Source: Streptococcus mitis 17/34 (GTDB taxonomy: Bacteria > Bacillota > Bacilli > Lactobacillales > Streptococcaceae). From it: DNA of 64,000 nucleotides. How positions within the stretch are numbered: position 1 is the stretch's first letter; each line of letters starts with the position of its first letter. The notes beneath the pieces were generated by a model. The model was not told the DNA's origin. It saw only the letters and a list, made by a program, of their open reading frames with translations, and did not search any database. The DNA lies in contig ASZZ01000005.1 of assembly GCA_000430305.1 (NCBI GenBank), positions 86,103 through 150,102 of the forward strand. Reading direction: 5' to 3'. Below are positions 1 through 64,000 of this stretch, piece after piece. The position numbers and the translations under genes are program-made.

Positions 1-465
1 CCTCAGATGCGCAATCTTGTGAAGGTGTCATCTGATATGCGCCAAAAATTGGATATGCTTCGTCGCAATACGATTCCAACAATGAAGCTTTCCATTGCCC
101 AACTTGGTATTTTGCAACAATCAATGAAATCAGGTGTCGTGGCAGATGCCATTGTTAATGCCAACAATGCTGCCCTTCAGATGCTAGCTGAAACCAGCAA
201 GGAAGTGATTCCTCAGATGGAACGAATTGCCCAAAGCCCGACAGTCGCTGTCGAATCGGTTACCAAACTGGCTGAAAGTCTGGTCGCTCAAAACCAAGGT
301 ATCGTCGCAGCTATTGAATTGGGACGCCAGAAACGTGCCCAACTAGAAACCACTATCGTTAAGTCCGCAGAAATGATCAACGATTCTGTCAAGCTACGCG
401 ATGAGAAAATTGTCCAAGCCTTTCTAGACCAAGGAAAGGCCGCTCAGAAAGAAGTACAAGAATAA
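1..465 (+). CDS. TelA-like toxic anion resistance protein, C-terminal part
   Basis: The open frame runs in from before the first base, so only the last 154 or so residues are present. The fragment is almost wholly alpha-helical and charged, with a repeated pattern of Val/Ala/Gln-rich helices and a Lys/Glu-rich tail, as in the C-terminal half of the TelA family (tellurite and toxic anion resistance). The family's biochemical role is poorly defined. A terminator hairpin follows the stop codon, so this is the last gene of its unit. The family call rests on recognising the helical C-terminus only. Confidence 0.7.
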   Translation, partial: PQMRNLVKVSSDMRQKLDMLRRNTIPTMKLSIAQLGILQQSMKSGVVADAIVNANNAALQMLAETSKEVIPQMERIAQSPTVAVESVTKLAESLVAQNQGIVAAIELGRQKRAQLETTIVKSAEMINDSVKLRDEKIVQAFLDQGKAAQKEVQE

Positions 466-473
466 TACACAAG

Positions 474-504
474 TCCCCTGTAATGTAGATTTGCAGGGGA
501 TTTT
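474..504 (+). terminator. Rho-independent terminator after telA-like gene
   Basis: A seven-base stem (TCCCCTG / CAGGGGA) closes over a 13-base loop and is followed by TTTT. It lies 9 bases past the stop codon. Confidence 0.75.
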
Positions 505-598
505 GGATTTTTCTATATATCCGAACATCTAATTTATTTCACAAAAAATGTAGTCATTCGGTTGATTTTTATTGTAATGTACTGAAATTAATAAAAAG

Positions 599-622
599 AA
601 AAAACGCTTGAATGCGTTTTTC
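599..622 (-). terminator. Leftward terminator, probably the original rpmFG terminator
   Basis: Arms AAAACGC and GCGTTTT surround a six-base loop; read leftward the hairpin is followed by a T-rich tract (TTTTTTCTTTTTATT). It sits just outside attL. Before the element inserted it would have been directly downstream of rpmG, so it is probably the native rpmF-rpmG terminator, now about 10 kb away. Confidence 0.6.
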
Positions 623-647
623 TTCTGTATTGATTCGTATTGAATGC

Positions 648-664
648 TTACTTAACTTCTGTAA
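648..664. other. attL: duplicated rpmG 3' end
   Basis: Read leftward this encodes the last codons of rpmG, Thr-Glu-Val-Lys-stop, as ACAGAAGTTAAGTAA. The intact rpmG at 10604-10753 ends in the same residues with three synonymous or stop-codon differences (GAG, AAA, TAG). A displaced gene end at the far side of a tyrosine-integrase element is the expected result of insertion at the gene's 3' end. Confidence 0.75.
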
Positions 665-732
665 GGAGTAGACAGAGTTCTATATAACCCCTCAAAACCT
701 TTATTTTAAAGGCTTTGTAATTTATTGAAGAA

Positions 733-757
733 AAAATGTAGAGACAAATGTAGAGAC
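733..757. repeat. Integrase arm-type direct repeats, left end
   Basis: Two copies of AAATGTAGAGAC in tandem lie just inside attL and beside the integrase stop codon. The same motif (AAAATGTAGAGA, two copies) lies inside attR at 10486-10509. Paired short direct repeats inside both ends are typical arm-type binding sites of tyrosine integrases. The binding role is inferred. Confidence 0.6.
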
Positions 758-759
758 GA

Positions 760-2025
760 TTAAGTAGATAGTTCAGCTATTTTATCTAAATAAATATTTA
801 CTGCCTCTAATTTCTTCTTCGGTGCTAACTCGGCGTATGTATCCATAGTTGTGTTGATAGATTTATGTCCCATACGAACTTGTAGTTCTTTCCAGTTTGC
901 CCCAGCATTTAACATCATTGAAGCATGAGTATGTCTGAAAATATGGAAACCGTAATCAGGTAAACCAAGAGAAGTTAGTCGTTTTTTTAAAGTAGCACGT
1001 TCGTTTCTATCGCACATATAATTTCCATAAATCGTTGGAAAGATTAACTTGGATTGAGGTAGACCTTGATTTTTGAAATAGTTATTCATTTCTGTGTAGA
1101 AATCCCTAAGGTCAGTGAGAGTAGAGGTTGGAACGGGAACCTGACGATTACCAGAATCGGTTTTTGCGGTTGGTTTACAAATCATACATCCTTTAGTACC
1201 AAGTTTCTTATTGGCACTTTTCCACATCAATGTTTTATTTACAATAATTTCATTGTTTGTGAAATCCAAGTCATTTATTTCTAATGCTAGAAGTTCATTG
1301 ATTCGCAATGCAGAAGCGAGTAAGGAATTGCAGATGGTAATAAATCGTCGATTAGCTCTGTTATTAGGTAAAGTTTTTAAGAATGCTAACCATGTTTTTA
1401 ATTCTTCATCATGTAAGACCATAGTTCTACGAGAAGCTAATTTAGGCTTTGGAGGGATTTTAATAGTTTTCACTGGGTTTTTAGTTAATCCAAAATGTGT
1501 GATGCCAAAATCGAAAATATCACTAAGTTTGTGAGTGACTGCTCCAAAGTCTTTTGCACTACCTTTTTCAGCACGTTTTTTCCCTGATTCAATCGATGTT
1601 CTAGCTTTTTGGGCGAGATTGTTAACCCATCTTTGAATATCGGCAGATGTAATTTTTTCAGGAATGTAATCCCCGAATGCAGGGATGATGTAATTATATA
1701 CGTATCCCTTCACTCTATTGATTGTATTATGAGAAGTAACCCAAACTTGATAATTATTGAACCATTCTTCTGCAAGTTCAGAAAAAGTGGATAATCGTTT
1801 ATCTTCTTTCCTCGTTCCACCTGCTTTTTCAAAATTAACTCTAGCCGTTAGGATTTTACGGTCAAGTTGCCGTAGTGTTTTAGCTGTTATAGACGTTGTT
1901 ACTTGTTTGCCTGTCTTTTCATCGATACCTAAGTAAAGGCCTCGTAAAATATAACTAACCTCTCCGTTTGAATTTGTTTTTTTAATAACTTTTTTGTTAT
2001 TGTAAGTTATAGTTTCAGATGTCAT
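760..2025 (-). CDS. int: Tyrosine site-specific integrase
   Basis: 421 residues, full length. The N-terminal ~60 residues (glycine- and aromatic-rich, then a basic helix) fit an arm-binding domain. Residues about 75-175 are the SAM-like core-binding domain. The catalytic domain shows the family residues: Arg in 'ALRINELL', a Lys after 'NKTLMW', the box 'HIFRHTH' and 'GHKSINTTMDTYA' with the nucleophilic Tyr. It integrates and excises the element and stands next to attL, as usual for Tn916/ICE-type integrases. It is last in a leftward series with the excisionase-like gene and rep. Confidence 0.95.
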   Translation of the reverse strand: MTSETITYNNKKVIKKTNSNGEVSYILRGLYLGIDEKTGKQVTTSITAKTLRQLDRKILTARVNFEKAGGTRKEDKRLSTFSELAEEWFNNYQVWVTSHNTINRVKGYVYNYIIPAFGDYIPEKITSADIQRWVNNLAQKARTSIESGKKRAEKGSAKDFGAVTHKLSDIFDFGITHFGLTKNPVKTIKIPPKPKLASRRTMVLHDEELKTWLAFLKTLPNNRANRRFITICNSLLASALRINELLALEINDLDFTNNEIIVNKTLMWKSANKKLGTKGCMICKPTAKTDSGNRQVPVPTSTLTDLRDFYTEMNNYFKNQGLPQSKLIFPTIYGNYMCDRNERATLKKRLTSLGLPDYGFHIFRHTHASMMLNAGANWKELQVRMGHKSINTTMDTYAELAPKKKLEAVNIYLDKIAELST

Positions 2026-2117
2026 AATGCCCTTTCATTATACGGATATAAAATAAAAAGGCTAAAATAGAACATTTTCTATACATAACAGACAGTTCTA
2101 TTTTAGCATAATTCATG

Positions 2118-2366
2118 TTATTTCTCTAAGAATTGGAGAACATTTTCAAGTTTATAGTAAACAGTTCTGGTTCCTTCTATAGGTGGTTCCAGTCGTTTTA
2201 GTCCTTTTTCTTCCCAAGATTTCAATGTATTCGGAGAAATTTGAAGGAGATTCAATAGGTCTTTTTGGGTATATAGACCACAATAATTGAAGATGTGGGT
2301 TTCCTGTTGTAGGATTTGTAAGAGACTTAGTAGTAGGTTTTTAATTTCAAATAGTTCTGAGTTCAT
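2118..2366 (-). CDS. Excisionase-like small HTH protein
   Basis: 82 residues. The C-terminal half contains a MerR/excisionase-type winged helix ('YTQKDLLNLLQISPNTLKSW' then a basic wing 'GTRTVYYKLENVLQFL'). Its position, starting 5 bases after the rep stop and directly upstream of the integrase, is typical of excisionase or directionality factors. The N-terminal helix may dimerise. A regulatory rather than excision role is possible. Confidence 0.7.
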   Translation of the reverse strand: MNSELFEIKNLLLSLLQILQQETHIFNYCGLYTQKDLLNLLQISPNTLKSWEEKGLKRLEPPIEGTRTVYYKLENVLQFLEK

Positions 2367-2371
2367 TATTG

Positions 2372-3568
2372 TTATTCCTTTCTTTGAATAGTTGTTTCAA
2401 ACTGTGTGAAGAAGCTATTAGCGCGATGTATTGGCTGAGATTCAAAGGGGTTCGTGAAAAAGTTGCTGTCATCTTTTTCGTATTCCCGACTCTCATAGTT
2501 ATAGTGTGTATAAAAGATATTATCCTTTTCAACTAGTATGGCTGTTTGGATTCGTCGTTCTAGCTGGTCGAAACGGTCAATTCGTTTACTGGTTTGAAAA
2601 TTATCATACAACTCCTTTGGTGAGTAAGGGCTAGTTATGAAGATTAGTTCAGCGGTTAATGCTTTATCTATATATCTAGAAGGTAAGAAAACATCGAAAT
2701 TATAAGGGTCTAGAATTTTCAAAAGGTCATCATATCGAAAGCTATCTGGTCGCAGTTCGTCAATAATGATAGTTTCCTGGTTTTGATAACTCTGAAAAGG
2801 ATCGCGACTTGAGCCTGTTACAAAATAAGAGGTATTTTTATTTTCTGCATAAGTCTTAGCCAGTCTTGTCTTACCAAGTCCCGACTCACCATAGATATAG
2901 ACTACTTGTTTTGTCTTTTGTTCATACTTCATACGATTCAGGAATTCTCTCCCTAATCTTTCTTGCCTTTTTTCGGCAACAGCTTTAAGTCGCGTACTTG
3001 CTTTTGCATATTGACTTCCCGTTAGCTCAGATTCAATCTCTTCTAGAGTTAATAAACCGTCATAAAGCATATCTAGATATTCTCGTATTAGTTCCCCTTC
3101 TTTTTTACTTTGGTTTCGCTCTACTTGTTTTCGAATGTTTTCTAATTTTTTAGCAAAATCAAAGTTACTTATTACTTCCGAAATAGGGTACTGATATTTA
3201 TTTTGAGCATCTTTAGTTTGGTGAACAAGATAACTAAAACCATTATTAGGATGCTTGAAGAATTCTAATCGTTCGATTTGAGAATCTTCACGTTTACCAT
3301 TTCGTTCATTAATTTCCCAAGCTATGCTATGTGGGCTACGAGCATGTTTGAAATACATCATGAGATGAATATGGGGTTCTACAGTTTCTCCATCTTCATT
3401 AACATCTTTATCATGTAAAATTCCTGCCCAGAGTAATGGCTCTAATAACTTAACGATTCTATCAATTTCTTTTTTCCAATCAGATAAAATAGCTAGTCGC
3501 ATTTGTTGTGTATACATGATTGCACGCTGTTTAGGGATTTTTTTATTTGTTTTTTTCTCTGAAGACAT
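2372..3568 (-). CDS. Rolling-circle replication initiator / relaxase with helicase domain
   Basis: 398 residues from the ATG at 3568, which has an AAGGAA box 8 bases upstream; a GTG at 3601 has no such box. The N-terminal HUH domain (Rep_2 type) shows 'EPHIHLMMYF' and a Tyr-containing 'GFSYLVHQTKDA' segment. The C-terminal half is an SF3-like ATPase with Walker A 'GESGLGKT' and Walker B 'TIIIDEL'. Such Rep_2 plus helicase proteins replicate small plasmids and are proposed relaxases in streptococcal IMEs. It probably nicks an origin on the element for transfer and episomal replication. Which nick site it uses is not certain. Confidence 0.85.
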   Translation of the reverse strand: MSSEKKTNKKIPKQRAIMYTQQMRLAILSDWKKEIDRIVKLLEPLLWAGILHDKDVNEDGETVEPHIHLMMYFKHARSPHSIAWEINERNGKREDSQIERLEFFKHPNNGFSYLVHQTKDAQNKYQYPISEVISNFDFAKKLENIRKQVERNQSKKEGELIREYLDMLYDGLLTLEEIESELTGSQYAKASTRLKAVAEKRQERLGREFLNRMKYEQKTKQVVYIYGESGLGKTRLAKTYAENKNTSYFVTGSSRDPFQSYQNQETIIIDELRPDSFRYDDLLKILDPYNFDVFLPSRYIDKALTAELIFITSPYSPKELYDNFQTSKRIDRFDQLERRIQTAILVEKDNIFYTHYNYESREYEKDDSNFFTNPFESQPIHRANSFFTQFETTIQRKE

Positions 3569-3600
3569 TTCAAGAATTTCCTTTCGTTTTGTTTTTGGCA

Positions 3601-3698
3601 CATTGGCACAGTTTGAATGCGAGACAATGCCAAGACCAGTCTCGCAGTATTGTTAGTATTAAGGATATTTAGAGTAAGTAGTATCATTGGCACAGTTT
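3601..3698. repeat. Direct repeats and hairpin upstream of rep
   Basis: The 14-mer CATTGGCACAGTTT occurs at 3601-3614 and 3685-3698, 84 bases apart. Between them is an 8-bp hairpin, arms TGCGAGAC (3618-3625) and GTCTCGCA (3639-3646), with a 13-base loop. The arrangement just upstream of the Rep start fits a rep operator or a double-strand origin/oriT. The role is inferred. Confidence 0.45.
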
Positions 3699-3702
3699 TG
3701 TA

Positions 3703-3753
3703 ATATAAAAAAATGGTGGAAGGACTTTTTGTCTTTGACAAAGTCCTTCCACC
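3703..3753 (-). terminator. Leftward terminator of the TcpA-like operon
   Basis: A perfect 14-bp stem (3715-3728 with 3740-3753) followed, in the leftward direction, by a run of eight T's. It ends the transcript of the three genes at 5777-3780 before rep. Confidence 0.8.
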
Positions 3754-3779
3754 GATTTTATAGTCTATTTGTTCATATT

Positions 3780-4337
3780 TTATTTCAATCTACTATGATT
3801 GTAAGAGCCTGTTGCTTGATACCAACGACCATCACTAGGCGCTATATTGGTAAAGAACAAGTCGGGTTCCATAGTGTGTAATTTTGTTTTAATAGCAGGG
3901 AATATTTCTTGTACTTTCAAGAAACTTTCATGATTGTTTGGAACTTTCCACCGTAATATAGCCCCATCTTTTGTATAAATCATCGATAAGGTTAACAAAG
4001 AACGATTGGCCTTGTTGACGATTGATTTTTGAGTAGAAATCTGTTTATTTTGAGTATCGAGAATAGAATCGGACTCAAAATGGGCAAATTTTCTCAGTTC
4101 GTAGGTTGCTCGTAATCCTTTGAGCATGTATTTTATATCACTTTTAAACCAGTGATAAAGGAAAAGAGAGAAAAGTAGGATTGAAAAAATTATCAAAGGA
4201 TAGAAAAGAAAAATAACATTTTGATAATTAATTTCAATGTTCAGATTCTGTTGAATCAAGATAAGTATAAATATAGGAAAACAGCTTACTACAGTTCCTA
4301 TACATAAGATTTTGAATAGATTATACTTGTTTATCAT
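3780..4337 (-). CDS. Membrane protein with two N-terminal TM helices, IME accessory
   Basis: 185 residues from the ATG at 4337, which overlaps the stop of the upstream ATPase gene by four bases (ATGA), so the two are translationally coupled. Two hydrophobic helices span about residues 8-28 and 40-62, followed by a basic segment 'HWFKSDIKYMLKGLR' and a soluble domain of about 110 residues. Coupling to the FtsK/TcpA-like gene suggests a membrane partner of that ATPase in DNA transfer. I do not recognise the soluble domain. Confidence 0.7.
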   Translation of the reverse strand: MINKYNLFKILCIGTVVSCFPIFILILIQQNLNIEINYQNVIFLFYPLIIFSILLFSLFLYHWFKSDIKYMLKGLRATYELRKFAHFESDSILDTQNKQISTQKSIVNKANRSLLTLSMIYTKDGAILRWKVPNNHESFLKVQEIFPAIKTKLHTMEPDLFFTNIAPSDGRWYQATGSYNHSRLK

Positions 4338-5443
4338 AAGCACCTCTTGTTATAGTATGGGGTGAGGAGTGGCATGATGTTGCTGTCATGCTTTCCATCA
4401 CTAAATTTGACAATTCCTGTCCCTATTCCGCTAGGAACAACAATATTTTCAATATGAGCGTTTGGCAATAAAAACTGAGTGGTGTTAGTATTTATCTCTC
4501 CCAAAATAATAGAACAGTTAATTTGTTCTCTAACTGCTAGATTTCCTCCAAATGCGGTAGCATCAAAACGTTGGGAAACTAGGATAAGTGAAACTTTAGT
4601 AGCTCTACCTAGGAGAGCCACAGTTCCTAATAGTTGTGCAAACGTATCTCGTGCTTGTTTTGAAGAACCCTGAACAAGAGCAAGTAGCTCATCTATGATA
4701 ATGTATTTGCGTTTTAATGTAGCTTTTGGGTTTTCTAAAAGTATTTCTTGACGTTCGTAAATCTTATTGATAGCATCCCCCAGAATTTCATTTACTTCTG
4801 TGATAAAACTATTTAAGTTAGCCCCTCTTTTCGGAGACAGGACAGACAGATTTAATTCACGACCTAGAGAATAAATATCGGCACGTTTAGGGTCTACGGC
4901 TACAATATCGTCAGTTATTTTACGAATACACCTAATAAGGTATTCTAGGAAATAACTTTTTCCTGAACCAGATGAACCACTGATAGCTAAATGAACAACA
5001 TCATTTAGATTGATACTAACTTGGTTTGACATGAGCGGAATCCTAATCTCACTAACTTCTTGATTTATAAAATGTTGGATATCAGGAATAGTTAGTCGAG
5101 TTGGAATACCATTTACCCAAGGGAAGAAAAAACCTCTAGCAAGATTAGGGTCACCTGTCTTGTATGGGATGAAAATTGCATTACTTTGTAACATAAGCGT
5201 TTTATACGGGTAAAGGATGCCAGAACAGATATCTGCTATCTTAAAATACAGGCTTTTATCTAAAACATAGGAAACAGGAAGATTGGGAATGAAAAACATT
5301 CCCTTATCTTCTGCCTCTAAAGAAATGGAGAAAGAGTTTGTAAAGCTCGTTTCTCCGTTGATATCTAGTGTATTGTTGAGATTACTTGTAATGAATTTAG
5401 CTAATTCATTTTCAGACATAGGCATTTTAATAGGGATAGTCAT
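4334..5443 (-). CDS. FtsK/TcpA-type DNA translocase (coupling protein)
   Basis: 369 residues. Walker A 'GSSGSGKS' lies near residue 155 and Walker B 'KYIIIDELLAL' near 250, with 'LILVSQRFDATAFGG' and 'LAVREQINCSIILGE' downstream, the arrangement of FtsK/HerA motor domains. No TM helix is evident at the N-terminus, unlike long FtsK proteins. In streptococcal IMEs, proteins of this kind paired with a Rep-type relaxase act as coupling proteins that present DNA to a host conjugation channel. A short unknown gene precedes it and a membrane protein gene follows. Confidence 0.8.
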   Translation of the reverse strand: MTIPIKMPMSENELAKFITSNLNNTLDINGETSFTNSFSISLEAEDKGMFFIPNLPVSYVLDKSLYFKIADICSGILYPYKTLMLQSNAIFIPYKTGDPNLARGFFFPWVNGIPTRLTIPDIQHFINQEVSEIRIPLMSNQVSINLNDVVHLAISGSSGSGKSYFLEYLIRCIRKITDDIVAVDPKRADIYSLGRELNLSVLSPKRGANLNSFITEVNEILGDAINKIYERQEILLENPKATLKRKYIIIDELLALVQGSSKQARDTFAQLLGTVALLGRATKVSLILVSQRFDATAFGGNLAVREQINCSIILGEINTNTTQFLLPNAHIENIVVPSGIGTGIVKFSDGKHDSNIMPLLTPYYNKRCL

Positions 5444-5453
5444 AAACTACCCC

Positions 5454-5777
5454 CTAAGCTTTGTGAATGCCTGTGGCACGGAAATACGCATTTGATTTAA
5501 TCTGAATTGCTTCTAATTTATCAAATGCTATTTTCTCACCAATGTTAAATTCAGATAAATCTGGTTTGTCATCCGGAAGGAACTTCACTTTAAAAGGATT
5601 ATGAGTATCCGTAGCAATCCAAATCTGATAACCAATAACTTTATCTGTCCGTTTATCGTCTTTATATTCATACTGTGTTTCTATTTGCAGTCCTACAATA
5701 TAAGTTGATTCATTTCTAAGAAGTTTCTCAGCATTTTCTGAGCTATAATAGCTTGATGATTTGACTGTGAATGCCAT
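5454..5777 (-). CDS. Hypothetical IME protein, 107 aa
   Basis: A soluble, mixed alpha/beta protein rich in Tyr, Lys and Asp with alternating beta-like stretches ('TYIVGLQIETQYEY', 'GYQIWIATDTHNPFKVKFL'). It has no signal peptide or TM helix. It is first in the leftward operon, 10 bases before the TcpA-like gene, so a role in DNA processing or its control is plausible. Small beta-rich proteins at this position exist in Tn916/ICEBs1-type elements, but I cannot assign the family. Confidence 0.65.
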   Translation of the reverse strand: MAFTVKSSSYYSSENAEKLLRNESTYIVGLQIETQYEYKDDKRTDKVIGYQIWIATDTHNPFKVKFLPDDKPDLSEFNIGEKIAFDKLEAIQIKSNAYFRATGIHKA

Positions 5778-5880
5778 ATTTTTGACCTTTCTTATTAAGG
5801 AGGAGAATAATTTTTATTCTACAGGAGTAATAGTTGTATTTAACAACTATAAGTTGATTTATCTCATAGTGCCCATCTCT

Positions 5881-5911
<31 letters not shown>

Positions 5912-5994
5912 GAAATGCCACGCGTGGCTAAAGGGAGTTAAGGTCAAGTGATTTTATGTCATCAAAAATTAACAAAAATGTAACATAAAAACAC

Positions 5995-6024
5995 TTGACA
6001 GAGTGTTAATTTTTAGGTTATACT
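5995..6024 (+). promoter_or_regulatory. Strong rightward promoter inside the control region
   Basis: TTGACA at 5995-6000 and TATACT at 6019-6024, 18 bases apart. The -35 box lies in the right arm of the 17-base inverted repeat, so a repressor bound there would block it. No ORF of note follows before the hairpin with a U-run at 6188-6218, so it may make a short RNA. Confidence 0.6.
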
Positions 6025-6117
6025 CCTTTAGGGAATTAAGATAAGAGATGGGCAAGAGATAAGAAAAAATTTTTCATAAAGAAAAAGGGGAGGTCGGGGC
6101 GTAGCCCCGTTGAGATA

Positions 6118-6143
6118 AGTTAGTTTCGGTACCGAAACTAACT
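6118..6143. repeat. Perfect 26-bp palindrome
   Basis: A self-complementary sequence centred on GGTACC with outer bases AGTTAG and CTAACT. It is too symmetric to be accidental. Candidate roles are a dimer operator or an extruded hairpin at a nick site. Confidence 0.6.
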
Positions 6144-6187
6144 AGAATGGGGCAGTGCATAAAAATTTATGCATTATTAAAAATGTA

Positions 6188-6218
6188 AACAGTTGAGCTT
6201 TTCTTGGCTGTTTTTTTG
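6188..6218 (+). terminator. Terminator-like hairpin with U-run
   Basis: A 10-bp RNA stem with three G-U pairs (AACAGTTGAG / CTTGGCTGTT) and loop CTTTT, followed by seven T's. It would end a transcript from the promoter at 5995-6024. Confidence 0.6.
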
Positions 6219-6306
6219 TTTTCTAAAAGAAAAAATGAGAGTTTCTTCAACTTATAATTTATAGTAAAGTTCGGGAAAAATAAATTATAAAATCCTCGGA
6301 AATGGC

Positions 6307-6336
6307 TTGACAAAAGCATTTCGGGGGGGGTATAAT
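6307..6336 (+). promoter_or_regulatory. Promoter of the surface protein with a G8 tract in its spacer
   Basis: TTGACA (6307-6312) and TATAAT (6331-6336) are both consensus, 18 bases apart. The last eight spacer bases (6323-6330) are all G. A gain or loss of one G would change the -35/-10 spacing, so phase-variable expression is possible. Confidence 0.8.
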
Positions 6337-6425
6337 ATAGTAGGAATATTTTAAATGAGTCTATAAATCGAATGAGGAAGCGCTTGCTTCTTGGTTTTGT
6401 TAACGACTTTTATAAAGGAGACAAT

Positions 6426-9248
6426 ATGAATAAAAAAGATATTTTATTAAGCGCTGGCTTAACAACTATTCTTGTTGGGACTGGTGTTGCAAATACAACT
6501 GTCCAAGCAGAAGAGGTTGATTCTGGTCAACCCAAGCCTACGGTGAAGACGACTCCTGTTCATGTTACAGAACAAGACGTGAACACGGCAAAAGCTAATG
6601 TGAACAGCGCCCAAGCTGATGTCAACGCAAAACAAGGCACAGTCGACCAAGCAAAAGCTGACAAGGTAAAAGCTGATGACAAAATTGACTCAATCAATAA
6701 AGACATCGACACTGCTAATAACGCAAACAAAATTATCAATGCTCAAAACGATATTATCACTAGCAAAACAGCGGACAAGACAAACGCAACAAACGATTTG
6801 AATACCGCTAAAGATGCCGAACGTGATGCGCATACAGCACTAGACAATGCTAACACCGCAAAAACAGAGGCTGATAATGCCCGTGACACTAAGAAAGCTG
6901 ATGTGGATACGAAACAAGCAGACCTTGACGCAATCACAGACGCTAATGTACGTAAAAACATCACAAACACAACTAGCAAAATTTCAAACGTTGATAATGA
7001 TTTGAACGCTAAAGGTGCACAAATCACAGCTACAGACACTAAAATTGCTGCTAAACAAGGGGAAATCGATAACTATAGAGTTAAAGTTATTTCGACAGAT
7101 TTAAATCCTGATGAACGTAATCATACCGCTCATGATAATCTTGATGATTATGTACATAACCACGGTCCGTATCGCAATAAACAAATGGAACCGGTTAATT
7201 TCCAAGGTGTTGACATCAAAGAAATTGATGCAACTAAAGACATGATTGATTTCACAGAGGCTTTAGCGGATTATAAGAAAGAACCGTTTGACCGTGTTAC
7301 CAGAAGATTAAAAGAACGCCCAGCATATCGCTACAAGGTAGATAACAAAGGTATTTCAGATGCATTTGTAAAATTAATTAACCAACTACGTGTTAATAAC
7401 AACTTGAAGGGTGATATGGTGGTTGACGATGAGTACCTTGCATACGCACAAAAACGTGCTGATGAAATGCAGAAAACAGGCCTATTGTCACACCGTACAA
7501 GTTTAACCGACAAACCTGGCTATATTGAAAGAGTTCAACCAGGGGAAAACGTTGAAAACATCCTTGGTGGTGCATATGGTCAACTTATTGACCGTGATGG
7601 TGAATATTTAATGTTTGACCACATTGTAACTAACGAAACATTAGCCTACGAAATGTTGTTGGGTTGGTATGATGACTACAATAACGTGCGAGGTTTAGAT
7701 TATGGACACCGTAAAAACCTATTGACACCAACAGGTGGTAAAATGGGTGTTGCTCTATCTACAATCAATGGTGTAGAAAAAACAACTTATTTCGGTTCAT
7801 TCAATGCTAGCGCTTTCAAGGATTCAACTTATGAATGGGACGAAGAATACAACGAATTCTTTCAGTTAAACCGAAGTCAGAGTGAGAAGGATTATTGGAA
7901 CAATAACAATAACTTCAAACAAGATGACCCAATGAACCCAACATTATACGGCAAAAAGATGAAGTTTATCGCGGATACTCATTATGTGTTTGTTAAACGT
8001 CAAATCATCGATGACAGACCAAAAATGCAAGCCGAGTTAGATGCATTGAAAGAACAAAAAGCGACACAAGAGCGCGAACGTGATGCATTGGTTGCGAAGA
8101 AAGCTGATTTGACTCAAGAGTTGGATGCTTTGAACGCGCAATTGAATGATATTGCTACAGCACATACGAATGCGACAACAGCTCTAAATCAAGCAAAATC
8201 TGATTTAGCTACACTTACAGCGACCGCTCAAGACAAAGCAGATGCTGTTATTCAAAAACAAAAAGAGTTGGATAAAGCAACTGCTCGTGTAAACGATGTA
8301 ACTGCACGTATCAACACAATTCAAAGTGAAATTGATGCGGCAACAAGCAAACGTGATAATGCTATGCGTGTCCACGCGCAATTACCACAATTGCGTGCGA
8401 GTTTAACACAAGCAGAAGCTGATAGAACAAACGTGGAACAACGCATCACAGTTGCAGAGCAAGACTTAGCGGATGCCAAAGCTCGTTTGACACAAGCTCA
8501 AGCTGACCACAAATACAAATCAGATATCTTTTCAATCGATAAGATGCTAAATGTATATACGGATGGTAACCGTGTTATTTCAGCAACACCGAAAGTTGCC
8601 CCAACAGTAGATGAATTACCAGAATTGGATATCACAGCTGACATCCCTAGTGATTTGAATACAAAACAAAACCCTGACGGTATCGGAGCAACACCAAAAG
8701 TAGCTCCAACTGTAGATGAATTGCCAGAATTGGATATCACAGCTGACATTCCAAGTGATTTGAATACAAAACAAAATCCGGATGGTATTGGTGCAACACC
8801 AAAAATTGCACCAACAGCAGATGAATTGCCAGAGTTGGATCCAAGTGCTATCATTGACAAGCCGGCAGATAAACCAGCGGACAAGCCAGCGAATAAGCCA
8901 GCAGATAAACCAGTGGATAAGCCAGCGGATAAGCTAGCGAATAAGCCAGCGAATAAGCCAGCGGATAAGCCAGCGAATAAGCCAGCGGATAAGCCAGCGG
9001 ATAAGCCAGCGGATAAGCCAGCGGATAAACCAGCGGATAAGCCAGCAGATAAGCCAGCAGACAAGTCAGCAGATAAACCAGCAGATAAGTCAGCAGACAA
9101 GCCGGCAGATAAATCAGCAGAACAATATGCGTTACCAAGTACAGGAGAAAATCCTAGGGTAGCAAATTCAATTGTTACAGTTGGCTACGGATTGTTAGCA
9201 ATGATTGGCTTGGCAGGGTTCTTTACTAAGCGGAAAGAGACTAAGTAA
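6426..9248 (+). CDS. LPXTG surface protein, SEC10/PgrA surface-exclusion type with CAP domain
   Basis: 940 residues from the ATG at 6426, preceded by AAAGGAG; an upstream in-frame ATG at 6372 lacks a ribosome site and would disrupt the signal peptide. A signal peptide ends near residue 28 ('TTVQA'). Residues ~45-215 are an Ala/Asp/Lys coiled coil. Residues ~310-460 are a CAP/SCP domain ('LSHRTS', 'GENVENI', 'DYGHRKNLL'). A second coiled coil spans ~530-695. Then come 35-residue repeats (~720-805), a KPAD-type wall-spanning repeat (~811-897), and the sorting signal 'LPSTGE' with TM helix and basic tail. The order coiled coil-CAP-coiled coil matches enterococcal PrgA/Sec10, which blocks entry of related plasmids. 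On this IME it may exclude further copies; adhesion is an alternative. Confidence 0.8.
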   Translation: MNKKDILLSAGLTTILVGTGVANTTVQAEEVDSGQPKPTVKTTPVHVTEQDVNTAKANVNSAQADVNAKQGTVDQAKADKVKADDKIDSINKDIDTANNANKIINAQNDIITSKTADKTNATNDLNTAKDAERDAHTALDNANTAKTEADNARDTKKADVDTKQADLDAITDANVRKNITNTTSKISNVDNDLNAKGAQITATDTKIAAKQGEIDNYRVKVISTDLNPDERNHTAHDNLDDYVHNHGPYRNKQMEPVNFQGVDIKEIDATKDMIDFTEALADYKKEPFDRVTRRLKERPAYRYKVDNKGISDAFVKLINQLRVNNNLKGDMVVDDEYLAYAQKRADEMQKTGLLSHRTSLTDKPGYIERVQPGENVENILGGAYGQLIDRDGEYLMFDHIVTNETLAYEMLLGWYDDYNNVRGLDYGHRKNLLTPTGGKMGVALSTINGVEKTTYFGSFNASAFKDSTYEWDEEYNEFFQLNRSQSEKDYWNNNNNFKQDDPMNPTLYGKKMKFIADTHYVFVKRQIIDDRPKMQAELDALKEQKATQERERDALVAKKADLTQELDALNAQLNDIATAHTNATTALNQAKSDLATLTATAQDKADAVIQKQKELDKATARVNDVTARINTIQSEIDAATSKRDNAMRVHAQLPQLRASLTQAEADRTNVEQRITVAEQDLADAKARLTQAQADHKYKSDIFSIDKMLNVYTDGNRVISATPKVAPTVDELPELDITADIPSDLNTKQNPDGIGATPKVAPTVDELPELDITADIPSDLNTKQNPDGIGATPKIAPTADELPELDPSAIIDKPADKPADKPANKPADKPVDKPADKLANKPANKPADKPANKPADKPADKPADKPADKPADKPADKPADKSADKPADKSADKPADKSAEQYALPSTGENPRVANSIVTVGYGLLAMIGLAGFFTKRKETK
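8583..8840 (+). repeat. 105-bp (35-codon) tandem repeats in the surface protein
   Basis: Units start at 8583, 8688 and 8793; the third is truncated. Units 1 and 2 encode the same 35 residues although the DNA differs at many third codon positions. Confidence 0.85.
8857..9117 (+). repeat. 12-bp (KPAD) tandem repeat array
   Basis: About twenty copies of a four-codon unit encoding Lys-Pro-Ala-Asp with variants (KPAN, KPVD, KLAN, KSAD). It spans the cell wall in LPXTG proteins and is prone to length change by slippage. Confidence 0.9.
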
Positions 9249-9303
9249 TTATATAGAACTATCTAGTGTCATGCTGGATAGTTTATTTTAAAAAGGAGAA
9301 GTA

Positions 9304-9903
9304 ATGGCAGTAGAAGATAAGATTAAAAATCTATTAGATATGTTAGACGGTTATGGTTACCAGTATAAGTTATTTGACGATAAAGTTGTTGTTGAGAATC
9401 ATTCATCGGATATAATACGAGCAGTAGAGATATTGGAAGAATTTTCTAAATATAATTTGATTCCAATGTACCGAACCACTTCGTTTAAAAACGTACCGAA
9501 ATTAGTTTATTATTCCTTTATGACAAAACTAGAAGAGATTTATAAAGAAGAAGCAAATAGAATAGGGATAGAATTTAAAGATTTCTATTTAAAGGAAAGA
9601 TACAAATTAAAGGAATATCCTGAGTATATGCATGCTAGTTTTTCTGATTATGGAACATTTATAATAGATTACTATGATACAGAAAGCTTAGTTATTAAAG
9701 GTTGGCCAGAGAATTCTGCGGTGAGTTTGGCTAGTAATGATAGAATAAAACAATATATAAATAAAGACACTTTTACCATAGATTTTAATCGTGTGAAAAA
9801 TGTGGATAATCAAGCTAATCTGATGTATGGTTATTTAGAGATGATTGATGAAGAGCCTGAATTTTTAGAAGAACTAATTAGAAATCATAGCTCTAGTTTT
9901 TAA
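9304..9903 (+). CDS. Hypothetical protein, 199 aa, IME cargo
   Basis: Starts 55 bases after the surface protein gene with an AAAAGGAG box. The protein is soluble, acidic and rich in Tyr, Glu and Lys, with no signal peptide or TM helix. A predicted helical N-terminus ('DKIKNLLDMLDGYGYQYK') precedes beta-rich segments ('GTFIIDYYDTESLVIKGW') and an acidic C-terminal helix. Codon use is AT-rich compared with the core genes. I do not recognise the family. Its placement with the next gene at the end of the element suggests cargo such as a defence, immunity or regulatory function, but nothing in the sequence shows which. Confidence 0.75.
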   Translation: MAVEDKIKNLLDMLDGYGYQYKLFDDKVVVENHSSDIIRAVEILEEFSKYNLIPMYRTTSFKNVPKLVYYSFMTKLEEIYKEEANRIGIEFKDFYLKERYKLKEYPEYMHASFSDYGTFIIDYYDTESLVIKGWPENSAVSLASNDRIKQYINKDTFTIDFNRVKNVDNQANLMYGYLEMIDEEPEFLEELIRNHSSSF

Positions 9904-9936
9904 GTAGGTTTGTTGAGTACACACACGAGGTATTAA

Positions 9937-10323
9937 ATGAGAAATATAAATTATTCAGCATTTTTAAGTGCTAAAGATGCTCTAACTTTTGAAGAATGTC
10001 AAAACATTCATCAGACAATTCTAAACAATATTGGTAACGATGAGGAAATTTTAAAAGTATGGTCTGAGTTTTTGCAAGCTAGTATAAGCTATGCTCATAT
10101 TCGTAGCCAGTGGTTGCTATGGGAACGTGAAGAGCGTCAACAAAAAGATGAAGGTAGAACAGCAAAGCATGAGCGAGTAATATATTGTCTAAAGCTTCTT
10201 AGTCGTTATCTAGGGCAAGAAGGTGTGGACGTTTCATGGTTTGATGCTATAGAGGATAACAGGAAGCAAATAGGAGATTTTGCTTGTTATATAGCTTATA
10301 TCTACTCTATAAATGCTAGATAG
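9937..10323 (+). CDS. Hypothetical protein, 128 aa, IME cargo
   Basis: Begins 33 bases after the preceding gene and is likely in the same transcript; the start has a moderate GAGG box. The product is mostly helical ('FEECQNIHQTILNNI', 'EEILKVWSEFLQASISYAHIRSQWLLWERE'), charged and cytoplasmic, without recognised motifs. It ends at a good terminator. I cannot assign a function. Confidence 0.7.
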   Translation: MRNINYSAFLSAKDALTFEECQNIHQTILNNIGNDEEILKVWSEFLQASISYAHIRSQWLLWEREERQQKDEGRTAKHERVIYCLKLLSRYLGQEGVDVSWFDAIEDNRKQIGDFACYIAYIYSINAR

Positions 10324-10353
10324 AAAATGCAGGCTGATTAATGCCTGCATTTT
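10324..10353 (+). terminator. Terminator of the IME rightward block
   Basis: An 11-bp stem (AAAATGCAGGC / GCCTGCATTTT) with an eight-base loop directly follows the last cargo gene. Confidence 0.8.
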
Positions 10354-10421
10354 GGACTTCAATTATTCATTCAAAAGATTTTACTATTTTCATGAATAAA
10401 TTGAAGTGAAAGAATAAAAAA

Positions 10422-10454
10422 AGAAGAGCTACTCATCTGTGAAGTAGCTCTTCT
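10422..10454 (-). terminator. Leftward terminator supplied by the IME for rpmFG
   Basis: A 12-bp stem (AGAAGAGCTACT / AGTAGCTCTTCT) with a 9-base loop. Read leftward it ends in seven T's. It lies inside the element, about 150 bases beyond the rpmG stop, and replaces the displaced native terminator at 599-622. Confidence 0.75.
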
Positions 10455-10485
10455 CTTATATCCGTAATCTCTTTTTATTTATCTG

Positions 10486-10509
10486 AAAATGTAGAGAAAA
10501 ATGTAGAGA
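10486..10509. repeat. Integrase arm-type direct repeats, right end
   Basis: Two tandem copies of AAAATGTAGAGA, matching the pair at 733-757 in the same orientation. Confidence 0.6.
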
Positions 10510-10603
10510 TTCGGCTGATTTGTATTGCAATACATTGAAATTTGAAATCTCAAGAATCGCTTAAAATCAGGGATTCTCACGCCTGCTGACGTGTAGTGAA
10601 TCT

Positions 10604-10620
10604 CTATTTAACCTCTGTAA
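10604..10620. other. attR: 3' end of intact rpmG
   Basis: It shares TTAACYTCTGTAA with attL at 652-664. The crossover leaves rpmG with a complete reading frame ending in TAG, where the displaced copy ends in TAA. Confidence 0.75.
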
Positions 10621-10753
10621 ACACAACGTGTTTGCGAAGTTTTGGTGAGTATTTCTTCAATTGAAGACGGTCTGGAGTGTTACGTTTGTTTTTAGAAGTA
10701 AGGTACAAGCGTTCACCAGATTCTTTGTGTTCAAGTGTAATATTTACGCGCAT
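10604..10753 (-). CDS. rpmG: 50S ribosomal protein L33
   Basis: 49 residues, beginning [20 protein letters not shown] and ending KHVVFTEVK, the full length of bacterial L33. It lacks the Cys pairs of the zinc-binding form, so it is the C-minus type. It lies 15 bases after rpmF in the usual rpmF-rpmG pair. Its last codons form attR of the mobile element, which leaves the protein intact and changes only synonymous bases and the stop codon. The 3' end of rpmG is a known insertion site for streptococcal integrative elements. Confidence 0.95.
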
Positions 10754-10768
10754 GGTATCTCCCTTCTA

Positions 10769-10951
10769 TTATTCAGCTGATGCAGCTTTAGCGATTTTAC
10801 GTCCTTTGTAGTATCCTTTAAGTGATACACGGTGAGAACGTGAGTAATCTCCAGTAGTTTCGTCAAAGTTTACAGATGGAGCTGTTACTTTGTAGTGTGT
10901 ACGACGTTTGTTTTTCTTCGCTTTTGAAGTGCGACGTGCAGGTACTGCCAT
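10769..10951 (-). CDS. rpmF: 50S ribosomal protein L32
   Basis: 60 residues with the L32 opening [20 protein letters not shown] and a basic, Gly/Tyr-containing C-terminus. The Cys residues of zinc-binding L32 are absent, consistent with the C-minus L33 beside it. It is the first gene of the rpmF-rpmG unit, with a GGAG box before the start. It is a structural component of the large ribosomal subunit near the exit tunnel. Confidence 0.95.
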
Positions 10952-11101
10952 TTTGATTTCTCCTTTAGGTATTTATATTCGATTCAATCTACTGATTTTC
11001 ATCAACCATACTAGGATAACACATTTTTTTGTAAAGTAAAGTTACTTGACAAAAAAAGATGAAAAAATTCTCCTGTCCGACCTAGCAGACAGGAGAAGGT
11101 G

Positions 11102-11302
11102 TTAAATATCAATCTCAAATGGTTCGTCAATGGTTTCTGATACGTATTTTCCGTCTTTCTTCCGTTGTTTGACACATTCTGTGAGGAGATATTCGATTTG
11201 CCCATTGACTGAACGAAAGTCGTCTTCTGCCCATGATGCGAGTGCAGCGTATAACTTTGTTGAGAGTCTAAGGGGGATCTGCTTTTTTTTAGCTTCAGCC
11301 AT
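11102..11302 (-). CDS. Ribbon-helix-helix (Arc-like) small protein
   Basis: 66 residues. The first 45 form an Arc/MetJ-type ribbon-helix-helix: strand '[19 protein letters not shown]' followed by helix '[19 protein letters not shown]'. The C-terminal tail is acidic. It starts 2 bases after the SPFH gene stop, so the two genes are cotranscribed. It likely dimerises and binds DNA, perhaps as an autoregulator. No toxin-like partner is adjacent apart from the SPFH gene. Confidence 0.75.
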
Positions 11303-11304
11303 CT

Positions 11305-12312
11305 TTAGTAAAGACTTCCTGTGTTGACAATTGGTTGTGCATCATGATTGCCACAGAGGACGACTAGGAGATTTGAAACCATAGCAGCTTTTCGTTCTTC
11401 ATCAAGCTCTACCAATTCCCCTTCATTGAGACGTTCCAGGGCCATTTCAACCATACCCACAGCGCCATCGACAATCATCTTACGGGCATCAATAATGGCT
11501 GATGCTTGTTGACGTTGAAGCATAACAGCAGCAATTTCTGGAGCGTAAGCTAGGTAAGTAATACGTGCTTCAAGGATTTCCAAGCCAGCATCCTCAACAC
11601 GACTTTGGATTTCTTCACGAATACGGTTAGCCACAATTTCGCTAGAGCCACGGAGACTACCTTCATCTGCTTGGCCGTCACCCGTAGTATCCACGTTAGG
11701 AGACACATCGTAAGGATAGATGCGGACAATATTACGGAGGGCGCTATCACATTGCAATGAAAGATATTCTTTGTAGTTGTCAACGTTGAAAACTGCCTTA
11801 GCAGTATCGACTACACGCCAAGTAACGGCAATTCCTATTTCTACAGGATTTCCTAGACAATCATTGATTTTTTGGCGAGAATTGCTCAAGGTCATGATCT
11901 TGAGGGAAATCTGTTTCTTGCCAATTTCAATATTTACATCATTGCCATTTGATGATTTCATCCCTGAAAAAGGAGATTTCGTGCTAACGTCACCACTTTG
12001 TCCAAGTCGAGTGTGGTTTGCAGGGTTAACTGCTACGCTGAAGGGATTGACAAAGTAAAAACCAGGTTCTTTGATGGTACCTGTATAGTTACCAAAGAGT
12101 GTCAGAACCAGAGCTTCCTGAGGTTTGACAACTTTTAAACCAGCATGAGCTAGGCCTGCAATTAAGATTAATAAAAGTCCGATAATAATTCCAAAAATGT
12201 TTTCCGAACCAGCACCCATTATAAGTATAAAGACACCAAGTACGAGTGTCAACTCAATGAGAATCAATGCGAATACACCATTTGGTTTTGAATTGATGAG
12301 TTTTTCAGTCAT
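11305..12312 (-). CDS. SPFH/Band-7 domain membrane protein
   Basis: 335 residues, with AGGAGGT eight bases before the start. Two N-terminal hydrophobic helices (residues ~15-62) are followed by '[21 protein letters not shown]', the entry to a Band-7/SPFH domain, and a helical C-terminus with '[22 protein letters not shown]'. SPFH proteins form membrane scaffolds linked to proteases or membrane organisation; the exact role of this one is unknown. It shares a transcript with the small RHH gene. Confidence 0.85.
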
Positions 12313-12496
12313 AAGAATGACCTCCTGTTTTATGATATCTAAATGATATCACTTTGATTTATAAAGTCAAGAAATAAATGTAACATTTTTAAAGAAAATA
12401 TTGCTGTATAGAATTTTCTGAAAATTCAAGAATTTTCTTCTGTTCATTGCTTTTAAAATGTGCTATAATAGTAAAAACTGAAATGGGAGGGATAAG

Positions 12497-14200
12497 ATGA
12501 CTGAATTAGATAAACGTCACCGCAGTAGCATTTATGACAGCATGGTTAAATCGCCAAACCGTGCTATGCTTCGTGCGACTGGTATGACAGATAAGGACTT
12601 TGAAACACCGATTGTGGGAGTGATTTCGACTTGGGCAGAAAATACGCCATGTAACATCCACTTGCATGATTTTGGGAAATTGGCTAAAGAGGGTGTCAAA
12701 TCGGCAGGTGCTTGGCCTGTGCAGTTTGGGACTATCACTGTAGCGGACGGGATTGCCATGGGAACGCCTGGTATGCGTTTCTCTTTGACATCTCGTGATA
12801 TCATCGCGGACTCCATCGAGGCGGCTATGGGTGGTCACAACGTGGATGCCTTCGTTGCTATCGGTGGCTGTGACAAAAATATGCCTGGTTCTATGATTGC
12901 CATTGCCAATATGGATATCCCAGCTATTTTCGCCTATGGTGGTACTATTGCACCGGGAAATCTTGATGGTAAAGACATTGACTTGGTTTCTGTCTTTGAG
13001 GGTATCGGAAAATGGAACCACGGTGACATGACAGCTGAGGACGTGAAACGTCTCGAATGTAATGCCTGTCCTGGCCCTGGTGGTTGTGGTGGTATGTATA
13101 CAGCTAATACCATGGCGACTGCTATCGAAGTTCTCGGTATGAGTTTGCCAGGATCTTCATCTCACCCAGCTGAATCAGCTGATAAGAAAGAAGATATCGA
13201 AGCAGCAGGACGTGCTGTTGTTAAGATGCTGGAACTTGGTCTCAAACCATCAGATATCTTGACTCGTGAAGCCTTTGAAGATGCCATCACTGTAACCATG
13301 GCTCTTGGTGGTTCTACAAATGCTACTCTTCACTTGCTTGCCATTGCCCATGCGGCTAATGTTGACTTGTCACTTGAGGACTTCAATACGATTCAAGAAC
13401 GTGTGCCTCACTTGGCCGACTTGAAACCTTCTGGTCAGTATGTCTTCCAAGATCTCTACGAAGTCGGTGGTGTGCCTGCGGTTATGAAATATCTCTTGGC
13501 AAATGGCTTCCTTCATGGAGATCGCATCACATGTACTGGTAAGACAGTTGCTGAAAACTTGGCTGACTTTGCAGACCTTACACCAGGTCAAAAAGTCATC
13601 ATGCCACTTGAAAATCCGAAACGTGCAGATGGTCCGCTTATCATCTTGAACGGGAACCTTGCTCCTGACGGTGCGGTTGCCAAGGTATCAGGTGTTAAAG
13701 TGCGTCGTCACGTTGGACCAGCTAAGGTATTTGACTCAGAAGAAGATGCTATTCAGGCTGTTCTGACAGATGAAATCGTTGATGGCGATGTAGTCGTTGT
13801 TCGTTTCGTTGGACCTAAGGGTGGTCCTGGTATGCCTGAGATGCTGTCACTTTCTTCAATGATCGTTGGTAAAGGTCAAGGAGACAAGGTTGCCCTCTTG
13901 ACGGACGGACGCTTCTCTGGTGGTACTTATGGTTTGGTTGTTGGACATATCGCTCCTGAAGCTCAGGATGGTGGACCGATTGCTTACCTTCGTACAGGCG
14001 ATATCGTTACGGTTGACCAAGATACTAAAGAAATTTCCATGGCCGTATCGGAAGAAGAACTTGAAAAACGTAAGGCAGAAACAACCTTACCACCACTTTA
14101 CAGCCGTGGTGTTCTTGGTAAATATGCCCATATCGTATCATCTGCTTCTCGTGGAGCCGTGACAGACTTCTGGAATATGGACAAGTCAGGTAAAAAATAA
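12497..14200 (+). CDS. ilvD: Dihydroxy-acid dehydratase
   Basis: 567 residues, the full family length. IlvD removes water from 2,3-dihydroxy-isovalerate and -3-methylvalerate in valine and isoleucine synthesis. Iron-sulphur ligands appear in '[10 protein letters not shown]' and '[19 protein letters not shown]', and the C-terminal '[20 protein letters not shown]' is characteristic. GGGAGGG precedes the start. The promoter has an extended -10 (TGCTATAAT at 12461-12469). It is a single gene with its own terminator, away from other ilv genes. Confidence 0.97.
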
Positions 14201-14205
14201 ACTCA

Positions 14206-14237
14206 AAAAGCAAGCCGATTTCGGCTTGCTTCTTTTT
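14206..14237 (+). terminator. ilvD terminator
   Basis: Stem AAGCAAGCCGA / TCGGCTTGCTT with a minimal loop, followed by CTTTTT. Confidence 0.85.
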
Positions 14238-14262
14238 ATCTTCAAAAGTGATTTGCCTGCTT

Positions 14263-14375
14263 ATACTCAATAAAAATCAAAGAGCAAATTAGAAAGCTAG
14301 GCGCAGGTTGCTCAAAGCACAGCTTTGAGGTTGGAGATAAAGCTGACGTGGTTTGAAGAGATTTTTGAAGAGTAT
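14263..14375. repeat. BOX-type repeat element (boxA-boxC form)
   Basis: About 113 bases beginning ATACTCAATAAAAATCAAAG and ending GAAGAGTAT, with internal CTTTGAGGTTG and GACGTGGTTTGAAGAGAT. This matches the boxC and boxA parts of pneumococcal BOX elements with boxB missing. Its end touches the stop codon of the MIP18-like gene. Confidence 0.85.
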
Positions 14376-14716
14376 TAACGGGGTGGCAGTCCAAGGGCAA
14401 TGCGGCCGTAGCGACTGATTCGTGTAATCTTCCAAGCAGGCGACCAGGTAACTTCAACCTTTACATCTTCGATCCCCTCGATTTGTTTGAGACCTGCGAC
14501 GATTTCGATAGGCAAACTTTCGGCGCAATCGCAGGCGGTGTCAGTGAAGGTCATGACAATCTTGCAGAGACCCGTTTCGTCCAGATTGATTTCATAAATC
14601 AATCCTAGATTGTAAACATCCAATTCCACATCTGTATCAAAAACCTTCTCTAGTTTTTCAATAATTTGGTCTTGCAAGGCCAAAGCGCGGTCATTGATTT
14701 TGATATCCTCTCTCAT
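14375..14716 (-). CDS. MIP18/DUF59-family metal-sulphur cluster assembly factor
   Basis: 113 residues with the family core: 'KVFDTDVELDVYNLGLIYEINL', 'KIVMTFTDTACDCAESLPIEIVAGL' and 'VTWSPAWKITRISRYGRIALGLPP'. The Cys pair in 'TACDCAES' lies where SufT/PaaD-like proteins carry a conserved Cys. Such proteins help mature iron-sulphur proteins; IlvD next door, transcribed convergently, is one such client, but the link is only positional. Its stop codon abuts the BOX element. Confidence 0.85.
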   Translation of the reverse strand: MREDIKINDRALALQDQIIEKLEKVFDTDVELDVYNLGLIYEINLDETGLCKIVMTFTDTACDCAESLPIEIVAGLKQIEGIEDVKVEVTWSPAWKITRISRYGRIALGLPPR

Positions 14717-14839
14717 AGCAGTCCCTCCACCTGATAAATATCCTCTATTTTCTCATAATTCTGACAATTTGGCAAGTTTTTGATGAATTTTCTGAAAAAT
14801 ATGATAAAATGAAGAAAATACTCAATCAAGGGGAAGTCT

Positions 14840-15691
14840 ATGGAGCAGATTGGAAAAGTCTTTAGACAATTACGAGAGTCAAGAAATATCTCGCTGAGAC
14901 AGGCGACTGGGGGACAATTTTCGCCGTCTATGTTGTCCCGATTTGAAACTGGTCAAAGTGAGCTTTCGGTGGAAAAGTTTCTATTTGCACTAGAAAATAT
15001 ATCTGCCAGTGTGGAGGAAATTCTCTTTCTGGCAAGAGGTTTTCAGTATGATACTGATTCTGAGTTGAGAAAAGAAATCCTAGATGTCTTGGACTTAAAG
15101 AATATAGCACCTCTTGAAGACCTGTATCGCCAGGAGTATCAAAAGCATGCCCATTCTCAAAACAAACAGAAACATATTCTAAATGCCATTATTATCAAGT
15201 CTTATATGAAGAGCATGGATGAAACGGTTGAGTTAACGGCAGAGGAAGCGAAAGTCCTTCATGACTACTTGTTTTCTACTGAGATTTGGGGAATCTATGA
15301 ACTCAATTTGTTCTCAGTCAGTTCTCCGTTCTTGTCTGTTTCTCTTTTTACTAGATATGTACGAGAAATGGTCCGCAAATCCGATTTTCTAATGGAAATG
15401 TCTGGAAACCGAAACCTTTTTCATACTATGCTATTGAATGGTTTTTTAGCTAGTATTGAGTGTGAAGAATTTACCAATGCCTCTTATTTTAAACGTGTCA
15501 TCAAAGAGCATTTCTACAAGGAAAATGAGACCTATTTCCGAATTGTCTATTTGTGGGCGGAAGGTCTCCTTGATAGCAAGCAAGGTAGAGTCAAGGAAGG
15601 TCAGAAAAAGATGGAAGATGCTGTCCGTATTTTTGAGATGCTTGGCTGTAACAAATCTGCTGAATACTACAGAAATACAACCGATTGTTGA
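14840..15691 (+). CDS. Rgg/GadR/MutR-family transcriptional regulator
   Basis: 283 residues. The N-terminal HTH ('KVFRQLRESRNISLRQATGGQFSPSMLSRFETGQSELSV' split over residues 6-45) and a helical repeat C-terminal domain are typical of Rgg regulators, many of which sense short hydrophobic peptides. I found no obvious peptide-pheromone ORF on either side. The following MFS permease gene, on the same strand after a terminator and its own promoter, is the likeliest target. GGGGAAG precedes the start. Confidence 0.9.
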   Translation: MEQIGKVFRQLRESRNISLRQATGGQFSPSMLSRFETGQSELSVEKFLFALENISASVEEILFLARGFQYDTDSELRKEILDVLDLKNIAPLEDLYRQEYQKHAHSQNKQKHILNAIIIKSYMKSMDETVELTAEEAKVLHDYLFSTEIWGIYELNLFSVSSPFLSVSLFTRYVREMVRKSDFLMEMSGNRNLFHTMLLNGFLASIECEEFTNASYFKRVIKEHFYKENETYFRIVYLWAEGLLDSKQGRVKEGQKKMEDAVRIFEMLGCNKSAEYYRNTTDC

Positions 15692-15727
15692 ATATCTGCA
15701 AACTAAGAAAATAATTTGAAATTTTAA

Positions 15728-15780
15728 GCGATAGAACTCTGTATCTCTCTCAGGTCATTACAAAAGTTCTATCGTTTTTT
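15728..15780 (+). terminator. Terminator after rgg
   Basis: Arms GCGATAGAACT and AGTTCTATCG followed by seven T's. Confidence 0.75.
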
Positions 15781-15888
15781 TGCTTATTTTGTGTGTTGCA
15801 TATATTCAAAAGTTTTCCCTTTCGATTTCTAAGTGCTATACTGTAGTCATACTTCATATAGAACTTCGAACAAGAAGGGAGATTACCT

Positions 15889-17136
15889 ATGAAACTATTG
15901 TTTAGAAATCAAGCTTATCGACTCTTGACTTTGTCACGCTTCTTCAATGCCTTTGGTGCTTCGATTTTTAATCTGGTATTTATCGTCTATGCATCGACCC
16001 TGCCACAAGCCTCTTTTGCGGTTGCTATGGCGAATATTGTCATGATTCTTCCGACTCTCTTTACAGTTTTTGTAGGGATTCGGGCAGATTACACGAGGGA
16101 TAAGGTCAAATGGATGACTTACAGCGGTTTGTTTCAGGCGGTTTTATTTTTTCTGGCAGCCCTAGTTGTTCAGCAAGCTAGTCTCTTTGCCTTTTCTAGC
16201 CTGTGTTTGATCAATGTCATCAGTGATGTGATCAGTGATTTTGCTGGTGGTTTGCGAATGCCTCTCGTTAAGGAAAAAGTAGCTGAAGAGGATTTAATGG
16301 AAGCTTATTCTTTTTCCCAGTTCATCACCTATATTTCAGCCATTGGTGGTCAAGCTTTCGGAGTCTGGCTCTTAGGGCTATCGGTCAATAATTTTTCTCT
16401 CGTTGCGGGAATCAATGCCTGTTTTTTCCTAGTATCAGCCGTTATCCTCTTTTTAGGGAAAAGCAAATTGAGCCTGTCACTTTCAGCTGCTGATGGTGAA
16501 ATCCTAAAAAATGAGAAGCTTTCTATCAAAGAGCAGTTCCTAACAATTTACCGAAATTTACGTCTCGTTTTTCTTAAAGGTGGACAGAAAAACTTTGGTT
16601 TTATGCTCTGTGCTGTCTTGCTTATCAATGCCTTGGGTGGCGCTTTAGGAAGCATCTATAACATCTTCTTTTTGAGCCATTCTCTTTTGGACTTTTCTTA
16701 CACAGAGGCATTATTTATCAGTCAATTCTGTGCTTTGTTAGCAATCATCATCAGTAGCCTTACGGGCAATGATTATTTTGGGCAGCAGTCCTTGCCTAGA
16801 TTGATGATGTGGGTGACCGTAGGACTCAGTCTAGTTGGTCTAGCTAATTTATTCAATCAAGTCGTACTTGGTTTACTATTTCTCTGTTCAACTCTGTATG
16901 TGTCTGGTAAAGTTCAACCAAAGATTAGTGCCTTGCTCCTGAAAAATCTAGCTCCAGAGGTTTTAGCTCGTACCAGTAATTTTTTAGGTTTATTGTTTAC
17001 CTTATCCATACCTGTGGGAACAGCTTGTTTTTCACTTATAGCTGTATGGAATATACAGTTGACTTGGATGCTATTTGTTGGTCTTTCCTTGCTAGCTATT
17101 CTTTTGACAGGTCTTAATCTCAAAAATGATATCTAA
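15889..17136 (+). CDS. MFS permease
   Basis: 415 residues with about twelve hydrophobic helices. The loop 2-3 motif region is 'VGIRADYTRDKVKW', a variant of the MFS GxxxDxxGRR signature. The family includes drug and peptide exporters; the substrate is not evident. A TATACT box lies about 50 bases upstream. Its neighbour is an Rgg regulator, an arrangement common where the regulator controls an exporter. A GGGAG box precedes the ATG. Confidence 0.85.
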   Translation: MKLLFRNQAYRLLTLSRFFNAFGASIFNLVFIVYASTLPQASFAVAMANIVMILPTLFTVFVGIRADYTRDKVKWMTYSGLFQAVLFFLAALVVQQASLFAFSSLCLINVISDVISDFAGGLRMPLVKEKVAEEDLMEAYSFSQFITYISAIGGQAFGVWLLGLSVNNFSLVAGINACFFLVSAVILFLGKSKLSLSLSAADGEILKNEKLSIKEQFLTIYRNLRLVFLKGGQKNFGFMLCAVLLINALGGALGSIYNIFFLSHSLLDFSYTEALFISQFCALLAIIISSLTGNDYFGQQSLPRLMMWVTVGLSLVGLANLFNQVVLGLLFLCSTLYVSGKVQPKISALLLKNLAPEVLARTSNFLGLLFTLSIPVGTACFSLIAVWNIQLTWMLFVGLSLLAILLTGLNLKNDI

Positions 17137-17213
17137 ATCCTAATTTTATTCTTACTGTTTTAATCCCTCTATTTGTGGTAAAATAAGACTATTAAGTTTA
17201 AAGAGGATTCCCT

Positions 17214-18494
17214 ATGAAATTACAAAAACCAAAAGGAACGCAGGATATTTTACCTGCTGAGTCTGCCAAGTGGCAGTACGTTGAAGGCTTTGCCCGTGAG
17301 ATTTTCAAGCGCTACAACTATGCAGAAGTTCGCACGCCTATTTTTGAGCATTATGAGGTTATCAGTCGCTCTGTCGGAGATACGACCGATATCGTAACCA
17401 AGGAAATGTACGACTTCTATGACAAGGGTGACCGTCATATCACCCTCCGTCCAGAAGGAACTGCGCCCGTTGTCCGTTCCTATGTGGAAAATAAACTCTT
17501 CGCTCCCGAAGTGCAAAAGCCAAGCAAGTTCTATTACATGGGCCCAATGTTCCGTTATGAGCGTCCACAGGCAGGGCGTTTGCGCCAGTTCCACCAGATT
17601 GGTGTTGAGTGTTTTGGCTCTAGTAATCCAGCTACCGATGTGGAAACGATTGCGATGGCAGCCCATTTCTTGAAAGAAATCGGCATTCAAGGTGTCAAAT
17701 TGCACCTTAATACGCTTGGAAATCCTGAGAGCCGTTCGGCTTATCGTCATGCCTTGATTGACTATTTGACACCGCTCAAGGAGACCTTGTCTAAGGATAG
17801 CCAGCGTCGCTTGGAGGAAAATCCTCTCCGTGTCTTGGACTCTAAGGAGAAAGAAGACAAGGTAGCAGTGGAGAATGCACCGTCTATCTTGGACTTCCTT
17901 GATGAAGAAAGTCAAGCTCATTTTGATGCTGTGCGTCAGATGTTGGAAAATCTTGGAGTAGACTATATCATCGATACCAATATGGTGCGTGGTCTGGACT
18001 ACTACAACCATACCATTTTCGAGTTCATTACTGAGATTGAGGGCAATGACCTGACAGTCTGTGCGGGTGGTCGTTACGATGGCTTGGTTGCCTACTTTGG
18101 TGGCCCTGAAACCGCTGGATTTGGTTTTGGCCTTGGTGTAGAGCGCCTGCTTCTCATTCTTGAAAAGCAAGGTGTGACCCTTCCTATTGAAAACGCCCTA
18201 GATGTCTATATCGCAGTCTTGGGTGAAGGAGCAAATGTTAAGGCCTTGGAATTGGTACAGGCTCTTCGCCAACAAGGATTCAAAGCGGAGCGTGATTACC
18301 TTAACCGTAAACTAAAAGCTCAGTTCAAGTCAGCCGATGTCTTTGCGGCTAAGACCCTCATCACCCTAGGAGAGAGTGAAGTCGAAAGCGGACAGGTGAC
18401 AGTCAAGAACAACCAAACCCGAGAAGAAGTGCAAGTATCACTTGATGCTATCAGCCAAAACTTCTCAGAAATCTTTGAAAAACTAGGATTTTAA
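17214..18494 (+). CDS. hisS: Histidyl-tRNA synthetase
   Basis: 426 residues, class II synthetase. Motif 2 appears in '[20 protein letters not shown]', the histidine-binding box in '[13 protein letters not shown]', and motif 3 near '[15 protein letters not shown]'. The C-terminal anticodon-binding domain is complete. It charges tRNA-His. Promoter TGGTAAAAT and an AGAGG box lie upstream. No T-box leader is visible in the 77 bases before it. Confidence 0.97.
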
Positions 18495-18507
18495 TGATAG
18501 ATAAACC

Positions 18508-18535
18508 GGTCAGGAACCTACTCCTGACCTTTTTC
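18508..18535 (+). terminator. hisS terminator
   Basis: Stem GGTCAGGA / TCCTGACC, six-base loop, then TTTTTC. Confidence 0.85.
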
Positions 18536-18643
18536 TTTTTCAAAATGACAAAAATCATAAACTTTTTGACAAATATACTTGTCAAAAAGAAAAAGATGTG
18601 TTACAATAAATTCAAGTTAAGAGAAAAGTAGAAAGGAACGATT

Positions 18644-18958
18644 ATGTGGGCATTAGGATTTGTACCTCTTGTGATTATGTATTATATCTACCATTCCCAA
18701 AAGGTCAAGAAACTGGAGAATAAAATCAAAAGAATTGAGCAAAAACAGAAAGGAAATAAAGAAATGTCAAGATTATTAAAAGAATTGATTGGGAAAACAC
18801 CGACAATCGTTGGACAAGTTTTTGGAACAGATAACTGGGAAGTTGTGGATGTTGATGAGGAATGGGTCAAGCTACGCCGTGTTAATAAAAAAGGAAAAGA
18901 AAAATTCAAACTACAACGCATTGAGGATATCCAGACAGTTGAATTTGACGGAGAGTAG
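18644..18958 (+). CDS. Small membrane-anchored protein of the XRE-ABC operon
   Basis: 104 residues. An N-terminal helix (residues 1-17) anchors the protein; then come a charged coiled-coil stretch ('KVKKLENKIKRIEQKQKGNKE') and a small beta-rich domain ('IVGQVFGTDNWEVVDVDEEWVKLRR'). It is first in an operon with a HTH regulator whose start lies 9 bases on. A role in sensing or in controlling the regulator fits its position but is not shown. Start chosen by a GAAAGGAA box. Confidence 0.75.
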   Translation: MWALGFVPLVIMYYIYHSQKVKKLENKIKRIEQKQKGNKEMSRLLKELIGKTPTIVGQVFGTDNWEVVDVDEEWVKLRRVNKKGKEKFKLQRIEDIQTVEFDGE

Positions 18959-18967
18959 GTGTGTAAC

Positions 18968-19174
18968 ATGCAACTAAAAAATCGTCTAAAAGAGCTGCGG
19001 GCTCGAGATGGCCTCAATCAAACTGAACTAGCCAAGCTAGCAGAAGTTTCCAGACAGACCATTAGCCTACTAGAACGGGACGAATACACCCCGTCCATTA
19101 TCATTGCCTTGAAAATATCTCAGATTTTCAACGAAACAGTCGAATCGGTATTTCGCTTGGAGGAGGATGAGTGA
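18968..19174 (+). CDS. XRE-family HTH regulator
   Basis: 68 residues from ATG 18968, almost entirely a Cro/C1-type helix-turn-helix ('LNQTELAKLAEVSRQTISLLE') with the short tail of small YozG/CopR-like regulators. An upstream GTG at 18959 is less likely. It is second in an operon of small membrane proteins and an ABC transporter, so it probably controls that operon. Its stop overlaps the next start (TGATG). Confidence 0.9.
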   Translation: MQLKNRLKELRARDGLNQTELAKLAEVSRQTISLLERDEYTPSIIIALKISQIFNETVESVFRLEEDE

Positions 19175-19362
19175 TGAACATGTATAGAGTGGTTTATTAT
19201 ATGAGTGTTCTTGCTCTTATTGTGAATGCCTTGGCTATGATTGGAACATTACTGGGGTGGTTCTATTTTGTTGAAAGTAAGTATTTGTTTTGGATTAACT
19301 TAGTCCTCTTGTCCATTTTCAATCGGTTGAAGAAGAAGGAGAAAAATGATGAACAAGTATAG
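19174..19362 (+). CDS. Small two-TM membrane protein, copy 1
   Basis: 62 residues from ATG 19174, preceded by GGAGGA. It begins MNMYRVVYYMSVLALI, with two hydrophobic segments (about 6-30 and 35-50) and a basic tail. It is clearly paralogous to the next gene (MNKYRVIYYVVAIALL), so this is a tandem duplication. Function unknown; its place between the XRE regulator and an ABC transporter suggests a part in that membrane system. Confidence 0.75.
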   Translation: MNMYRVVYYMSVLALIVNALAMIGTLLGWFYFVESKYLFWINLVLLSIFNRLKKKEKNDEQV

Positions 19363-19546
19363 AGTGATTTATTATGTAGTTGCCATAGCTCTATTAGTTA
19401 GCGTGTGTTTACTAATTGGAACAAATCTAGGATGGTTTGATCTCTATTACAGCGACCAATTTATTTGGGCCTACTTTGTTCTTATCCCAGTCGTTGACTG
19501 GATTGAAAAGAAAGCAAACAATATAGCAAGTGAAAAAGGAGAATGA
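19349..19546 (+). CDS. Small two-TM membrane protein, copy 2
   Basis: 65 residues from ATG 19349, chosen for its spacing from AAGGAG; it overlaps the previous gene's 3' end. Two hydrophobic segments surround 'GTNLGWFDLYYSDQFIW', closely parallel to 'GTLLGWFYFVESKYLFW' in copy 1. Both keep the motif G-T-x-L-G-W-F. Function unknown. Confidence 0.75.
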   Translation: MNKYRVIYYVVAIALLVSVCLLIGTNLGWFDLYYSDQFIWAYFVLIPVVDWIEKKANNIASEKGE

Positions 19547-19548
19547 AT

Positions 19549-20286
19549 ATGAAAAAGAAACGTGGATTGTTGTTATTTTTGATGTCTGTCGTCTCGGGAG
19601 CTTTCTTGTACATATTTGTAGATATGTTGAAGGCTGGTGCCGAACCCCATGGAATTATGTTAGATGTAAAAGTCTTGCTACCCTGGATATCAGCTATTGG
19701 TTTACTATTAGGTTTTGTTGGTATTCTTTTGACGTTCAATTTCTTAAAGAAAAGCAGAAAATTTCACTCCTTGTATCAAGAGGAAATAGATGATGATCTG
19801 AATGAAACCTATTATGTGCAGATGTATCGTAATCTCGAGTTTGGAACCATTACTTCTAATATTACAAGTGTAGCGATTTTATTGGCTCTTGTCATCTCAG
19901 GTAGTGAAGTAATTGTACTCGATGTAAGTCGTATAACATTTTCCCTTTCCTTTTTGGCATTAGTGCTGTTCTTGCAGAGTCAAAAATATCTTTCTAAAAC
20001 AATTGCGATTGTTCGTCAGTTTGATTTGGCTCTTTTCTCTACACCAAAGGATATCTTGAACTATATTAATTCTTATGATGAAGGGGAGCGTCAGGCTAAT
20101 TTGGAACAGAGTTTTCGGATTTTATTCCAATTAAATCAGTATGTCTTACCAGTCTTATATATTTTTCTTTTTTTCATTTCTGTCTTGACAGGAGAGATTC
20201 AGTTACTAGCCTTCTTGCTTGTAGGAGCAATCCATATTTATATCAATGTGATGCAGTTACCTATGGTAAAACGCTATTTCAAATAA
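19549..20286 (+). CDS. DUF3169-like multi-TM membrane protein
   Basis: 245 residues from ATG 19549, seven bases after AAGGAG; an ATG at 19543 is too close to that box. About six hydrophobic helices occur in pairs, with a central acidic loop ('YQEEIDDDLNETYYVQMYRNLE'). The layout resembles DUF3169 proteins found next to XRE regulators and ABC transporters in Firmicutes. Its role is unknown. The ABC ATPase starts 10 bases after its stop. Confidence 0.75.
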   Translation: MKKKRGLLLFLMSVVSGAFLYIFVDMLKAGAEPHGIMLDVKVLLPWISAIGLLLGFVGILLTFNFLKKSRKFHSLYQEEIDDDLNETYYVQMYRNLEFGTITSNITSVAILLALVISGSEVIVLDVSRITFSLSFLALVLFLQSQKYLSKTIAIVRQFDLALFSTPKDILNYINSYDEGERQANLEQSFRILFQLNQYVLPVLYIFLFFISVLTGEIQLLAFLLVGAIHIYINVMQLPMVKRYFK

Positions 20287-20296
20287 AGGAGTTTCT

Positions 20297-21121
20297 ATGA
20301 TTCGTGTTGAAAATGTAAGCAAAAGTTTTGGGAGCAAGAAAGCTCTTCATCAGATTTCTTTTGAGATTAAGGAAGGTGAAATCTTTGGTTTTCTTGGACC
20401 TTCTGGCTCAGGTAAAACAACCATGATTAACGTCTTAACAGGTCAGTTGACTGCAGATCAAGGTAACACAATTTTGTTAGGTAAGAATTCTCAAGATTTA
20501 ACCTCAAATGATTTGGAACAAATTGGTATAGTTAGTGATGGCAGTGGTTTTTATGAAAAGATGAGTCTTTACAAAAATCTGCTCATTTACGCTAAGTTAT
20601 ATGGTCTCAAGTCAGATAGAGTAGTTCAGGTGCTCCAACAGGTTGGATTGGCAGATGCTAAAGATGTTATCGCAGAAAAGTTATCTACTGGAATGAAACA
20701 ACGAATGTTCTTGGCTCGTGCCCTTCTGAATGCTCCTAAGATTCTCTTCCTAGATGAACCAACTAGTGGCTTAGACCCTACAACATCTAAGATGATTCAT
20801 ACCCTACTTCAAGAATTAAAGCAGGCGGGGACAACTATCTTTCTGACCACGCATGATATGCATGAAGCAACTCTGCTTTGTGATCGCTTATCTCTTTTGA
20901 ATAAGGGAAATTTAATAGAGTATGGAAGTCCGCAAGATATTATCCAGAAGTATCATGTGGATAAGAAAGTACGTGTAGTTTATAAAGATGGACGAGAACA
21001 GATAGTTCCATTTGAAGAATTGCCACAATTAGACACGACAGATTTGATGGTGGTTCACTCTTGTGAGCCAACTTTAGAAGAAATCTTTATCAGATTGACA
21101 GGAGAAAAGTTAGATGTTTAG
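20297..21121 (+). CDS. ABC transporter ATP-binding protein
   Basis: 274 residues. Walker A 'GPSGSGKTT', a degenerate signature 'LSTGMKQRM', Walker B 'ILFLDEPTSGLDP' and the H-loop 'LTTHDMHEA' are present. The C-terminal ~60 residues resemble the extra domain of antibiotic or lantibiotic export ATPases. It pairs with the permease whose ATG overlaps its end. With the XRE regulator and membrane proteins it resembles self-protection or stress-response ABC systems; the substrate is unknown. Confidence 0.9.
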   Translation: MIRVENVSKSFGSKKALHQISFEIKEGEIFGFLGPSGSGKTTMINVLTGQLTADQGNTILLGKNSQDLTSNDLEQIGIVSDGSGFYEKMSLYKNLLIYAKLYGLKSDRVVQVLQQVGLADAKDVIAEKLSTGMKQRMFLARALLNAPKILFLDEPTSGLDPTTSKMIHTLLQELKQAGTTIFLTTHDMHEATLLCDRLSLLNKGNLIEYGSPQDIIQKYHVDKKVRVVYKDGREQIVPFEELPQLDTTDLMVVHSCEPTLEEIFIRLTGEKLDV

Positions 21122-21812
21122 AAAATTAAATGCCCTACTATGGTTAAGAGTGCAAGTTCTTATTAGCAATTCAACTTTGTTAGCGACTCTATTGATGCCT
21201 TTTGGTATTGCTGTTTTATATAATGAATTGTCAAATAAGAATGGACAATTGAGCCTATTTTTACTATCTGCTAGCTTGACGATGGTCTTGAGCATGGGAA
21301 GTGGTTATATGGTATCGATTATGATGGCGGAAGATAAGGAAAAGCGCAATCTTAAATCACTCATTCTAAGTGGTGTGACAGCAACAGAATATACTTTCAG
21401 TATGCTCGTTCTCCCTATTTTGATAATGTTGGTTGCTATGATTGTACTTCCCATCTATCTTAAAGTAGATCTATCTGGTTATTTATTTGCCTATGCTATC
21501 TATTTGCTCCTGGCAACTATTTGTATTATTTTTCTCAACCTTCTAATCGGTGCGGTATCAGATACTCAGTCTAAAGCGCAAGTCTATAGTATCTTTCCTA
21601 TGCTAATCGTATCTTTTTTACCTATGATTGCTCTTCAAAATGATACGGCTCAGAAAGTGTTAGATTACTCGTTCGTCGGCCCTATTGTAAATCTTTTAAA
21701 TCAAAAAGGTGGAGAAATATCTTTTTCTAACATCGGTATGTTACTTGCCTGGGTACTTGTGTTAGGAATAGCAAACCTCTTTGTATTGAAAAACAGCTAT
21801 AAAGCAAGATAG
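21114..21812 (+). CDS. ABC-2 type permease
   Basis: 232 residues with six hydrophobic helices, starting inside the ATPase gene by an 8-base overlap. The motif 'EDKEKRNLKSLILSGVTATEYTFSML' (split here) before helix 3 is typical of ABC-2 permeases. Ser/Ala-rich helices and lack of a substrate domain indicate an exporter. The partner is the upstream ATPase. Confidence 0.85.
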   Translation: MFRKLNALLWLRVQVLISNSTLLATLLMPFGIAVLYNELSNKNGQLSLFLLSASLTMVLSMGSGYMVSIMMAEDKEKRNLKSLILSGVTATEYTFSMLVLPILIMLVAMIVLPIYLKVDLSGYLFAYAIYLLLATICIIFLNLLIGAVSDTQSKAQVYSIFPMLIVSFLPMIALQNDTAQKVLDYSFVGPIVNLLNQKGGEISFSNIGMLLAWVLVLGIANLFVLKNSYKAR

Positions 21813-21821
21813 GAGAACTTT

Positions 21822-22463
21822 ATGAAATTACTTAAAAACCTTGGCTGGTTTCTTCTAGCCATTTTATCCTTTTTATTCATCTATGGCTTCATTCAGGGGC
21901 TCGCGACTACGTCGCTTGCCTTAGGCGCTTCACCCTATGCTGTTACCCTACTCTATGTGGCCTTGGCTGGAGTTTATGTGTACGGTATTTACAAATGGTA
22001 TCAGAAAGCTCCTGTTCATATTGAGAAGAGTGGCTTTAACCGATTTATTTGGCTTCCTGCCTTGGTTTGGTTCTTATCTCTTGTTGTCCAGTTTTTCTTG
22101 CCAAATGATCCTTCAGTAAATCAGCAAATAGCGACAGACTTGACCTTGTCTCAACCACTCTTCTCCTTCTTTGCGGTCGTTATTTTTGCTCCTTTGACGG
22201 AAGAACTTATCTTTAGAGGGATGTTAGCACGCTACCTCTTTCCTAAGCAGGACAATAGTAAACAAACTCTGATTTTTCTTCTGGTATCCAGTGTTCTGTT
22301 TACCTTGATTCATTTCCCAGGCGATGTGCAACAATTTTTTGTCTATTTTAGCCTTGGTTTTAGTTTGGGCTTGGCTTATATTAGCAGAAAAGGTCTGGTC
22401 TACAGTATTTCTCTCCACGCTTTGAATAATTTAGTCGGCTTTTTGATGATTCTCATGCTATAA
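21822..22463 (+). CDS. CPBP-family intramembrane metalloprotease
   Basis: 213 residues, about six TM helices. The conserved motifs are present: 'EELIFRGML' (Glu-Glu and Arg), 'FTLIHFPG' and 'SLHALNNLVG' with the metal-binding His residues. Bacterial CPBP/Abi proteins often occur with peptide or bacteriocin loci, where they confer immunity or process peptides. It is the last gene of the XRE-ABC operon, 9 bases after the permease. Confidence 0.85.
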   Translation: MKLLKNLGWFLLAILSFLFIYGFIQGLATTSLALGASPYAVTLLYVALAGVYVYGIYKWYQKAPVHIEKSGFNRFIWLPALVWFLSLVVQFFLPNDPSVNQQIATDLTLSQPLFSFFAVVIFAPLTEELIFRGMLARYLFPKQDNSKQTLIFLLVSSVLFTLIHFPGDVQQFFVYFSLGFSLGLAYISRKGLVYSISLHALNNLVGFLMILML

Positions 22464-22480
22464 TAGAGTCAGGAGGTCAC

Positions 22481-22711
22481 ATGAAACGAGTAATTTTATT
22501 AGCAGTGATTCAAGCAGTCGTTCTATTTTTCATCATTGGGGGACTAGCTTATGCCTTTAAGGGAGATTTCTTCTATAGCCATCTAGCAGTGGTCTTTGCC
22601 CCTATTGCCGGTATCTGGCGTTTTGGGACAGCTTACACAACGGAAATCGTCTTGCCGAGAAAGGCAGCCGAAATTGCTGAAAAGCGTAAAGCAGGCAAAA
22701 ATTCAAAATAA
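22481..22711 (+). CDS. Small two-TM protein, 76 aa
   Basis: Two hydrophobic helices (about 5-25 and 33-50) and a basic, Lys/Ala-rich C-terminal tail. AGGAGGT precedes the start. It follows the CPBP gene by 17 bases and precedes a terminator, so it closes this transcript. Family not recognised. Confidence 0.75.
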   Translation: MKRVILLAVIQAVVLFFIIGGLAYAFKGDFFYSHLAVVFAPIAGIWRFGTAYTTEIVLPRKAAEIAEKRKAGKNSK

Positions 22712-22717
22712 AAGAGT

Positions 22718-22742
22718 CCGATGAAGTTCATCGGATTTTTGT
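22718..22742 (+). terminator. Terminator of the XRE-ABC-CPBP operon
   Basis: Stem TCCGATGAA / TTCATCGGA followed by TTTTT. Confidence 0.8.
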
Positions 22743-22865
22743 ATTAGCGCTAATTTTTAGGGCTTTCACCTGATTTTTAAAGACTGGCAAACTTTTCTGA
22801 TGATTTTCATGAAGAGCCTGCGCTTTTATGGTAAAATAGTAACAGAATAAAAGAGGAGAGAAACA

Positions 22866-24629
22866 ATGAAACGTAGTATGTATGCTGGTCGTGTTCGTGA
22901 GGAACACATCGGACAAGAAATTACCTTGAAAGGATGGGTTGGTCGTCGTCGTGACCTTGGTGGTTTGATCTTTATCGATCTTCGTGACCGTGAAGGAATC
23001 ATGCAGTTGGTTATCAACCCTGAAAAAGTATCTGCAGAGGTCATGGCAACAGCTGAAAGCCTTCGTAGCGAATTTGTCATCGAGGTGACTGGACAGGTCG
23101 TAGCGCGTGAGCAAGCCAATGATAAGTTGCCAACAGGTGCAGTTGAGTTAAACGTGACAGCTCTGACAGTGCTGAATACAGCTAAGACAACACCATTTGA
23201 GATTAAGGATGGAATTGAGGCCAATGACGATACGCGTTTGCGTTACCGTTACCTTGACCTTCGTCGTCCAGAAATGTTGGAAAATCTTAAACTTCGTGCT
23301 AAAGTGACCCACTCTATCCGTAATTACTTGGATGAGTTGGAGTTTATCGACGTGGAGACACCATTCCTTTCTAAGTCAACACCAGAAGGGGCGCGTGACT
23401 ATTTGGTGCCATCTCGTGTCAATAAAGGGCATTTTTACGCGCTTCCTCAAAGTCCACAAATCACGAAACAGCTCTTGATGAATGCTGGTTTTGACCGTTA
23501 TTACCAAATCGTTAAATGTTTCCGTGATGAGGACTTGCGTGGTGATCGTCAGCCTGAGTTCACTCAGGTCGACTTGGAAACGTCTTTCCTTACGGAGCAA
23601 GAAATCCAAGATATCACAGAAGGCTTGATTGCGCGCGTGATGAAAGAAACCAAAGGCATCGAAGTAACGCTTCCATTCCCTCGTATGAAGTATGACGATG
23701 CTATGGCTCTTTATGGTTCTGACAAACCTGATACGCGTTTTGACATGTTGCTTCAGGACTTGACAGAAGTGGTCAAAGGTGTTGATTTCAAAGTCTTCTC
23801 AGAAGCACCTGCTGTTAAAGCCATTGTGGTCAAAGGGGCTGCGGACAACTATTCACGTAAAGACATCGACAAGATGACCGAAGTAGCCAAACAGTACGGT
23901 GCCAAAGGTCTTGCTTGGGTCAAGGTAGTTGACGGAGAATTAAACGGACCAGTTGCTAAGTTCTTGACGGACATCCAAGCAGAATTGACAGCAGCGCTTG
24001 CTCTTGAAGATAAGGACTTGGTTCTCTTTGTGGCAGATACGCTTGAGGTAGCCAATGCAACACTCGGTGCCCTTCGTGGACGTATTGCCAAAGAGCTTGG
24101 CTTGATTGATAACGATAAATTTAACTTCCTTTGGGTGGTTGACTGGCCAATGTTTGAATGGTCTGAAGAAGAAGGCCGTTACATGAGCGCCCACCATCCA
24201 TTCACACTTCCACAGGAAGAGACTGCTCACGAATTAGAAGGTGATTTGGCTAAGGTTCGTGCCATTGCTTACGATATCGTCTTGAACGGTTATGAACTTG
24301 GTGGTGGTAGCCTTCGTATCAACCAAAAAGACCTTCAAGAACGTATGTTCAAGGCTCTTGGTTTCTCATCCGAAGAAGCAAATGACCAGTTTGGTTTCCT
24401 TCTTGAAGCCATGGACTATGGTTTCCCACCACACGGTGGCTTGGCTATCGGGCTTGACCGATTTGTCATGCTCTTAGCAGGAGAAGAAAATATCCGTGAA
24501 GTTATTGCCTTCCCTAAGAACAACAAGGCAACTGACCCAATGACACAAGCTCCTTCAACAGTAGCTCTCAAACAACTAGAGGAACTCAGCTTACAAGTAG
24601 AAGAAGATGAAACAAGCAAAACGAATTAA
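22866..24629 (+). CDS. aspS: Aspartyl-tRNA synthetase
   Basis: 587 residues, full bacterial length. The N-terminal OB anticodon domain ('[21 protein letters not shown]' in part) is followed by class II motif 2 ('[18 protein letters not shown]'), the bacterial GAD insertion (~300-400) and motif 3 ('[14 protein letters not shown]'). Streptococci use AspRS with the amidotransferase pathway in some cases; nothing here bears on that. Promoter TATGGTAAAATAG and GAGGAG lie upstream. Confidence 0.97.
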
Positions 24630-25548
24630 GCGGTGGCGCTATTATCTGCGCCGCTTTGCTTATCAGATAAAAATTTTACGTGTCTTACAAAGCATCTCTC
24701 GAGAAAAATATGATGAGAAGATTTCGGCCTCTCTGGTCTATGGATTTTTATCAGCAGTAGCGGTCAATTTCTTTTTCCAACCAGGGCATGTGTATTCGAG
24801 TGGTGCGACAGGTCTGGCACAGATTATTTCTGCTTTGAGTAATCACTGGTTTGGTTTTCACATTCCGATTTCACTGACCTTCTACGCCATTAATTTTCCT
24901 TTGATGGTCTTGGCTTGGTATCAGATTGGCCATAAGTTCACCGTCTTTACCTTTATCACGGTATCCATGAGTTCCTTCTTTATCCAGTTTGTCCCTGTGG
25001 CGACCTTGACGGAGGATCCTATTATCAATGCCCTTTTTGGGGGTGTTGTCATGGGTTTGGGGATTGGTTTTGCTCTTCGTAATAATATCTCCAGTGGTGG
25101 GACGGATATCGTCAGTCTGACCATTCGCAAGAAAACGGGTAAGAATGTCGGCAGTATTTCCTTCTTGGTAAATGGGACTATCATGCTGATAGCCGGTTTG
25201 ACCTTTGGTTGGAAATACGCCCTCTACTCTATGATTACCATCTTTGTCTCTAGCCGTGTGACAGATGCGGTCTTTACCAAGCAAAAACGGATGCAGGCCA
25301 TGATTGTGACCAATCATCCAGACAAGGTAATTGAAAAAATCCATAAAAAATTGCACCGTGGAGCAACCATGATCCACGATGCAGAAGGAACCTATAATCA
25401 CGAGAGAAAGGCAGTTTTAATCACTGTCATTACACGTGCAGAGTTTAATGAATTTAAACAGATTATGAAACAGGTGGATCCAGGTGCCTTTGTCTCTGTA
25501 TCTGAGAATGTTCATATTCTGGGACGGTTCGTTGAAACAGATAATTAG
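24607..25548 (+). CDS. YitT-family membrane protein (DUF161/DUF2179)
   Basis: 313 residues, overlapping the aspS end by 23 bases. A basic N-terminus leads to about six hydrophobic helices with repeated '[22 protein letters not shown]', then a soluble C-terminal DUF2179 domain ('[29 protein letters not shown]', in part). Family function is unknown. The deep overlap implies coupled expression with aspS. A later start is possible, as the ribosome site for this ATG is weak. Confidence 0.85.
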
Positions 25549-25556
25549 TAATCAAA

Positions 25557-25580
25557 AAACCAGCGTGAGCTGGTTTTTAT
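25557..25580. terminator. Bidirectional terminator between yitT-like gene and malR
   Basis: Stem AACCAGC / GCTGGTT with loop GTGA, flanked by A- and T-runs on both sides, serving the two convergent genes. Confidence 0.8.
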
Positions 25581-26563
25581 TTTTCTATAATTTTGTGGGC
25601 AATTAACTGACGATAACAAATTTGCTTATTGCTTTTAGCATCATTGATAATCTGGAGGATAGTTTCAAGAGAAACACGACCAAGTTCTAGGCTATTGATA
25701 TCAACATAGGCCGCCAAGTTGAGCTTGGGATTGACCGAGTCAAAGCTGAGAACAGGGACATCCAGTTGGTACTTAGCAATATAGTCACAGACCCCTTCGG
25801 CTAGGAGACTATCGATTGTGATGATAGCATCGATTTGTGGGTCATGCTGAAAGAGAAGCTGACTAAATTGATATCCTTTTTCCTCTAGAAATTCATTTGC
25901 AAAGTAGGTCAGATTGTCATCAAGAGGCAGTTTGTATTGCTTGAGCGCGGATTCGTAACCAGTTAGACGGTCTTGTGTAACGAAGAGTTTCTTAGCACCT
26001 CCGATAAAGGCAATTCGTTTACATCCTTTTTTGATGAAATATTCGGTTGCATCAAAACCAGCCTGGACATTGTCATTATCGACAAGAGGGATAAAGGGTG
26101 AAATGGATTTTCCTAGAATGAGGAAGGGGAACTGCTCTTCAGCCACCAATTTGACCAAGGGATCTTCCTCTTCGGCATAAAGGAAGATTAAACCATCCAC
26201 ACGTTTGCCATAGACCATCTGGGAAATAGCTTTGAGTCGCTCTTTTTCATCTTTACCTGTTGCAATCTGAATGGCGTAGTGGTTTTCAGAGGCAACTTGG
26301 GCAATACCACGGAGGACAGATGGGAAGAAAGGATTTTGATAGAAGGCATCTGAGTCGTCAGGAAGCACCAAGCCGATAACCTGAGTATAGCTACTTACCA
26401 AGCTACGAGCATTAAGGTTAGGGTGGTAATTGAGTTCCTTCATAGCCTTGCGAACGCGTTTTTTTGTTTCGTCGCTAATGGTTGATTTGTTTTGAATAAC
26501 ACGGGTTACGGTTGAAGGTGAAACACCAGCAGCCTTGGCCACATCTTTAATCGTAACGGGCAT
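25577..26563 (-). CDS. malR: Maltose operon repressor, LacI family
   Basis: 328 residues. The N-terminal HTH ('TIKDVAKAAGVSPSTVTRVI') is followed by a LacI hinge and a periplasmic-binding-like sensor domain. In S. pneumoniae MalR represses the divergent mal promoters and releases them on maltose. The likely operators are at 31195-31208 and 31582-31595. It starts 9 bases after malA, and both are read leftward. GGAG precedes the start. Confidence 0.93.
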   Translation of the reverse strand: MPVTIKDVAKAAGVSPSTVTRVIQNKSTISDETKKRVRKAMKELNYHPNLNARSLVSSYTQVIGLVLPDDSDAFYQNPFFPSVLRGIAQVASENHYAIQIATGKDEKERLKAISQMVYGKRVDGLIFLYAEEEDPLVKLVAEEQFPFLILGKSISPFIPLVDNDNVQAGFDATEYFIKKGCKRIAFIGGAKKLFVTQDRLTGYESALKQYKLPLDDNLTYFANEFLEEKGYQFSQLLFQHDPQIDAIITIDSLLAEGVCDYIAKYQLDVPVLSFDSVNPKLNLAAYVDINSLELGRVSLETILQIINDAKSNKQICYRQLIAHKIIEK

Positions 26564-26572
26564 AAAAATCTC

Positions 26573-27373
26573 CTATTTATGGTAATCTGGATCACGGAAA
26601 TGCGTTTTATAAAAGATAGTGACCAGATACAGAACAAAAAGAATGTTTTGTACAGTAATGAGAGTTGTCATATTTTGGCCAAATAGTCCCAAAATAAGCG
26701 TAATCAGAGTTGGTAATCCTAAACAGTTCAAGATAAAATGGTAGCACTCTTTAAAGGTCCTAAATGAAAAGAGGCGTGATTTCTTAGTGATATAAAGGAG
26801 AAGACTCGCTCCTAGAGAGACGATAAAGAAATTCAAACCAAAGAGGAAGCTAGCACCGAGAACTAGGAAGAGACTGATATAGACACGATTCTGCTGGTAC
26901 CAGTCTTTAGAAATTGCTTGGGTCAAGCTATCTTTACTTTTGAAACTCTCAGTATCAATCGCTCGGTAAGAGACACGGGTCAGTTCTTTACTTTCCTTGC
27001 TGATGACTAGCTCATTCGTATCGAAATGCAGTTGCAGGTCCTTAGGTAATTCCTTGCTTTGACTTGGACCGATTACAATAGAAGGCGCTTGACTAGCTGT
27101 TCCTGTATAAGTAAATTTACCATCAACAATTTTAGCATGTTCAGAGAGATCCTGGACAACCTCATCTGTCAATGGTTCATAGACATTATCGATAAAGGTT
27201 TCTAGCGGATAAGTATCCTGGGAGCTGTTTTGAATAGCAATGGGTACCATAGACAAGCTGATAAGGAAGATACTGGTAAAGAGAAGCTGAAACCAGTTGA
27301 GTCCGAAACGTTTGGATAGGGGCTTACGAAATCCCCAAATACTTGAAAAATAGGAAAATGGATATGGAAGCAT
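26573..27373 (-). CDS. malA: MalA, DUF1189-type membrane protein
   Basis: 266 residues. A cytoplasmic basic N-terminus, a first TM helix (~28-46), a large outside domain (~50-160) and three further hydrophobic helices are visible; this is the DUF1189 layout. It precedes malR as in pneumococcus, where the gene is named malA; its function in maltodextrin use is not established. Upstream are a BOX element and about 120 bases with no gene. Confidence 0.85.
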
Positions 27374-27493
27374 TTGTATCTTTCTAAAAGGTGTTTTCTA
27401 TATGAGTATTATTATATAGAGAAATGTGCTTTATTTCAAGTCTAGGAGATAAATTGCTTGCTGTAAGGATATTACTTACAGTAACAATCGCTA

Positions 27494-27607
27494 ATACTCA
27501 ATGAAAATCAAAGAGCAAACTAGGAAGCTAGCCGTAGACTGCTCAAAGAACAGCTTTGAGGTTGTAGATAAAAGCTGATGTGGTTTGAAGAGATTTTCGA
27601 AGAGTAT
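27494..27607. repeat. BOX-type repeat between malD and malA
   Basis: About 114 bases, starting ATACTCAATGAAAATCAAAG and ending CGAAGAGTAT, again boxC plus partial boxA with no boxB. The rest of the 261-base interval between malA and malD holds only a possible malA promoter area. Confidence 0.85.
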
Positions 27608-27612
27608 AAAAT

Positions 27613-27652
27613 GAAAAAGGGTGGCGGGGATATACTATCCCTTGTCGCCACC
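27613..27652 (-). terminator. Terminator overlapping the malD stop codon
   Basis: Read leftward, GGTGGCG and GGGATA pair with TATCCC and GCCACC across a GTA loop, then CTTTTT. The left arm lies in the last malD codons, so the hairpin includes coding sequence. Confidence 0.75.
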
Positions 27653-28477
27653 ACTTGTAAGTCCTGAAACAAAGTTCTTTTGTAGGAAGAAGAAGAGAAT
27701 ACAGATTGGAAGGGCGATGAGGATAGCACCTGCTGAGAAGTAGGCAATCTTCATGTTTTTCACATTGCTAACGAAGGTTTGGAGACCTACGGCAACAGTA
27801 AAGTATTCTTTCTCACGAAGCAAGAAACTAGAGAGGATGTAGTCCCCGAAAGGTCCCATGAAGGCCCAGAGAGCTTGTACGGCAACCATTGGGCGAACAA
27901 GTGGAAGAACAATTTGCCAGAAGCGACGGAAATGTCCTGCACCGTCTAGTTTTGCAGATTCGTCTAGAGACATTGGCACTGTATCGAAGTAACCTTTCAT
28001 CAACCAAGCATTCATCGGGATACCTCCACCAACGTAGAGGAAGATGAGGAACCAGCTGTGGTTAAGGGCATTCAACATAAGTGCCATAACGAAGAAGGCT
28101 GTCAAAGCGGCCATTGTTGGCACCATCTGGATAATCAAGAAGAAGACCAAACTTTGTTTACGAGCCAAGAAGTTGTAACGGCTGTAGGCATAACCAGCAA
28201 GTACGATGATACTTGTTTGAACAACCATGGTAATCAAGGCGATAATCAAAGTATTGAGGTACCAAGTACCGTACAAGGTTTCAGTGAAGAGGCCTTGGAA
28301 GTTAGCAAAACTAAAGTCGACGTTGCTGTCTAGTTTAAAGGCTGAGATGTTACCTGCTTTAAAGGCTGACATGATAGTAATCAAAAGTGGATAGATAATC
28401 ACGATTGATAGGCCAATTAAGTAGAGGTAAGTAAGGGTTTGAGTCAGTCTACGTTTGAGTTTAATTGAGTTATTCAT
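27635..28477 (-). CDS. malD: Maltodextrin ABC permease, MalG type
   Basis: 280 residues from ATG 28477, which directly follows the malC stop and is 9 bases from GGAGG; more upstream starts lack that spacing. Six TM helices and the EAA motif ('[22 protein letters not shown]') that contacts the ATPase are present. It forms the pore with MalC. No ATPase gene is in the cluster; pneumococcal sugar ABC systems share the MsmK ATPase encoded elsewhere. Confidence 0.93.
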
Positions 28478-28478
28478 C

Positions 28479-29771
28479 TTAGACATCCTCCATATCAAAT
28501 GCGTGTAGTTTCTTGAATGCGATCATAGAGATTGAGATGACAATGATAGAGATAATCAAGGTAACAGCTGCCGCCATTGAGTATTGAGGAGATGTACCTG
28601 TTGTCAAACGGTAAATCCATGAGATCAAGATATCCGTTGAACCAGCTCCACCTCCGACACTACCAGGTCCTCCACCATTGAAGAGGTACATGATAGAGAA
28701 GTTGTTAAAGTTGAAGGTGTATTGGCTAATCAAAGTAGGTGCTGCAACAGCCAAGATCATTGGGAAAGTGATGTTGCGGAATTTTTGCCAAGCATTGGCA
28801 CCGTCAATATAAGCTGCTTCGTAAAGGTCGTTAGGAATAGATTGTAAGATACCTAAAGTCAAAACGTAGATGTATGGGAATCCAAGCCAACCTTGCATCA
28901 TAATCAAGGCAACCTTAGTCCAAGTTGGGTCTGTTTTCCAAGGAATAAGAGCCCCATCAAGGAAAGGAAGGAATTTAGCAAAGATCGGCAAGACTTGAGT
29001 GTTGATAGCACCGACACTATCATTAAACATGTTTGAGAATGTCAAGATAGTGATGAAGGCTGGGACAGCCCAAGGAAGAAGGAAAATAACACCAAAGATA
29101 CGTTTTCCTTTGATAAATGGTTGGTTAGCAATGATAGCTGTGAAGATACCGATTACGATTTGTAAAGTTGAGGCAGCCAAAGCCCAGATGATGGTCCAAG
29201 AAAGAACGGAACCGAAGGCAGAACGGAAGGTACTCAAACTCCAAATGTTTGTAAAGTTTGTCAAACCAACCCAGTCCAACAATTTGTTTGGTGGCAAGTG
29301 TTGGAAGTCGTAGTTGGTAAAGGCAATCATCAAGGTTACGATAACTGGGAAGATGATCGCAAAAGTCATGGCAACATAAGATGGAATGATCAAGAGGTAA
29401 GGGAAGCCATTTTCATAGATTCCTTTGACCATTTCTTTAAAGGTAAGTGCTACTGGTATGCCATTGTTAATGTGTTTAGCAGTTGTATGTGCATCTTTGA
29501 TATTTGCGAAATAAAAGAGTACATAAACAACTACAAAGATTAAATGGAAGGCACCGCGAATCAGCATGAAGAGGGAATTATCACGACCTGGCTTGTCACC
29601 AAGAGTGATGAGGTTGCTCAATTCAGGGGCTGCAAGTGCTAGGAAATAAAGGACAAATACGATGGTTACACCAAGGAAGATAAAACCTTTGGCTTTTTGT
29701 TTATTGTAAATCTGTCCTAACCCAGGAATGATAGACAGCAGGGCTGCTTTACTAGGTTGTTGCTTTTCCAT
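28479..29771 (-). CDS. malC: Maltodextrin ABC permease, MalF type
   Basis: 430 residues from the ATG at 29771 ([12 protein letters not shown]), with AGGAG upstream; an in-frame ATG five codons earlier is less well placed. About eight TM helices are visible, with an EAA loop ('[22 protein letters not shown]' in part). It pairs with MalD and receives sugar from the lipoprotein MalX. The malX-malC-malD order and leftward transcription from the mal control region match pneumococcus. Confidence 0.93.
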
Positions 29772-29880
29772 AATAACTCCTTTCATAGGATACTGGTTTC
29801 TAGATAAAACCTAAACTATTTGTGTTTTTGTTGATAAATTCAAAGGGGGATTTGATTTCCACCCCCCTTGAACAAATTTT

Positions 29881-31151
29881 TTATTCACCAAATTTTTGTT
29901 TGATTGTTTCTTTGATCAATGTTACAGCATCGTTTGCAGCTGTCTTAGCATCTTTCTTACCGCTTACAGCTTCAAACAACATTGTTTTAGCTGGGTCCCA
30001 AACAGCTGACATTTGAGAGATGTTTGGCATTGGTTGAGCGTTCTTGAACTGTTTGATAACAGCTGTTGTCAACTCATCGTTTTTACCTTCAGCGTATGAA
30101 CGAGCTTCAGTGTTAGCTGGGATTTCATTAGTTTTATCGTAGAAGGCTTTTTGTTGTTCAGTTGAAACAAGGAAGTCTACAAATTTTTGAGCAGCTTCAA
30201 GGTTCTTAGTGCTTGATGGGATGATCCAAGCTTTACCACCACCAAATGCTGCGTAGTCTTTTCCGTTTGGAAGAGTTGGGATAGTTGCAACACCGTAGTT
30301 TACTTTAGCGTCTTTGAAGGCTTGAGCTTTCCAAGGTCCATCGATGATAGCAGCTGTTTTACCTTCTTGGAATTGAGTTTGGATTAGGTTTCCAGCTCCT
30401 TCAGTATCTTGCATACCTTTAGGCCATTTTTCATACCAAGTTTTAGCGTATTCTACACCTTTGATAGCGCCGTCGTTTGCAAGACCGATGTCTTTAGCGT
30501 CTTTACCGTTTTGTCCGAATACGTAACCGCCGTTACCAGCAAGAAGTCCGTATGCAAAGTAGAAGTTTGTCCAGTCAGCTAGGAAAGCAGAAGTTTTTCC
30601 ATCTTCTCCAGCGAATGCGTATTTGCTATCTTTAGCAAGGTTTTCCAAGTCAGCAAATGTTTTTGGAGCTTCTTTTACCAAGTCTTTGTTGTAGTACATA
30701 ACAAGTGACTCGATAACGGCAGGAGCACCGTAAACTTTACCGTCAGCAGCTGTTACAAGAGATTTAGTTTTATCATCTGTTTTAGCACCGTCGCTCAATT
30801 TCACTTCTGAAAGTTGTCCGTCAGTACCAAGCTACCTACACGGTCGTATGGAGCCATCATAACGTCAGGAGCTTGACCTGATTGGTTGTCAAGAGAAAGT
30901 TTGTCAAGCCCACCCATTTGGTCACCAGATTTGATGTTAACTGTTGTTCCTGATTGTTCTTTATAAGCTTTAGCTACTGTTTCAGCATAAGCTTTGTATT
31001 GGTCCTCAACGTAAAGAGTGATTTCTTTCGCTTCAGATGAACCAGTATCAGCAGCTTTTTCAGCAGGTTTGCTTCCACAAGCTACCAAAAGTAAGCTAGC
31101 AAGTGTAACAGTTCCAAGCGCAGTAGCGCTCTTCATGAATTTAGATGACAT
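29881..31151 (-). CDS. malX: Maltodextrin-binding lipoprotein MalX (apparent frameshift)
   Basis: The N-terminal part has a lipoprotein signal peptide with lipobox 'LLVAC' and Cys near residue 25. The frame breaks near 30830, where restoring one base (AGCTTGG to AGCCTTGG, coding strand) joins 116 residues to the remaining 307, giving 423 residues as in pneumococcal MalX. The rest is a complete solute-binding fold. The break is most likely a sequencing error. MalX is surface-exposed and hands maltodextrins to MalC-MalD. Confidence 0.9.
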
Positions 31152-31194
31152 AGTGTATTCCTCCTAAAGAATAACAAATTTTATAATGAGGAAA

Positions 31195-31208
31195 CGCAAA
31201 CGTTTTCC
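31195..31208. promoter_or_regulatory. MalR-type operator at malX
   Basis: CGCAAACGTTTTCC matches the malQ operator at 12 of 14 positions. It lies just downstream of the malX -10 box in the direction of transcription. Confidence 0.75.
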
Positions 31209-31219
31209 TTTATGGGACT

Positions 31220-31248
31220 AGTATAACACAATCAGAAAGCGGTTGCAA
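31220..31248 (-). promoter_or_regulatory. malX promoter
   Basis: Read leftward, TTGCAA (31248-31243) and TATACT (31225-31220) are 17 bases apart. Confidence 0.8.
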
Positions 31249-31544
31249 GTGTTTTTTATAAAAAAAATAAAAAAAATTGTAGAAAATGGTAAACGCTTAA
31301 TCGTCTTATATATAGTAGAAAATCCCAAAAATCGGTTTTGTTTCAAATTTAAAAAAGTTGAGAAAACGATTGCCTAATTTACAAATGAAAAGCAGAGAGG
31401 ATTCTCACTTTATTTTTGCTTAAGTTTGCTTAAGTAAGATAAGTGAAATCCTTATTCCTATTTTGTTTGTTTCCTGAAAGGATATATATACGAGTAAGAA
31501 GAAAAAAATTTTAAAAAATAATCAAAAAAGTTATTTAAAACCGC

Positions 31545-31573
31545 TTGCATTTATCAAGAAAATGAGATATACT
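31545..31573 (+). promoter_or_regulatory. malQ promoter
   Basis: TTGCAT (31545-31550) and TATACT (31568-31573) with a 17-base spacer. Confidence 0.8.
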
Positions 31574-31581
31574 AATCATAG

Positions 31582-31595
31582 CGCAAACGTTTGCG
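31582..31595. promoter_or_regulatory. MalR-type operator at malQ
   Basis: A perfect 14-bp palindrome CGCAAACGTTTGCG at the expected transcription start of malQ, as in the described pneumococcal MalR operators. Its core also resembles a CcpA cre site. Confidence 0.85.
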
Positions 31596-31641
31596 TTCGT
31601 AAAAATGTAATATCTAACTATAAACACATGAGGTGCTTATT

Positions 31642-33159
31642 ATGAAAAAACGTCAAAGTGGTGTGTTGATGCACATTTCTTCTCTTCCAGGAGCATACGG
31701 AATCGGATCATTTGGTAAAAGTGCTTACGACTTCGTTGATTTTTTGGTTCGCACAAAACAACGTTACTGGCAAATCCTTCCATTAGGAACAACTAGTTAT
31801 GGAGACTCTCCTTACCAATCTTTCTCAGCCTTCGCAGGGAACACTCATTTTATCGATTTAGATATCTTGGTGGAACAAGGTTTGCTGCAAGCAAGTGACC
31901 TTGAAGGGGTTGACTTTGGTAGCGATGCGTCTGAAGTTGATTATGCGAAAATCTACTATGCACGTCGTCCTCTTTTAGAAAAAGCGGTAAAACGTTTCTT
32001 GGAAGTAGGAGATGTTAAAGATTTTGAGAAATTTGCTCAAGACAACCAATCATGGCTTGAACTCTTTGCAGAGTATATGGCTATTAAAGAGAATTTTGAC
32101 AATCTTGCTTGGACTGAATGGCCAGATGCAGATGTTCGTGCTCGTAAAGCTTCAGCACTTGAAAGCTACCGTGAGCAATTGGCAGACAAGTTGGTTTACC
32201 ACCGTGTGACTCAATACTTCTTCTTCCAACAATGGTTGAAATTGAAAGCTTACGCTAACGACAACCACATCGAAATCGTTGGGGACATGCCAATCTACGT
32301 AGCGGAAGATTCAAGCGATATGTGGGCAAATCCACATCTCTTCAAGACAGATGTCAACGGTAAGGCTACTTGCATCGCAGGATGCCCACCAGATGAATTT
32401 TCTGCAACTGGTCAGCTTTGGGGTAACCCAATCTATGACTGGGAAGCAATGGACAAAGACGGCTACAAATGGTGGATTGAACGCTTGCGTGAAAGCTTCA
32501 AAATCTACGACATCGTTCGTATCGACCACTTCCGTGGCTTCGAATCTTACTGGGAAATCCCTGCTGGTTCCGATACAGCAGCACCTGGTGAGTGGGTGAA
32601 AGGTCCTGGCTACAAGCTTTTTGCAGCTGTTAAGGAAGAGCTTGGTGAGCTAAACATCATCGCAGAAGACCTTGGTTTCATGACAGACGAAGTTATCGAA
32701 TTGCGTGAACGTACTGGCTTCCCAGGAATGAAAATTCTTCAATTTGCCTTCAACCCAGAAGACGAAAGCATCGATAGCCCACACTTGGCACCTGCTAACT
32801 CAGTTATGTACACAGGAACACACGATAACAATACGGTTCTTGGTTGGTACCGTAACGAGATCGATGATGCGACTCGTGAATACATGGCTCGCTACACTAA
32901 CCGTAAAGAATATGAAACAGTGCCACATGCTATGCTTCGTACCGTCTTTTCATCAGTTAGCTTCATGGCAATTGCGACTATGCAAGATTTGCTAGAATTG
33001 GATGAGACAGCTCGTATGAACTTCCCATCTACTCTTGGTGGAAACTGGTCTTGGCGTATGACTGAAGATCAATTGACACCAGCTGTCGAGGAAGGCTTGC
33101 TTGACTTGACAACAATCTATCGCCGAATCAATGAAAATTTGGTAGAATTAAAGAAATAA
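31642..33159 (+). CDS. malQ: 4-alpha-glucanotransferase (amylomaltase)
   Basis: 505 residues from ATG 31642, preceded by GAGGTG; a GTG three codons upstream overlaps that box. A GH77 enzyme: '[19 protein letters not shown]', '[14 protein letters not shown]' (nucleophile Asp region), '[13 protein letters not shown]' (acid/base Glu region) and '[14 protein letters not shown]' are visible. It moves glucan chains between maltodextrins in the cytoplasm, giving glucose and longer chains for MalP. Called malM in older pneumococcal papers. Confidence 0.96.
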
Positions 33160-33184
33160 TACAATATCAGGAGACACCTTAAAC

Positions 33185-35443
33185 ATGTTATCACTACAAG
33201 AATTTGTACAAAATCGTTACAATAAAACCATTGCAGAATGTAGCAATGAAGAGCTTTACCTGGCTCTTCTTAACTACAGCAAGCTTGCAAGTAGCAAAAA
33301 ACCAGTTAATACTGGTAAGAAAAAAGTTTACTACATCTCAGCTGAGTTCTTGATTGGTAAACTTTTGTCAAACAACTTGATCAACCTTGGTCTTTACGAC
33401 GATGTCAAAAAAGAACTTGCAGCTGCAGGTAAAGACTTGATTGAAGTTGAAGAAGTTGAATTGGAACCATCTCTTGGTAATGGTGGTTTGGGACGTTTGG
33501 CTGCCTGCTTTATCGACTCAATTGCGACTCTTGGTTTGAACGGTGACGGTGTTGGTCTTAACTACCACTATGGTCTTTTCCAACAAGTTCTTAAAAACAA
33601 CCAACAAGAAACAATTCCAAACGCATGGTTGACAGAGCAAAACTGGTTAGTTCGCTCAAGCCGTAGCTACCAAGTACCATTTGCTCACTTCACATTGACA
33701 TCAACTCTTTACGATATTGATGTACCTGGTTACAAGACAGAAACTAAGAACCGCTTGCGTTTGTTTGACTTGGATTCAGTTGATTCTTCAATCATTAAAG
33801 ACGGTATTAACTTTGACAAGACAGATATCGCTCGCAACTTGACTCTTTTCCTTTACCCAGATGATAGTGACCGTCAAGGTGAATTGCTCCGTATCTTCCA
33901 ACAATACTTCATGGTTTCAAACGGTGCACAATTGATCATCGACGAAGCAATTGAAAAAGGAAGCAATTTGCATGACCTTGCTGACTACGCAGTTGTACAA
34001 ATCAATGATACTCACCCATCAATGGTTATCCCTGAATTGATCCGTCTTTTGACTGCTCGTGGTATCGAACTTGACGAGGCAATCTCAATTGTTCGTAGCA
34101 TGACTGCCTACACTAACCACACAATCCTTGCTGAAGCCCTTGAAAAATGGCCTCTTGAATTCTTGCAAGAAGTGGTTCCTCACTTGGTACCAATCATCGA
34201 AGAATTGGATCGTCGCGTGAAAGCAGAATACAAAGATCCAGCTGTTCAAATTATCGATGAGAGCGGACGTGTTCATATGGCCCACATGGATATCCACTAC
34301 GGATACAGCGTTAACGGGGTTGCAGCACTTCACACTGAAATCTTGAAGAACTCTGAGTTGAAAGCTTTCTACGACCTTTACCCAGAAAAATTCAACAACA
34401 AAACAAACGGTATCACATTCCGTCGCTGGCTCATGCATGCCAACCCAAGACTGTCTCACTACTTGGATGAGGTTATTGGAGAAGGTTGGCACCATGAAGC
34501 AGATGAGCTTGAAAAACTCTTGTCTTATGAAGACAAAGCAGCGGTCAAAGAAAAATTGGAAAGCATCAAAGCTCACAACAAACGTAAATTGGCTCGTCAT
34601 TTGAAAGAACACCAAGGTGTGGAAATCAATACAAACTCTATCTTTGATATCCAAATCAAACGTCTTCACGAGTACAAACGCCAACAAATGAACGCTTTGT
34701 ACGTGATCCACAAATACCTTGATATCAAAGCTGGTAACATCCCTGCTCGCCCAATCACAATCTTCTTTGGTGGTAAAGCAGCTCCAGCCTACACAATTGC
34801 TCAAGACATCATCCACTTGATTCTTTGCATGTCAGAAGTTATTGCTAACGATCCAGCAGTAGCTCCACACTTGCAAGTAGTTATGGTTGAAAACTACAAC
34901 GTTACTGCAGCAAGCTTCCTTATCCCAGCATGTGATATCTCAGAACAAATCTCACTTGCTTCTAAAGAAGCTTCAGGTACTGGTAACATGAAATTCATGT
35001 TGAACGGAGCTTTGACTCTTGGTACTATGGACGGTGCTAACGTGGAAATCGCTGAGTTGGTTGGAGACGAAAACATTTACATCTTCGGTGAAGATTCAGA
35101 AACTGTTATCGATCTTTACGCTAAAGCAGCTTACAAATCAAGCGAATTCTACGCTCGTGAAGCTATCAAACCATTGGTTGACTTCATCGTTAGCGATGCA
35201 GTTCTTGCAGCTGGAAACAAAGAACGCTTGGAACGTCTTTACAATGAATTGATCAACAAAGACTGGTTCATGACTCTTCTTGACTTGGAAGATTACATCA
35301 AAGTGAAAGAGCAAATGCTTGCTGACTACGAAAACCGTGACGCATGGTTGGATAAAGTCATCGTCAACATTGCTAAAGCAGGATTCTTCTCATCTGACCG
35401 TACAATCGCTCAGTACAACGAAGATATCTGGCACTTGAACTAA
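33185..35443 (+). CDS. malP: Maltodextrin/glycogen phosphorylase
   Basis: 752 residues, 25 bases after malQ. GT35 phosphorylase: '[19 protein letters not shown]', '[16 protein letters not shown]' and the PLP-site '[33 protein letters not shown]' (partial), with the lysine that holds pyridoxal phosphate in 'SGTGNMKF'. It releases glucose-1-phosphate from maltodextrins. Codon use is strongly biased, suggesting high expression. The stop codon overlaps the start of a BOX element. Confidence 0.96.
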
Positions 35444-35555
35444 TACTCTTCGAAAATCTCTTCAAACCACGTCAGCTTTATCTGCAACCTCAAAGCGGTG
35501 CTTTGAGCAACCTGCGGCTAGCTTCCTAGTTTGCTCTTTGATTTTCATTGAGTAT
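35443..35555. repeat. BOX-type repeat after malP
   Basis: About 113 bases beginning ATACTCTTCGAAAATCTC and ending TTCATTGAGTAT. It is in the opposite orientation to the other two copies and has boxA and boxC only. Confidence 0.85.
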
Positions 35556-35799
35556 AAGATACAAATTCATACTAATACATTTTGTAAAAAAGCGGATTTC
35601 GATTGAAATTCGCTTTTTTAATGATGTAGATTTGGGTCAATCTTGTCTAAAAATAGGGAAATCATAGATACAGTGAAGGCTTTAAATGCTGGTTTTCACT
35701 GTCTTCAGCCTTATATTTCTTCGTAGTTGATTACCTCATATTCCTTGTATTCGCTTACACAAAGTATTATAATATGATTGTAGGAAAGAAGGTGTTTTT
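35556..35799. other. Remainder of the 356-base gene-free interval after malP
   Basis: Apart from the BOX element this interval holds a terminator (35586-35620) and a weak TATAAT-type box near 35769 that could serve the next small gene. I see no ORF. Confidence 0.5.
35586..35620 (+). terminator. Terminator for malQP
   Basis: Arms AAAAAAGCG and CGCTTTTTT with an imperfect inner stem. Confidence 0.75.
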
Positions 35800-36006
35800 A
35801 TGTGGAAAAAATATTTTTCAAAATATAGATGGACTGATTTATTTTGGATTTTATTTATCATTTTGACCTGCCTCTATATTGGTAACCATGATTTGTTTCC
35901 TCTCAATCATCAAGAATTCTCTTTTCGTGGTAGCGTTTGGGGTCTGGTACTGGCCTTATATCACTTATTGTTCATTGATAAGTTTGTAATTTCGAATCGA
36001 AAATAA
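35800..36006 (+). CDS. Small membrane protein, 68 aa
   Basis: Two hydrophobic stretches (about 11-28 and 42-60) between basic ends. It starts after GAAAGAAGG with suitable spacing. Family not recognised. The next small membrane gene may be cotranscribed. Confidence 0.6.
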   Translation: MWKKYFSKYRWTDLFWILFIILTCLYIGNHDLFPLNHQEFSFRGSVWGLVLALYHLLFIDKFVISNRK

Positions 36007-36037
36007 AGATTAGAACTATGCTTGACTGCCTACTTTT

Positions 36038-36232
36038 ATGATTGATTTTTGGGGGAAGATTTTGTCTCTGTTATTTATTATTTTAAATTTATCTATTTTG
36101 TATAAGATCTATTCTTTGAGGCGGGAGAAATCGAAATACTTGATTTATACGGCCTATATCATATTTGGGGTAAATGTAATATATGGTATTCAATGGTTAT
36201 TGAAAGAACTGGTTTCAAAGATTTCCACTTAA
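36038..36232 (+). CDS. Small membrane protein, 64 aa
   Basis: Two predicted TM helices (about 5-26 and 34-56) with a basic loop 'YSLRREKSKY'. The ribosome site is weak, so the start is uncertain. It lies 31 bases after the previous small membrane gene and before a terminator. Confidence 0.5.
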   Translation: MIDFWGKILSLLFIILNLSILYKIYSLRREKSKYLIYTAYIIFGVNVIYGIQWLLKELVSKIST

Positions 36233-36263
36233 TGTGTATAGAAACTCCAGTGATTTTTGCATA

Positions 36264-36312
36264 ACAAAACGCATAAGATTAAGGTTTTGACCACCTGTTC
36301 TTATGCGTTTTT
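36264..36312 (+). terminator. Terminator after small membrane genes
   Basis: Arms AAAACGCATAAG and CTTATGCGTTTTT, a 12-bp stem with a long loop. Confidence 0.75.
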
Positions 36313-36360
36313 GTAATATTGAAGATTTTCGGTAAGTTTTGTACCTTTGGGAAGTCTAGT

Positions 36361-37209
36361 TTAGAATGCTTTCCCAACCAGAATCTCTGCTTCAATGGTA
36401 ATCTCTGTCAGTTGGCTCCAGTCAATCTTGCTCTGGTCAATGTGAAAGAGTAAGGGGGTCATACTGAGTAGGGATTGGAGCTGCTCTGCTGTGATAGGCT
36501 TGGTTAGTGAGGCAGTTTTACTGGATAAGATAGTGAAGTTGTTTTGGAAATGATTTTTGATATCTTGGTTAGAATAATCCTTGTTTGTCAGCTGGTCTTG
36601 TACCTTCTGACGGATTTCCTTGAGGTGATTTTCAGTTGGAATAACCTTTATCAAGATGCCGTCTTTGGATAAAACGCGACGAAATTCTCCATAATTGGCA
36701 GGGGAAAAGATATCAAGTAAGATATCCATGCTGGCGTCTTTTATAGGAAGACGAGCTAAGTCACCAACGAACCAATTGACTGCCCAGTTGGGTTCGCTCT
36801 TGGCAGCGATTTGGACAGAATCTTTGGAAATATCAAAGGCATAGAAGGTTTTGTCAGGATGACTTTCTTGTAGTTTGCGAGAATAGAATCCTTCACCACA
36901 ACCGATATCTAAGACTGTGGTGCTAGTTTCTGAATTTGCTAACAAGTCAGATACAGCCTCTAAGATAGCGTGGTAAAAGCCAGATTCTAGGATTTGTTGG
37001 CGGTTTTGAAAGTTTTCCTTGTCGTAGTTGGCAGATTGCTTGATTTGAGGTGCCAGATTGACATAGCCAAATTTAGCCAAGTCAAAAGAATGGCGATTGC
37101 TACATTTGAGGCTGCTCTCTACCATAGCTAGATTTTCTTGGCAGATAGGACAGGCAAAGGCAGTCGCAGAAGCAAAACGCTGGAGTTTAGGTTTGAGATT
37201 TGTATTCAT
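36361..37209 (-). CDS. rlmA: 23S rRNA (guanine-748-N1) methyltransferase RlmA(II)
   Basis: 282 residues. An N-terminal zinc finger (Cys-x2-Cys in 'FACPICQ', then 'CSNRHSF') is followed by a SAM-binding fold ('TVLDIGCGEGFYSRKL'). RlmA(II)/TlrB enzymes methylate G748 in the peptide tunnel of 23S rRNA, which in pneumococcus affects tylosin and telithromycin binding. The protein is complete. RlmA(I) (G745) has the same fold; the Gram-positive host favours type II. Confidence 0.88.
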   Translation of the reverse strand: MNTNLKPKLQRFASATAFACPICQENLAMVESSLKCSNRHSFDLAKFGYVNLAPQIKQSANYDKENFQNRQQILESGFYHAILEAVSDLLANSETSTTVLDIGCGEGFYSRKLQESHPDKTFYAFDISKDSVQIAAKSEPNWAVNWFVGDLARLPIKDASMDILLDIFSPANYGEFRRVLSKDGILIKVIPTENHLKEIRQKVQDQLTNKDYSNQDIKNHFQNNFTILSSKTASLTKPITAEQLQSLLSMTPLLFHIDQSKIDWSQLTEITIEAEILVGKAF

Positions 37210-37360
37210 AGTTTAAGTGTATCAAAAGAGGCAAATGAAAGCAACTTTAGGAATAAGTAGATGGGAGATTCAGTAGAAATAAAACTAATTCTCCAATTTA
37301 TAGAATGAAATTGCTTTTATATCTAAATTGCTATATAATAATGATAAGGAGGAAATAAGT

Positions 37361-37639
37361 ATGTTAAAAGAAGTACTAACCGTTGCAAAAGTTGCGAAAA
37401 AATCATCACTCTTTTTGGGTGGTGTCGCATTTGGTACCCTTGGTTTGAAAATCTTGGCAAGTAAGGAAGCTAAAAAAGGTTATTCTAAAGCTTTAGCTAA
37501 GGCTTACAAGTTGAAAGACGGGCTAGATGCATCTGTTTCTGTTGTGAAACAACATGGAGACGATGTTTTGCAAGATGCCAAATATTTGTACGAGCAAGAG
37601 AAAAAAGAAGAGCAATTAGATAGCCTTATAGGAGAATAA
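37361..37639 (+). CDS. DUF6110-like small membrane-associated protein
   Basis: 92 residues from ATG 37361, preceded by AAGGAGG; an in-frame upstream start at 37328 has no such box. A short hydrophobic segment with a Gly motif ('SSLFLGGVAFGTLGLKIL') precedes a charged helix. Such proteins are found directly upstream of metal-type P-type ATPases, as here (the ATPase begins 1 base after the stop). A role as accessory or regulatory subunit is inferred. Confidence 0.75.
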   Translation: MLKEVLTVAKVAKKSSLFLGGVAFGTLGLKILASKEAKKGYSKALAKAYKLKDGLDASVSVVKQHGDDVLQDAKYLYEQEKKEEQLDSLIGE

Positions 37640-37640
37640 T

Positions 37641-39704
37641 ATGTCTTTTAAAGTGCTACATAGAGGATACCAACATATCCGACTATCATCTTCTTTTTCA
37701 CTCACCTTGGATATTCAAGACTATCTTCGTTCCTTGGCGAGAGATGAAAAGGGGATTGAGTCTATCCAGTTTTACATGGATCAACAGCACTTTACTCTAC
37801 GTATAAAAGAAGGCTTTTCTGTATTAGATAATGCAGAAGCCTTTTTAAAAAGAATTGATAAAGGGAAAGTTTCTGAGTTGATGACTCTTCCCATTCGTAG
37901 AGAAGAGAGTGCTTATTCTATTGTTTCAGGTGCAGCGATTAAGCGTATACTTTTTCGTAGTTTTGTTCCGTATCCTATTCGCTATATATGGACTTGTTAT
38001 CAGGCTTTTGGCTATATTAGAGAAGCCTATCAAACACTAGCGCGTAAGGAACTAACGATGGAGGTCTTGGACTGTTCGGCTATTTTATTGTCTTTGTTCA
38101 TGAACCAATCCAAGACTGCTAGCAACATCATGTTTATGCTTGATTTGGGGAATCATTTAGATCAATGGTCCTTGAAAAAAACTGCAACAGATTTAGAACA
38201 AAGCCTTCTTGCAAAAGAGAGCGACGTATTCTTAGTACAGGGGGATACGATTGTTAGTATCAAGAGTTCCGATGTTCAAATAGGAGATGTTTTGGTCCTA
38301 TCTCAAGGAAATGAAATTCTGTTTGATGGACAAGTAGTTTCAGGTTTAGGTATGGTCAACGAAAGTTCTTTGACGGGAGAGAGTTTTCCAGTTGAAAAAA
38401 GAGAGTCTGATTTGGTTTGTGCAAATACAGTATTAGAAACTGGAGAGTTGCGCATTCGTGTAACCGATAATCAGATGAACAGCCGTATTTTACAACTGAT
38501 TGAGTTGATGAAGAAATCTGAAGAAAACAAGAAAACGAAACAACGCTATTTCATCAAAATGGCGGACAAGGTCGTCAAATATAATTTCTTGGGGGCTGGG
38601 CTAACTTACCTATTGACAGGTTCTTTTTCTAAGGCTATTTCTTTCCTATTAGTCGATTTCTCCTGCGCTTTGAAAATTTCTACTCCGGTAGCTTATTTGG
38701 CAGCTATCAAGGAGGGGTTGAACCGTGAAATGGTGATTAAGGATGGAGATGTTCTGGAGAAATATTTGGAAGTTGATACCTTCTTATTTGATAAGACTGG
38801 GACAATCACAACTAGCTATCCTATAGTTGAAAAGGTGTTGCCTTTTGGGGACTACAGTGAGGAAGATATTCTCAGAATCAGTGCCTGTCTTGAGGAACAC
38901 ATTTATCATCCTATTGCTAATGCCATCGTCAAGCAAGCTGAGATAGAGGGGATTGAACATGAGGAAATGCATGGGAAACTCCAATATATCGCAAGTAAGG
39001 GGATCAAATCTCATATAGATGGCCAACCAGTTCTTATTGGGAATTATGTCTTGATGCAGGATGAGCAGATTCATATCAGTTCAGAACAAAATGCTTTAAT
39101 TGAAGAGTACAAGAGTCACTACAATCTCTTATTCTTAGCCTACCAGAATGAATTAATTGGAATGTTCTGCATTCATACTCCTTTGAGAAAAGAAGCAAAA
39201 GCAGCCTTGGAGAAACTTAAGGCACAAGGGAAAAAATTGATTCTGGCAACAGGGGACACCCTGGTTAGGACAGAGGAATTAGTCAAAGATTTGCCCTTTG
39301 ATCAGGTCTATACAGACTTGAAACCTGATGGAAAATTTGAGTTAGTAGAGGAACTGCAGAAAGCAGGTCACACTATTTTGATGGTTGGGGATGGATTGAA
39401 TGACTCAGCTGCTCTAACCCTATCAGATATCGGTGTGGTGATGAATGAGAGTGCAGATATTTCTAAGCAGATGAGTGATATCTTATTGTTAGATAATCGC
39501 TTGGATTTCTTCCAAGAGTTGGATTCGCTATCATCATCTTTGCAAACACTCATCAAGAAGAATATTCAAGATACCGTTGTCGTAAATAGTAGTTTGATTG
39601 GCTTTGGCTTGTTTAACTGGCTCAGCCCTTCAAATCTTTCTATCTTACATAATCTAACAACCTTACGCATTGTACTGCGTAGCCTGTCTATTAAGGCTAG
39701 ATAG
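37641..39704 (+). CDS. P-type ATPase, heavy-metal-like, with SCALK in place of CPC
   Basis: 687 residues. Catalytic motifs are intact: 'LTGES' in the actuator, 'FDKTGT' with the phosphorylated Asp, and 'VGDGLNDSAAL'. The TM metal-site motif, normally Cys-Pro-Cys/Ser, reads 'DFSCALKISTP', so only one Cys remains and the Pro is lost. The first ~100 residues are soluble without a Cys-x2-Cys metal site. Few TM helices are visible before the actuator. The ion cannot be predicted. It is cotranscribed with the small DUF6110-like gene. Confidence 0.85.
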   Translation: MSFKVLHRGYQHIRLSSSFSLTLDIQDYLRSLARDEKGIESIQFYMDQQHFTLRIKEGFSVLDNAEAFLKRIDKGKVSELMTLPIRREESAYSIVSGAAIKRILFRSFVPYPIRYIWTCYQAFGYIREAYQTLARKELTMEVLDCSAILLSLFMNQSKTASNIMFMLDLGNHLDQWSLKKTATDLEQSLLAKESDVFLVQGDTIVSIKSSDVQIGDVLVLSQGNEILFDGQVVSGLGMVNESSLTGESFPVEKRESDLVCANTVLETGELRIRVTDNQMNSRILQLIELMKKSEENKKTKQRYFIKMADKVVKYNFLGAGLTYLLTGSFSKAISFLLVDFSCALKISTPVAYLAAIKEGLNREMVIKDGDVLEKYLEVDTFLFDKTGTITTSYPIVEKVLPFGDYSEEDILRISACLEEHIYHPIANAIVKQAEIEGIEHEEMHGKLQYIASKGIKSHIDGQPVLIGNYVLMQDEQIHISSEQNALIEEYKSHYNLLFLAYQNELIGMFCIHTPLRKEAKAALEKLKAQGKKLILATGDTLVRTEELVKDLPFDQVYTDLKPDGKFELVEELQKAGHTILMVGDGLNDSAALTLSDIGVVMNESADISKQMSDILLLDNRLDFFQELDSLSSSLQTLIKKNIQDTVVVNSSLIGFGLFNWLSPSNLSILHNLTTLRIVLRSLSIKAR

Positions 39705-39721
39705 ATGTGCTTATCAACAAC

Positions 39722-39757
39722 AAAAAGGAGTTACCTTTCTTGAGGTTAACTCCTTTA
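39722..39757. terminator. Terminator between P-type ATPase and tyrS
   Basis: AAAGGAGTTA pairs with TAACTCCTTT and continues inward imperfectly. It is shared by the two convergent genes. Confidence 0.75.
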
Positions 39758-39780
39758 TTTATAGGTAAATGTTGAACAAT

Positions 39781-41036
39781 TTAGTAAGTCAATACAAAGT
39801 ATTTTTTCTTACCACGACGGATAACAGTCAGTTCGTTTTCTAACTTATCTGCATCACTCAAGACATAGTCAAGGTCTTGGATACGGTCGCCATTTACGTA
39901 GATAGCTCCATTTTGGACATCTTCACGGGCTTGGCGTTTTGAGTTAACCACACCAGATGAAACAAGGAGTTCCACGATATTGTGGTTTTCATCTGCTTGA
40001 ACTTGGTAGTTTGGTACTCCACGAAGTCCTTGTTTGAGTTCTTTGACAGAAAGGTTTTTGATGTTTCCTGCAAAGAGTTGCTCAGTGATGTTGAGGGCTT
40101 CTTTGTAGCTTCTTCGCCGTGAACAAGAGTGACGACTTCACGAGCCAAGACTTTTTGAGCCAAACGCTCATGTGGAGCTGCTTCAAATTGTTTGCGGATG
40201 TCTTCAATCTCTTCAAGTGACAAGAAAGTAAAGATTTTCAAGAAGCGAACAGCGTCAGCGTCCATCACATTCATCCAGAATTGGTACATTTCGTATGGAG
40301 AAGTCTTTTCAGGATTGAGCCAGACTGCGTTTCCTTCTGATTTACCAAATTTCTTACCAGTTGCATCTGTAATCAATGGAACAGTGATAACGTGACCGGT
40401 CTTGTCAGCTTTACGACGAAGCAATTCGGTACCAGCAGTCATATTTCCCCACTGGTCAGAACCACCGATTTGTAGCGTTACATTGTGGTCCTGGTTAAGG
40501 ACGAAGAAGTCGTAACCTTGCATGATTTGGTAAGCAAACTCAGTGTAAGAAATTCCTGTTTCGATCCGTTTTTTCACAGACTCTTTGCTCATCATATAGT
40601 TGACAGTGAAGTATTTGCCGATATCACGGAGGAAGTCAATGAAGCTGATGCTGCCAAACCAGTCGTAGTTGTTGACCATGACAGCTTTATTTTCACCATT
40701 TTCAAAGTCAAGAAAACGAGAAAGTTGTCCTTGGATAGACTTGACCCAGCCATTTACTGTGTCTTTTGTTTGGAGACTACGTTCAGCATCTTTGAAGGAC
40801 GGATCTCCGATGAGACCTGTAGCACCGCCAACGAGCGCATAAGGTTTGTGACCTGCTAGCTGCAAGCGACGACTTGTCAAGATTGCGACAAGGTGGCCTA
40901 GGTGAAGGCTGTCAGCAGTTGGATCGTAGCCAGTATAATAAGAAACTTGACCTTCTTCTAGGGCTTTACGCAAAGCTTCTTCATCAGTCGTTTGAAAAAT
41001 CAAACCACGCTCTTTTAGCTCATCAAAAATGTGCAT
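39781..41036 (-). CDS. tyrS: Tyrosyl-tRNA synthetase (apparent frameshift)
   Basis: Class I synthetase with 'SLHLGHL' (HIGH) and 'KFGKS' (KMSKS) motifs. The frame breaks near 40107; adding one base (GCTACAAAG to GCTTACAAAG, coding strand) restores 'EEAYKEAL' and joins the C-terminal S4 domain ('[19 protein letters not shown]'), giving about 418 residues. tyrS is essential, so the break is almost certainly a sequence error. It is divergent from pbp1b. Confidence 0.93.
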
Positions 41037-41131
41037 ATGTCTTTTCTCCTTTTTAAAATTATTGTTTCTAACTATTGTATCACAAACTTGGGCAATAGCC
41101 TAGTAGAATAGGGAAGAAAGTGGCTATTTTA

Positions 41132-41158
41132 TTGAAAGTGTACCTTTTATGGTATAAT
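41132..41158 (+). promoter_or_regulatory. pbp1b promoter
   Basis: TATAAT at 41153-41158 with an upstream TTGAAA (41132-41137); the spacer of 15 is short. The ATG at 41157 overlaps the -10 box, which supports translation from the later ATG at 41178. Confidence 0.6.
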
Positions 41159-41177
41159 GAATAGAGTGAGGAAATCC

Positions 41178-43634
41178 ATGCAAAATCAATTAAAGAGAAA
41201 AGTGCTGGCATTTTTCCAGCAAGTAAAATTAAACATAAATCATAAAAAATCAGAGAAAGTCTTAGAAGCGAAGAAGTCGGATGGAACAGGTGGGAAGTTC
41301 CTGCCTATCTTAGGTAGCATTTTGGCTGCTATCAAGGGAGTTTTGAATACCCTCTTTATTCTAGGCTTTATTGGTGGGCTTTTTGGTGCTGGTGTAGCTC
41401 TTGGTTATGGAGTTGCCTTGTTTGATAAGGCTAAGGTTCCGCCAGCGGAGGATTTGGTAAAGCAGGTTAAGAATGTTTCTTCAATCTCAGAAATTGTTTA
41501 TGCAGATGGGAGTGTCATTGCTTCTATAGAGAGTGACTTACTGAGAACTTCTGTTTCATCTGAGGAAATATCGGACAATCTCAAAAAGGCTATCGTTGCA
41601 ACTGAGGACGAACATTTTCTTGAACATAAAGGGGTTGTGCCTAAGGCTGTGATTCGGGCGACTTTGGGGACCTTTGCAGGTTTGGGTTCATCTAGTGGAG
41701 GCTCTACCTTAACCCAACAGTTAATCAAGCAGCAAGTCGTTGGAGATGCTCCGACTTTGGCTCGTAAGGCTACAGAAATTGTGGATGCACTTGCGCTAGA
41801 ACGAACGATGAGTAAGGATGAAATTTTGGTTACTTATCTTAATATTGCTCCTTTTGGCCGAAATAATAAGGGACAGAATATTGCAGGTGCTCAGCAGGCA
41901 GCAGAGGGTATTTTTGGTGTAGATGCTAGTCAGTTGACTGTTCCTCAAGCAGCATTTTTAGCAGGACTACCGCAAAGTCCTATTACCTATTCTCCCTATG
42001 AAAATACGGGTGCTATTAAGAGCGATGAAGATTTAGAACTAGGCTTGAAGCGGGCCAAGGATGTTCTTTATAATATGTATCGTACGGGATCTTTAACAAA
42101 GGAAGAATACAATCAGTATAAGGATTACAATATCAAACAAGATTTTTTGCCATCAGGTTCTGTTAATGTTGTTTCAAGAGATTACCTTTACTATACTGCT
42201 ATGGCTGAAGCGATAGACCGGATGTACGATTATTTGGTCCAACAAGATAATGTTCCCAGTCAAGAGCTGAAAAATGAAGCTATTCAGAAGGCGTATCGTA
42301 AACGAGCTGAGCAAGAATTAAGTACAGGTGGTTATAAGATTATGACTACTATTAATAAAAAAGTTCATACTGCCATGCAGAATGCAGTAGCCAGATATGG
42401 GTCTCTACTAGATGATGGAACAGGTCGTGTAGAAGTAGGGAATGTCTTGATGGACAACCAAACAGGTGCTATCCTAGGCTTTGTAGGTGGTCGCAATTAT
42501 CAAGAAAATCAAAACAATCATGCCTTTGACACCAAGCGCTCACCAGCTTCTACTACCAAGCCCTTGCTGGCTTACGGGATCGCTATTGACCAGGGCTTGA
42601 TGGGAAGTGAGACGATTCTGTCTAACTATCCAACAAACTTTGCCAATGGCAACCCGATTATGTATGCTAATAGCAAGGGGACAGGAATGATGACCTTGGG
42701 AGAAGCCTTGAACTATTCATGGAATATCCCGGCTTACTGGACCTATCGTATGCTCCGTGAAAAGGGTGTTGATGTCAAAGGTTATATGGAAAAGATGGGT
42801 TACGAGATTCCTGAGTACGATATTGAGAGCCTGCCAATGGGTGGTGGTATTGAAGTCACAGTTGCCCAGCATACCAATGGCTATCAAACCTTGGCAAATA
42901 ACGGAGTTTATCATCAGAAACATGTGATTTCTAAAATTGAAGCATCAGATGGTAGAGTGGTATATGAGTATCAAGATAAACCGGTTCAAGTCTACTCAAA
43001 AGCTACTGCGACAATTATGCAGGGCTTGTTGCGAGAAGTTCTATCCTCTCGTGTGACAACAACCTTTAAACCGAATTTAACTTCTTTAAATTCGACATTA
43101 GCTAATGCAGATTGGATTGGGAAGACTGGTACAACCAACCAAGACGAAAATATGTGGCTTATGCTTTCTACTCCTAAATTAACTTTAGGTGGTTGGATTG
43201 GGCATGATGATAATCATTCATTATCTCGTAGAGCAGGCTATTCCAATAATTCTAATTATATGGCTCACTTGGTTAATGCCATCCAAGAGTCTGAACCTGG
43301 AATTTGGGGGAACGAGCGCTTCGCTTTAGATTCTAGTGTAGTAAAATCCGAAGTCTTGAAATCAACAGGTCAAAAACCAGGTAAGGTTTCTGTTGAAGGA
43401 AAAGAGGTAGATGTCACAGGTTCGACTGTTACCAGCTATTGGGCTAATAAGGCAGGAGCGCCAGAGACCAGTTATCGCTTTGCTATTGGTGGAAGTGATG
43501 CGGATTATAAGAATGCTTGGTCTAGTATCGTGGGGAGTCTACCAACTCCATCAAGCTCCAGCAGTTCAAGTAATAGCTCTAGTGACAGTAGTAACTCAAG
43601 TGCTACACGATCTTCTTCAAGGACAAGACGATAA
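41178..43634 (+). CDS. pbp1b: Penicillin-binding protein 1B (bifunctional class A)
   Basis: 818 residues from ATG 41178, with GAGGAAA upstream. A cytoplasmic N-terminus and one TM helix (~50-80) lead to the GT51 glycosyltransferase ('[13 protein letters not shown]', '[14 protein letters not shown]') and a transpeptidase with 'SPASTTKPL' (active Ser), 'YSWN' and 'GKTGTT'. It polymerises and cross-links peptidoglycan. The Ser-rich tail (~790-818) is typical of pneumococcal PBP1b. No break in motifs that would suggest altered beta-lactam affinity is obvious by eye. Confidence 0.95.
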
Positions 43635-43716
43635 GTTCTATGAACTATGCTAAATGAAGTGGCCAATCAATGGATTGCCACTTTTTTCTTTTTCCCTTTC
43701 GTGTTACAATAAAGGT

Positions 43717-44625
43717 ATGAATCAGTATCAGAAAAAGATTGTTAAAGGAACCATTTACTCGCTCCTATCCGGCTTAATTTGGGGAATCTGTGGGATTTTA
43801 GGAGAGTATTTCTTTACTCATTATCAGGTATCTTCTGGTTGGATTACCTCTATGCGTTTGACATTGGCAGGGAGTCTTGTTCTCATTTGGTCTGCAATGC
43901 AATTAAAATCACAAGTGCTAGATATCTGGCGAGACAAGAAAAATTACCTGCCTTTTTGGCCTATGCTATTTTGGGAATTTTCTCAGTTCAGTATTTTTTC
44001 TATCTCTGTGTAGAATATTCAAATGCTGCGACAGCGACTATTTTACAGTTCATTAGTCCTGTCTTTATCCTCTTTTACAATCGTTTGGTTTATCAAAAAC
44101 GAGCGTCAAAAAGCGCTATTTTCTATGTTCTGATTGCTATGCTGGGTGTGTGCTTGATGGCGACAAAGGGAGATCTCTCTCAGTTATCCATGACGCCACT
44201 AGCCTTATAACAGGTCTGTTGAGTGCTATGGGGGTTATGTTTAATGTTATCCTGCCCCAACCTTTCGCGAAGCGCTATGGTTTTGTACCCACGGTTGGGT
44301 GGGGGATGATTTTGGCAGGTTTATTTAGCAATGTCCTTTCGCCGGTTTATCAGCTTTCCTTTACTCTTGATATTTGGAGTATCTTGATTTGCCTCATTAT
44401 TGCTTTCTTTGGGACGGCTTTTGCATTTTTCATTTCCATGAAGGCTGTGTCCTTGGTTTCTCCCTTGGTGGTTTCTGTTATTAGTGCCAGTGAACCTCTC
44501 TCTTCTGCCTTTTGAGTGTTTTATTTTTAGAGTTGGTGGTGGATTGGTCCCTTCTTCTAGCAATGGCCTTGATTATTTTACCTATGATATTCCTATCGAT
44601 AGAAGAAGCGAAAGAAAGTAAATAA
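43717..44625 (+). CDS. EamA/DMT-family permease (three apparent frameshifts)
   Basis: About ten hydrophobic helices in two EamA repeats, beginning MNQYQKKIVKGTIYSLLSGL. The frame breaks at about 43957 (T5 for T6), 44206 (one A lost) and 44513 (T4 for T5). Restoring one base at each site gives one protein of about 303 residues ending 'IEEAKESK'. Three breaks of the same kind in one gene could mean a real pseudogene, but identical errors occur in essential genes nearby. The exported metabolite is unknown. Confidence 0.8.
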
Positions 44626-44651
44626 AAAGTCTTTTCTTAATTCTAAAAGTG

Positions 44652-44815
44652 TGCTATACTAGAATAGTCAATAAAACACGGGGAGATAGTTGTGAAGAGT
44701 GTTTTTAGGTTGTATCGGTAGAGGCTTGCTTTTACCGACAGCACGTTTTATCTCACATCCCTAAAAATCATACCTAAAAACAAACAAAAAGGCTTCAAAT
44801 TTGAGGCCTTTTTTG
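44652..44815 (+). ncRNA. Structured leader / small RNA upstream of dapH
   Basis: An extended -10 (TGCTATACT, 44652-44660) is followed by about 150 transcribed bases and a strong terminator at 44786-44815, 38 bases before dapH. GTTTTTAGGT (44701-44710) can pair with ACCTAAAAAC (44772-44781) or with the competing CCTAAAAA just before it; TCGGTA and TACCGA form an inner hairpin; GAGATA can pair with TATCTC. Mutually exclusive pairings before a terminator suggest an attenuator or riboswitch; a stand-alone sRNA is the alternative. Confidence 0.55.
44786..44815 (+). terminator. Terminator in the dapH leader
   Basis: Arms AAAAAGGCTTCAAA and TTTGAGGCCTTTTT make a near-perfect 28-base palindrome ending in T's. 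Confidence 0.85.
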
Positions 44816-44853
44816 GTAGAATAGGTATCATTAAAATGAACTAGGAGGCGCCT

Positions 44854-45552
44854 ATGACTGCTACAAAAATGAACGCACAAGAAATTATCCAATTTATCGC
44901 CAATGCTGAAAAGAAAACCAGTGTCAAAGTAACCTTTGAGGGAGAACTTGCAACTGCTGTACCAAGTGCTGTTGTCAAATTAGGAAATGTTTTATTCGGA
45001 GACTGGAAGGATGTCGCTCCGCTTCTCGATGGTTTGGTAGAAAATCAAGACTATGTTGTTGAGCAAGATGCTCGCAATTCTGCAGTTCCTTTGCTAGATA
45101 AACGTGCTATCAACGCTCGTATCGAGCCAGGTGCGATTATCCGTGATCAGGTTGAAATTGGTGATAATGCTGTTATCATGATGGGAGCAGTTATCAATAT
45201 CGGCGCTGAAATTGGCGCAGGAACCATGATTGATATGGGTGCCATCCTTGGTGGCCGTGCCATCGTTGGGAAAAACAGCCACGTTGGTGCAGGTGCAGTT
45301 TTGGCAGGTGTGATTGAGCCAGCTAGTGCTGAACCAGTCCGTGTCGGAGACAATGTTCTTATCGGTGCCAATGCAGTGGTTATCGAAGGAGTCCAAATCG
45401 GTAGTGGCTCAGTTGTCGCAGCAGGAGCTATCGTTACCCAAGATGTCCCAGAAAATGTGGTAGTAGCAGGTGTTCCAGCTCGCATTATCAAAGAGATTGA
45501 TGCCCAAACTCAACAAAAAACAGCGCTAGAAGATGCGCTTCGTACCTTGTAA
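44854..45552 (+). CDS. dapH: Tetrahydrodipicolinate N-acetyltransferase
   Basis: 232 residues. An N-terminal alpha/beta part is followed by a left-handed beta-helix of hexapeptide repeats ('[20 protein letters not shown]'). It acetylates tetrahydrodipicolinate in the acetyl branch of the diaminopimelate/lysine pathway. The next gene encodes the deacetylase of the same branch. AGGAGG precedes the start; the structured leader upstream may regulate it. Confidence 0.93.
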
Positions 45553-45619
45553 TTGTAAATGAAAAATAGAGGCGGAACTCTTTTTCCAGCCTCTTTCTGC
45601 TATATAGGAGGACAGATAG

Positions 45620-46750
45620 ATGTTAGATTTGATTCAGACTAGACGAGATTTACACCAGATTCCGGAGATTGGCTTGGAGGAGTTCAAGACTCATGCTTAT
45701 TTGCTGGATGTTATTGAGAAATTGGTCGCGGGCAAGGATTTTGTCCAAGTTCGTACTTGGCAGACAGGTATTTTGGTTTATTTGCAGGGAAGTCAGCCAG
45801 AGCGGACCATTGGTTGGCGGACAGATATTGATGGTCTGCCTATCGTCGAACAAACAGGCCTTCCTTTCGCCTCTCAGTACCAAGGTCGTATGCACGCTTG
45901 TGGACATGATTTTCATATGACCATTGCCTTGGGTTGTCTTGAGCGTGCACTTGAGGAGCAACCAAAGAACAATCTGCTCTTCCTATTTCAGCCTGCTGAA
46001 GAAAATGAAGCTGGAGGCATGCTCATGTATGAGGATAGTGCTTTTGGAGACTGGTTGCCAGACCAATTTTATGGTCTCCATGTCCGTCCAGATTTGAAAG
46101 TCGGCCAGATCGCGACCAATACTCATACACTTTTCGCAGGGACCTGTGAGGTGAAGATTCGCTTCAAAGGAAAAGGCGGACACGCAGCCTTTCCACATGA
46201 AGCCAATGACGCTTTGGTAGCGGCTAGTTACTTTGTTACCCAGGTGCAGTCAGTGGTCAGCCGCAATGTCAACCCAATCGAGGGAGCAGTGGTGACCTTT
46301 GGTCTTTTCCAAGCTGGAACAACCAACAATGTCATCACAGACACAGCCTTTTTGCATGGAACTATTCGAGCTTTGACACAGGACATGAGTCTCTTGGTTC
46401 AAAAGAGGGTCAAAACAGTTGCAGAAGGAGTTGCAGCTGCCTTTGATATGGAAGTCGAAGTCGAACTCAAACAAGGGGGCTACCTGCCTGTTGAGAACAA
46501 TCCAGTCTTGGCGCGTGAACTGATGGACTTCTTTGAAGAGAAAGACGGAATCGAGTTGATTGATATCGAGCCTGCTATGACAGGTGAGGACTTTGGTTAT
46601 CTCCTTTCGAAGGTTGATGGTGTTATGTTTTGGCTGGGTATCGATAGTCCCTACGCTCTTCATCACCCTCAGATGACTCCTAAGGAAGAGGCACTAGCCA
46701 TTGGGGTGGATGCGGTCTCTAGTTTCCTGAAAAAGAAGGCAGCAGAGTAG
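45620..46750 (+). CDS. N-acetyldiaminopimelate deacetylase (M20 family)
   Basis: 376 residues. M20 metallopeptidase with '[14 protein letters not shown]' and 'PAEENEAGG' at the metal site and 'GEDFGYLL' near the C-terminus. Often annotated as hippurate hydrolase, but its place directly after dapH supports the acetyl-DAP deacetylase role, releasing LL-diaminopimelate. The downstream folate gene follows 11 bases after its stop. Confidence 0.88.
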
Positions 46751-46761
46751 AGGAATTATCT

Positions 46762-47301
46762 ATGAAATCGGAATTACGCAAGCAAGTCTTGCAGGACATG
46801 AAGGCTATCCCTCGAGAGCAAAAACAGGCTATGGATCAAACTTTAACCGAGCGATTTTTAAAGCATCCCTTTTACCAAGAAGCTAAGGTCATCGCAACCT
46901 ATCTCTCTTTTCCTCATGAGTTTCAAACGCAGGAACTGATTGAGCAGGCTCTGAGGGATGGTAAGAAGGTTCTGATACCAAAAACCTATCCCAAGGGGCG
47001 CATGGACTTTGTGGTCTATGATGCGCAGCAGTTGGTAAAAACTTCCTTTGGCTTACTGGAACCACAGGGGAATTTGGAAGTTGTGGCTGCCTCTCAGATT
47101 GATTTGATTCATGTTCCAGGGCTGGCTTTTACGACGGAAGGATATCGGATTGGCTATGGCGGAGGTTATTATGACCGCTATCTGGAACATTTTACTGGCC
47201 ATACTTTGAGTACGGTTTATCATTATCAAGTTCAGGACTTTTTCCCTGAAAACCATGATATTCCTGTTCAGGAGGTATTGATTGATGAAGGAAATCTTTG
47301 A
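46762..47301 (+). CDS. 5-formyltetrahydrofolate cyclo-ligase
   Basis: 179 residues. The family signature 'GYGGGYYDRYL' lies near the C-terminus and the N-terminal 'SELRKQVLQDMKAI' is typical. It converts 5-formyl-THF to 5,10-methenyl-THF with ATP. Its end overlaps the rhomboid gene start by 17 bases, as in many streptococci. Confidence 0.93.
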   Translation: MKSELRKQVLQDMKAIPREQKQAMDQTLTERFLKHPFYQEAKVIATYLSFPHEFQTQELIEQALRDGKKVLIPKTYPKGRMDFVVYDAQQLVKTSFGLLEPQGNLEVVAASQIDLIHVPGLAFTTEGYRIGYGGGYYDRYLEHFTGHTLSTVYHYQVQDFFPENHDIPVQEVLIDEGNL

Positions 47302-47961
47302 TAGGCGTTACCCTGTGACGAGTTTCTTCCTATTAGTGACGGCCTTGGTATTTCTACTAATGTTGGTGATCACAGGAGGAAACTTTTACAGGCAGATACC
47401 TTATTTCGATTTGGGGCAATGTATGGTCCTGCCATTCGCCTCTTTCCTGAGCAGATTTGGCGTCTCTTTTCGGCTATTTTTGTTCATATTGGGTGGGAGC
47501 ATTTCATAGTTAATATGCTTTCCCTTTATTATCTTGGTAGGCAGGTAGAGGAGATTTTTGGTTCAAAGCAGTTTTTCTTTCTCTATCTCTTATCAGGAAT
47601 GATGGGTAATCTCTTTGTTTTTGAGTTTAGTCCCAAATCTTTAGCAGCAGGAGCATCCACCTCTCTTTACGGACTATTTGCCGCGATTATCATTCTTCGT
47701 TATGCTACGCGTAATCCTTATATACAACAGCTAGGACAGTCTTATTTGACACTTTTTGTGGTTAACATTATTGGAAGTGTTCTGATTCCAGGAATCAGTC
47801 TAGCAGGCCATATCGGTGGTGCAGTTGGTGGCGCATTTCTAGCAGTTATCTTTCCAGTCCGAGGTGAAAGACGGATGTATAGCTCTAGTCAGAGACTGGT
47901 AGCGTTAGTCTTGTTTGTAGGACTCGCAGTCTTGCTTTTCTACAAGGGAATGGGGTTGTGA
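47285..47961 (+). CDS. Rhomboid family intramembrane protease (apparent frameshift)
   Basis: The frame breaks near 47391 (AGGG read as AGG); restoring a G gives about 225 residues. Six to seven TM helices are present with 'HIGWEHFIVNM', the Ser motif 'GASTSLYG' and the partner His in 'AGHIGGAVGG'. The motif reads G-A-S-T where most rhomboids have G-x-S-G. It cleaves TM substrates; the targets are unknown. The start is ATG 47285, inside the folate gene, after CAGGAGG. Confidence 0.85.
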
Positions 47962-47987
47962 CGAAGTTGGAAGAAAATTTGTGTAAT

Positions 47988-48022
47988 GAAAAAAGATAAG
48001 GCATTTTTTGAACCTTATCTTT
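47988..48022. terminator. Bidirectional terminator, rhomboid / galU
   Basis: AAAAGATAAGG pairs with CCTTATCTTTT, with A- and T-runs on either side, between two convergent genes. Confidence 0.85.
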
Positions 48023-48027
48023 TTATT

Positions 48028-48927
48028 TTATTCCTTCTCAGCCAATTCTTTTCCAAGTTGGATGAGGTATTCTTTCAAGTCATCTTTGACTTGTGGATGT
48101 TTGAGGGCGTAGTCAATAGATGTTTTCATAAAGCCAAACTTATCCCCAACGTCGTAACGAGCTCCTGTAAATTCACGGGCGAAAACACGTTGTGTTTTAT
48201 TAAGCGTATCAATAGCGTCGGTAAGCTGGATTTCATTTCCAGCACCAGGAGTTTGATTTTCTAAGATATCAAAAATTTCAGGTGTGAGTAGATAGCGACC
48301 GATGATTGCTAAATCACTTGGTGCATCTTCGGGAGCTGGTTTTTCAACGAAAGTTTCGACACTGTAGAGACCATTGATTCCTTCGCCTTGAGGAGCAATG
48401 ACTCCATATGATGAAACATCTTCGTGTGGTACAGGCATGACAGCAATGGTTGATGCGTGTGTCTTTTCGTAATCATTCATCAGTTGTTTTGTCAAAGGAA
48501 CGGCATTCTCATTTGTGATGTCCATAAGGTCATCACCCAGCATAACAACGAAGGGCTCATTCCCTACAAAAGCTTTGGCTTGTAGGACAGCGTCTCCAAG
48601 ACCGCGAGGGTGAGTTTGGCGAATGAAATGGAGGCGCATACCAGTTGCTTCGTCTACCAATTTCAATAGATCTGTTTTGCCTTTTTCCTTAAGGTTGTAT
48701 TCAAGCTCAAAGTTTGAGTCAAAGTGGTCTTCAATAGAACGTTTTGATTTACCAGTGACAACCAGAATATCTTCAATACCTGATTTGAGAGCTTCTTCGA
48801 CGATAAATTGGATAGTTGGTTTGTCTACAATTGGCAACATTTCTTTAGCAAGTGCTTTAGTTGCTGGTAAAAATCGAGTTCCAAGTCCAGCGGCAGGGAT
48901 GACAGCTTTTCTAACTTTTGATGTCAT
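48028..48927 (-). CDS. galU: UTP-glucose-1-phosphate uridylyltransferase
   Basis: 299 residues. The nucleotide-binding loop '[20 protein letters not shown]' and 'VMLGDDLMD' are present. It makes UDP-glucose for capsule, teichoic acid and glycolipid synthesis; in pneumococcus it is needed for capsule. It lies 21 bases after gpsA, in the usual gpsA-galU pair. Confidence 0.95.
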
Positions 48928-48948
48928 AAGAATCCTTTCTTTAGAGGG

Positions 48949-49965
48949 TTAAGACCACTCATTTTCTGCTTTAAATTCATTGTTCATGATGTCATAAATA
49001 GCATCTTTGATGTTGGTTCCGTGGTAAATAACTTGGTAAATGGCCTGTGTAATGGGCATATAGACTCCAAGTTCTTGCGCTAGTTCATAGGCTGCTCGAG
49101 TCGTTGAAATTCCTTCAATCACCATGCCCATATTGGCTTCGATATCAGCTAGGGATTCTCCACGACCAAGAGCATCTCCGGCTCTCCAGTTACGAGAGTG
49201 GATGGAGGTTCCTGTTACGATCAAATCTCCCACACCAGATAAACCACTATAGGTCAATGGACTGGCACCGAGTGCTACCCCTAGGCGGGTAATTTCTGCC
49301 AGGCCTCGAGCGATGATAGCTGCCTTAGCATTGTCACCAAATCCCAAACCATGTAAAGCTCCTGCACCGACAGCGATAATATTTTTGAGAGCACCGGCAG
49401 TTTCGACTCCAATAACATCCGTATTGGTATAAAGTCGGAAGTAGTGATTGCTAAAGAGTTCCTGAACGTATTGAGCTGTTTGCAAATCTTTAGAAGCAGC
49501 TGTGATTAAAGTCAGGTCACGCACAATGGTCTCTTCTGCATGGCTAGGCCCTGAGACAACGACAATATCACTGCGGAGCTCTTCAGGAATCTCTTCTTCA
49601 AGGATGGTTGATAATCGTTTATGGCTATCAGGCTCCAATCCTTTTGATGCGTGCATGATGATAGCCTTATGATCCAAGGTTTGTGCAACTTGTTGGGCAA
49701 CAAGTCGTGTCACTTTTGTTGGGACAACAAACAAAATCGCATCCACATCTTTCAGTGCTTCAGCTAAGTCAGTGTAGGCGATAATATTTTCATCTAGAAC
49801 GACATCTTTAAAGTAGTGCTTGTTAGTATGATAGGTATTAATTTCATTGATTTGCTCGGGAATATTTCCCCAGATACGTACCTCGTGTCCATTGTCATTT
49901 AAGACTTGTGAAAGGGCAGTTCCCCAAGAACCAGGCCCCAAGACGGCGATGGTTTGTTTTTCCAT
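48949..49965 (-). CDS. gpsA: Glycerol-3-phosphate dehydrogenase [NAD(P)+]
   Basis: 338 residues. The dinucleotide-binding start '[17 protein letters not shown]', '[23 protein letters not shown]' (in part) and the conserved Lys in it match GpsA. It reduces dihydroxyacetone phosphate to glycerol-3-phosphate for phospholipids. AGGAGG precedes the start. It is the first gene of the gpsA-galU pair. Confidence 0.96.
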
Positions 49966-50071
49966 GATTTCCTCCTTAATAGAGTCCTTTTCATTATTCT
50001 ATCATATTCTAGAGGATTTTGCACTTGCATTGCTGGGGGAGTGGTGGCTTTGTTACTTGAAAAATACATAA

Positions 50072-50110
50072 AAAACCGAGACGAAGTATTAAACTCTTAG
50101 TCTCGGTTTT
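50072..50110 (-). terminator. Terminator between the 81-aa gene and gpsA
   Basis: Stem AAAACCGAGAC / GTCTCGGTTTT, 11 bp, with T-rich flanks. Confidence 0.8.
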
Positions 50111-50135
50111 GATATTTCTTAAAGAATAGCTAGGT

Positions 50136-50381
50136 TTATTTCAATTGATCTGTAATGTCTTTTGATAGCAACATTCCCAGATGATAAGTTTTATTGATGT
50201 AAGCAATGACATCATTGATATTTTCAGTTGTGTGAATTTTCTCTTTGATGTCAGCCCTAAAGGTTTCATCCTTCAAAAGTTGTTCTTGGTAGAGCCTTTG
50301 AAGTCTCTCCTTCTCGTACTTATTGAGTAGAAAAAGGAACACCAAGCTAATCACAACGAGGATATAAGCATATTGGCTCAT
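50136..50381 (-). CDS. Small membrane-anchored protein, 81 aa
   Basis: A single N-terminal TM helix (residues 5-20) is followed by a charged helical region and a small C-terminal domain ('ENINDVIAYINKTYHLGMLLSKDITDQLK', shown in part). CAGGGAGAT precedes the start. Family not recognised. It is the only gene that could be expressed from the structured array upstream. Confidence 0.7.
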   Translation of the reverse strand: MSQYAYILVVISLVFLFLLNKYEKERLQRLYQEQLLKDETFRADIKEKIHTTENINDVIAYINKTYHLGMLLSKDITDQLK

Positions 50382-51082
50382 AGGAAATCTCCCTGTATGA
50401 TAAAGAAGTAGTAGTGAATAAATTGATTCAGTGGGCCTAAAATAGCAGAATCAGTCAGCAAAACTTGATAAGATTTTTGATAGGCCTCTAAACCTAATTA
50501 CGTATAGGATTTGGTCTTAGTTACTTAAACTGCTTTACAATCAAGTAATTAAAAGCTTACGACATGAGCCTAACCAAATCAATATTATTTGGATTGGTGA
50601 ATTAGTAAAGCGTTTAGGCAAATATCTCTGGTTACGACGTTCTGGGACATAAATCGATAATATTTATGTCCCAGAACTAGTGAAGCGCTTGGCCAAACAC
50701 CTGATAGGATTTGGCGTTAGTTACTTAGACTACTTTACAATAAAGTGATTAAAAGATTACGACATGAACCAAACCAAATCGATATTATTTGGTTAGATGA
50801 ATTAGTAAAACATTTAGACAAGTGTCTCTGATTACGACGTCATGGCTCCTAAATCGATTATATTTAGGAGCCATGGCTAGTGAAGCAGTTAGCTAGTCCG
50901 CATATAAGCGGCTAGCGTCTAACAATTAGGAACTTTAGTTCCAATAACTTTAAGATTACGACGTTTTAGGACATAAATCGATCATATTTATGTCCTAAAA
51001 CTAGTGAAGCGTTTAGGCAATTCGCCATATAGCGATTGCCGTCAAGAGACTAGGAACTTTAGTTCCAGTCTCTTGTAACGAT
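50382..51082. repeat. Tandem array of covarying hairpins
   Basis: A gene-free interval between argS and the 81-aa gene. Five A hairpins (50574-50592, 50639-50677, 50772-50794, 50839-50877, 50963-51001) share the loop region AAAT-CRATNWT-ATTT but have different, fully paired stems. They follow TTACGACRT and, mostly, precede CTAGTGAAGCG. Spacing alternates 75 and 125 bases, a 200-base unit. B hairpins (50488-50514, 50692-50715, 50892-50916, 51017-51039) and C hairpins (50517-50552, 50717-50752, about 50918-50950, 51043-51075) lie between. Order: B C A A, B C A A, B C A, B C. The family is not recognised. Confidence 0.85.
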
Positions 51083-52772
51083 TTACATCTTCTCTGGCGC
51101 TTCTACTCCGAGCAAGCGAAGGGATTCTTTGAGAACGACTGCAGTTGCGTAGCTGAGGGCTAGACGGCTGTCGCGTTCTGGACTTTCATCCAAGATACGT
51201 GTATGTGCATAGTACTTGTTGAAGGCTTGAGCCAGGCTAATTGCAAATTTAGCAATGATAGAAGGTTCAAAGTTATCAGCCGCACGGTTGATAATACGTG
51301 GGAAGTCTTGGATGAGTTTGATGATTTCCCAGCTTTCAGTATCATTCAAGCTATAGTTGCCAGTTGTTTCTGGTTTGAAATCGGCTTTGCGTAAGATAGA
51401 TTGGATACGAGCGTAGGCGTATTGAACGTAAGGTCCAGTTTCACCCTCGAAGGATACCATGGCCTCTAGGTCAAAGTCATATCCGTTTGTACGGTCAGTC
51501 TTGAGGTCATAGAATTTAATGGCTCCAACCCCAACAGCATGCGCCACCTGGTCTTTATTTTCAAGTTCAGGATTTTTAGCCTCGATTTGGGCTTTGGCAC
51601 GACTAACAGCCTCTGCAATTGTAGGTTCTAGCAAGATGACATTCCCTTTACGAGTAGAGAGTTTTTTCCCTTCTTTTGTAACCAAACCAAAAGGAACGTG
51701 AGTAATGTCTTCACTCCAATCGTAGCCCATCTCTTGCAAGACAGCTTTGAGTTGTTTAAAGTGGGCAGATTGCTCTTGACCAACGACGTAGATAGATTTA
51801 GCAAATTGGTATTCGTTTTTACGGTAAAGAGCTGCAGCCAAGTCACGTGTGATATAGAGAGTTGCACCATCAGATTTTTTGATGAGGCTGGATGTTCAAT
51901 TCCATATTTCTCAAGATTCACAACTTGGGCACCTTCTGATTCAACAAGAAGGCCTTTTTCAGAAAGAATGTCTACAACTGCATCCATCTTATCGTTGTAG
52001 AAGGCTTCTCCGTTGTAGCTGTCAAATTCAACCTTCAGTTCATTGTAAAGGCGGTTAAATTCCACCAAACTTTCATCACGGAACCATTGCCAAAGAGCGA
52101 GAGCTTCCTCATCTCCATTTTCAAGTTTACGGAACCATTCGCGCGCTTCTTCATCCAAGCTAGGGTCATTTTCAGCTTCAGCATTGATGCGGACATAGAG
52201 TTTAAGAAGTTCATCGATTGGATGAGCTTTTACAGCTTCTTCGTTGCCCCATTTTTTGTAGGCAACAATCAGCATCCCAAACTGTTTACCCCAGTCTCCC
52301 AAATGATTGACCTTGACCGTTTGATAACCGATTTTTGGAAAATATGTGACAAGCTATCTCCGATAACAGTTGAGCGCAGGTGACCGATAGAAAATGGTTT
52401 AGCGATATTAGGACTAGACATGTCGATCACAACATTTTCTTGTTTGCCAATATGTTGGTCAGCATAGTGTTCTTTTTCAGTGATAACAGCTTGCAATACT
52501 TGAGCAGAAATGGCAGATTTATCAAGGAAAAAGTTAACGTAAGGTCCTGTTGCGACAACCTTTTCAAAGGCTTGACTGTTAATTTTTTCAGCTAGTTCAG
52601 CTGCAATCATTTGTGGCGCTTTACGTTCGACTTTTGCAAGAGAAAAAGCAGGGAAAGCGATGTCTCCCATTTCTGAGTTTTTAGGGGTTTCCAGTAAATT
52701 TAAAATAGCCTCTTGGTCCAGGCTATCAATGATGCTAGCCAATTCGCTAGCAATCAATTCTTTTGTATTCAT
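51083..52772 (-). CDS. argS: Arginyl-tRNA synthetase (two apparent frameshifts)
   Basis: Class I synthetase with 'FSIGHLRS' (HIGH-like), 'KLSTRKGN' (KMSKS-like) and a C-terminal DALR anticodon domain. The frame breaks at 52333-52337 (A5 for A6, coding strand) and near 51886 (one C lost); restoring both gives 563 residues, the normal length. As argS is essential, both breaks are probably sequence errors. It is divergent from argR; the hairpin array begins 8 bases after its stop. Confidence 0.93.
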
Positions 52773-52907
52773 TAAGAGCTCCTTTTTGGACTTTTCTACT
52801 ATTTTATCACAATTTTAAAGAAAGAAGAAAAAATTTTTGAAATCTCCTATTTTTTTGGTATAATATAGTTATAAAATTAGTTATAAATATTCACATAAGA
52901 GGATTTT

Positions 52908-53354
52908 ATGAGAAAAAGAGATCGTCATCAGTTAATAAAAAAAATGATTACTGAGGAGAAATTAAGTACACAAAAAGAAATTCAAGATCGGTTGGAGGCG
53001 CACAATGTCTTTGTGACGCAGACAACCCTGTCTCGTGATTTGCGCGAAATCGGCTTGACCAAGGTCAAGAAAAATGATATGGTGTATTATGTACTAGCAA
53101 ATGAGACAGAAAAGATTGATTTGGTGGAATTTTTGTCTCATCATTTAGAAGGTGTTGCAAGAGCAGAGTTTACCTTGGTACTTCATACCAAATTGGGCGA
53201 AGCCTCTGTTTTGGCAAATATTGTAGATGCAAACAAGGATGAATGGATTTTAGGAACAGTTGCTGGTGCCAATACCTTATTGGTCATTTGTCGAGACCAG
53301 CACGTTGCCAAACTCATGGAAGATCGTTTGCTAGATTTGATGAAAGATAAGTAA
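52908..53354 (+). CDS. argR: Arginine repressor ArgR/AhrC
   Basis: 148 residues. The N-terminal winged helix ('[19 protein letters not shown]') and C-terminal hexamerisation/arginine-binding domain ('[16 protein letters not shown]') are complete. It represses arginine synthesis genes and often activates catabolic ones. The promoter is TTTTGA-18-TATAAT (52835-52864); two AGTTATAAA direct repeats lie just after the -10 and could be its own operator. Confidence 0.93.
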
Positions 53355-53357
53355 GGT

Positions 53358-53390
53358 CTTGGGAGTTGCTCTCAAGACTTATTTTTGACA
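53358..53390 (+). terminator. argR terminator
   Basis: GGTCTTGGGA pairs imperfectly with TCTCAAGACT, followed by TATTTTT. It lies just before the mutS ribosome site. Confidence 0.6.
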
Positions 53391-53404
53391 AGGAGAGACG
53401 GAAA

Positions 53405-55938
53405 ATGGCGACAGAAAAGCTATCACCCGGCATGCAACAGTATGTGGATATTAAAAAGCAATATCCAGATGCTTTTTTGCTCTTTCGGATGGGTGATTTT
53501 TATGAATTATTTTATGAGGATGCGGTCAATGCTGCGCAGATTCTGGAAATTTCCTTAACGAGTCGCAACAAGAATGCGGATAATCCGATTCCTATGGCGG
53601 GTGTTCCCTATCATTCTGCTCAGCAGTATATCGATGTGTTGATTGAGCAGGGCTATAAGGTAGCTATTGCAGAGCAGATGGAAGATCCTAAGCAAGCAGT
53701 TGGGGTTGTTAAACGAGAGGTTGTTCAGGTCATTACACCTGGGACAGTAGTCGATAGCACTAAGCCGGACAGTCAGAACAATTTCTTGGTTGCCCTAGAC
53801 CGTGATGGCAGTCAGTTTGGCCTGGCTTATATGGACCTGGTGACCGGTGACTTTTATGTGACCGGTCTATTGGATTTCACGCTGGTTTGTGGGGAAATTC
53901 GTAATCTCAAGGCTCGAGAAGTGGTGCTGGGTTATGATTTGTCTGAGGCAGAAGAACAGATTCTCAGTCGCCAGATGAATTTGGTGCTTTCCTATGAAAA
54001 AGAAGGATTTGAGGATCTTCATTTACTGGATTCACGATTAGCAGCGGTGGAGCAAGCGGCAACTAGTAAGCTGCTCCAGTATGTTCACCGTACCCAGATG
54101 CGGGAATTGAACCACCTCAAACCAGTTATCCGCTATGAAATCAAAGATTTCTTACAGATGGACTATGCGACTAAAGCTAGTCTGGATTTGGTTGAGAATG
54201 CCCGTTCAGGTAAGAAGCAGGGCAGTCTTTTCTGGCTTTTAGATGAAACCAAAACAGCTATGGGCATGCGTCTCTTGCGTTCTTGGATCCATCGTCCCCT
54301 GATTGATAAGGAGCGAATCGTCCAACGTCAAGAGGTGGTGCAGGTCTTTCTTGACCACTTCTTTGAGCGCAGTGATTTGACAGACAGTCTCAAGGGTGTT
54401 TATGATATCGAACGTTTGGCTAGTCGGGTTTCTTTTGGCAAGACCAATCCCAAGGATCTCTTGCAGCTGGCGACTACCTTATCCAGTGTGCCACGGATTC
54501 GAGCGATTTTAGAAGGGATGGAGCAACCTGCTCTGGCCTATCTCATCGAACAATTGGATGGAATCCCTGAGTTGGAGAGCTTGATTAGTGCTGCCATTGC
54601 TCCTGAAGCTCCTCATGTGATTACCGATGGGGGGATTATCCGGACGGGATTTGATGAGACTTTGGATAAATACCGCCGAGTGCTCAGAGAAGGGACTAGC
54701 TGGATTGCTGAGATTGAGGCTAAGGAGAGAGAAAATTCTGGGATCAGTACCCTCAAGATTGACTACAATAAAAAGGATGGCTACTATTTCCATGTGACCA
54801 ATTCGCAATTGGGAAATGTTCCAGCTCACTTTTTCCGCAAGGCGACGCTGAAAAACTCAGAACGCTTCGGTACCGAGGAATTAGCCGTATCGAGGGAGAT
54901 ATGCTGGAGGCGCGTGAGAAGTCAGCCAATCTAGAATACGAAATCTTTATGCGTATTCGTGAAGAGGTCAGCAAGTACATTCAGCGTTTGCAGGCTCTAG
55001 CTCAAGGAATTGCGACGGTTGATGTTTTACAAAGCTTGGCAGTTGTAGCTGAAACCCAGCATTTGATTCGACCTGAATTCGGAGACGATTCACAGATCGA
55101 TATCCAGAAAGGGCGCCATGCTGTCGTTGAAAAGGTCATGGGGGCTCAGACCTATATTCCTAATACGATTCAGATGGCAGAAGATACCAGTATTCAACTG
55201 ATTACAGGGCCAAACATGAGTGGGAAGTCAACCTACATGCGTCAGTTAGCCATGACGGCGGTTATGGCTCAGTTGGGTTCTTATGTGCCAGCAGAAAGTG
55301 CCCATTTGCCAATTTTTGATGCAATCTTTACCCGTATTGGAGCAGCAGATGACTTGGTTTCAGGTCAATCAACCTTTATGGTGGAGATGATGGAGGCCAA
55401 CAATGCCATTTCGCATGCGACTAAGAATTCTTTGATTCTTTTTGATGAGTTAGGTCGGGGAACTGCTACTTATGACGGGATGGCTCTTGCACAGTCCATC
55501 ATTGAATACATCCATGAGCATATCGGAGCCAAGACTCTCTTTGCGACCCACTACCATGAGTTGACCAGTCTAGAGTCTAGCTTGGAACACTTGGTCAATG
55601 TCCACGTGGCAACCTTGGAGCAGGATGGGCAAGTTACCTTCCTTCACAAGCTTGAACCAGGTCCAGCTGATAAATCCTACGGTATTCATGTTGCCAAGAT
55701 TGCTGGTTTGCCAGCAGACCTTTTAGCAAGGGCGGATAAGATTTTGACCCAACTAGAGAGTCAAGGGCAAGAAAGTCTTGCTCCAATGAGGCAAACAAGT
55801 GCCGTCACTGAACAAATTTCACTTTTTGATGCACCTGAAGAGCATCTTATCCTAGCAGAATTAGCTAAACTGGATGTTTACAACATGACACCTATGCAGG
55901 CTATGAATGTCTTGGTTGAGTTAAAACAAAAATTATAA
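53405..55938 (+). CDS. mutS: DNA mismatch repair protein MutS/HexA (apparent frameshift)
   Basis: Starts at ATG 53405 (MATEKLSP) after GGAGAG. The mismatch-binding '[12 protein letters not shown]', Walker A 'GPNMSGKST' and Walker B '[12 protein letters not shown]' are present. The frame breaks near 54886, where restoring a C (GCCGTATC to GCCCGTATC) gives 844 residues, the length of pneumococcal HexA. It recognises mismatches in replication and in transforming heteroduplexes. If the frameshift were real the strain would be a mutator. Confidence 0.93.
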
Positions 55939-55982
55939 AGCCAGAAATGACTAGTCATTCTAGCTGTATCAAGGAGACTTCT

Positions 55983-56072
55983 TTGACAAGTTCCCACTTT
56001 TTTGCTAGAATAACATCACACAAACAGAATGAGAAGGAGCTGACACATTGTCGCTCCCTTTTGTCTATTTTT
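55983..56072 (+). promoter_or_regulatory. patA promoter and attenuator-like hairpin
   Basis: TTGACA (55983-55988), 17-base spacer, TAGAAT (56006-56011). About 25 bases after the likely start a hairpin GGAGCTGAC / GTCGCTCC (56036-56057) is followed by a T-rich tract to 56072, then the patA ribosome site. Disruption of a transcriptional attenuator upstream of patA is known to raise PatAB expression and fluoroquinolone resistance in pneumococcus; this hairpin is intact. Confidence 0.75.
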
Positions 56073-56084
56073 TAAGGAGAAAGT

Positions 56085-57791
56085 ATGCTGATTCAGAAAA
56101 TAAAAACCTACAAGTGGCAGGCCTTGGCTTCGCTCCTGATGACAGGCTTGATGGTTGCTAGTTCACTTCTGCAACCACGTTATCTGCAGGAAGTGTTAGA
56201 CGCCCTCCTTGCTGGGAAATATGAAGCCATTTATAGTATCGGGGCTTGGTTGATTGGTGTGGCCTTGGTCGGTCTGGTTGCTGGTGGACTCAATGTTGTC
56301 CTCGCAGCCTATATTGCCCAAGGAGTTTCATCTGACCTTCGGGAGGATGCCTTCCGTAAAATCCAAACCTTTTCTTATGCCAATATTGAACAATTTAATG
56401 CGGGAAATCTAGTCGTTCGAATGACAAATGATATCAACCAGATTCAGAACGTCGTCATGATGACCTTCCAAATTCTTTTCAGACTCCCCCTCTTGTTCAT
56501 CGGTTCGTTTATCCTTGCGGTTCAAACTCTCCCTTCTCTCTGGTGGGTAATTGTTCTCATGGTGGTCTTAATTTTTAGTTTGACTGCTGTCATGATGGGG
56601 ATGATGGGGCCACGTTTTGCCAAGTTTCAAACCCTTCTTGAGCGCATCAATGCCATTGCTAAGGAAAATCTGCGCGGTGTTCGTGTGGTCAAGTCCTTTG
56701 TCCAAGAAAAAGAGCAGTTCGCGAAGTTTACAGAGGTCTCAGACGAGCTTCTTGGTCAAAACCTTTACATTGGTTATGCCTTTTCAGTAGTGGAACCCTT
56801 TATGATGTTAGTTGGCTATGGAGCGGTATTCCTCTCTATTTGGCTGGTCGCAGGAATGGTTCAGTCGGATCCGTCAGTTGTTGGTTCCATTGCTTCCTTT
56901 GTCAATTACCTAAGCCAGATTATCTTTACCATTGTTATGGTTGGATTTTTAGGAAATTCTGTCAGCCGTGCCATGATTTCCATGCGTCGTGTTCGAGAAA
57001 TTCTTGACGCAGAGCCAGCTATGACCTTCAAGGATGTCCCAGATGAAGAGTTGGTTGGAAGTCTTAGCTTTGAAAATGTAACCTTTACCTATCCAATGGA
57101 TAAGGAACCGATGCTGAAAGATGTGAGCTTTACCATCGAACCTGGTCAAATGGTTGGAGTAGTTGGAGCGACTGGTGCAGGGAAGTCAACTTTGGCTCAA
57201 TTGATTCCACGTCTCTTTGACCCACAGGAAGGCTCTATCAAAATCGGAGGCAAGGATATTCGAGAAGTGAGTGAAGGAACCCTACGTAAAACTGTTTCTA
57301 TCGTTCTCCAACGTGCCATTCTCTTTAGTGGAACGATTGCTGATAACTTGAGACAGGGTAAGGGAGATGCCACTCTATTTGAAATGGAGCGCGCAGCTAA
57401 TATTGCCCAGGCTAGTGAATTCATTCATCGTATGGAGAAAACCTTTGAAAGTCCAGTTGAGGAACGGGGAACCAATTTTTCAGGTGGGCAAAAACAAAGG
57501 ATGTCGATTGCGCGTGGGATTGTCAGCAATCCGCGTATTCTGATTTTTGACGATTCGACCTCAGCCTTGGATGCCAAGTCAGAGCGCCTGGTGCAAGAAG
57601 CCTTGAATAAGGATCTGAAGGGGACGACAACAATTATCATCGCTCAAAAGATTAGCTCGGTTGTCCATGCAGATAAGATATTGGTGCTGGATCAAGGACG
57701 ATTGATTGGTCAAGGGACGCATGCAGATTTGGTTGCCAACAATGCCGTTTACCGTGAGATCTATGAAACACAGAAAGGGAAGGAGGAGTAA
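56085..57791 (+). CDS. patA: ABC exporter subunit PatA
   Basis: 568 residues. Six TM helices, then an ATPase with Walker A 'GATGAGKST', signature 'FSGGQKQR', but 'ILIFDDST' where the catalytic Glu is Asp, and 'IIIAQKIS' where the H-loop His is Gln. This is the inactive-site half expected in heterodimeric exporters. PatAB exports fluoroquinolones and dyes. It is adjacent to patB with only a one-base gap. Confidence 0.92.
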   Translation: MLIQKIKTYKWQALASLLMTGLMVASSLLQPRYLQEVLDALLAGKYEAIYSIGAWLIGVALVGLVAGGLNVVLAAYIAQGVSSDLREDAFRKIQTFSYANIEQFNAGNLVVRMTNDINQIQNVVMMTFQILFRLPLLFIGSFILAVQTLPSLWWVIVLMVVLIFSLTAVMMGMMGPRFAKFQTLLERINAIAKENLRGVRVVKSFVQEKEQFAKFTEVSDELLGQNLYIGYAFSVVEPFMMLVGYGAVFLSIWLVAGMVQSDPSVVGSIASFVNYLSQIIFTIVMVGFLGNSVSRAMISMRRVREILDAEPAMTFKDVPDEELVGSLSFENVTFTYPMDKEPMLKDVSFTIEPGQMVGVVGATGAGKSTLAQLIPRLFDPQEGSIKIGGKDIREVSEGTLRKTVSIVLQRAILFSGTIADNLRQGKGDATLFEMERAANIAQASEFIHRMEKTFESPVEERGTNFSGGQKQRMSIARGIVSNPRILIFDDSTSALDAKSERLVQEALNKDLKGTTTIIIAQKISSVVHADKILVLDQGRLIGQGTHADLVANNAVYREIYETQKGKEE

Positions 57792-57792
57792 C

Positions 57793-59559
57793 ATGAAGAC
57801 AGTTCAATTTTTTTGGAATTATTTTAAAGTTTATAAGTTATCATTTGTAGTTGTCATTCTGATGATTGTTCTAGCGACTCTTGCCCAAGCCCTCTTTCCA
57901 GTCTTTTCTGGACAAGCGGTAACAGAGCTAGCTAATTTAGTTCAAGCTTATCAAGATGGCAATCCAGAACTTGTTTGGCAGAGTCTATCAGGAATCATGG
58001 TCAATCTTGGTCTACTGGTTTTGGTTCTCTTTATCTCCAGTGTCATATACATGTGTCTTATGACGCGCGTGATTGCAGAATCGACCAACGAGATGCGCAA
58101 AGGCCTCTTTGGTAAGCTTGCGCGATTGACGGTTTCTTTCTTTGACCGTCGACAAGATGGCGATATCCTGTCTCGTTTTACCAGTGATTTGGATAATATC
58201 CTCCAAGCCTTTAACGAGAGCTTGATTCAGGTCATGAGCAATATTGTTTTATACATTGGTCTGATTCTTGTTATGTTTTCGAGAAATGTAACGCTGGCCC
58301 TCATCACCATTGCCAGCACACCAGTGGCCTTTCTTATGCTGATTTTCATCGTGAAAATGGCACGCAAATACACCAACCTCCAGCAAAAAGAGGTTGGGAA
58401 ACTCAACGCCTATATGGATGAGAGTATCTCAGGCCAAAAAGCTGTCATTGTCCAAGGAATTCAAGAAGATATGATGGCAGGATTTCTTGAACAAAATGAG
58501 CGCGTTCGCAAGGCAACCTTTAAAGGAAGAATGTTCTCAGGAATTCTTTTCCCTGTCATGAATGGGATGAGTCTGGTTAATACAGCCATCGTCATCTTTG
58601 CGGGTTCAGCTGTACTTTTAAATGATAAGAATATTGAAACAAGTACAGCCCTCGGTTTGATTGTTATGTTTGCCCAATTTTCTCAGCAATACTACCAGCC
58701 TATTATTCAAGTTGCGGCTAGTTGGGGAAGTCTTCAGTTGGCATTTACTGGTGCTGAACGGATTCAGGAAATGTTTGATGCAGAGGAAGAAATCCGACCT
58801 GAAAAGGCTCCAATCTTCACTAAGTTGCAAGAAAGTGTTGAAATTAGTCACATTGATTTCTCATATTTGCCTGACAAGCCGATTTTGAAAGATGTCAGCA
58901 TTTCCGCTCCGAAAGGCCAGATGACTGCGGTTGTTGGTCCGACAGGTTCAGGGAAAACGACTATTATGAACCTCATCAATCGCTTTTATGATGTTGATGC
59001 TGGCGGTATTTATTTTGACGGTAAAGACATTCGTGACTATGACTTAGATAGTCTCAGAAGTAAGGTGGGAATTGTCTTGCAAGATTCGGTTTTATTTAGC
59101 GGAACCATTCGAGACAATATCCGTTTTGGGGTACCAGATGCCAGTCAGGAAATGGTTGAGGCAGCAGCTAAGGCAACCCACATTCACGACTATATCGAAG
59201 GCTTGCCTGATAAATACGATACCCTCATCGATGATGACCAGAGTATCTTCTCAACAGGGCAAAAGCAATTGATTTCCATTGCTCGAACGCTGATGACAGA
59301 TCCAGAAGTTCTCATTCTCGATGAAGCAACTTCAAATGTAGATACGGTGACAGAAAGCAAGATTCAGCATGCCATGGAGGCAGTTGTAGCAGGCAGAACC
59401 AGTTTCGTTATTGCCCACCGTTTGAAAACCATTCTCAATGCAGATCAGATTATTGTTCTTAAAGATGGCGAAGTCATTGAACGTGGTAACCACCATGAAC
59501 TCTTGAAACTAGGTGGCTTCTACTCAGAACTCTATCACAATCAATTTGTTTTTGAATAA
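57793..59559 (+). CDS. patB: ABC exporter subunit PatB
   Basis: 588 residues from ATG 57793 (MKTVQFFW), preceded by AGGAGG at the end of patA. Six TM helices and an ATPase with 'GPTGSGKTT', degenerate signature 'FSTGQKQL', intact 'VLILDEATSNVD' and H-loop 'FVIAHRLK'. It supplies the catalytic Glu and His missing in PatA, whose normal signature completes that site. No remnant transposase gene lies between patA and patB. Confidence 0.92.
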   Translation: MKTVQFFWNYFKVYKLSFVVVILMIVLATLAQALFPVFSGQAVTELANLVQAYQDGNPELVWQSLSGIMVNLGLLVLVLFISSVIYMCLMTRVIAESTNEMRKGLFGKLARLTVSFFDRRQDGDILSRFTSDLDNILQAFNESLIQVMSNIVLYIGLILVMFSRNVTLALITIASTPVAFLMLIFIVKMARKYTNLQQKEVGKLNAYMDESISGQKAVIVQGIQEDMMAGFLEQNERVRKATFKGRMFSGILFPVMNGMSLVNTAIVIFAGSAVLLNDKNIETSTALGLIVMFAQFSQQYYQPIIQVAASWGSLQLAFTGAERIQEMFDAEEEIRPEKAPIFTKLQESVEISHIDFSYLPDKPILKDVSISAPKGQMTAVVGPTGSGKTTIMNLINRFYDVDAGGIYFDGKDIRDYDLDSLRSKVGIVLQDSVLFSGTIRDNIRFGVPDASQEMVEAAAKATHIHDYIEGLPDKYDTLIDDDQSIFSTGQKQLISIARTLMTDPEVLILDEATSNVDTVTESKIQHAMEAVVAGRTSFVIAHRLKTILNADQIIVLKDGEVIERGNHHELLKLGGFYSELYHNQFVFE

Positions 59560-59561
59560 GA

Positions 59562-59593
59562 AAAAAGTTGTCCTATGTGGGCAGCTTTTTCTT
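59562..59593 (+). terminator. patAB terminator
   Basis: AAAAAGTTGTCC pairs with GGGCAGCTTTTT (two G-T pairs), ending in T's. Confidence 0.8.
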
Positions 59594-59697
59594 GTCCATA
59601 AAAAATATTTATCACGGCCTTTAAAAAAACATATTAGACGAAAGTCATTTTGAGTGATATGATAGGACTATCGTTAACATTCGAAAGGAGAGACATC

Positions 59698-60387
59698 ATG
59701 GCTAGAACGGTTGTAGGAGTTGCTGCAAATCTATGTCCTGTAGACGGAGAAGGAAAAAACATTCATTCATCTGTATCTTGTAGATTCGCAGAGAGCATTC
59801 GTCAAGTCGGTGGTCTCCCTTTAGTCATTCCTGTTGGTGATGAGTCAGTTGTGCGCGATTATGTGGAAATGATTGACAAATTGATTTTGACAGGTGGTCA
59901 AAATGTCCATCCTCAGTTTTATGGAGAGAAAAAGACCATCGAGAGCGATGATTACAACCTAGTGCGCGATGAGTTTGAATTGGCACTCTTGAAAGAAGCG
60001 CTCCGTCAGAACAAACCAATTATGGCAATCTGCCGTGGTGTCCAACTTGTTAATGTTGCCTTTGGTGGAACCCTCAATCAAGAAATCGAAGGTCACTGGC
60101 AAGGACTGCCTTTCGGAACATCTCACTCTATTGAGACAGTGGAAGGAAGCGTGGTGGCTAAGCTATTTGGAAAAGAAAGTCAGGTCAACTCCGTACATCG
60201 TCAGAGTATCAAAGATTTGGCACCTAATTTCCGTGTAACTGCTATTGATCCAAGAGACCAGACCATCGAAGCGATTGAGTCTATCGACGAGCACCGCATT
60301 ATCGGTTTACAGTGGCATCCAGAGTTTCTGGTTAATGAAGAAGATGGTAATTTAGAATTATTTGAGTATTTATTGAATGAACTGTAA
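59698..60387 (+). CDS. Class I glutamine amidotransferase-like hydrolase (peptidase C26)
   Basis: 229 residues from ATG 59698 (MARTVVGVAANLCP), with GGAGAG upstream. The nucleophile elbow 'AICRGVQLVNVAFGG' with the Cys and 'GLQWHPEF' with the His match gamma-glutamyl-GABA hydrolase PuuD-like enzymes. It likely hydrolyses a gamma-glutamyl amide; the substrate in streptococci is not known. It stands alone between terminators. Confidence 0.88.
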   Translation: MARTVVGVAANLCPVDGEGKNIHSSVSCRFAESIRQVGGLPLVIPVGDESVVRDYVEMIDKLILTGGQNVHPQFYGEKKTIESDDYNLVRDEFELALLKEALRQNKPIMAICRGVQLVNVAFGGTLNQEIEGHWQGLPFGTSHSIETVEGSVVAKLFGKESQVNSVHRQSIKDLAPNFRVTAIDPRDQTIEAIESIDEHRIIGLQWHPEFLVNEEDGNLELFEYLLNEL

Positions 60388-60417
60388 CGACTGGGAATCT
60401 GGTCGTTCTTTCTTTTA
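60385..60417 (+). terminator. Terminator after the C26 hydrolase
   Basis: AACGAC / GTCGTT stem starting at the stop codon, followed by a CTTTCTTTT tract. Confidence 0.6.
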
Positions 60418-60449
60418 TTATTTCAAAATTTTTGGAATGTGATATTTTT

Positions 60450-60464
60450 ACGCAAACGTTTGAA
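60450..60464. promoter_or_regulatory. Candidate cre-like site upstream of pgi
   Basis: ACGCAAACGTTTGAA resembles a LacI-family/CcpA operator and is close to the MalR operator at malQ. It lies about 95 bases before pgi. Confidence 0.45.
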
Positions 60465-60557
60465 TTCTGATAAAAATTGGAGAAATTCGACAAAAAAAAC
60501 TTGAAAAAAACGAGGGTAAGCGTTATGATAGAAAAGAAGAAATATTGGAGGAATAAC

Positions 60558-61906
60558 ATGTCACATATTAAATTTGATTATTCAAAAGTTTTAGACAAAT
60601 TTGTTGCACCACATGAAGTGGAATACATGCAATCACAAGTAACAGCAGCAGATGAATTGATCCGTAAAGGAACTGGTGCTGGTAGCGACTTCTTGGGATG
60701 GTTGGACCTTCCTGAAAACTATGACCGCGAAGAATTTGACCGCATCTTGAAAGCTGCTGAGCAAATCAAATCAGACAGCGATGTTTTGGTTGTGATCGGT
60801 ATTGGTGGATCTTACCTTGGTGCCAAAGCAGCAATCGATTTCTTGAACCACCACTTTGCTAACTTGCAAACAAAAGAAGAACGTAAGGCTCCACAAATCC
60901 TTTACGCAGGGAACTCAATCTCATCTACTTACCTTGCTGACTTGGTAGAGTATGTTGCAGACAAAGACTTCTCAGTAAACGTAATTTCTAAATCAGGTAC
61001 AACAACTGAGCCAGCTATCGCTTTCCGTGTCTTCAAAGAACTTTTGGTTAAGAAATACGGACAAGAAGAAGCCAACAAACGTATCTATGCAACAACTGAC
61101 CGCCAAAAAGGTGCTGTTAAGGTTGAAGCAGACGCTAACGGTTGGGAAACATTTGTTGTTCCAGACGACATCGGTGGACGCTTCTCAGTATTGACAGCAG
61201 TTGGTTTGCTTCCAATCGCAGCATCAGGAGCTGATATCAAAGCCTTATGGAAGGTGCTAACGCAGCTCGCAAAGATTACACTTCAGATAAAATCTCTGAA
61301 AACGAAGCTTACCAATACGCAGCAGTTCGTAACATCCTTTACCGTAAAGGCTATGCAACTGAAATCTTGGTAAACTATGAGCCATCACTTCAATACTTCT
61401 CAGAGTGGTGGAAACAATTGGCTGGTGAATCAGAAGGGAAAGACCAAAAAGGTATCTACCCAACTTCAGCAAACTTCTCAACTGACTTGCACTCACTTGG
61501 TCAATTTATCCAAGAGGGAACTCGTATCATGTTTGAAACAGTTGTTCGTGTTGACAAACCTCGTAAGAACGTGATTATCCCTACCTTGGAAGAAGACCTT
61601 GATGGGCTTGGTTACCTTCAAGGAAAAGACGTTGACTTTGTAAACAAAAAAGCAACTGACGGTGTTCTTCTTGCTCACACAGATGGTGATGTACCAAACA
61701 TGTACGTGACTCTTCCAGAGCAAGACGCCTTCACTCTTGGTTACACTATCTATTTCTTCGAATTGGCTATCGCCCTTTCAGGTTACTTGAATGCCATCAA
61801 CCCATTTGACCAACCAGGTGTTGAAGCTTATAAACGTAACATGTTTGCCCTGCTTGGAAAACCAGGATTTGAAGAATTGAGCAAAGAACTTAACGCACGT
61901 CTATAA
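60558..61906 (+). CDS. pgi: Glucose-6-phosphate isomerase (apparent frameshift)
   Basis: Starts at ATG 60558 ([10 protein letters not shown]) after GGAGG. The frame breaks near 61246, where one A restored (GCCTTATGG to GCCTTAATGG) gives '[13 protein letters not shown]' and 449 residues, the normal length. Phosphosugar-binding motifs '[17 protein letters not shown]' and '[14 protein letters not shown]' are present. It interconverts glucose-6-P and fructose-6-P. The break is most likely a sequence error. Codon bias suggests high expression. Confidence 0.93.
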
Positions 61907-61912
61907 TAGAAG

Positions 61913-61940
61913 AAAAGAGTGGTTTGTCCACTCTTTTTAC
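61913..61940 (+). terminator. pgi terminator
   Basis: Stem AAAAGAGTGG / CCACTCTTTT with loop TTTGT. Confidence 0.85.
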
Positions 61941-62033
61941 TCTCTTTATCCATAGAAATTGGACTCAGCCAAGACTTGTGATATAATATAGAGAGTAAAA
62001 AGGCAGACGCCTAGAGACTTTATAGGAGAAACT

Positions 62034-63494
62034 ATGTCAAAAGATATCCGCGTACGTTACGCACCAAGTCCAACAGGACTACTACACATCGGGAATGCCC
62101 GTACAGCATTGTTCAACTATCTTTACGCACGTCATCATGGTGGAACTTTTATTATCCGTATTGAAGATACTGACCGTAAACGTCATGTCGAAGATGGTGA
62201 ACGTTCACAGCTTGAAAACCTTCGTTGGTTGGGCATGGATTGGGATGAAAGCCCAGAAACACATGAAAACTACCGCCAGTCTGAACGTTTGGACTTGTAT
62301 CAAAAATACATCGACCAATTGCTAGCTGAAGGAAAAGCCTACAAATCTTATGTTACAGAAGAAGAATTGGCGGCTGAACGCGAACGCCAAGAAGCGGCTG
62401 GTGAAACACCACGCTACATCAACGAATACCTTGGTATGAGTGAAGAGGAAAAAGCGGCTTACATCGCACAACGTGAAGCAGCTGGTATCATTCCAACAGT
62501 TCGTTTGGCTGTCAATGAGTCAGGTATCTACAAATGGCATGACATGGTCAAAGGCGATATCGAATTTGAAGGTGGCAATATCGGTGGTGACTGGGTTATT
62601 CAAAAGAAAGACGGTTACCCAACTTACAACTTTGCCGTTGTTATCGATGACTACGATATGCAAATCTCCCATGTTATCCGTGGAGATGACCACATTGCTA
62701 ATACACCAAAACAGCTTATGGTTTATGAAGCGCTTGGTTGGGAAGCGCCAGAGTTTGGTCACATGACCTTGATCATCAACTCTGAAACTGGGAAAAAATT
62801 GTCTAAACGTGACACCAATACCCTTCAGTTTATCGAAGACTACCGTAAAAAAGGTTATTTACCAGAAGCAGTCTTTAACTTTATTGCTCTTCTTGGTTGG
62901 AACCCAGGTGGAGAAGATGAAATCTTCTCTCGTGAAGAACTCATTAAACTTTTCGATGAAAACCGCCTGAGCAAGTCTCCAGCAGCCTTTGATCAGAAGA
63001 AACTCGACTGGATGAGTAATGATTATATCAAGAATGCAGACCTAGAAACTATCTTTGAAATGGCAAAACCATTCTTAGAGGAAGCAGGCCGATTGACTGA
63101 TAAGGCTGAAAAATTAGTTGAACTCTATAAACCACAAATGAAATCAGTAGATGAGATTATTCCATTGACAGATCTCTTCTTCTCAGATTTCCCAGAATTG
63201 ACAGAAGCAGAGCGCGAAGTCATGGCAGGGGAAACAGTCCCAACAGTTCTTGAAGCCTTCAAAGCAAAACTCGAAGCGATGACAGATGATGAATTTGTAA
63301 CAGAGAATATCTTCCCACAAATTAAAGCAGTCCAAAAAGAAACAGGTATTAAAGGGAAAAATCTTTTCATGCCTATTCGTATCGCTGTTTCAGGTGAAAT
63401 GCATGGACCAGAATTGCCAGATACTATCTTCTTGTTAGGCCGTGAAAAATCAATCCAGCATATTGAAAATATGTTAAAAGAAATCTCTAAATAA
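62034..63494 (+). CDS. gltX: Glutamyl-tRNA synthetase
   Basis: 486 residues. '[16 protein letters not shown]' (HIGH) and 'KLSKRD' (KMSKS) are present, with a full C-terminal anticodon-binding domain. In streptococci it is the non-discriminating form that also charges tRNA-Gln for the GatCAB pathway. A GATATAATATAG promoter box and AGGAG precede it. Confidence 0.96.
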
Positions 63495-63507
63495 GAAGGG
63501 TACAATA

Positions 63508-63942
63508 ATGGACATCTGGGAAAAGATGTACGAAGAAGCACAGAAATTATATAATCCATATGAAGTATCTGATTTTGTTTACGCTAACCATGTCGTAGCC
63601 GCAGTAGAAGCAGAAGATGGACAAATATTTACAGGTTTCTGTATGGAGGGAACCTGTGGTGTATTCCATCTCTGCGCAGAACGGGCGGCACTCTTCAATA
63701 TGTACCAATTTTCAGGACAAACAAAGGTTAAAAAAGTCTTAGCCTTTCGAGACAAACCGCCGTATGGTGGAAGTTCGGGTATGCCTTGTGGCGCTTGCAG
63801 AGAATTTCTATTAGAGTTGAACGCTGAAAATAAAGATGCAGAATTCATGATGGACTACGATAGAAGAAAGATAGTGAAAGTAGCAGAACTAATGCCCTAT
63901 TGGTGGGGAGAAGAACGTGCTTCTAAATTTAATGAACAATAG
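63508..63942 (+). CDS. Cytidine deaminase-like zinc protein
   Basis: 144 residues. The deaminase zinc motifs 'HLCAERAALF' and 'GMPCGACREFL' are present (Cys-Ala-Glu and Pro-Cys-x2-Cys), within a compact alpha/beta fold. The spacing suits the cytidine/blasticidin-type group. The substrate is uncertain: a nucleoside, or an unrelated amino-pyrimidine. It starts 13 bases after gltX and may be cotranscribed with it. Confidence 0.8.
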   Translation: MDIWEKMYEEAQKLYNPYEVSDFVYANHVVAAVEAEDGQIFTGFCMEGTCGVFHLCAERAALFNMYQFSGQTKVKKVLAFRDKPPYGGSSGMPCGACREFLLELNAENKDAEFMMDYDRRKIVKVAELMPYWWGEERASKFNEQ

Positions 63943-63974
63943 AAGAGTCAGTATAATTCTGGCTCTTTTTACTT
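63943..63974 (+). terminator. Terminator after the deaminase-like gene
   Basis: AAGAGTCAG pairs with CTGGCTCTT (one G-T pair), then TTTACTTT. Confidence 0.75.
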
Positions 63975-64000
63975 TATTTGAAAAAAATTAGAAAAAGTTA

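Follow-up and report, generated by a model that had tools for sequence, protein, structure and literature searches.

The hairpin array located behind the argS gene of Streptococcus mitis 17/34 belongs to a new family of repeats that are structured, look mobile and resemble BOX and BIME in kind. Within the window (the whole stretch of 64,000 nt that was analysed), the array is one tandem expansion of this repeat family, whose first unit is locked to the argS stop codon. Covariation across homologues is strong, and one elaborate fold is kept while the sequence changes. The reading that we tentatively favour is that of a genus-wide, non-autonomous mobile repeat of approximately 125 bp, whose identity would lie in its fold and not in its sequence, and which would be recognised by a protein as a single strand and placed at stop codons.

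The array behind argS

The array extends from about 50497 to 51085, between argS and a gene encoding a small membrane protein (50381-50136, minus strand). One end is formed by the argS stop codon itself (51083..51085, minus strand; TAA in the mRNA sense, defined from the ORF table and by stop anchoring), beyond position 51075, at which the initial annotation had closed the array; the other end, near 50497, was set by eye. That annotation had centred on a repeated hairpin. The array is real, and this hairpin (hairpin A) makes up one third of the repeat unit, to which hairpins B and C and a closing helix, P0, also belong. As argS and the downstream gene are both on the minus strand, the order in the mRNA is stop-C-B-A. 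The folding energy of the array is far beyond chance, both for RNA of the minus strand (z -14.9) and for DNA of the plus strand (z -20.3; 20 dinucleotide shuffles each).

The argS gene was named by NCBIfam from a match of its C-terminal part, with a score under the whole-protein cut-off. The reading of argS (51083-52772) is split over several frames in the assembly, as is that of a mutS-like gene (53366-55938); since argS should be essential, its splitting possibly results from sequencing indels.

The five A hairpins stand in register at 50557, 50632, 50757, 50832 and 50956, with a spacing of 75/125/75/124. This agrees with the earlier description of an alternation of 75 and 125 bases and of five copies with different, paired stems, three of them perfect over 14-16 bp (50639-50677, 50841-50875 and 50963-51001); the other two, at 50557 and 50757, have imperfect stems.

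Unit 1 (50956..51086, minus strand; 114.7 bits in cmsearch) is complete, comprising C, B and A, and its match overlaps the stop codon. Its P0 begins 2 nt past this codon, with the 5' strand in the mRNA sense (CGTT) at 51077..51080 and the 3' strand (AACG) at 51010..51013, both on the minus strand and both defined from alignment A1 and covariation. Hairpin C (51043..51075, minus strand) consists of an outer stem, a single-base bulge, a 5-bp inner stem and, in the mRNA sense, a TAAA tetraloop, and hairpin B (51017..51040, minus strand) also contains a single-base bulge; the two were delimited from the sequence, the folds and A1. Hairpin A (50963..51001, minus strand) is an inverted repeat with a perfect 16-bp stem and a loop at 50979-50985. 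The unit closes with the constant end TTACGAC (50956..50962, plus strand; GTCGTAA in the mRNA sense), seen as a direct repeat and in A1.

The remaining units all lie on the minus strand. Unit 2 (50832..50953; 69.4 bits) and unit 3 (50632..50753; 61.9 bits), recognised by cmsearch and as inverted repeats, carry the perfect A stems of 14 bp (50841-50875) and 16 bp (50639-50677), respectively. They alternate with two truncated units, each composed of an imperfectly paired A hairpin and one half of B. One of these (50757..50830) was detected by cmsearch (34.7 bits) and from the repeats, and the other (50557..50631) is visible as a direct repeat and gave no cmsearch match at E up to 0.001. A leftover B-C pair lacking hairpin A, with limits set by eye (50497..50556), is part of the direct repeat of 50504-50693 with 50704-50893.

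The unit and its fold

Relatives of the unit, including single-copy units, were collected from two sources: a pattern scan of named genomes, which yielded 110 stretches (the 80 of these that were listed come mostly from Streptococcus, other genera contributing some chance matches), and a BLAST search of the genus with a 128-nt query, which matched 92 of 197 genomes. The unit comprises about 125 bases and reads, in the mRNA sense, stop codon, P0, hairpin C, hairpin B, P0, hairpin A and GTCGTAA, with P0 acting as the closing helix of a three-way junction around B and C. In the alignment of 17 units (A1), the stop codon is followed by P0, C (TAAA-type loop, a single bulged base), ACG, B (likewise with a single bulged base), CUA, the second P0 strand, CYUYACUAR, hairpin A with the loop AAAUANNAUCGAUUU, and GUCGUAA. 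The bulge that had been pointed out in the B hairpins of the window is real; inspection of the 17 aligned units by eye shows it in most of them. The pairing of P0, CGTT/AACG in the window, is replaced elsewhere by CAGT/ACTG, CGCC/GGCG, TGAGC/GCTCA, TCGAC/GTCGA, AGGC/GCCT, AGGCATC/GATGCCT and others (by eye).

In units anchored at stop codons, the stop codon marks the start, and GTCGTAA or a close variant the end. TAAC is frequent at both ends of the unit and is not universal; a target duplication is not demonstrated by these ends. The loop region of hairpin A contains, in many units and in the mRNA sense, the -10-like hexamer TANNAT, with TTCACT 16 nt ahead of it in three units of the window.

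Because A1 mis-registered short and long A stems, the covariance model (R1) was built on a smaller alignment, A2, of nine short-stem units, with a structure written by hand from the alignment. Covariation was examined in A4 (84 matches in other loci, which correspond to 81 distinct rows, and 3 of which equal seed units) and in A6 (119 matches from six genomes, corresponding to 76 distinct rows, with some units also present in A4). In A4, 89.3% of cells are paired, versus 57.6% in shuffled alignments and 34-42% when the structure is slid, and in A6 89.5% versus 51.7% and 31-42%. Cells with a double change number 1094 versus 318 (shuffled) in A4 and 1130 versus 341 in A6. The covariation score reaches 0.693 in A4 (0.182 shuffled, at most 0.120 slid) and 0.712 in A6 (0.159 shuffled, 0.112 slid). 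Since both alignments were fitted to the structure of R1, the slid control matters most. Pairs changed on both sides amount to 41 of 43 in A4 as well as in A6, a count which alone proves little, because the shuffles average 37 and 39. In P0 (helix 1) all five pairs are double-changed, with 82.5% of cells paired in A4 and 81.6% in A6. In substance, the covariation that the initial annotation had proposed to look for is strongly present, and its claim that the fold is kept by compensatory change holds. That the fold is thereby selected does not follow by itself, because template switching can produce such changes as well (PMC8794818).

Distribution in Streptococcus

R1 finds matches at E <= 0.01 in 108 of 118 Streptococcus genomes, among the best candidates scored per genome (29 at most), with 1 to 121 copies found per matching genome. 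When 150 candidates were scored, 121 matches were obtained in genome G098, 105 in G036, 37 in G043 and 13 in the window's own genome. Across the order, 20 of 148 genomes match, and all of these are Streptococcus except one, at E 0.0096. Tandem runs of two to six copies occur at 68 of 168 sites (G098 and G036 left out).

Relation to known repeats and RNA families

Rfam (release 15, gathering threshold) gave nothing on the array and one match elsewhere in the window, to the SpR10 sRNA family (53362-53408, 77.7 bits). In E-value mode, no family was placed on a unit in 16 further loci. A description of the unit was found neither in the literature, as covered by titles and abstract openings of open-licence papers without their supplements, nor in the parts consulted of PMC3049150, PMC2267715, PMC2828477, PMC6212727 and PMC8794818.

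The initial annotation had set the array apart from BOX, RUP and SPRITE, and the array is indeed unlike the BOX copies of the window. Three copies in the window with ATACTCAATGAAAATCAAA, which we take to be the BOX end sequence (14263, 27494 and 35537-35555), carry no unit. By the tests made, which concern the end sequences, the repeat is not a member of BOX. It is like BOX and the BOX-type repeats of S. suis in being small, modular, structured and intergenic, with a variable copy number and repeated inner modules, but unlike BOX it occurs in stop-anchored form without BOX ends and in 108 of 118 streptococci. Many units of G036 and G098 reside inside larger repeats with BOX-like ends, and such ends surround these composites only. 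BOX-type copies of G036 occur both with the unit (L269, L266) and without it (L268:779), and it therefore behaves as a separate unit. At loci L236-L275 of G098 and G036, units of two kinds face each other tail to tail across a shared core (AAAAGTGCGGACGCAAGCAAACTCC...), forming composites of about 400 bp (by eye). According to Croucher 2011 (PMC3049150), the BOX-type repeats of S. suis (RepSU1; boxE and boxF families) have modules of 115 and 133 nt; judged by this published description alone, these modules, being of similar size, may contain our unit.

REP and BIME elements of enterobacteria, associated with RAYT transposases, are palindromes near gene ends that form mosaics of units and may have a double role as mobile DNA and as mRNA stabilisers. 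Our repeat resembles them in its palindromes, often at gene ends, its mosaics and its possible dual role; it differs in having a three-way junction in place of a lone hairpin, in its exact anchoring to stop codons, and in the distribution of Y1 (HUH) transposases, which 27 of 59 genomes lack, the window's own with its 13 R1 matches among them. A transposase of the IS200/IS605 or REP-RAYT type is for this reason not an obligate partner.

Like SPRITE and intrinsic terminators, the unit places hairpins at gene ends. SPRITE is described in PMC3049150 as an 18-bp duplex with a long U-rich tract behind it, whereas GTCGTAA, without a U-tract, comes after hairpin A. RUP elements measure about 107 bp, have terminal inverted repeats and duplicate their target. 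Terminator-like sites in the array stretch number two, both in C hairpins, versus 0.6 expected, and promoter-like sites on both strands of the stretch number six versus 3.3 expected (sd 2.1); as explanations of the unit, terminators and promoters were rejected, as they rise too little above shuffles. The dispersed streptococcal RNA family SSRC8_2 of Rfam (RF02616) has a partial match near some grpE-dnaK copies. It is not the unit, being a different, neighbouring repeat that adjoins it about 110 nt away in L114 and L157. Although entered as an sRNA, SSRC8_2 behaves as a dispersed repeat, reaching 26 matches in a genome with no more than 26 candidates scored (e.g. L157:1736-1842, L182:1802-1909). 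The presumed mimicry of 16S rRNA involving GUCGUAAC is expected by chance at such a length and was dropped.

Position behind stop codons

The nearest upstream ORF has the same sense as the unit in 211 of the 221 matches that have one. For a count by site, arrays and identical copies were merged (262 arrays reduced to 228) and eight sites with less than 320 nt upstream were set aside. Outside G098 and G036, a sense ORF of 100 codons or more stops where the unit starts at 110 of 162 judgeable sites; the corresponding counts are 1 of 162 for the antisense end and 46 of 2963 for positions drawn at random. The dispersed copies of G098 and G036 mostly ignore genes (7 of 58 sites stop-anchored, versus 4 in the antisense control and 26 of 1068 random positions). 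Among the 117 anchored sites, 39 are at argS and 21 at grpE; two (C-termini SKLSHG and HFLSFN) may be due to chance. The anchored fraction is no genus-wide estimate, because the sample favours the best matches and repeats orthologues.

Seventeen gene families, as named by NCBIfam, precede units: argS, prfC, grpE, dnaK, groEL, pheS, parE, nrdE, obgE, ruvA, pyrF, lactose PTS EIIC/IIB, ftsX, a CorA-like transporter (under the curated cut-off), sufB, infB and an amino-acid ABC permease (for which the subfamily-domain cut-off alone was reached). Several units lie between co-directional genes, with grpE, dnaK, pheS, parE, nrdE, pyrF or lacE upstream; judging from the N-termini of the downstream partners, these are presumably the pairs grpE-dnaK, dnaK-dnaJ, pheS-pheT, parE-parC, nrdE-nrdF, pyrF-pyrE and lacE-lacG. 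Exceptions include units that lie, as we take the genes to be, close to msmG-gtfA and upstream of metK and that lack stop anchoring; the units of L398 and L400 are separated from the grpE stop by other sequence.

A fixed sense orientation behind stop codons is equally expected of a cis-acting mRNA element, and this counts against the reading that we favour. Such a 3' UTR element would fold behind the terminating ribosome and, in the manner of REP and BIME, shield or cut the transcript, so that flanking genes are expressed at different levels (e.g. grpE versus dnaK, pheS versus pheT). This explanation, which we regard as possible and still rather unlikely, draws on the strong excess of sense stop codons and on the copies between co-directional genes. 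It is opposed by the copies behind prfC, which lie between convergent genes in several loci, and by the indifference to genes of the dispersed copies in G098 and G036.

Gain and loss at argS and grpE

A search with ArgS matched 30 of 31 relatives, and R1 was run on 28 full-length ArgS loci. Units follow argS in four of 18 streptococci, those, the window's own genome among them, whose ArgS shares 95% identity or more. In the other 14 nothing above 23 bits lies behind argS; the match in L373, located 328 nt past the gene, scores 22.8 bits (E 0.0034). No units were found by R1 behind argS at the 10 loci of other genera. In G002 (L396), which has a degenerate ArgS match alone, R1 gave no match at E 0.001, and BLAST detected a match to the B-C part 12 nt behind the degenerate ArgS.

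At grpE, 30 loci include four with intact units, two with partial ones (L403, with an internal deletion, and L409) and two with remnants recognised by eye (L410 and L420); the site is empty in e.g. L401, L404, L405, L411 and L412. The initial annotation had regarded absence of the array from nearly all relatives, with decay where it is present, as an argument against its view. This applies in part: the array is absent from 14 of 18 argS loci, and decay is seen in four of the eight grpE loci that carry a unit or part of one. The repeat comes and goes. Relatives with filled and with empty sites are as expected for a mobile element, and the same variation between species at grpE and argS counts against an mRNA device.

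Among genomes that share 80-95% identity at the grpE end, intact grpE copies of the most frequent type share 95-100%; between L097 and L120 the unit is 100%, the grpE end 80% and the start of dnaK 90% identical. The better conservation of this copy than of its coding flank speaks for an mRNA element, and the high identity can reflect either constraint or recent spread. A second type of grpE copy (L135, L182) is 69-74% identical to the first, with its helices re-paired. Identity over the stretch from the unit to dnaK is 54-62% in many pairs; it was dropped as proof of constraint, and the coding flanks alone were used for the comparison, because this gap is a mosaic of other repeats. As seen by eye, a motif TTGTCCGAAACGACA / TGACCGAAATGTCA followed by TAAACTA or a similar sequence stands upstream of dnaK in many streptococci; it resembles a small hairpin and is present with or without the unit (e.g. 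L401, L404, L411, L418, L426). Another repeat (GGCGGTAAGTCAGAAATCTTTGATTTCGTTGACGCACCCCCGCAAGGG...) was noted in the grpE-dnaK gap of L407, L408, L409, L410, L420 and L427.

Which strand carries the fold

In a fold maintained in mRNA, G-U pairs are expected to outnumber A-C among the non-Watson-Crick pairs. On the mRNA strand of the unit, G-U occurs 85 times versus 137 for A-C (73 sequence clusters). The test retained 221 of 323 aligned matches (from A3, A4 and A5; A6 was not used), with cut-offs of 115 nt, 38 scored pairs and 75% Watson-Crick pairing; it is a modest one, as related copies are not fully independent. The G-U to A-C ratio is 23:38 in stop-anchored copies (p 0.07), 48:77 in copies not anchored (p 0.01) and 25:50 in the dispersed subset of the latter (p 0.005); array-internal and other copies have no bias (23:27, p 0.67). 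By helix, the ratio is 21:47 in A and 9:26 at the base of B, with the top of B (12:13) and C (34:38) unbiased; a separate count for hairpin A gave 14 G-U versus 30 A-C (p 0.02). Six tRNAs in the same data have a ratio of 12:0, in a set chosen by a tRNA finder that itself allows G-U and not A-C.

It seems to be the strand opposite to the mRNA that is held to the fold, or else no single RNA strand at all. As G-U is not favoured on the mRNA strand, an ordinary mRNA element is disfavoured, and it is mainly on account of this count that we place a DNA-level element ahead of it, with modest confidence. The unit is probably folded as single-stranded DNA. Of the options offered initially, a structured RNA, folded single-stranded DNA or a protein-binding array, each retains some probability, and the strand test leans to DNA.

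Possible mechanism and implications

In the mobile repeat that we favour, identity would be carried by the three-way junction (P0, B and C) together with the long hairpin A, its fixed loop and the fixed flanks. A cellular or transposon-borne protein would recognise the folded single strand, more likely the one opposite to the mRNA, and would place the unit directly behind stop codons, or keep it there, where it is harmless. A recognising protein was not found in the search made, which among transposases covered the Y1 type. The repeat would move as a unit, unequal recombination between units may give rise to arrays such as that at argS, and units could be lost again by deletion. Tracing strongly broken A hairpins to two known types succeeded in only two cases out of 12, which gives thin support to recombination at the loop.

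A purely mutational origin of the fold appears improbable. Template switching between the arms of a quasi-palindrome would copy one arm onto the other and create covariation without selection on the fold, which would suit the scarcity of wobble pairs of either kind and the replacement of whole stems around a fixed loop. The P0 strands are 4-5 nt long and about 65 nt apart, and their covariation is hard to explain in this way; neither are the fixed loop and flanks explained by a mutational process. Least probable of all is that the plus strand is transcribed into a folded antisense RNA, or that the array binds a nucleoid or replication protein as cruciforms in double-stranded DNA: a plus-strand fold would agree with the leaning of the wobble pairs, and the plus-strand promoter-like sites (50373, 50559 and 50759) are not clearly above chance.

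The repeat might even represent a new class of bacterial mobile elements, recognised through a three-dimensional single-strand fold whose sequence is free, and targeted to the stop codon itself. Such an element would insert in one orientation directly behind the stop codons of many unrelated genes, would spread through the genus without breaking them and would be carried on into BOX-type repeats; we consider this unlikely on the present data. The ratio of G-U to A-C pairs also offers a simple way of asking which strand of a structured repeat is read.

To conclude, Streptococcus gains a family of structured repeats, found by the model in the great majority of the genomes searched, with a wider spread than that reported for BOX; the repeats described in PMC3049150 are given there as almost absent outside S. 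pneumoniae and S. mitis, with those of BOX type also in S. suis. The anchoring at stop codons in 17 gene families is unusual and points either to a 3' UTR device of core genes, among them those for chaperones, tRNA synthetases and release and initiation factors, or to a mobile element with an unusual target.
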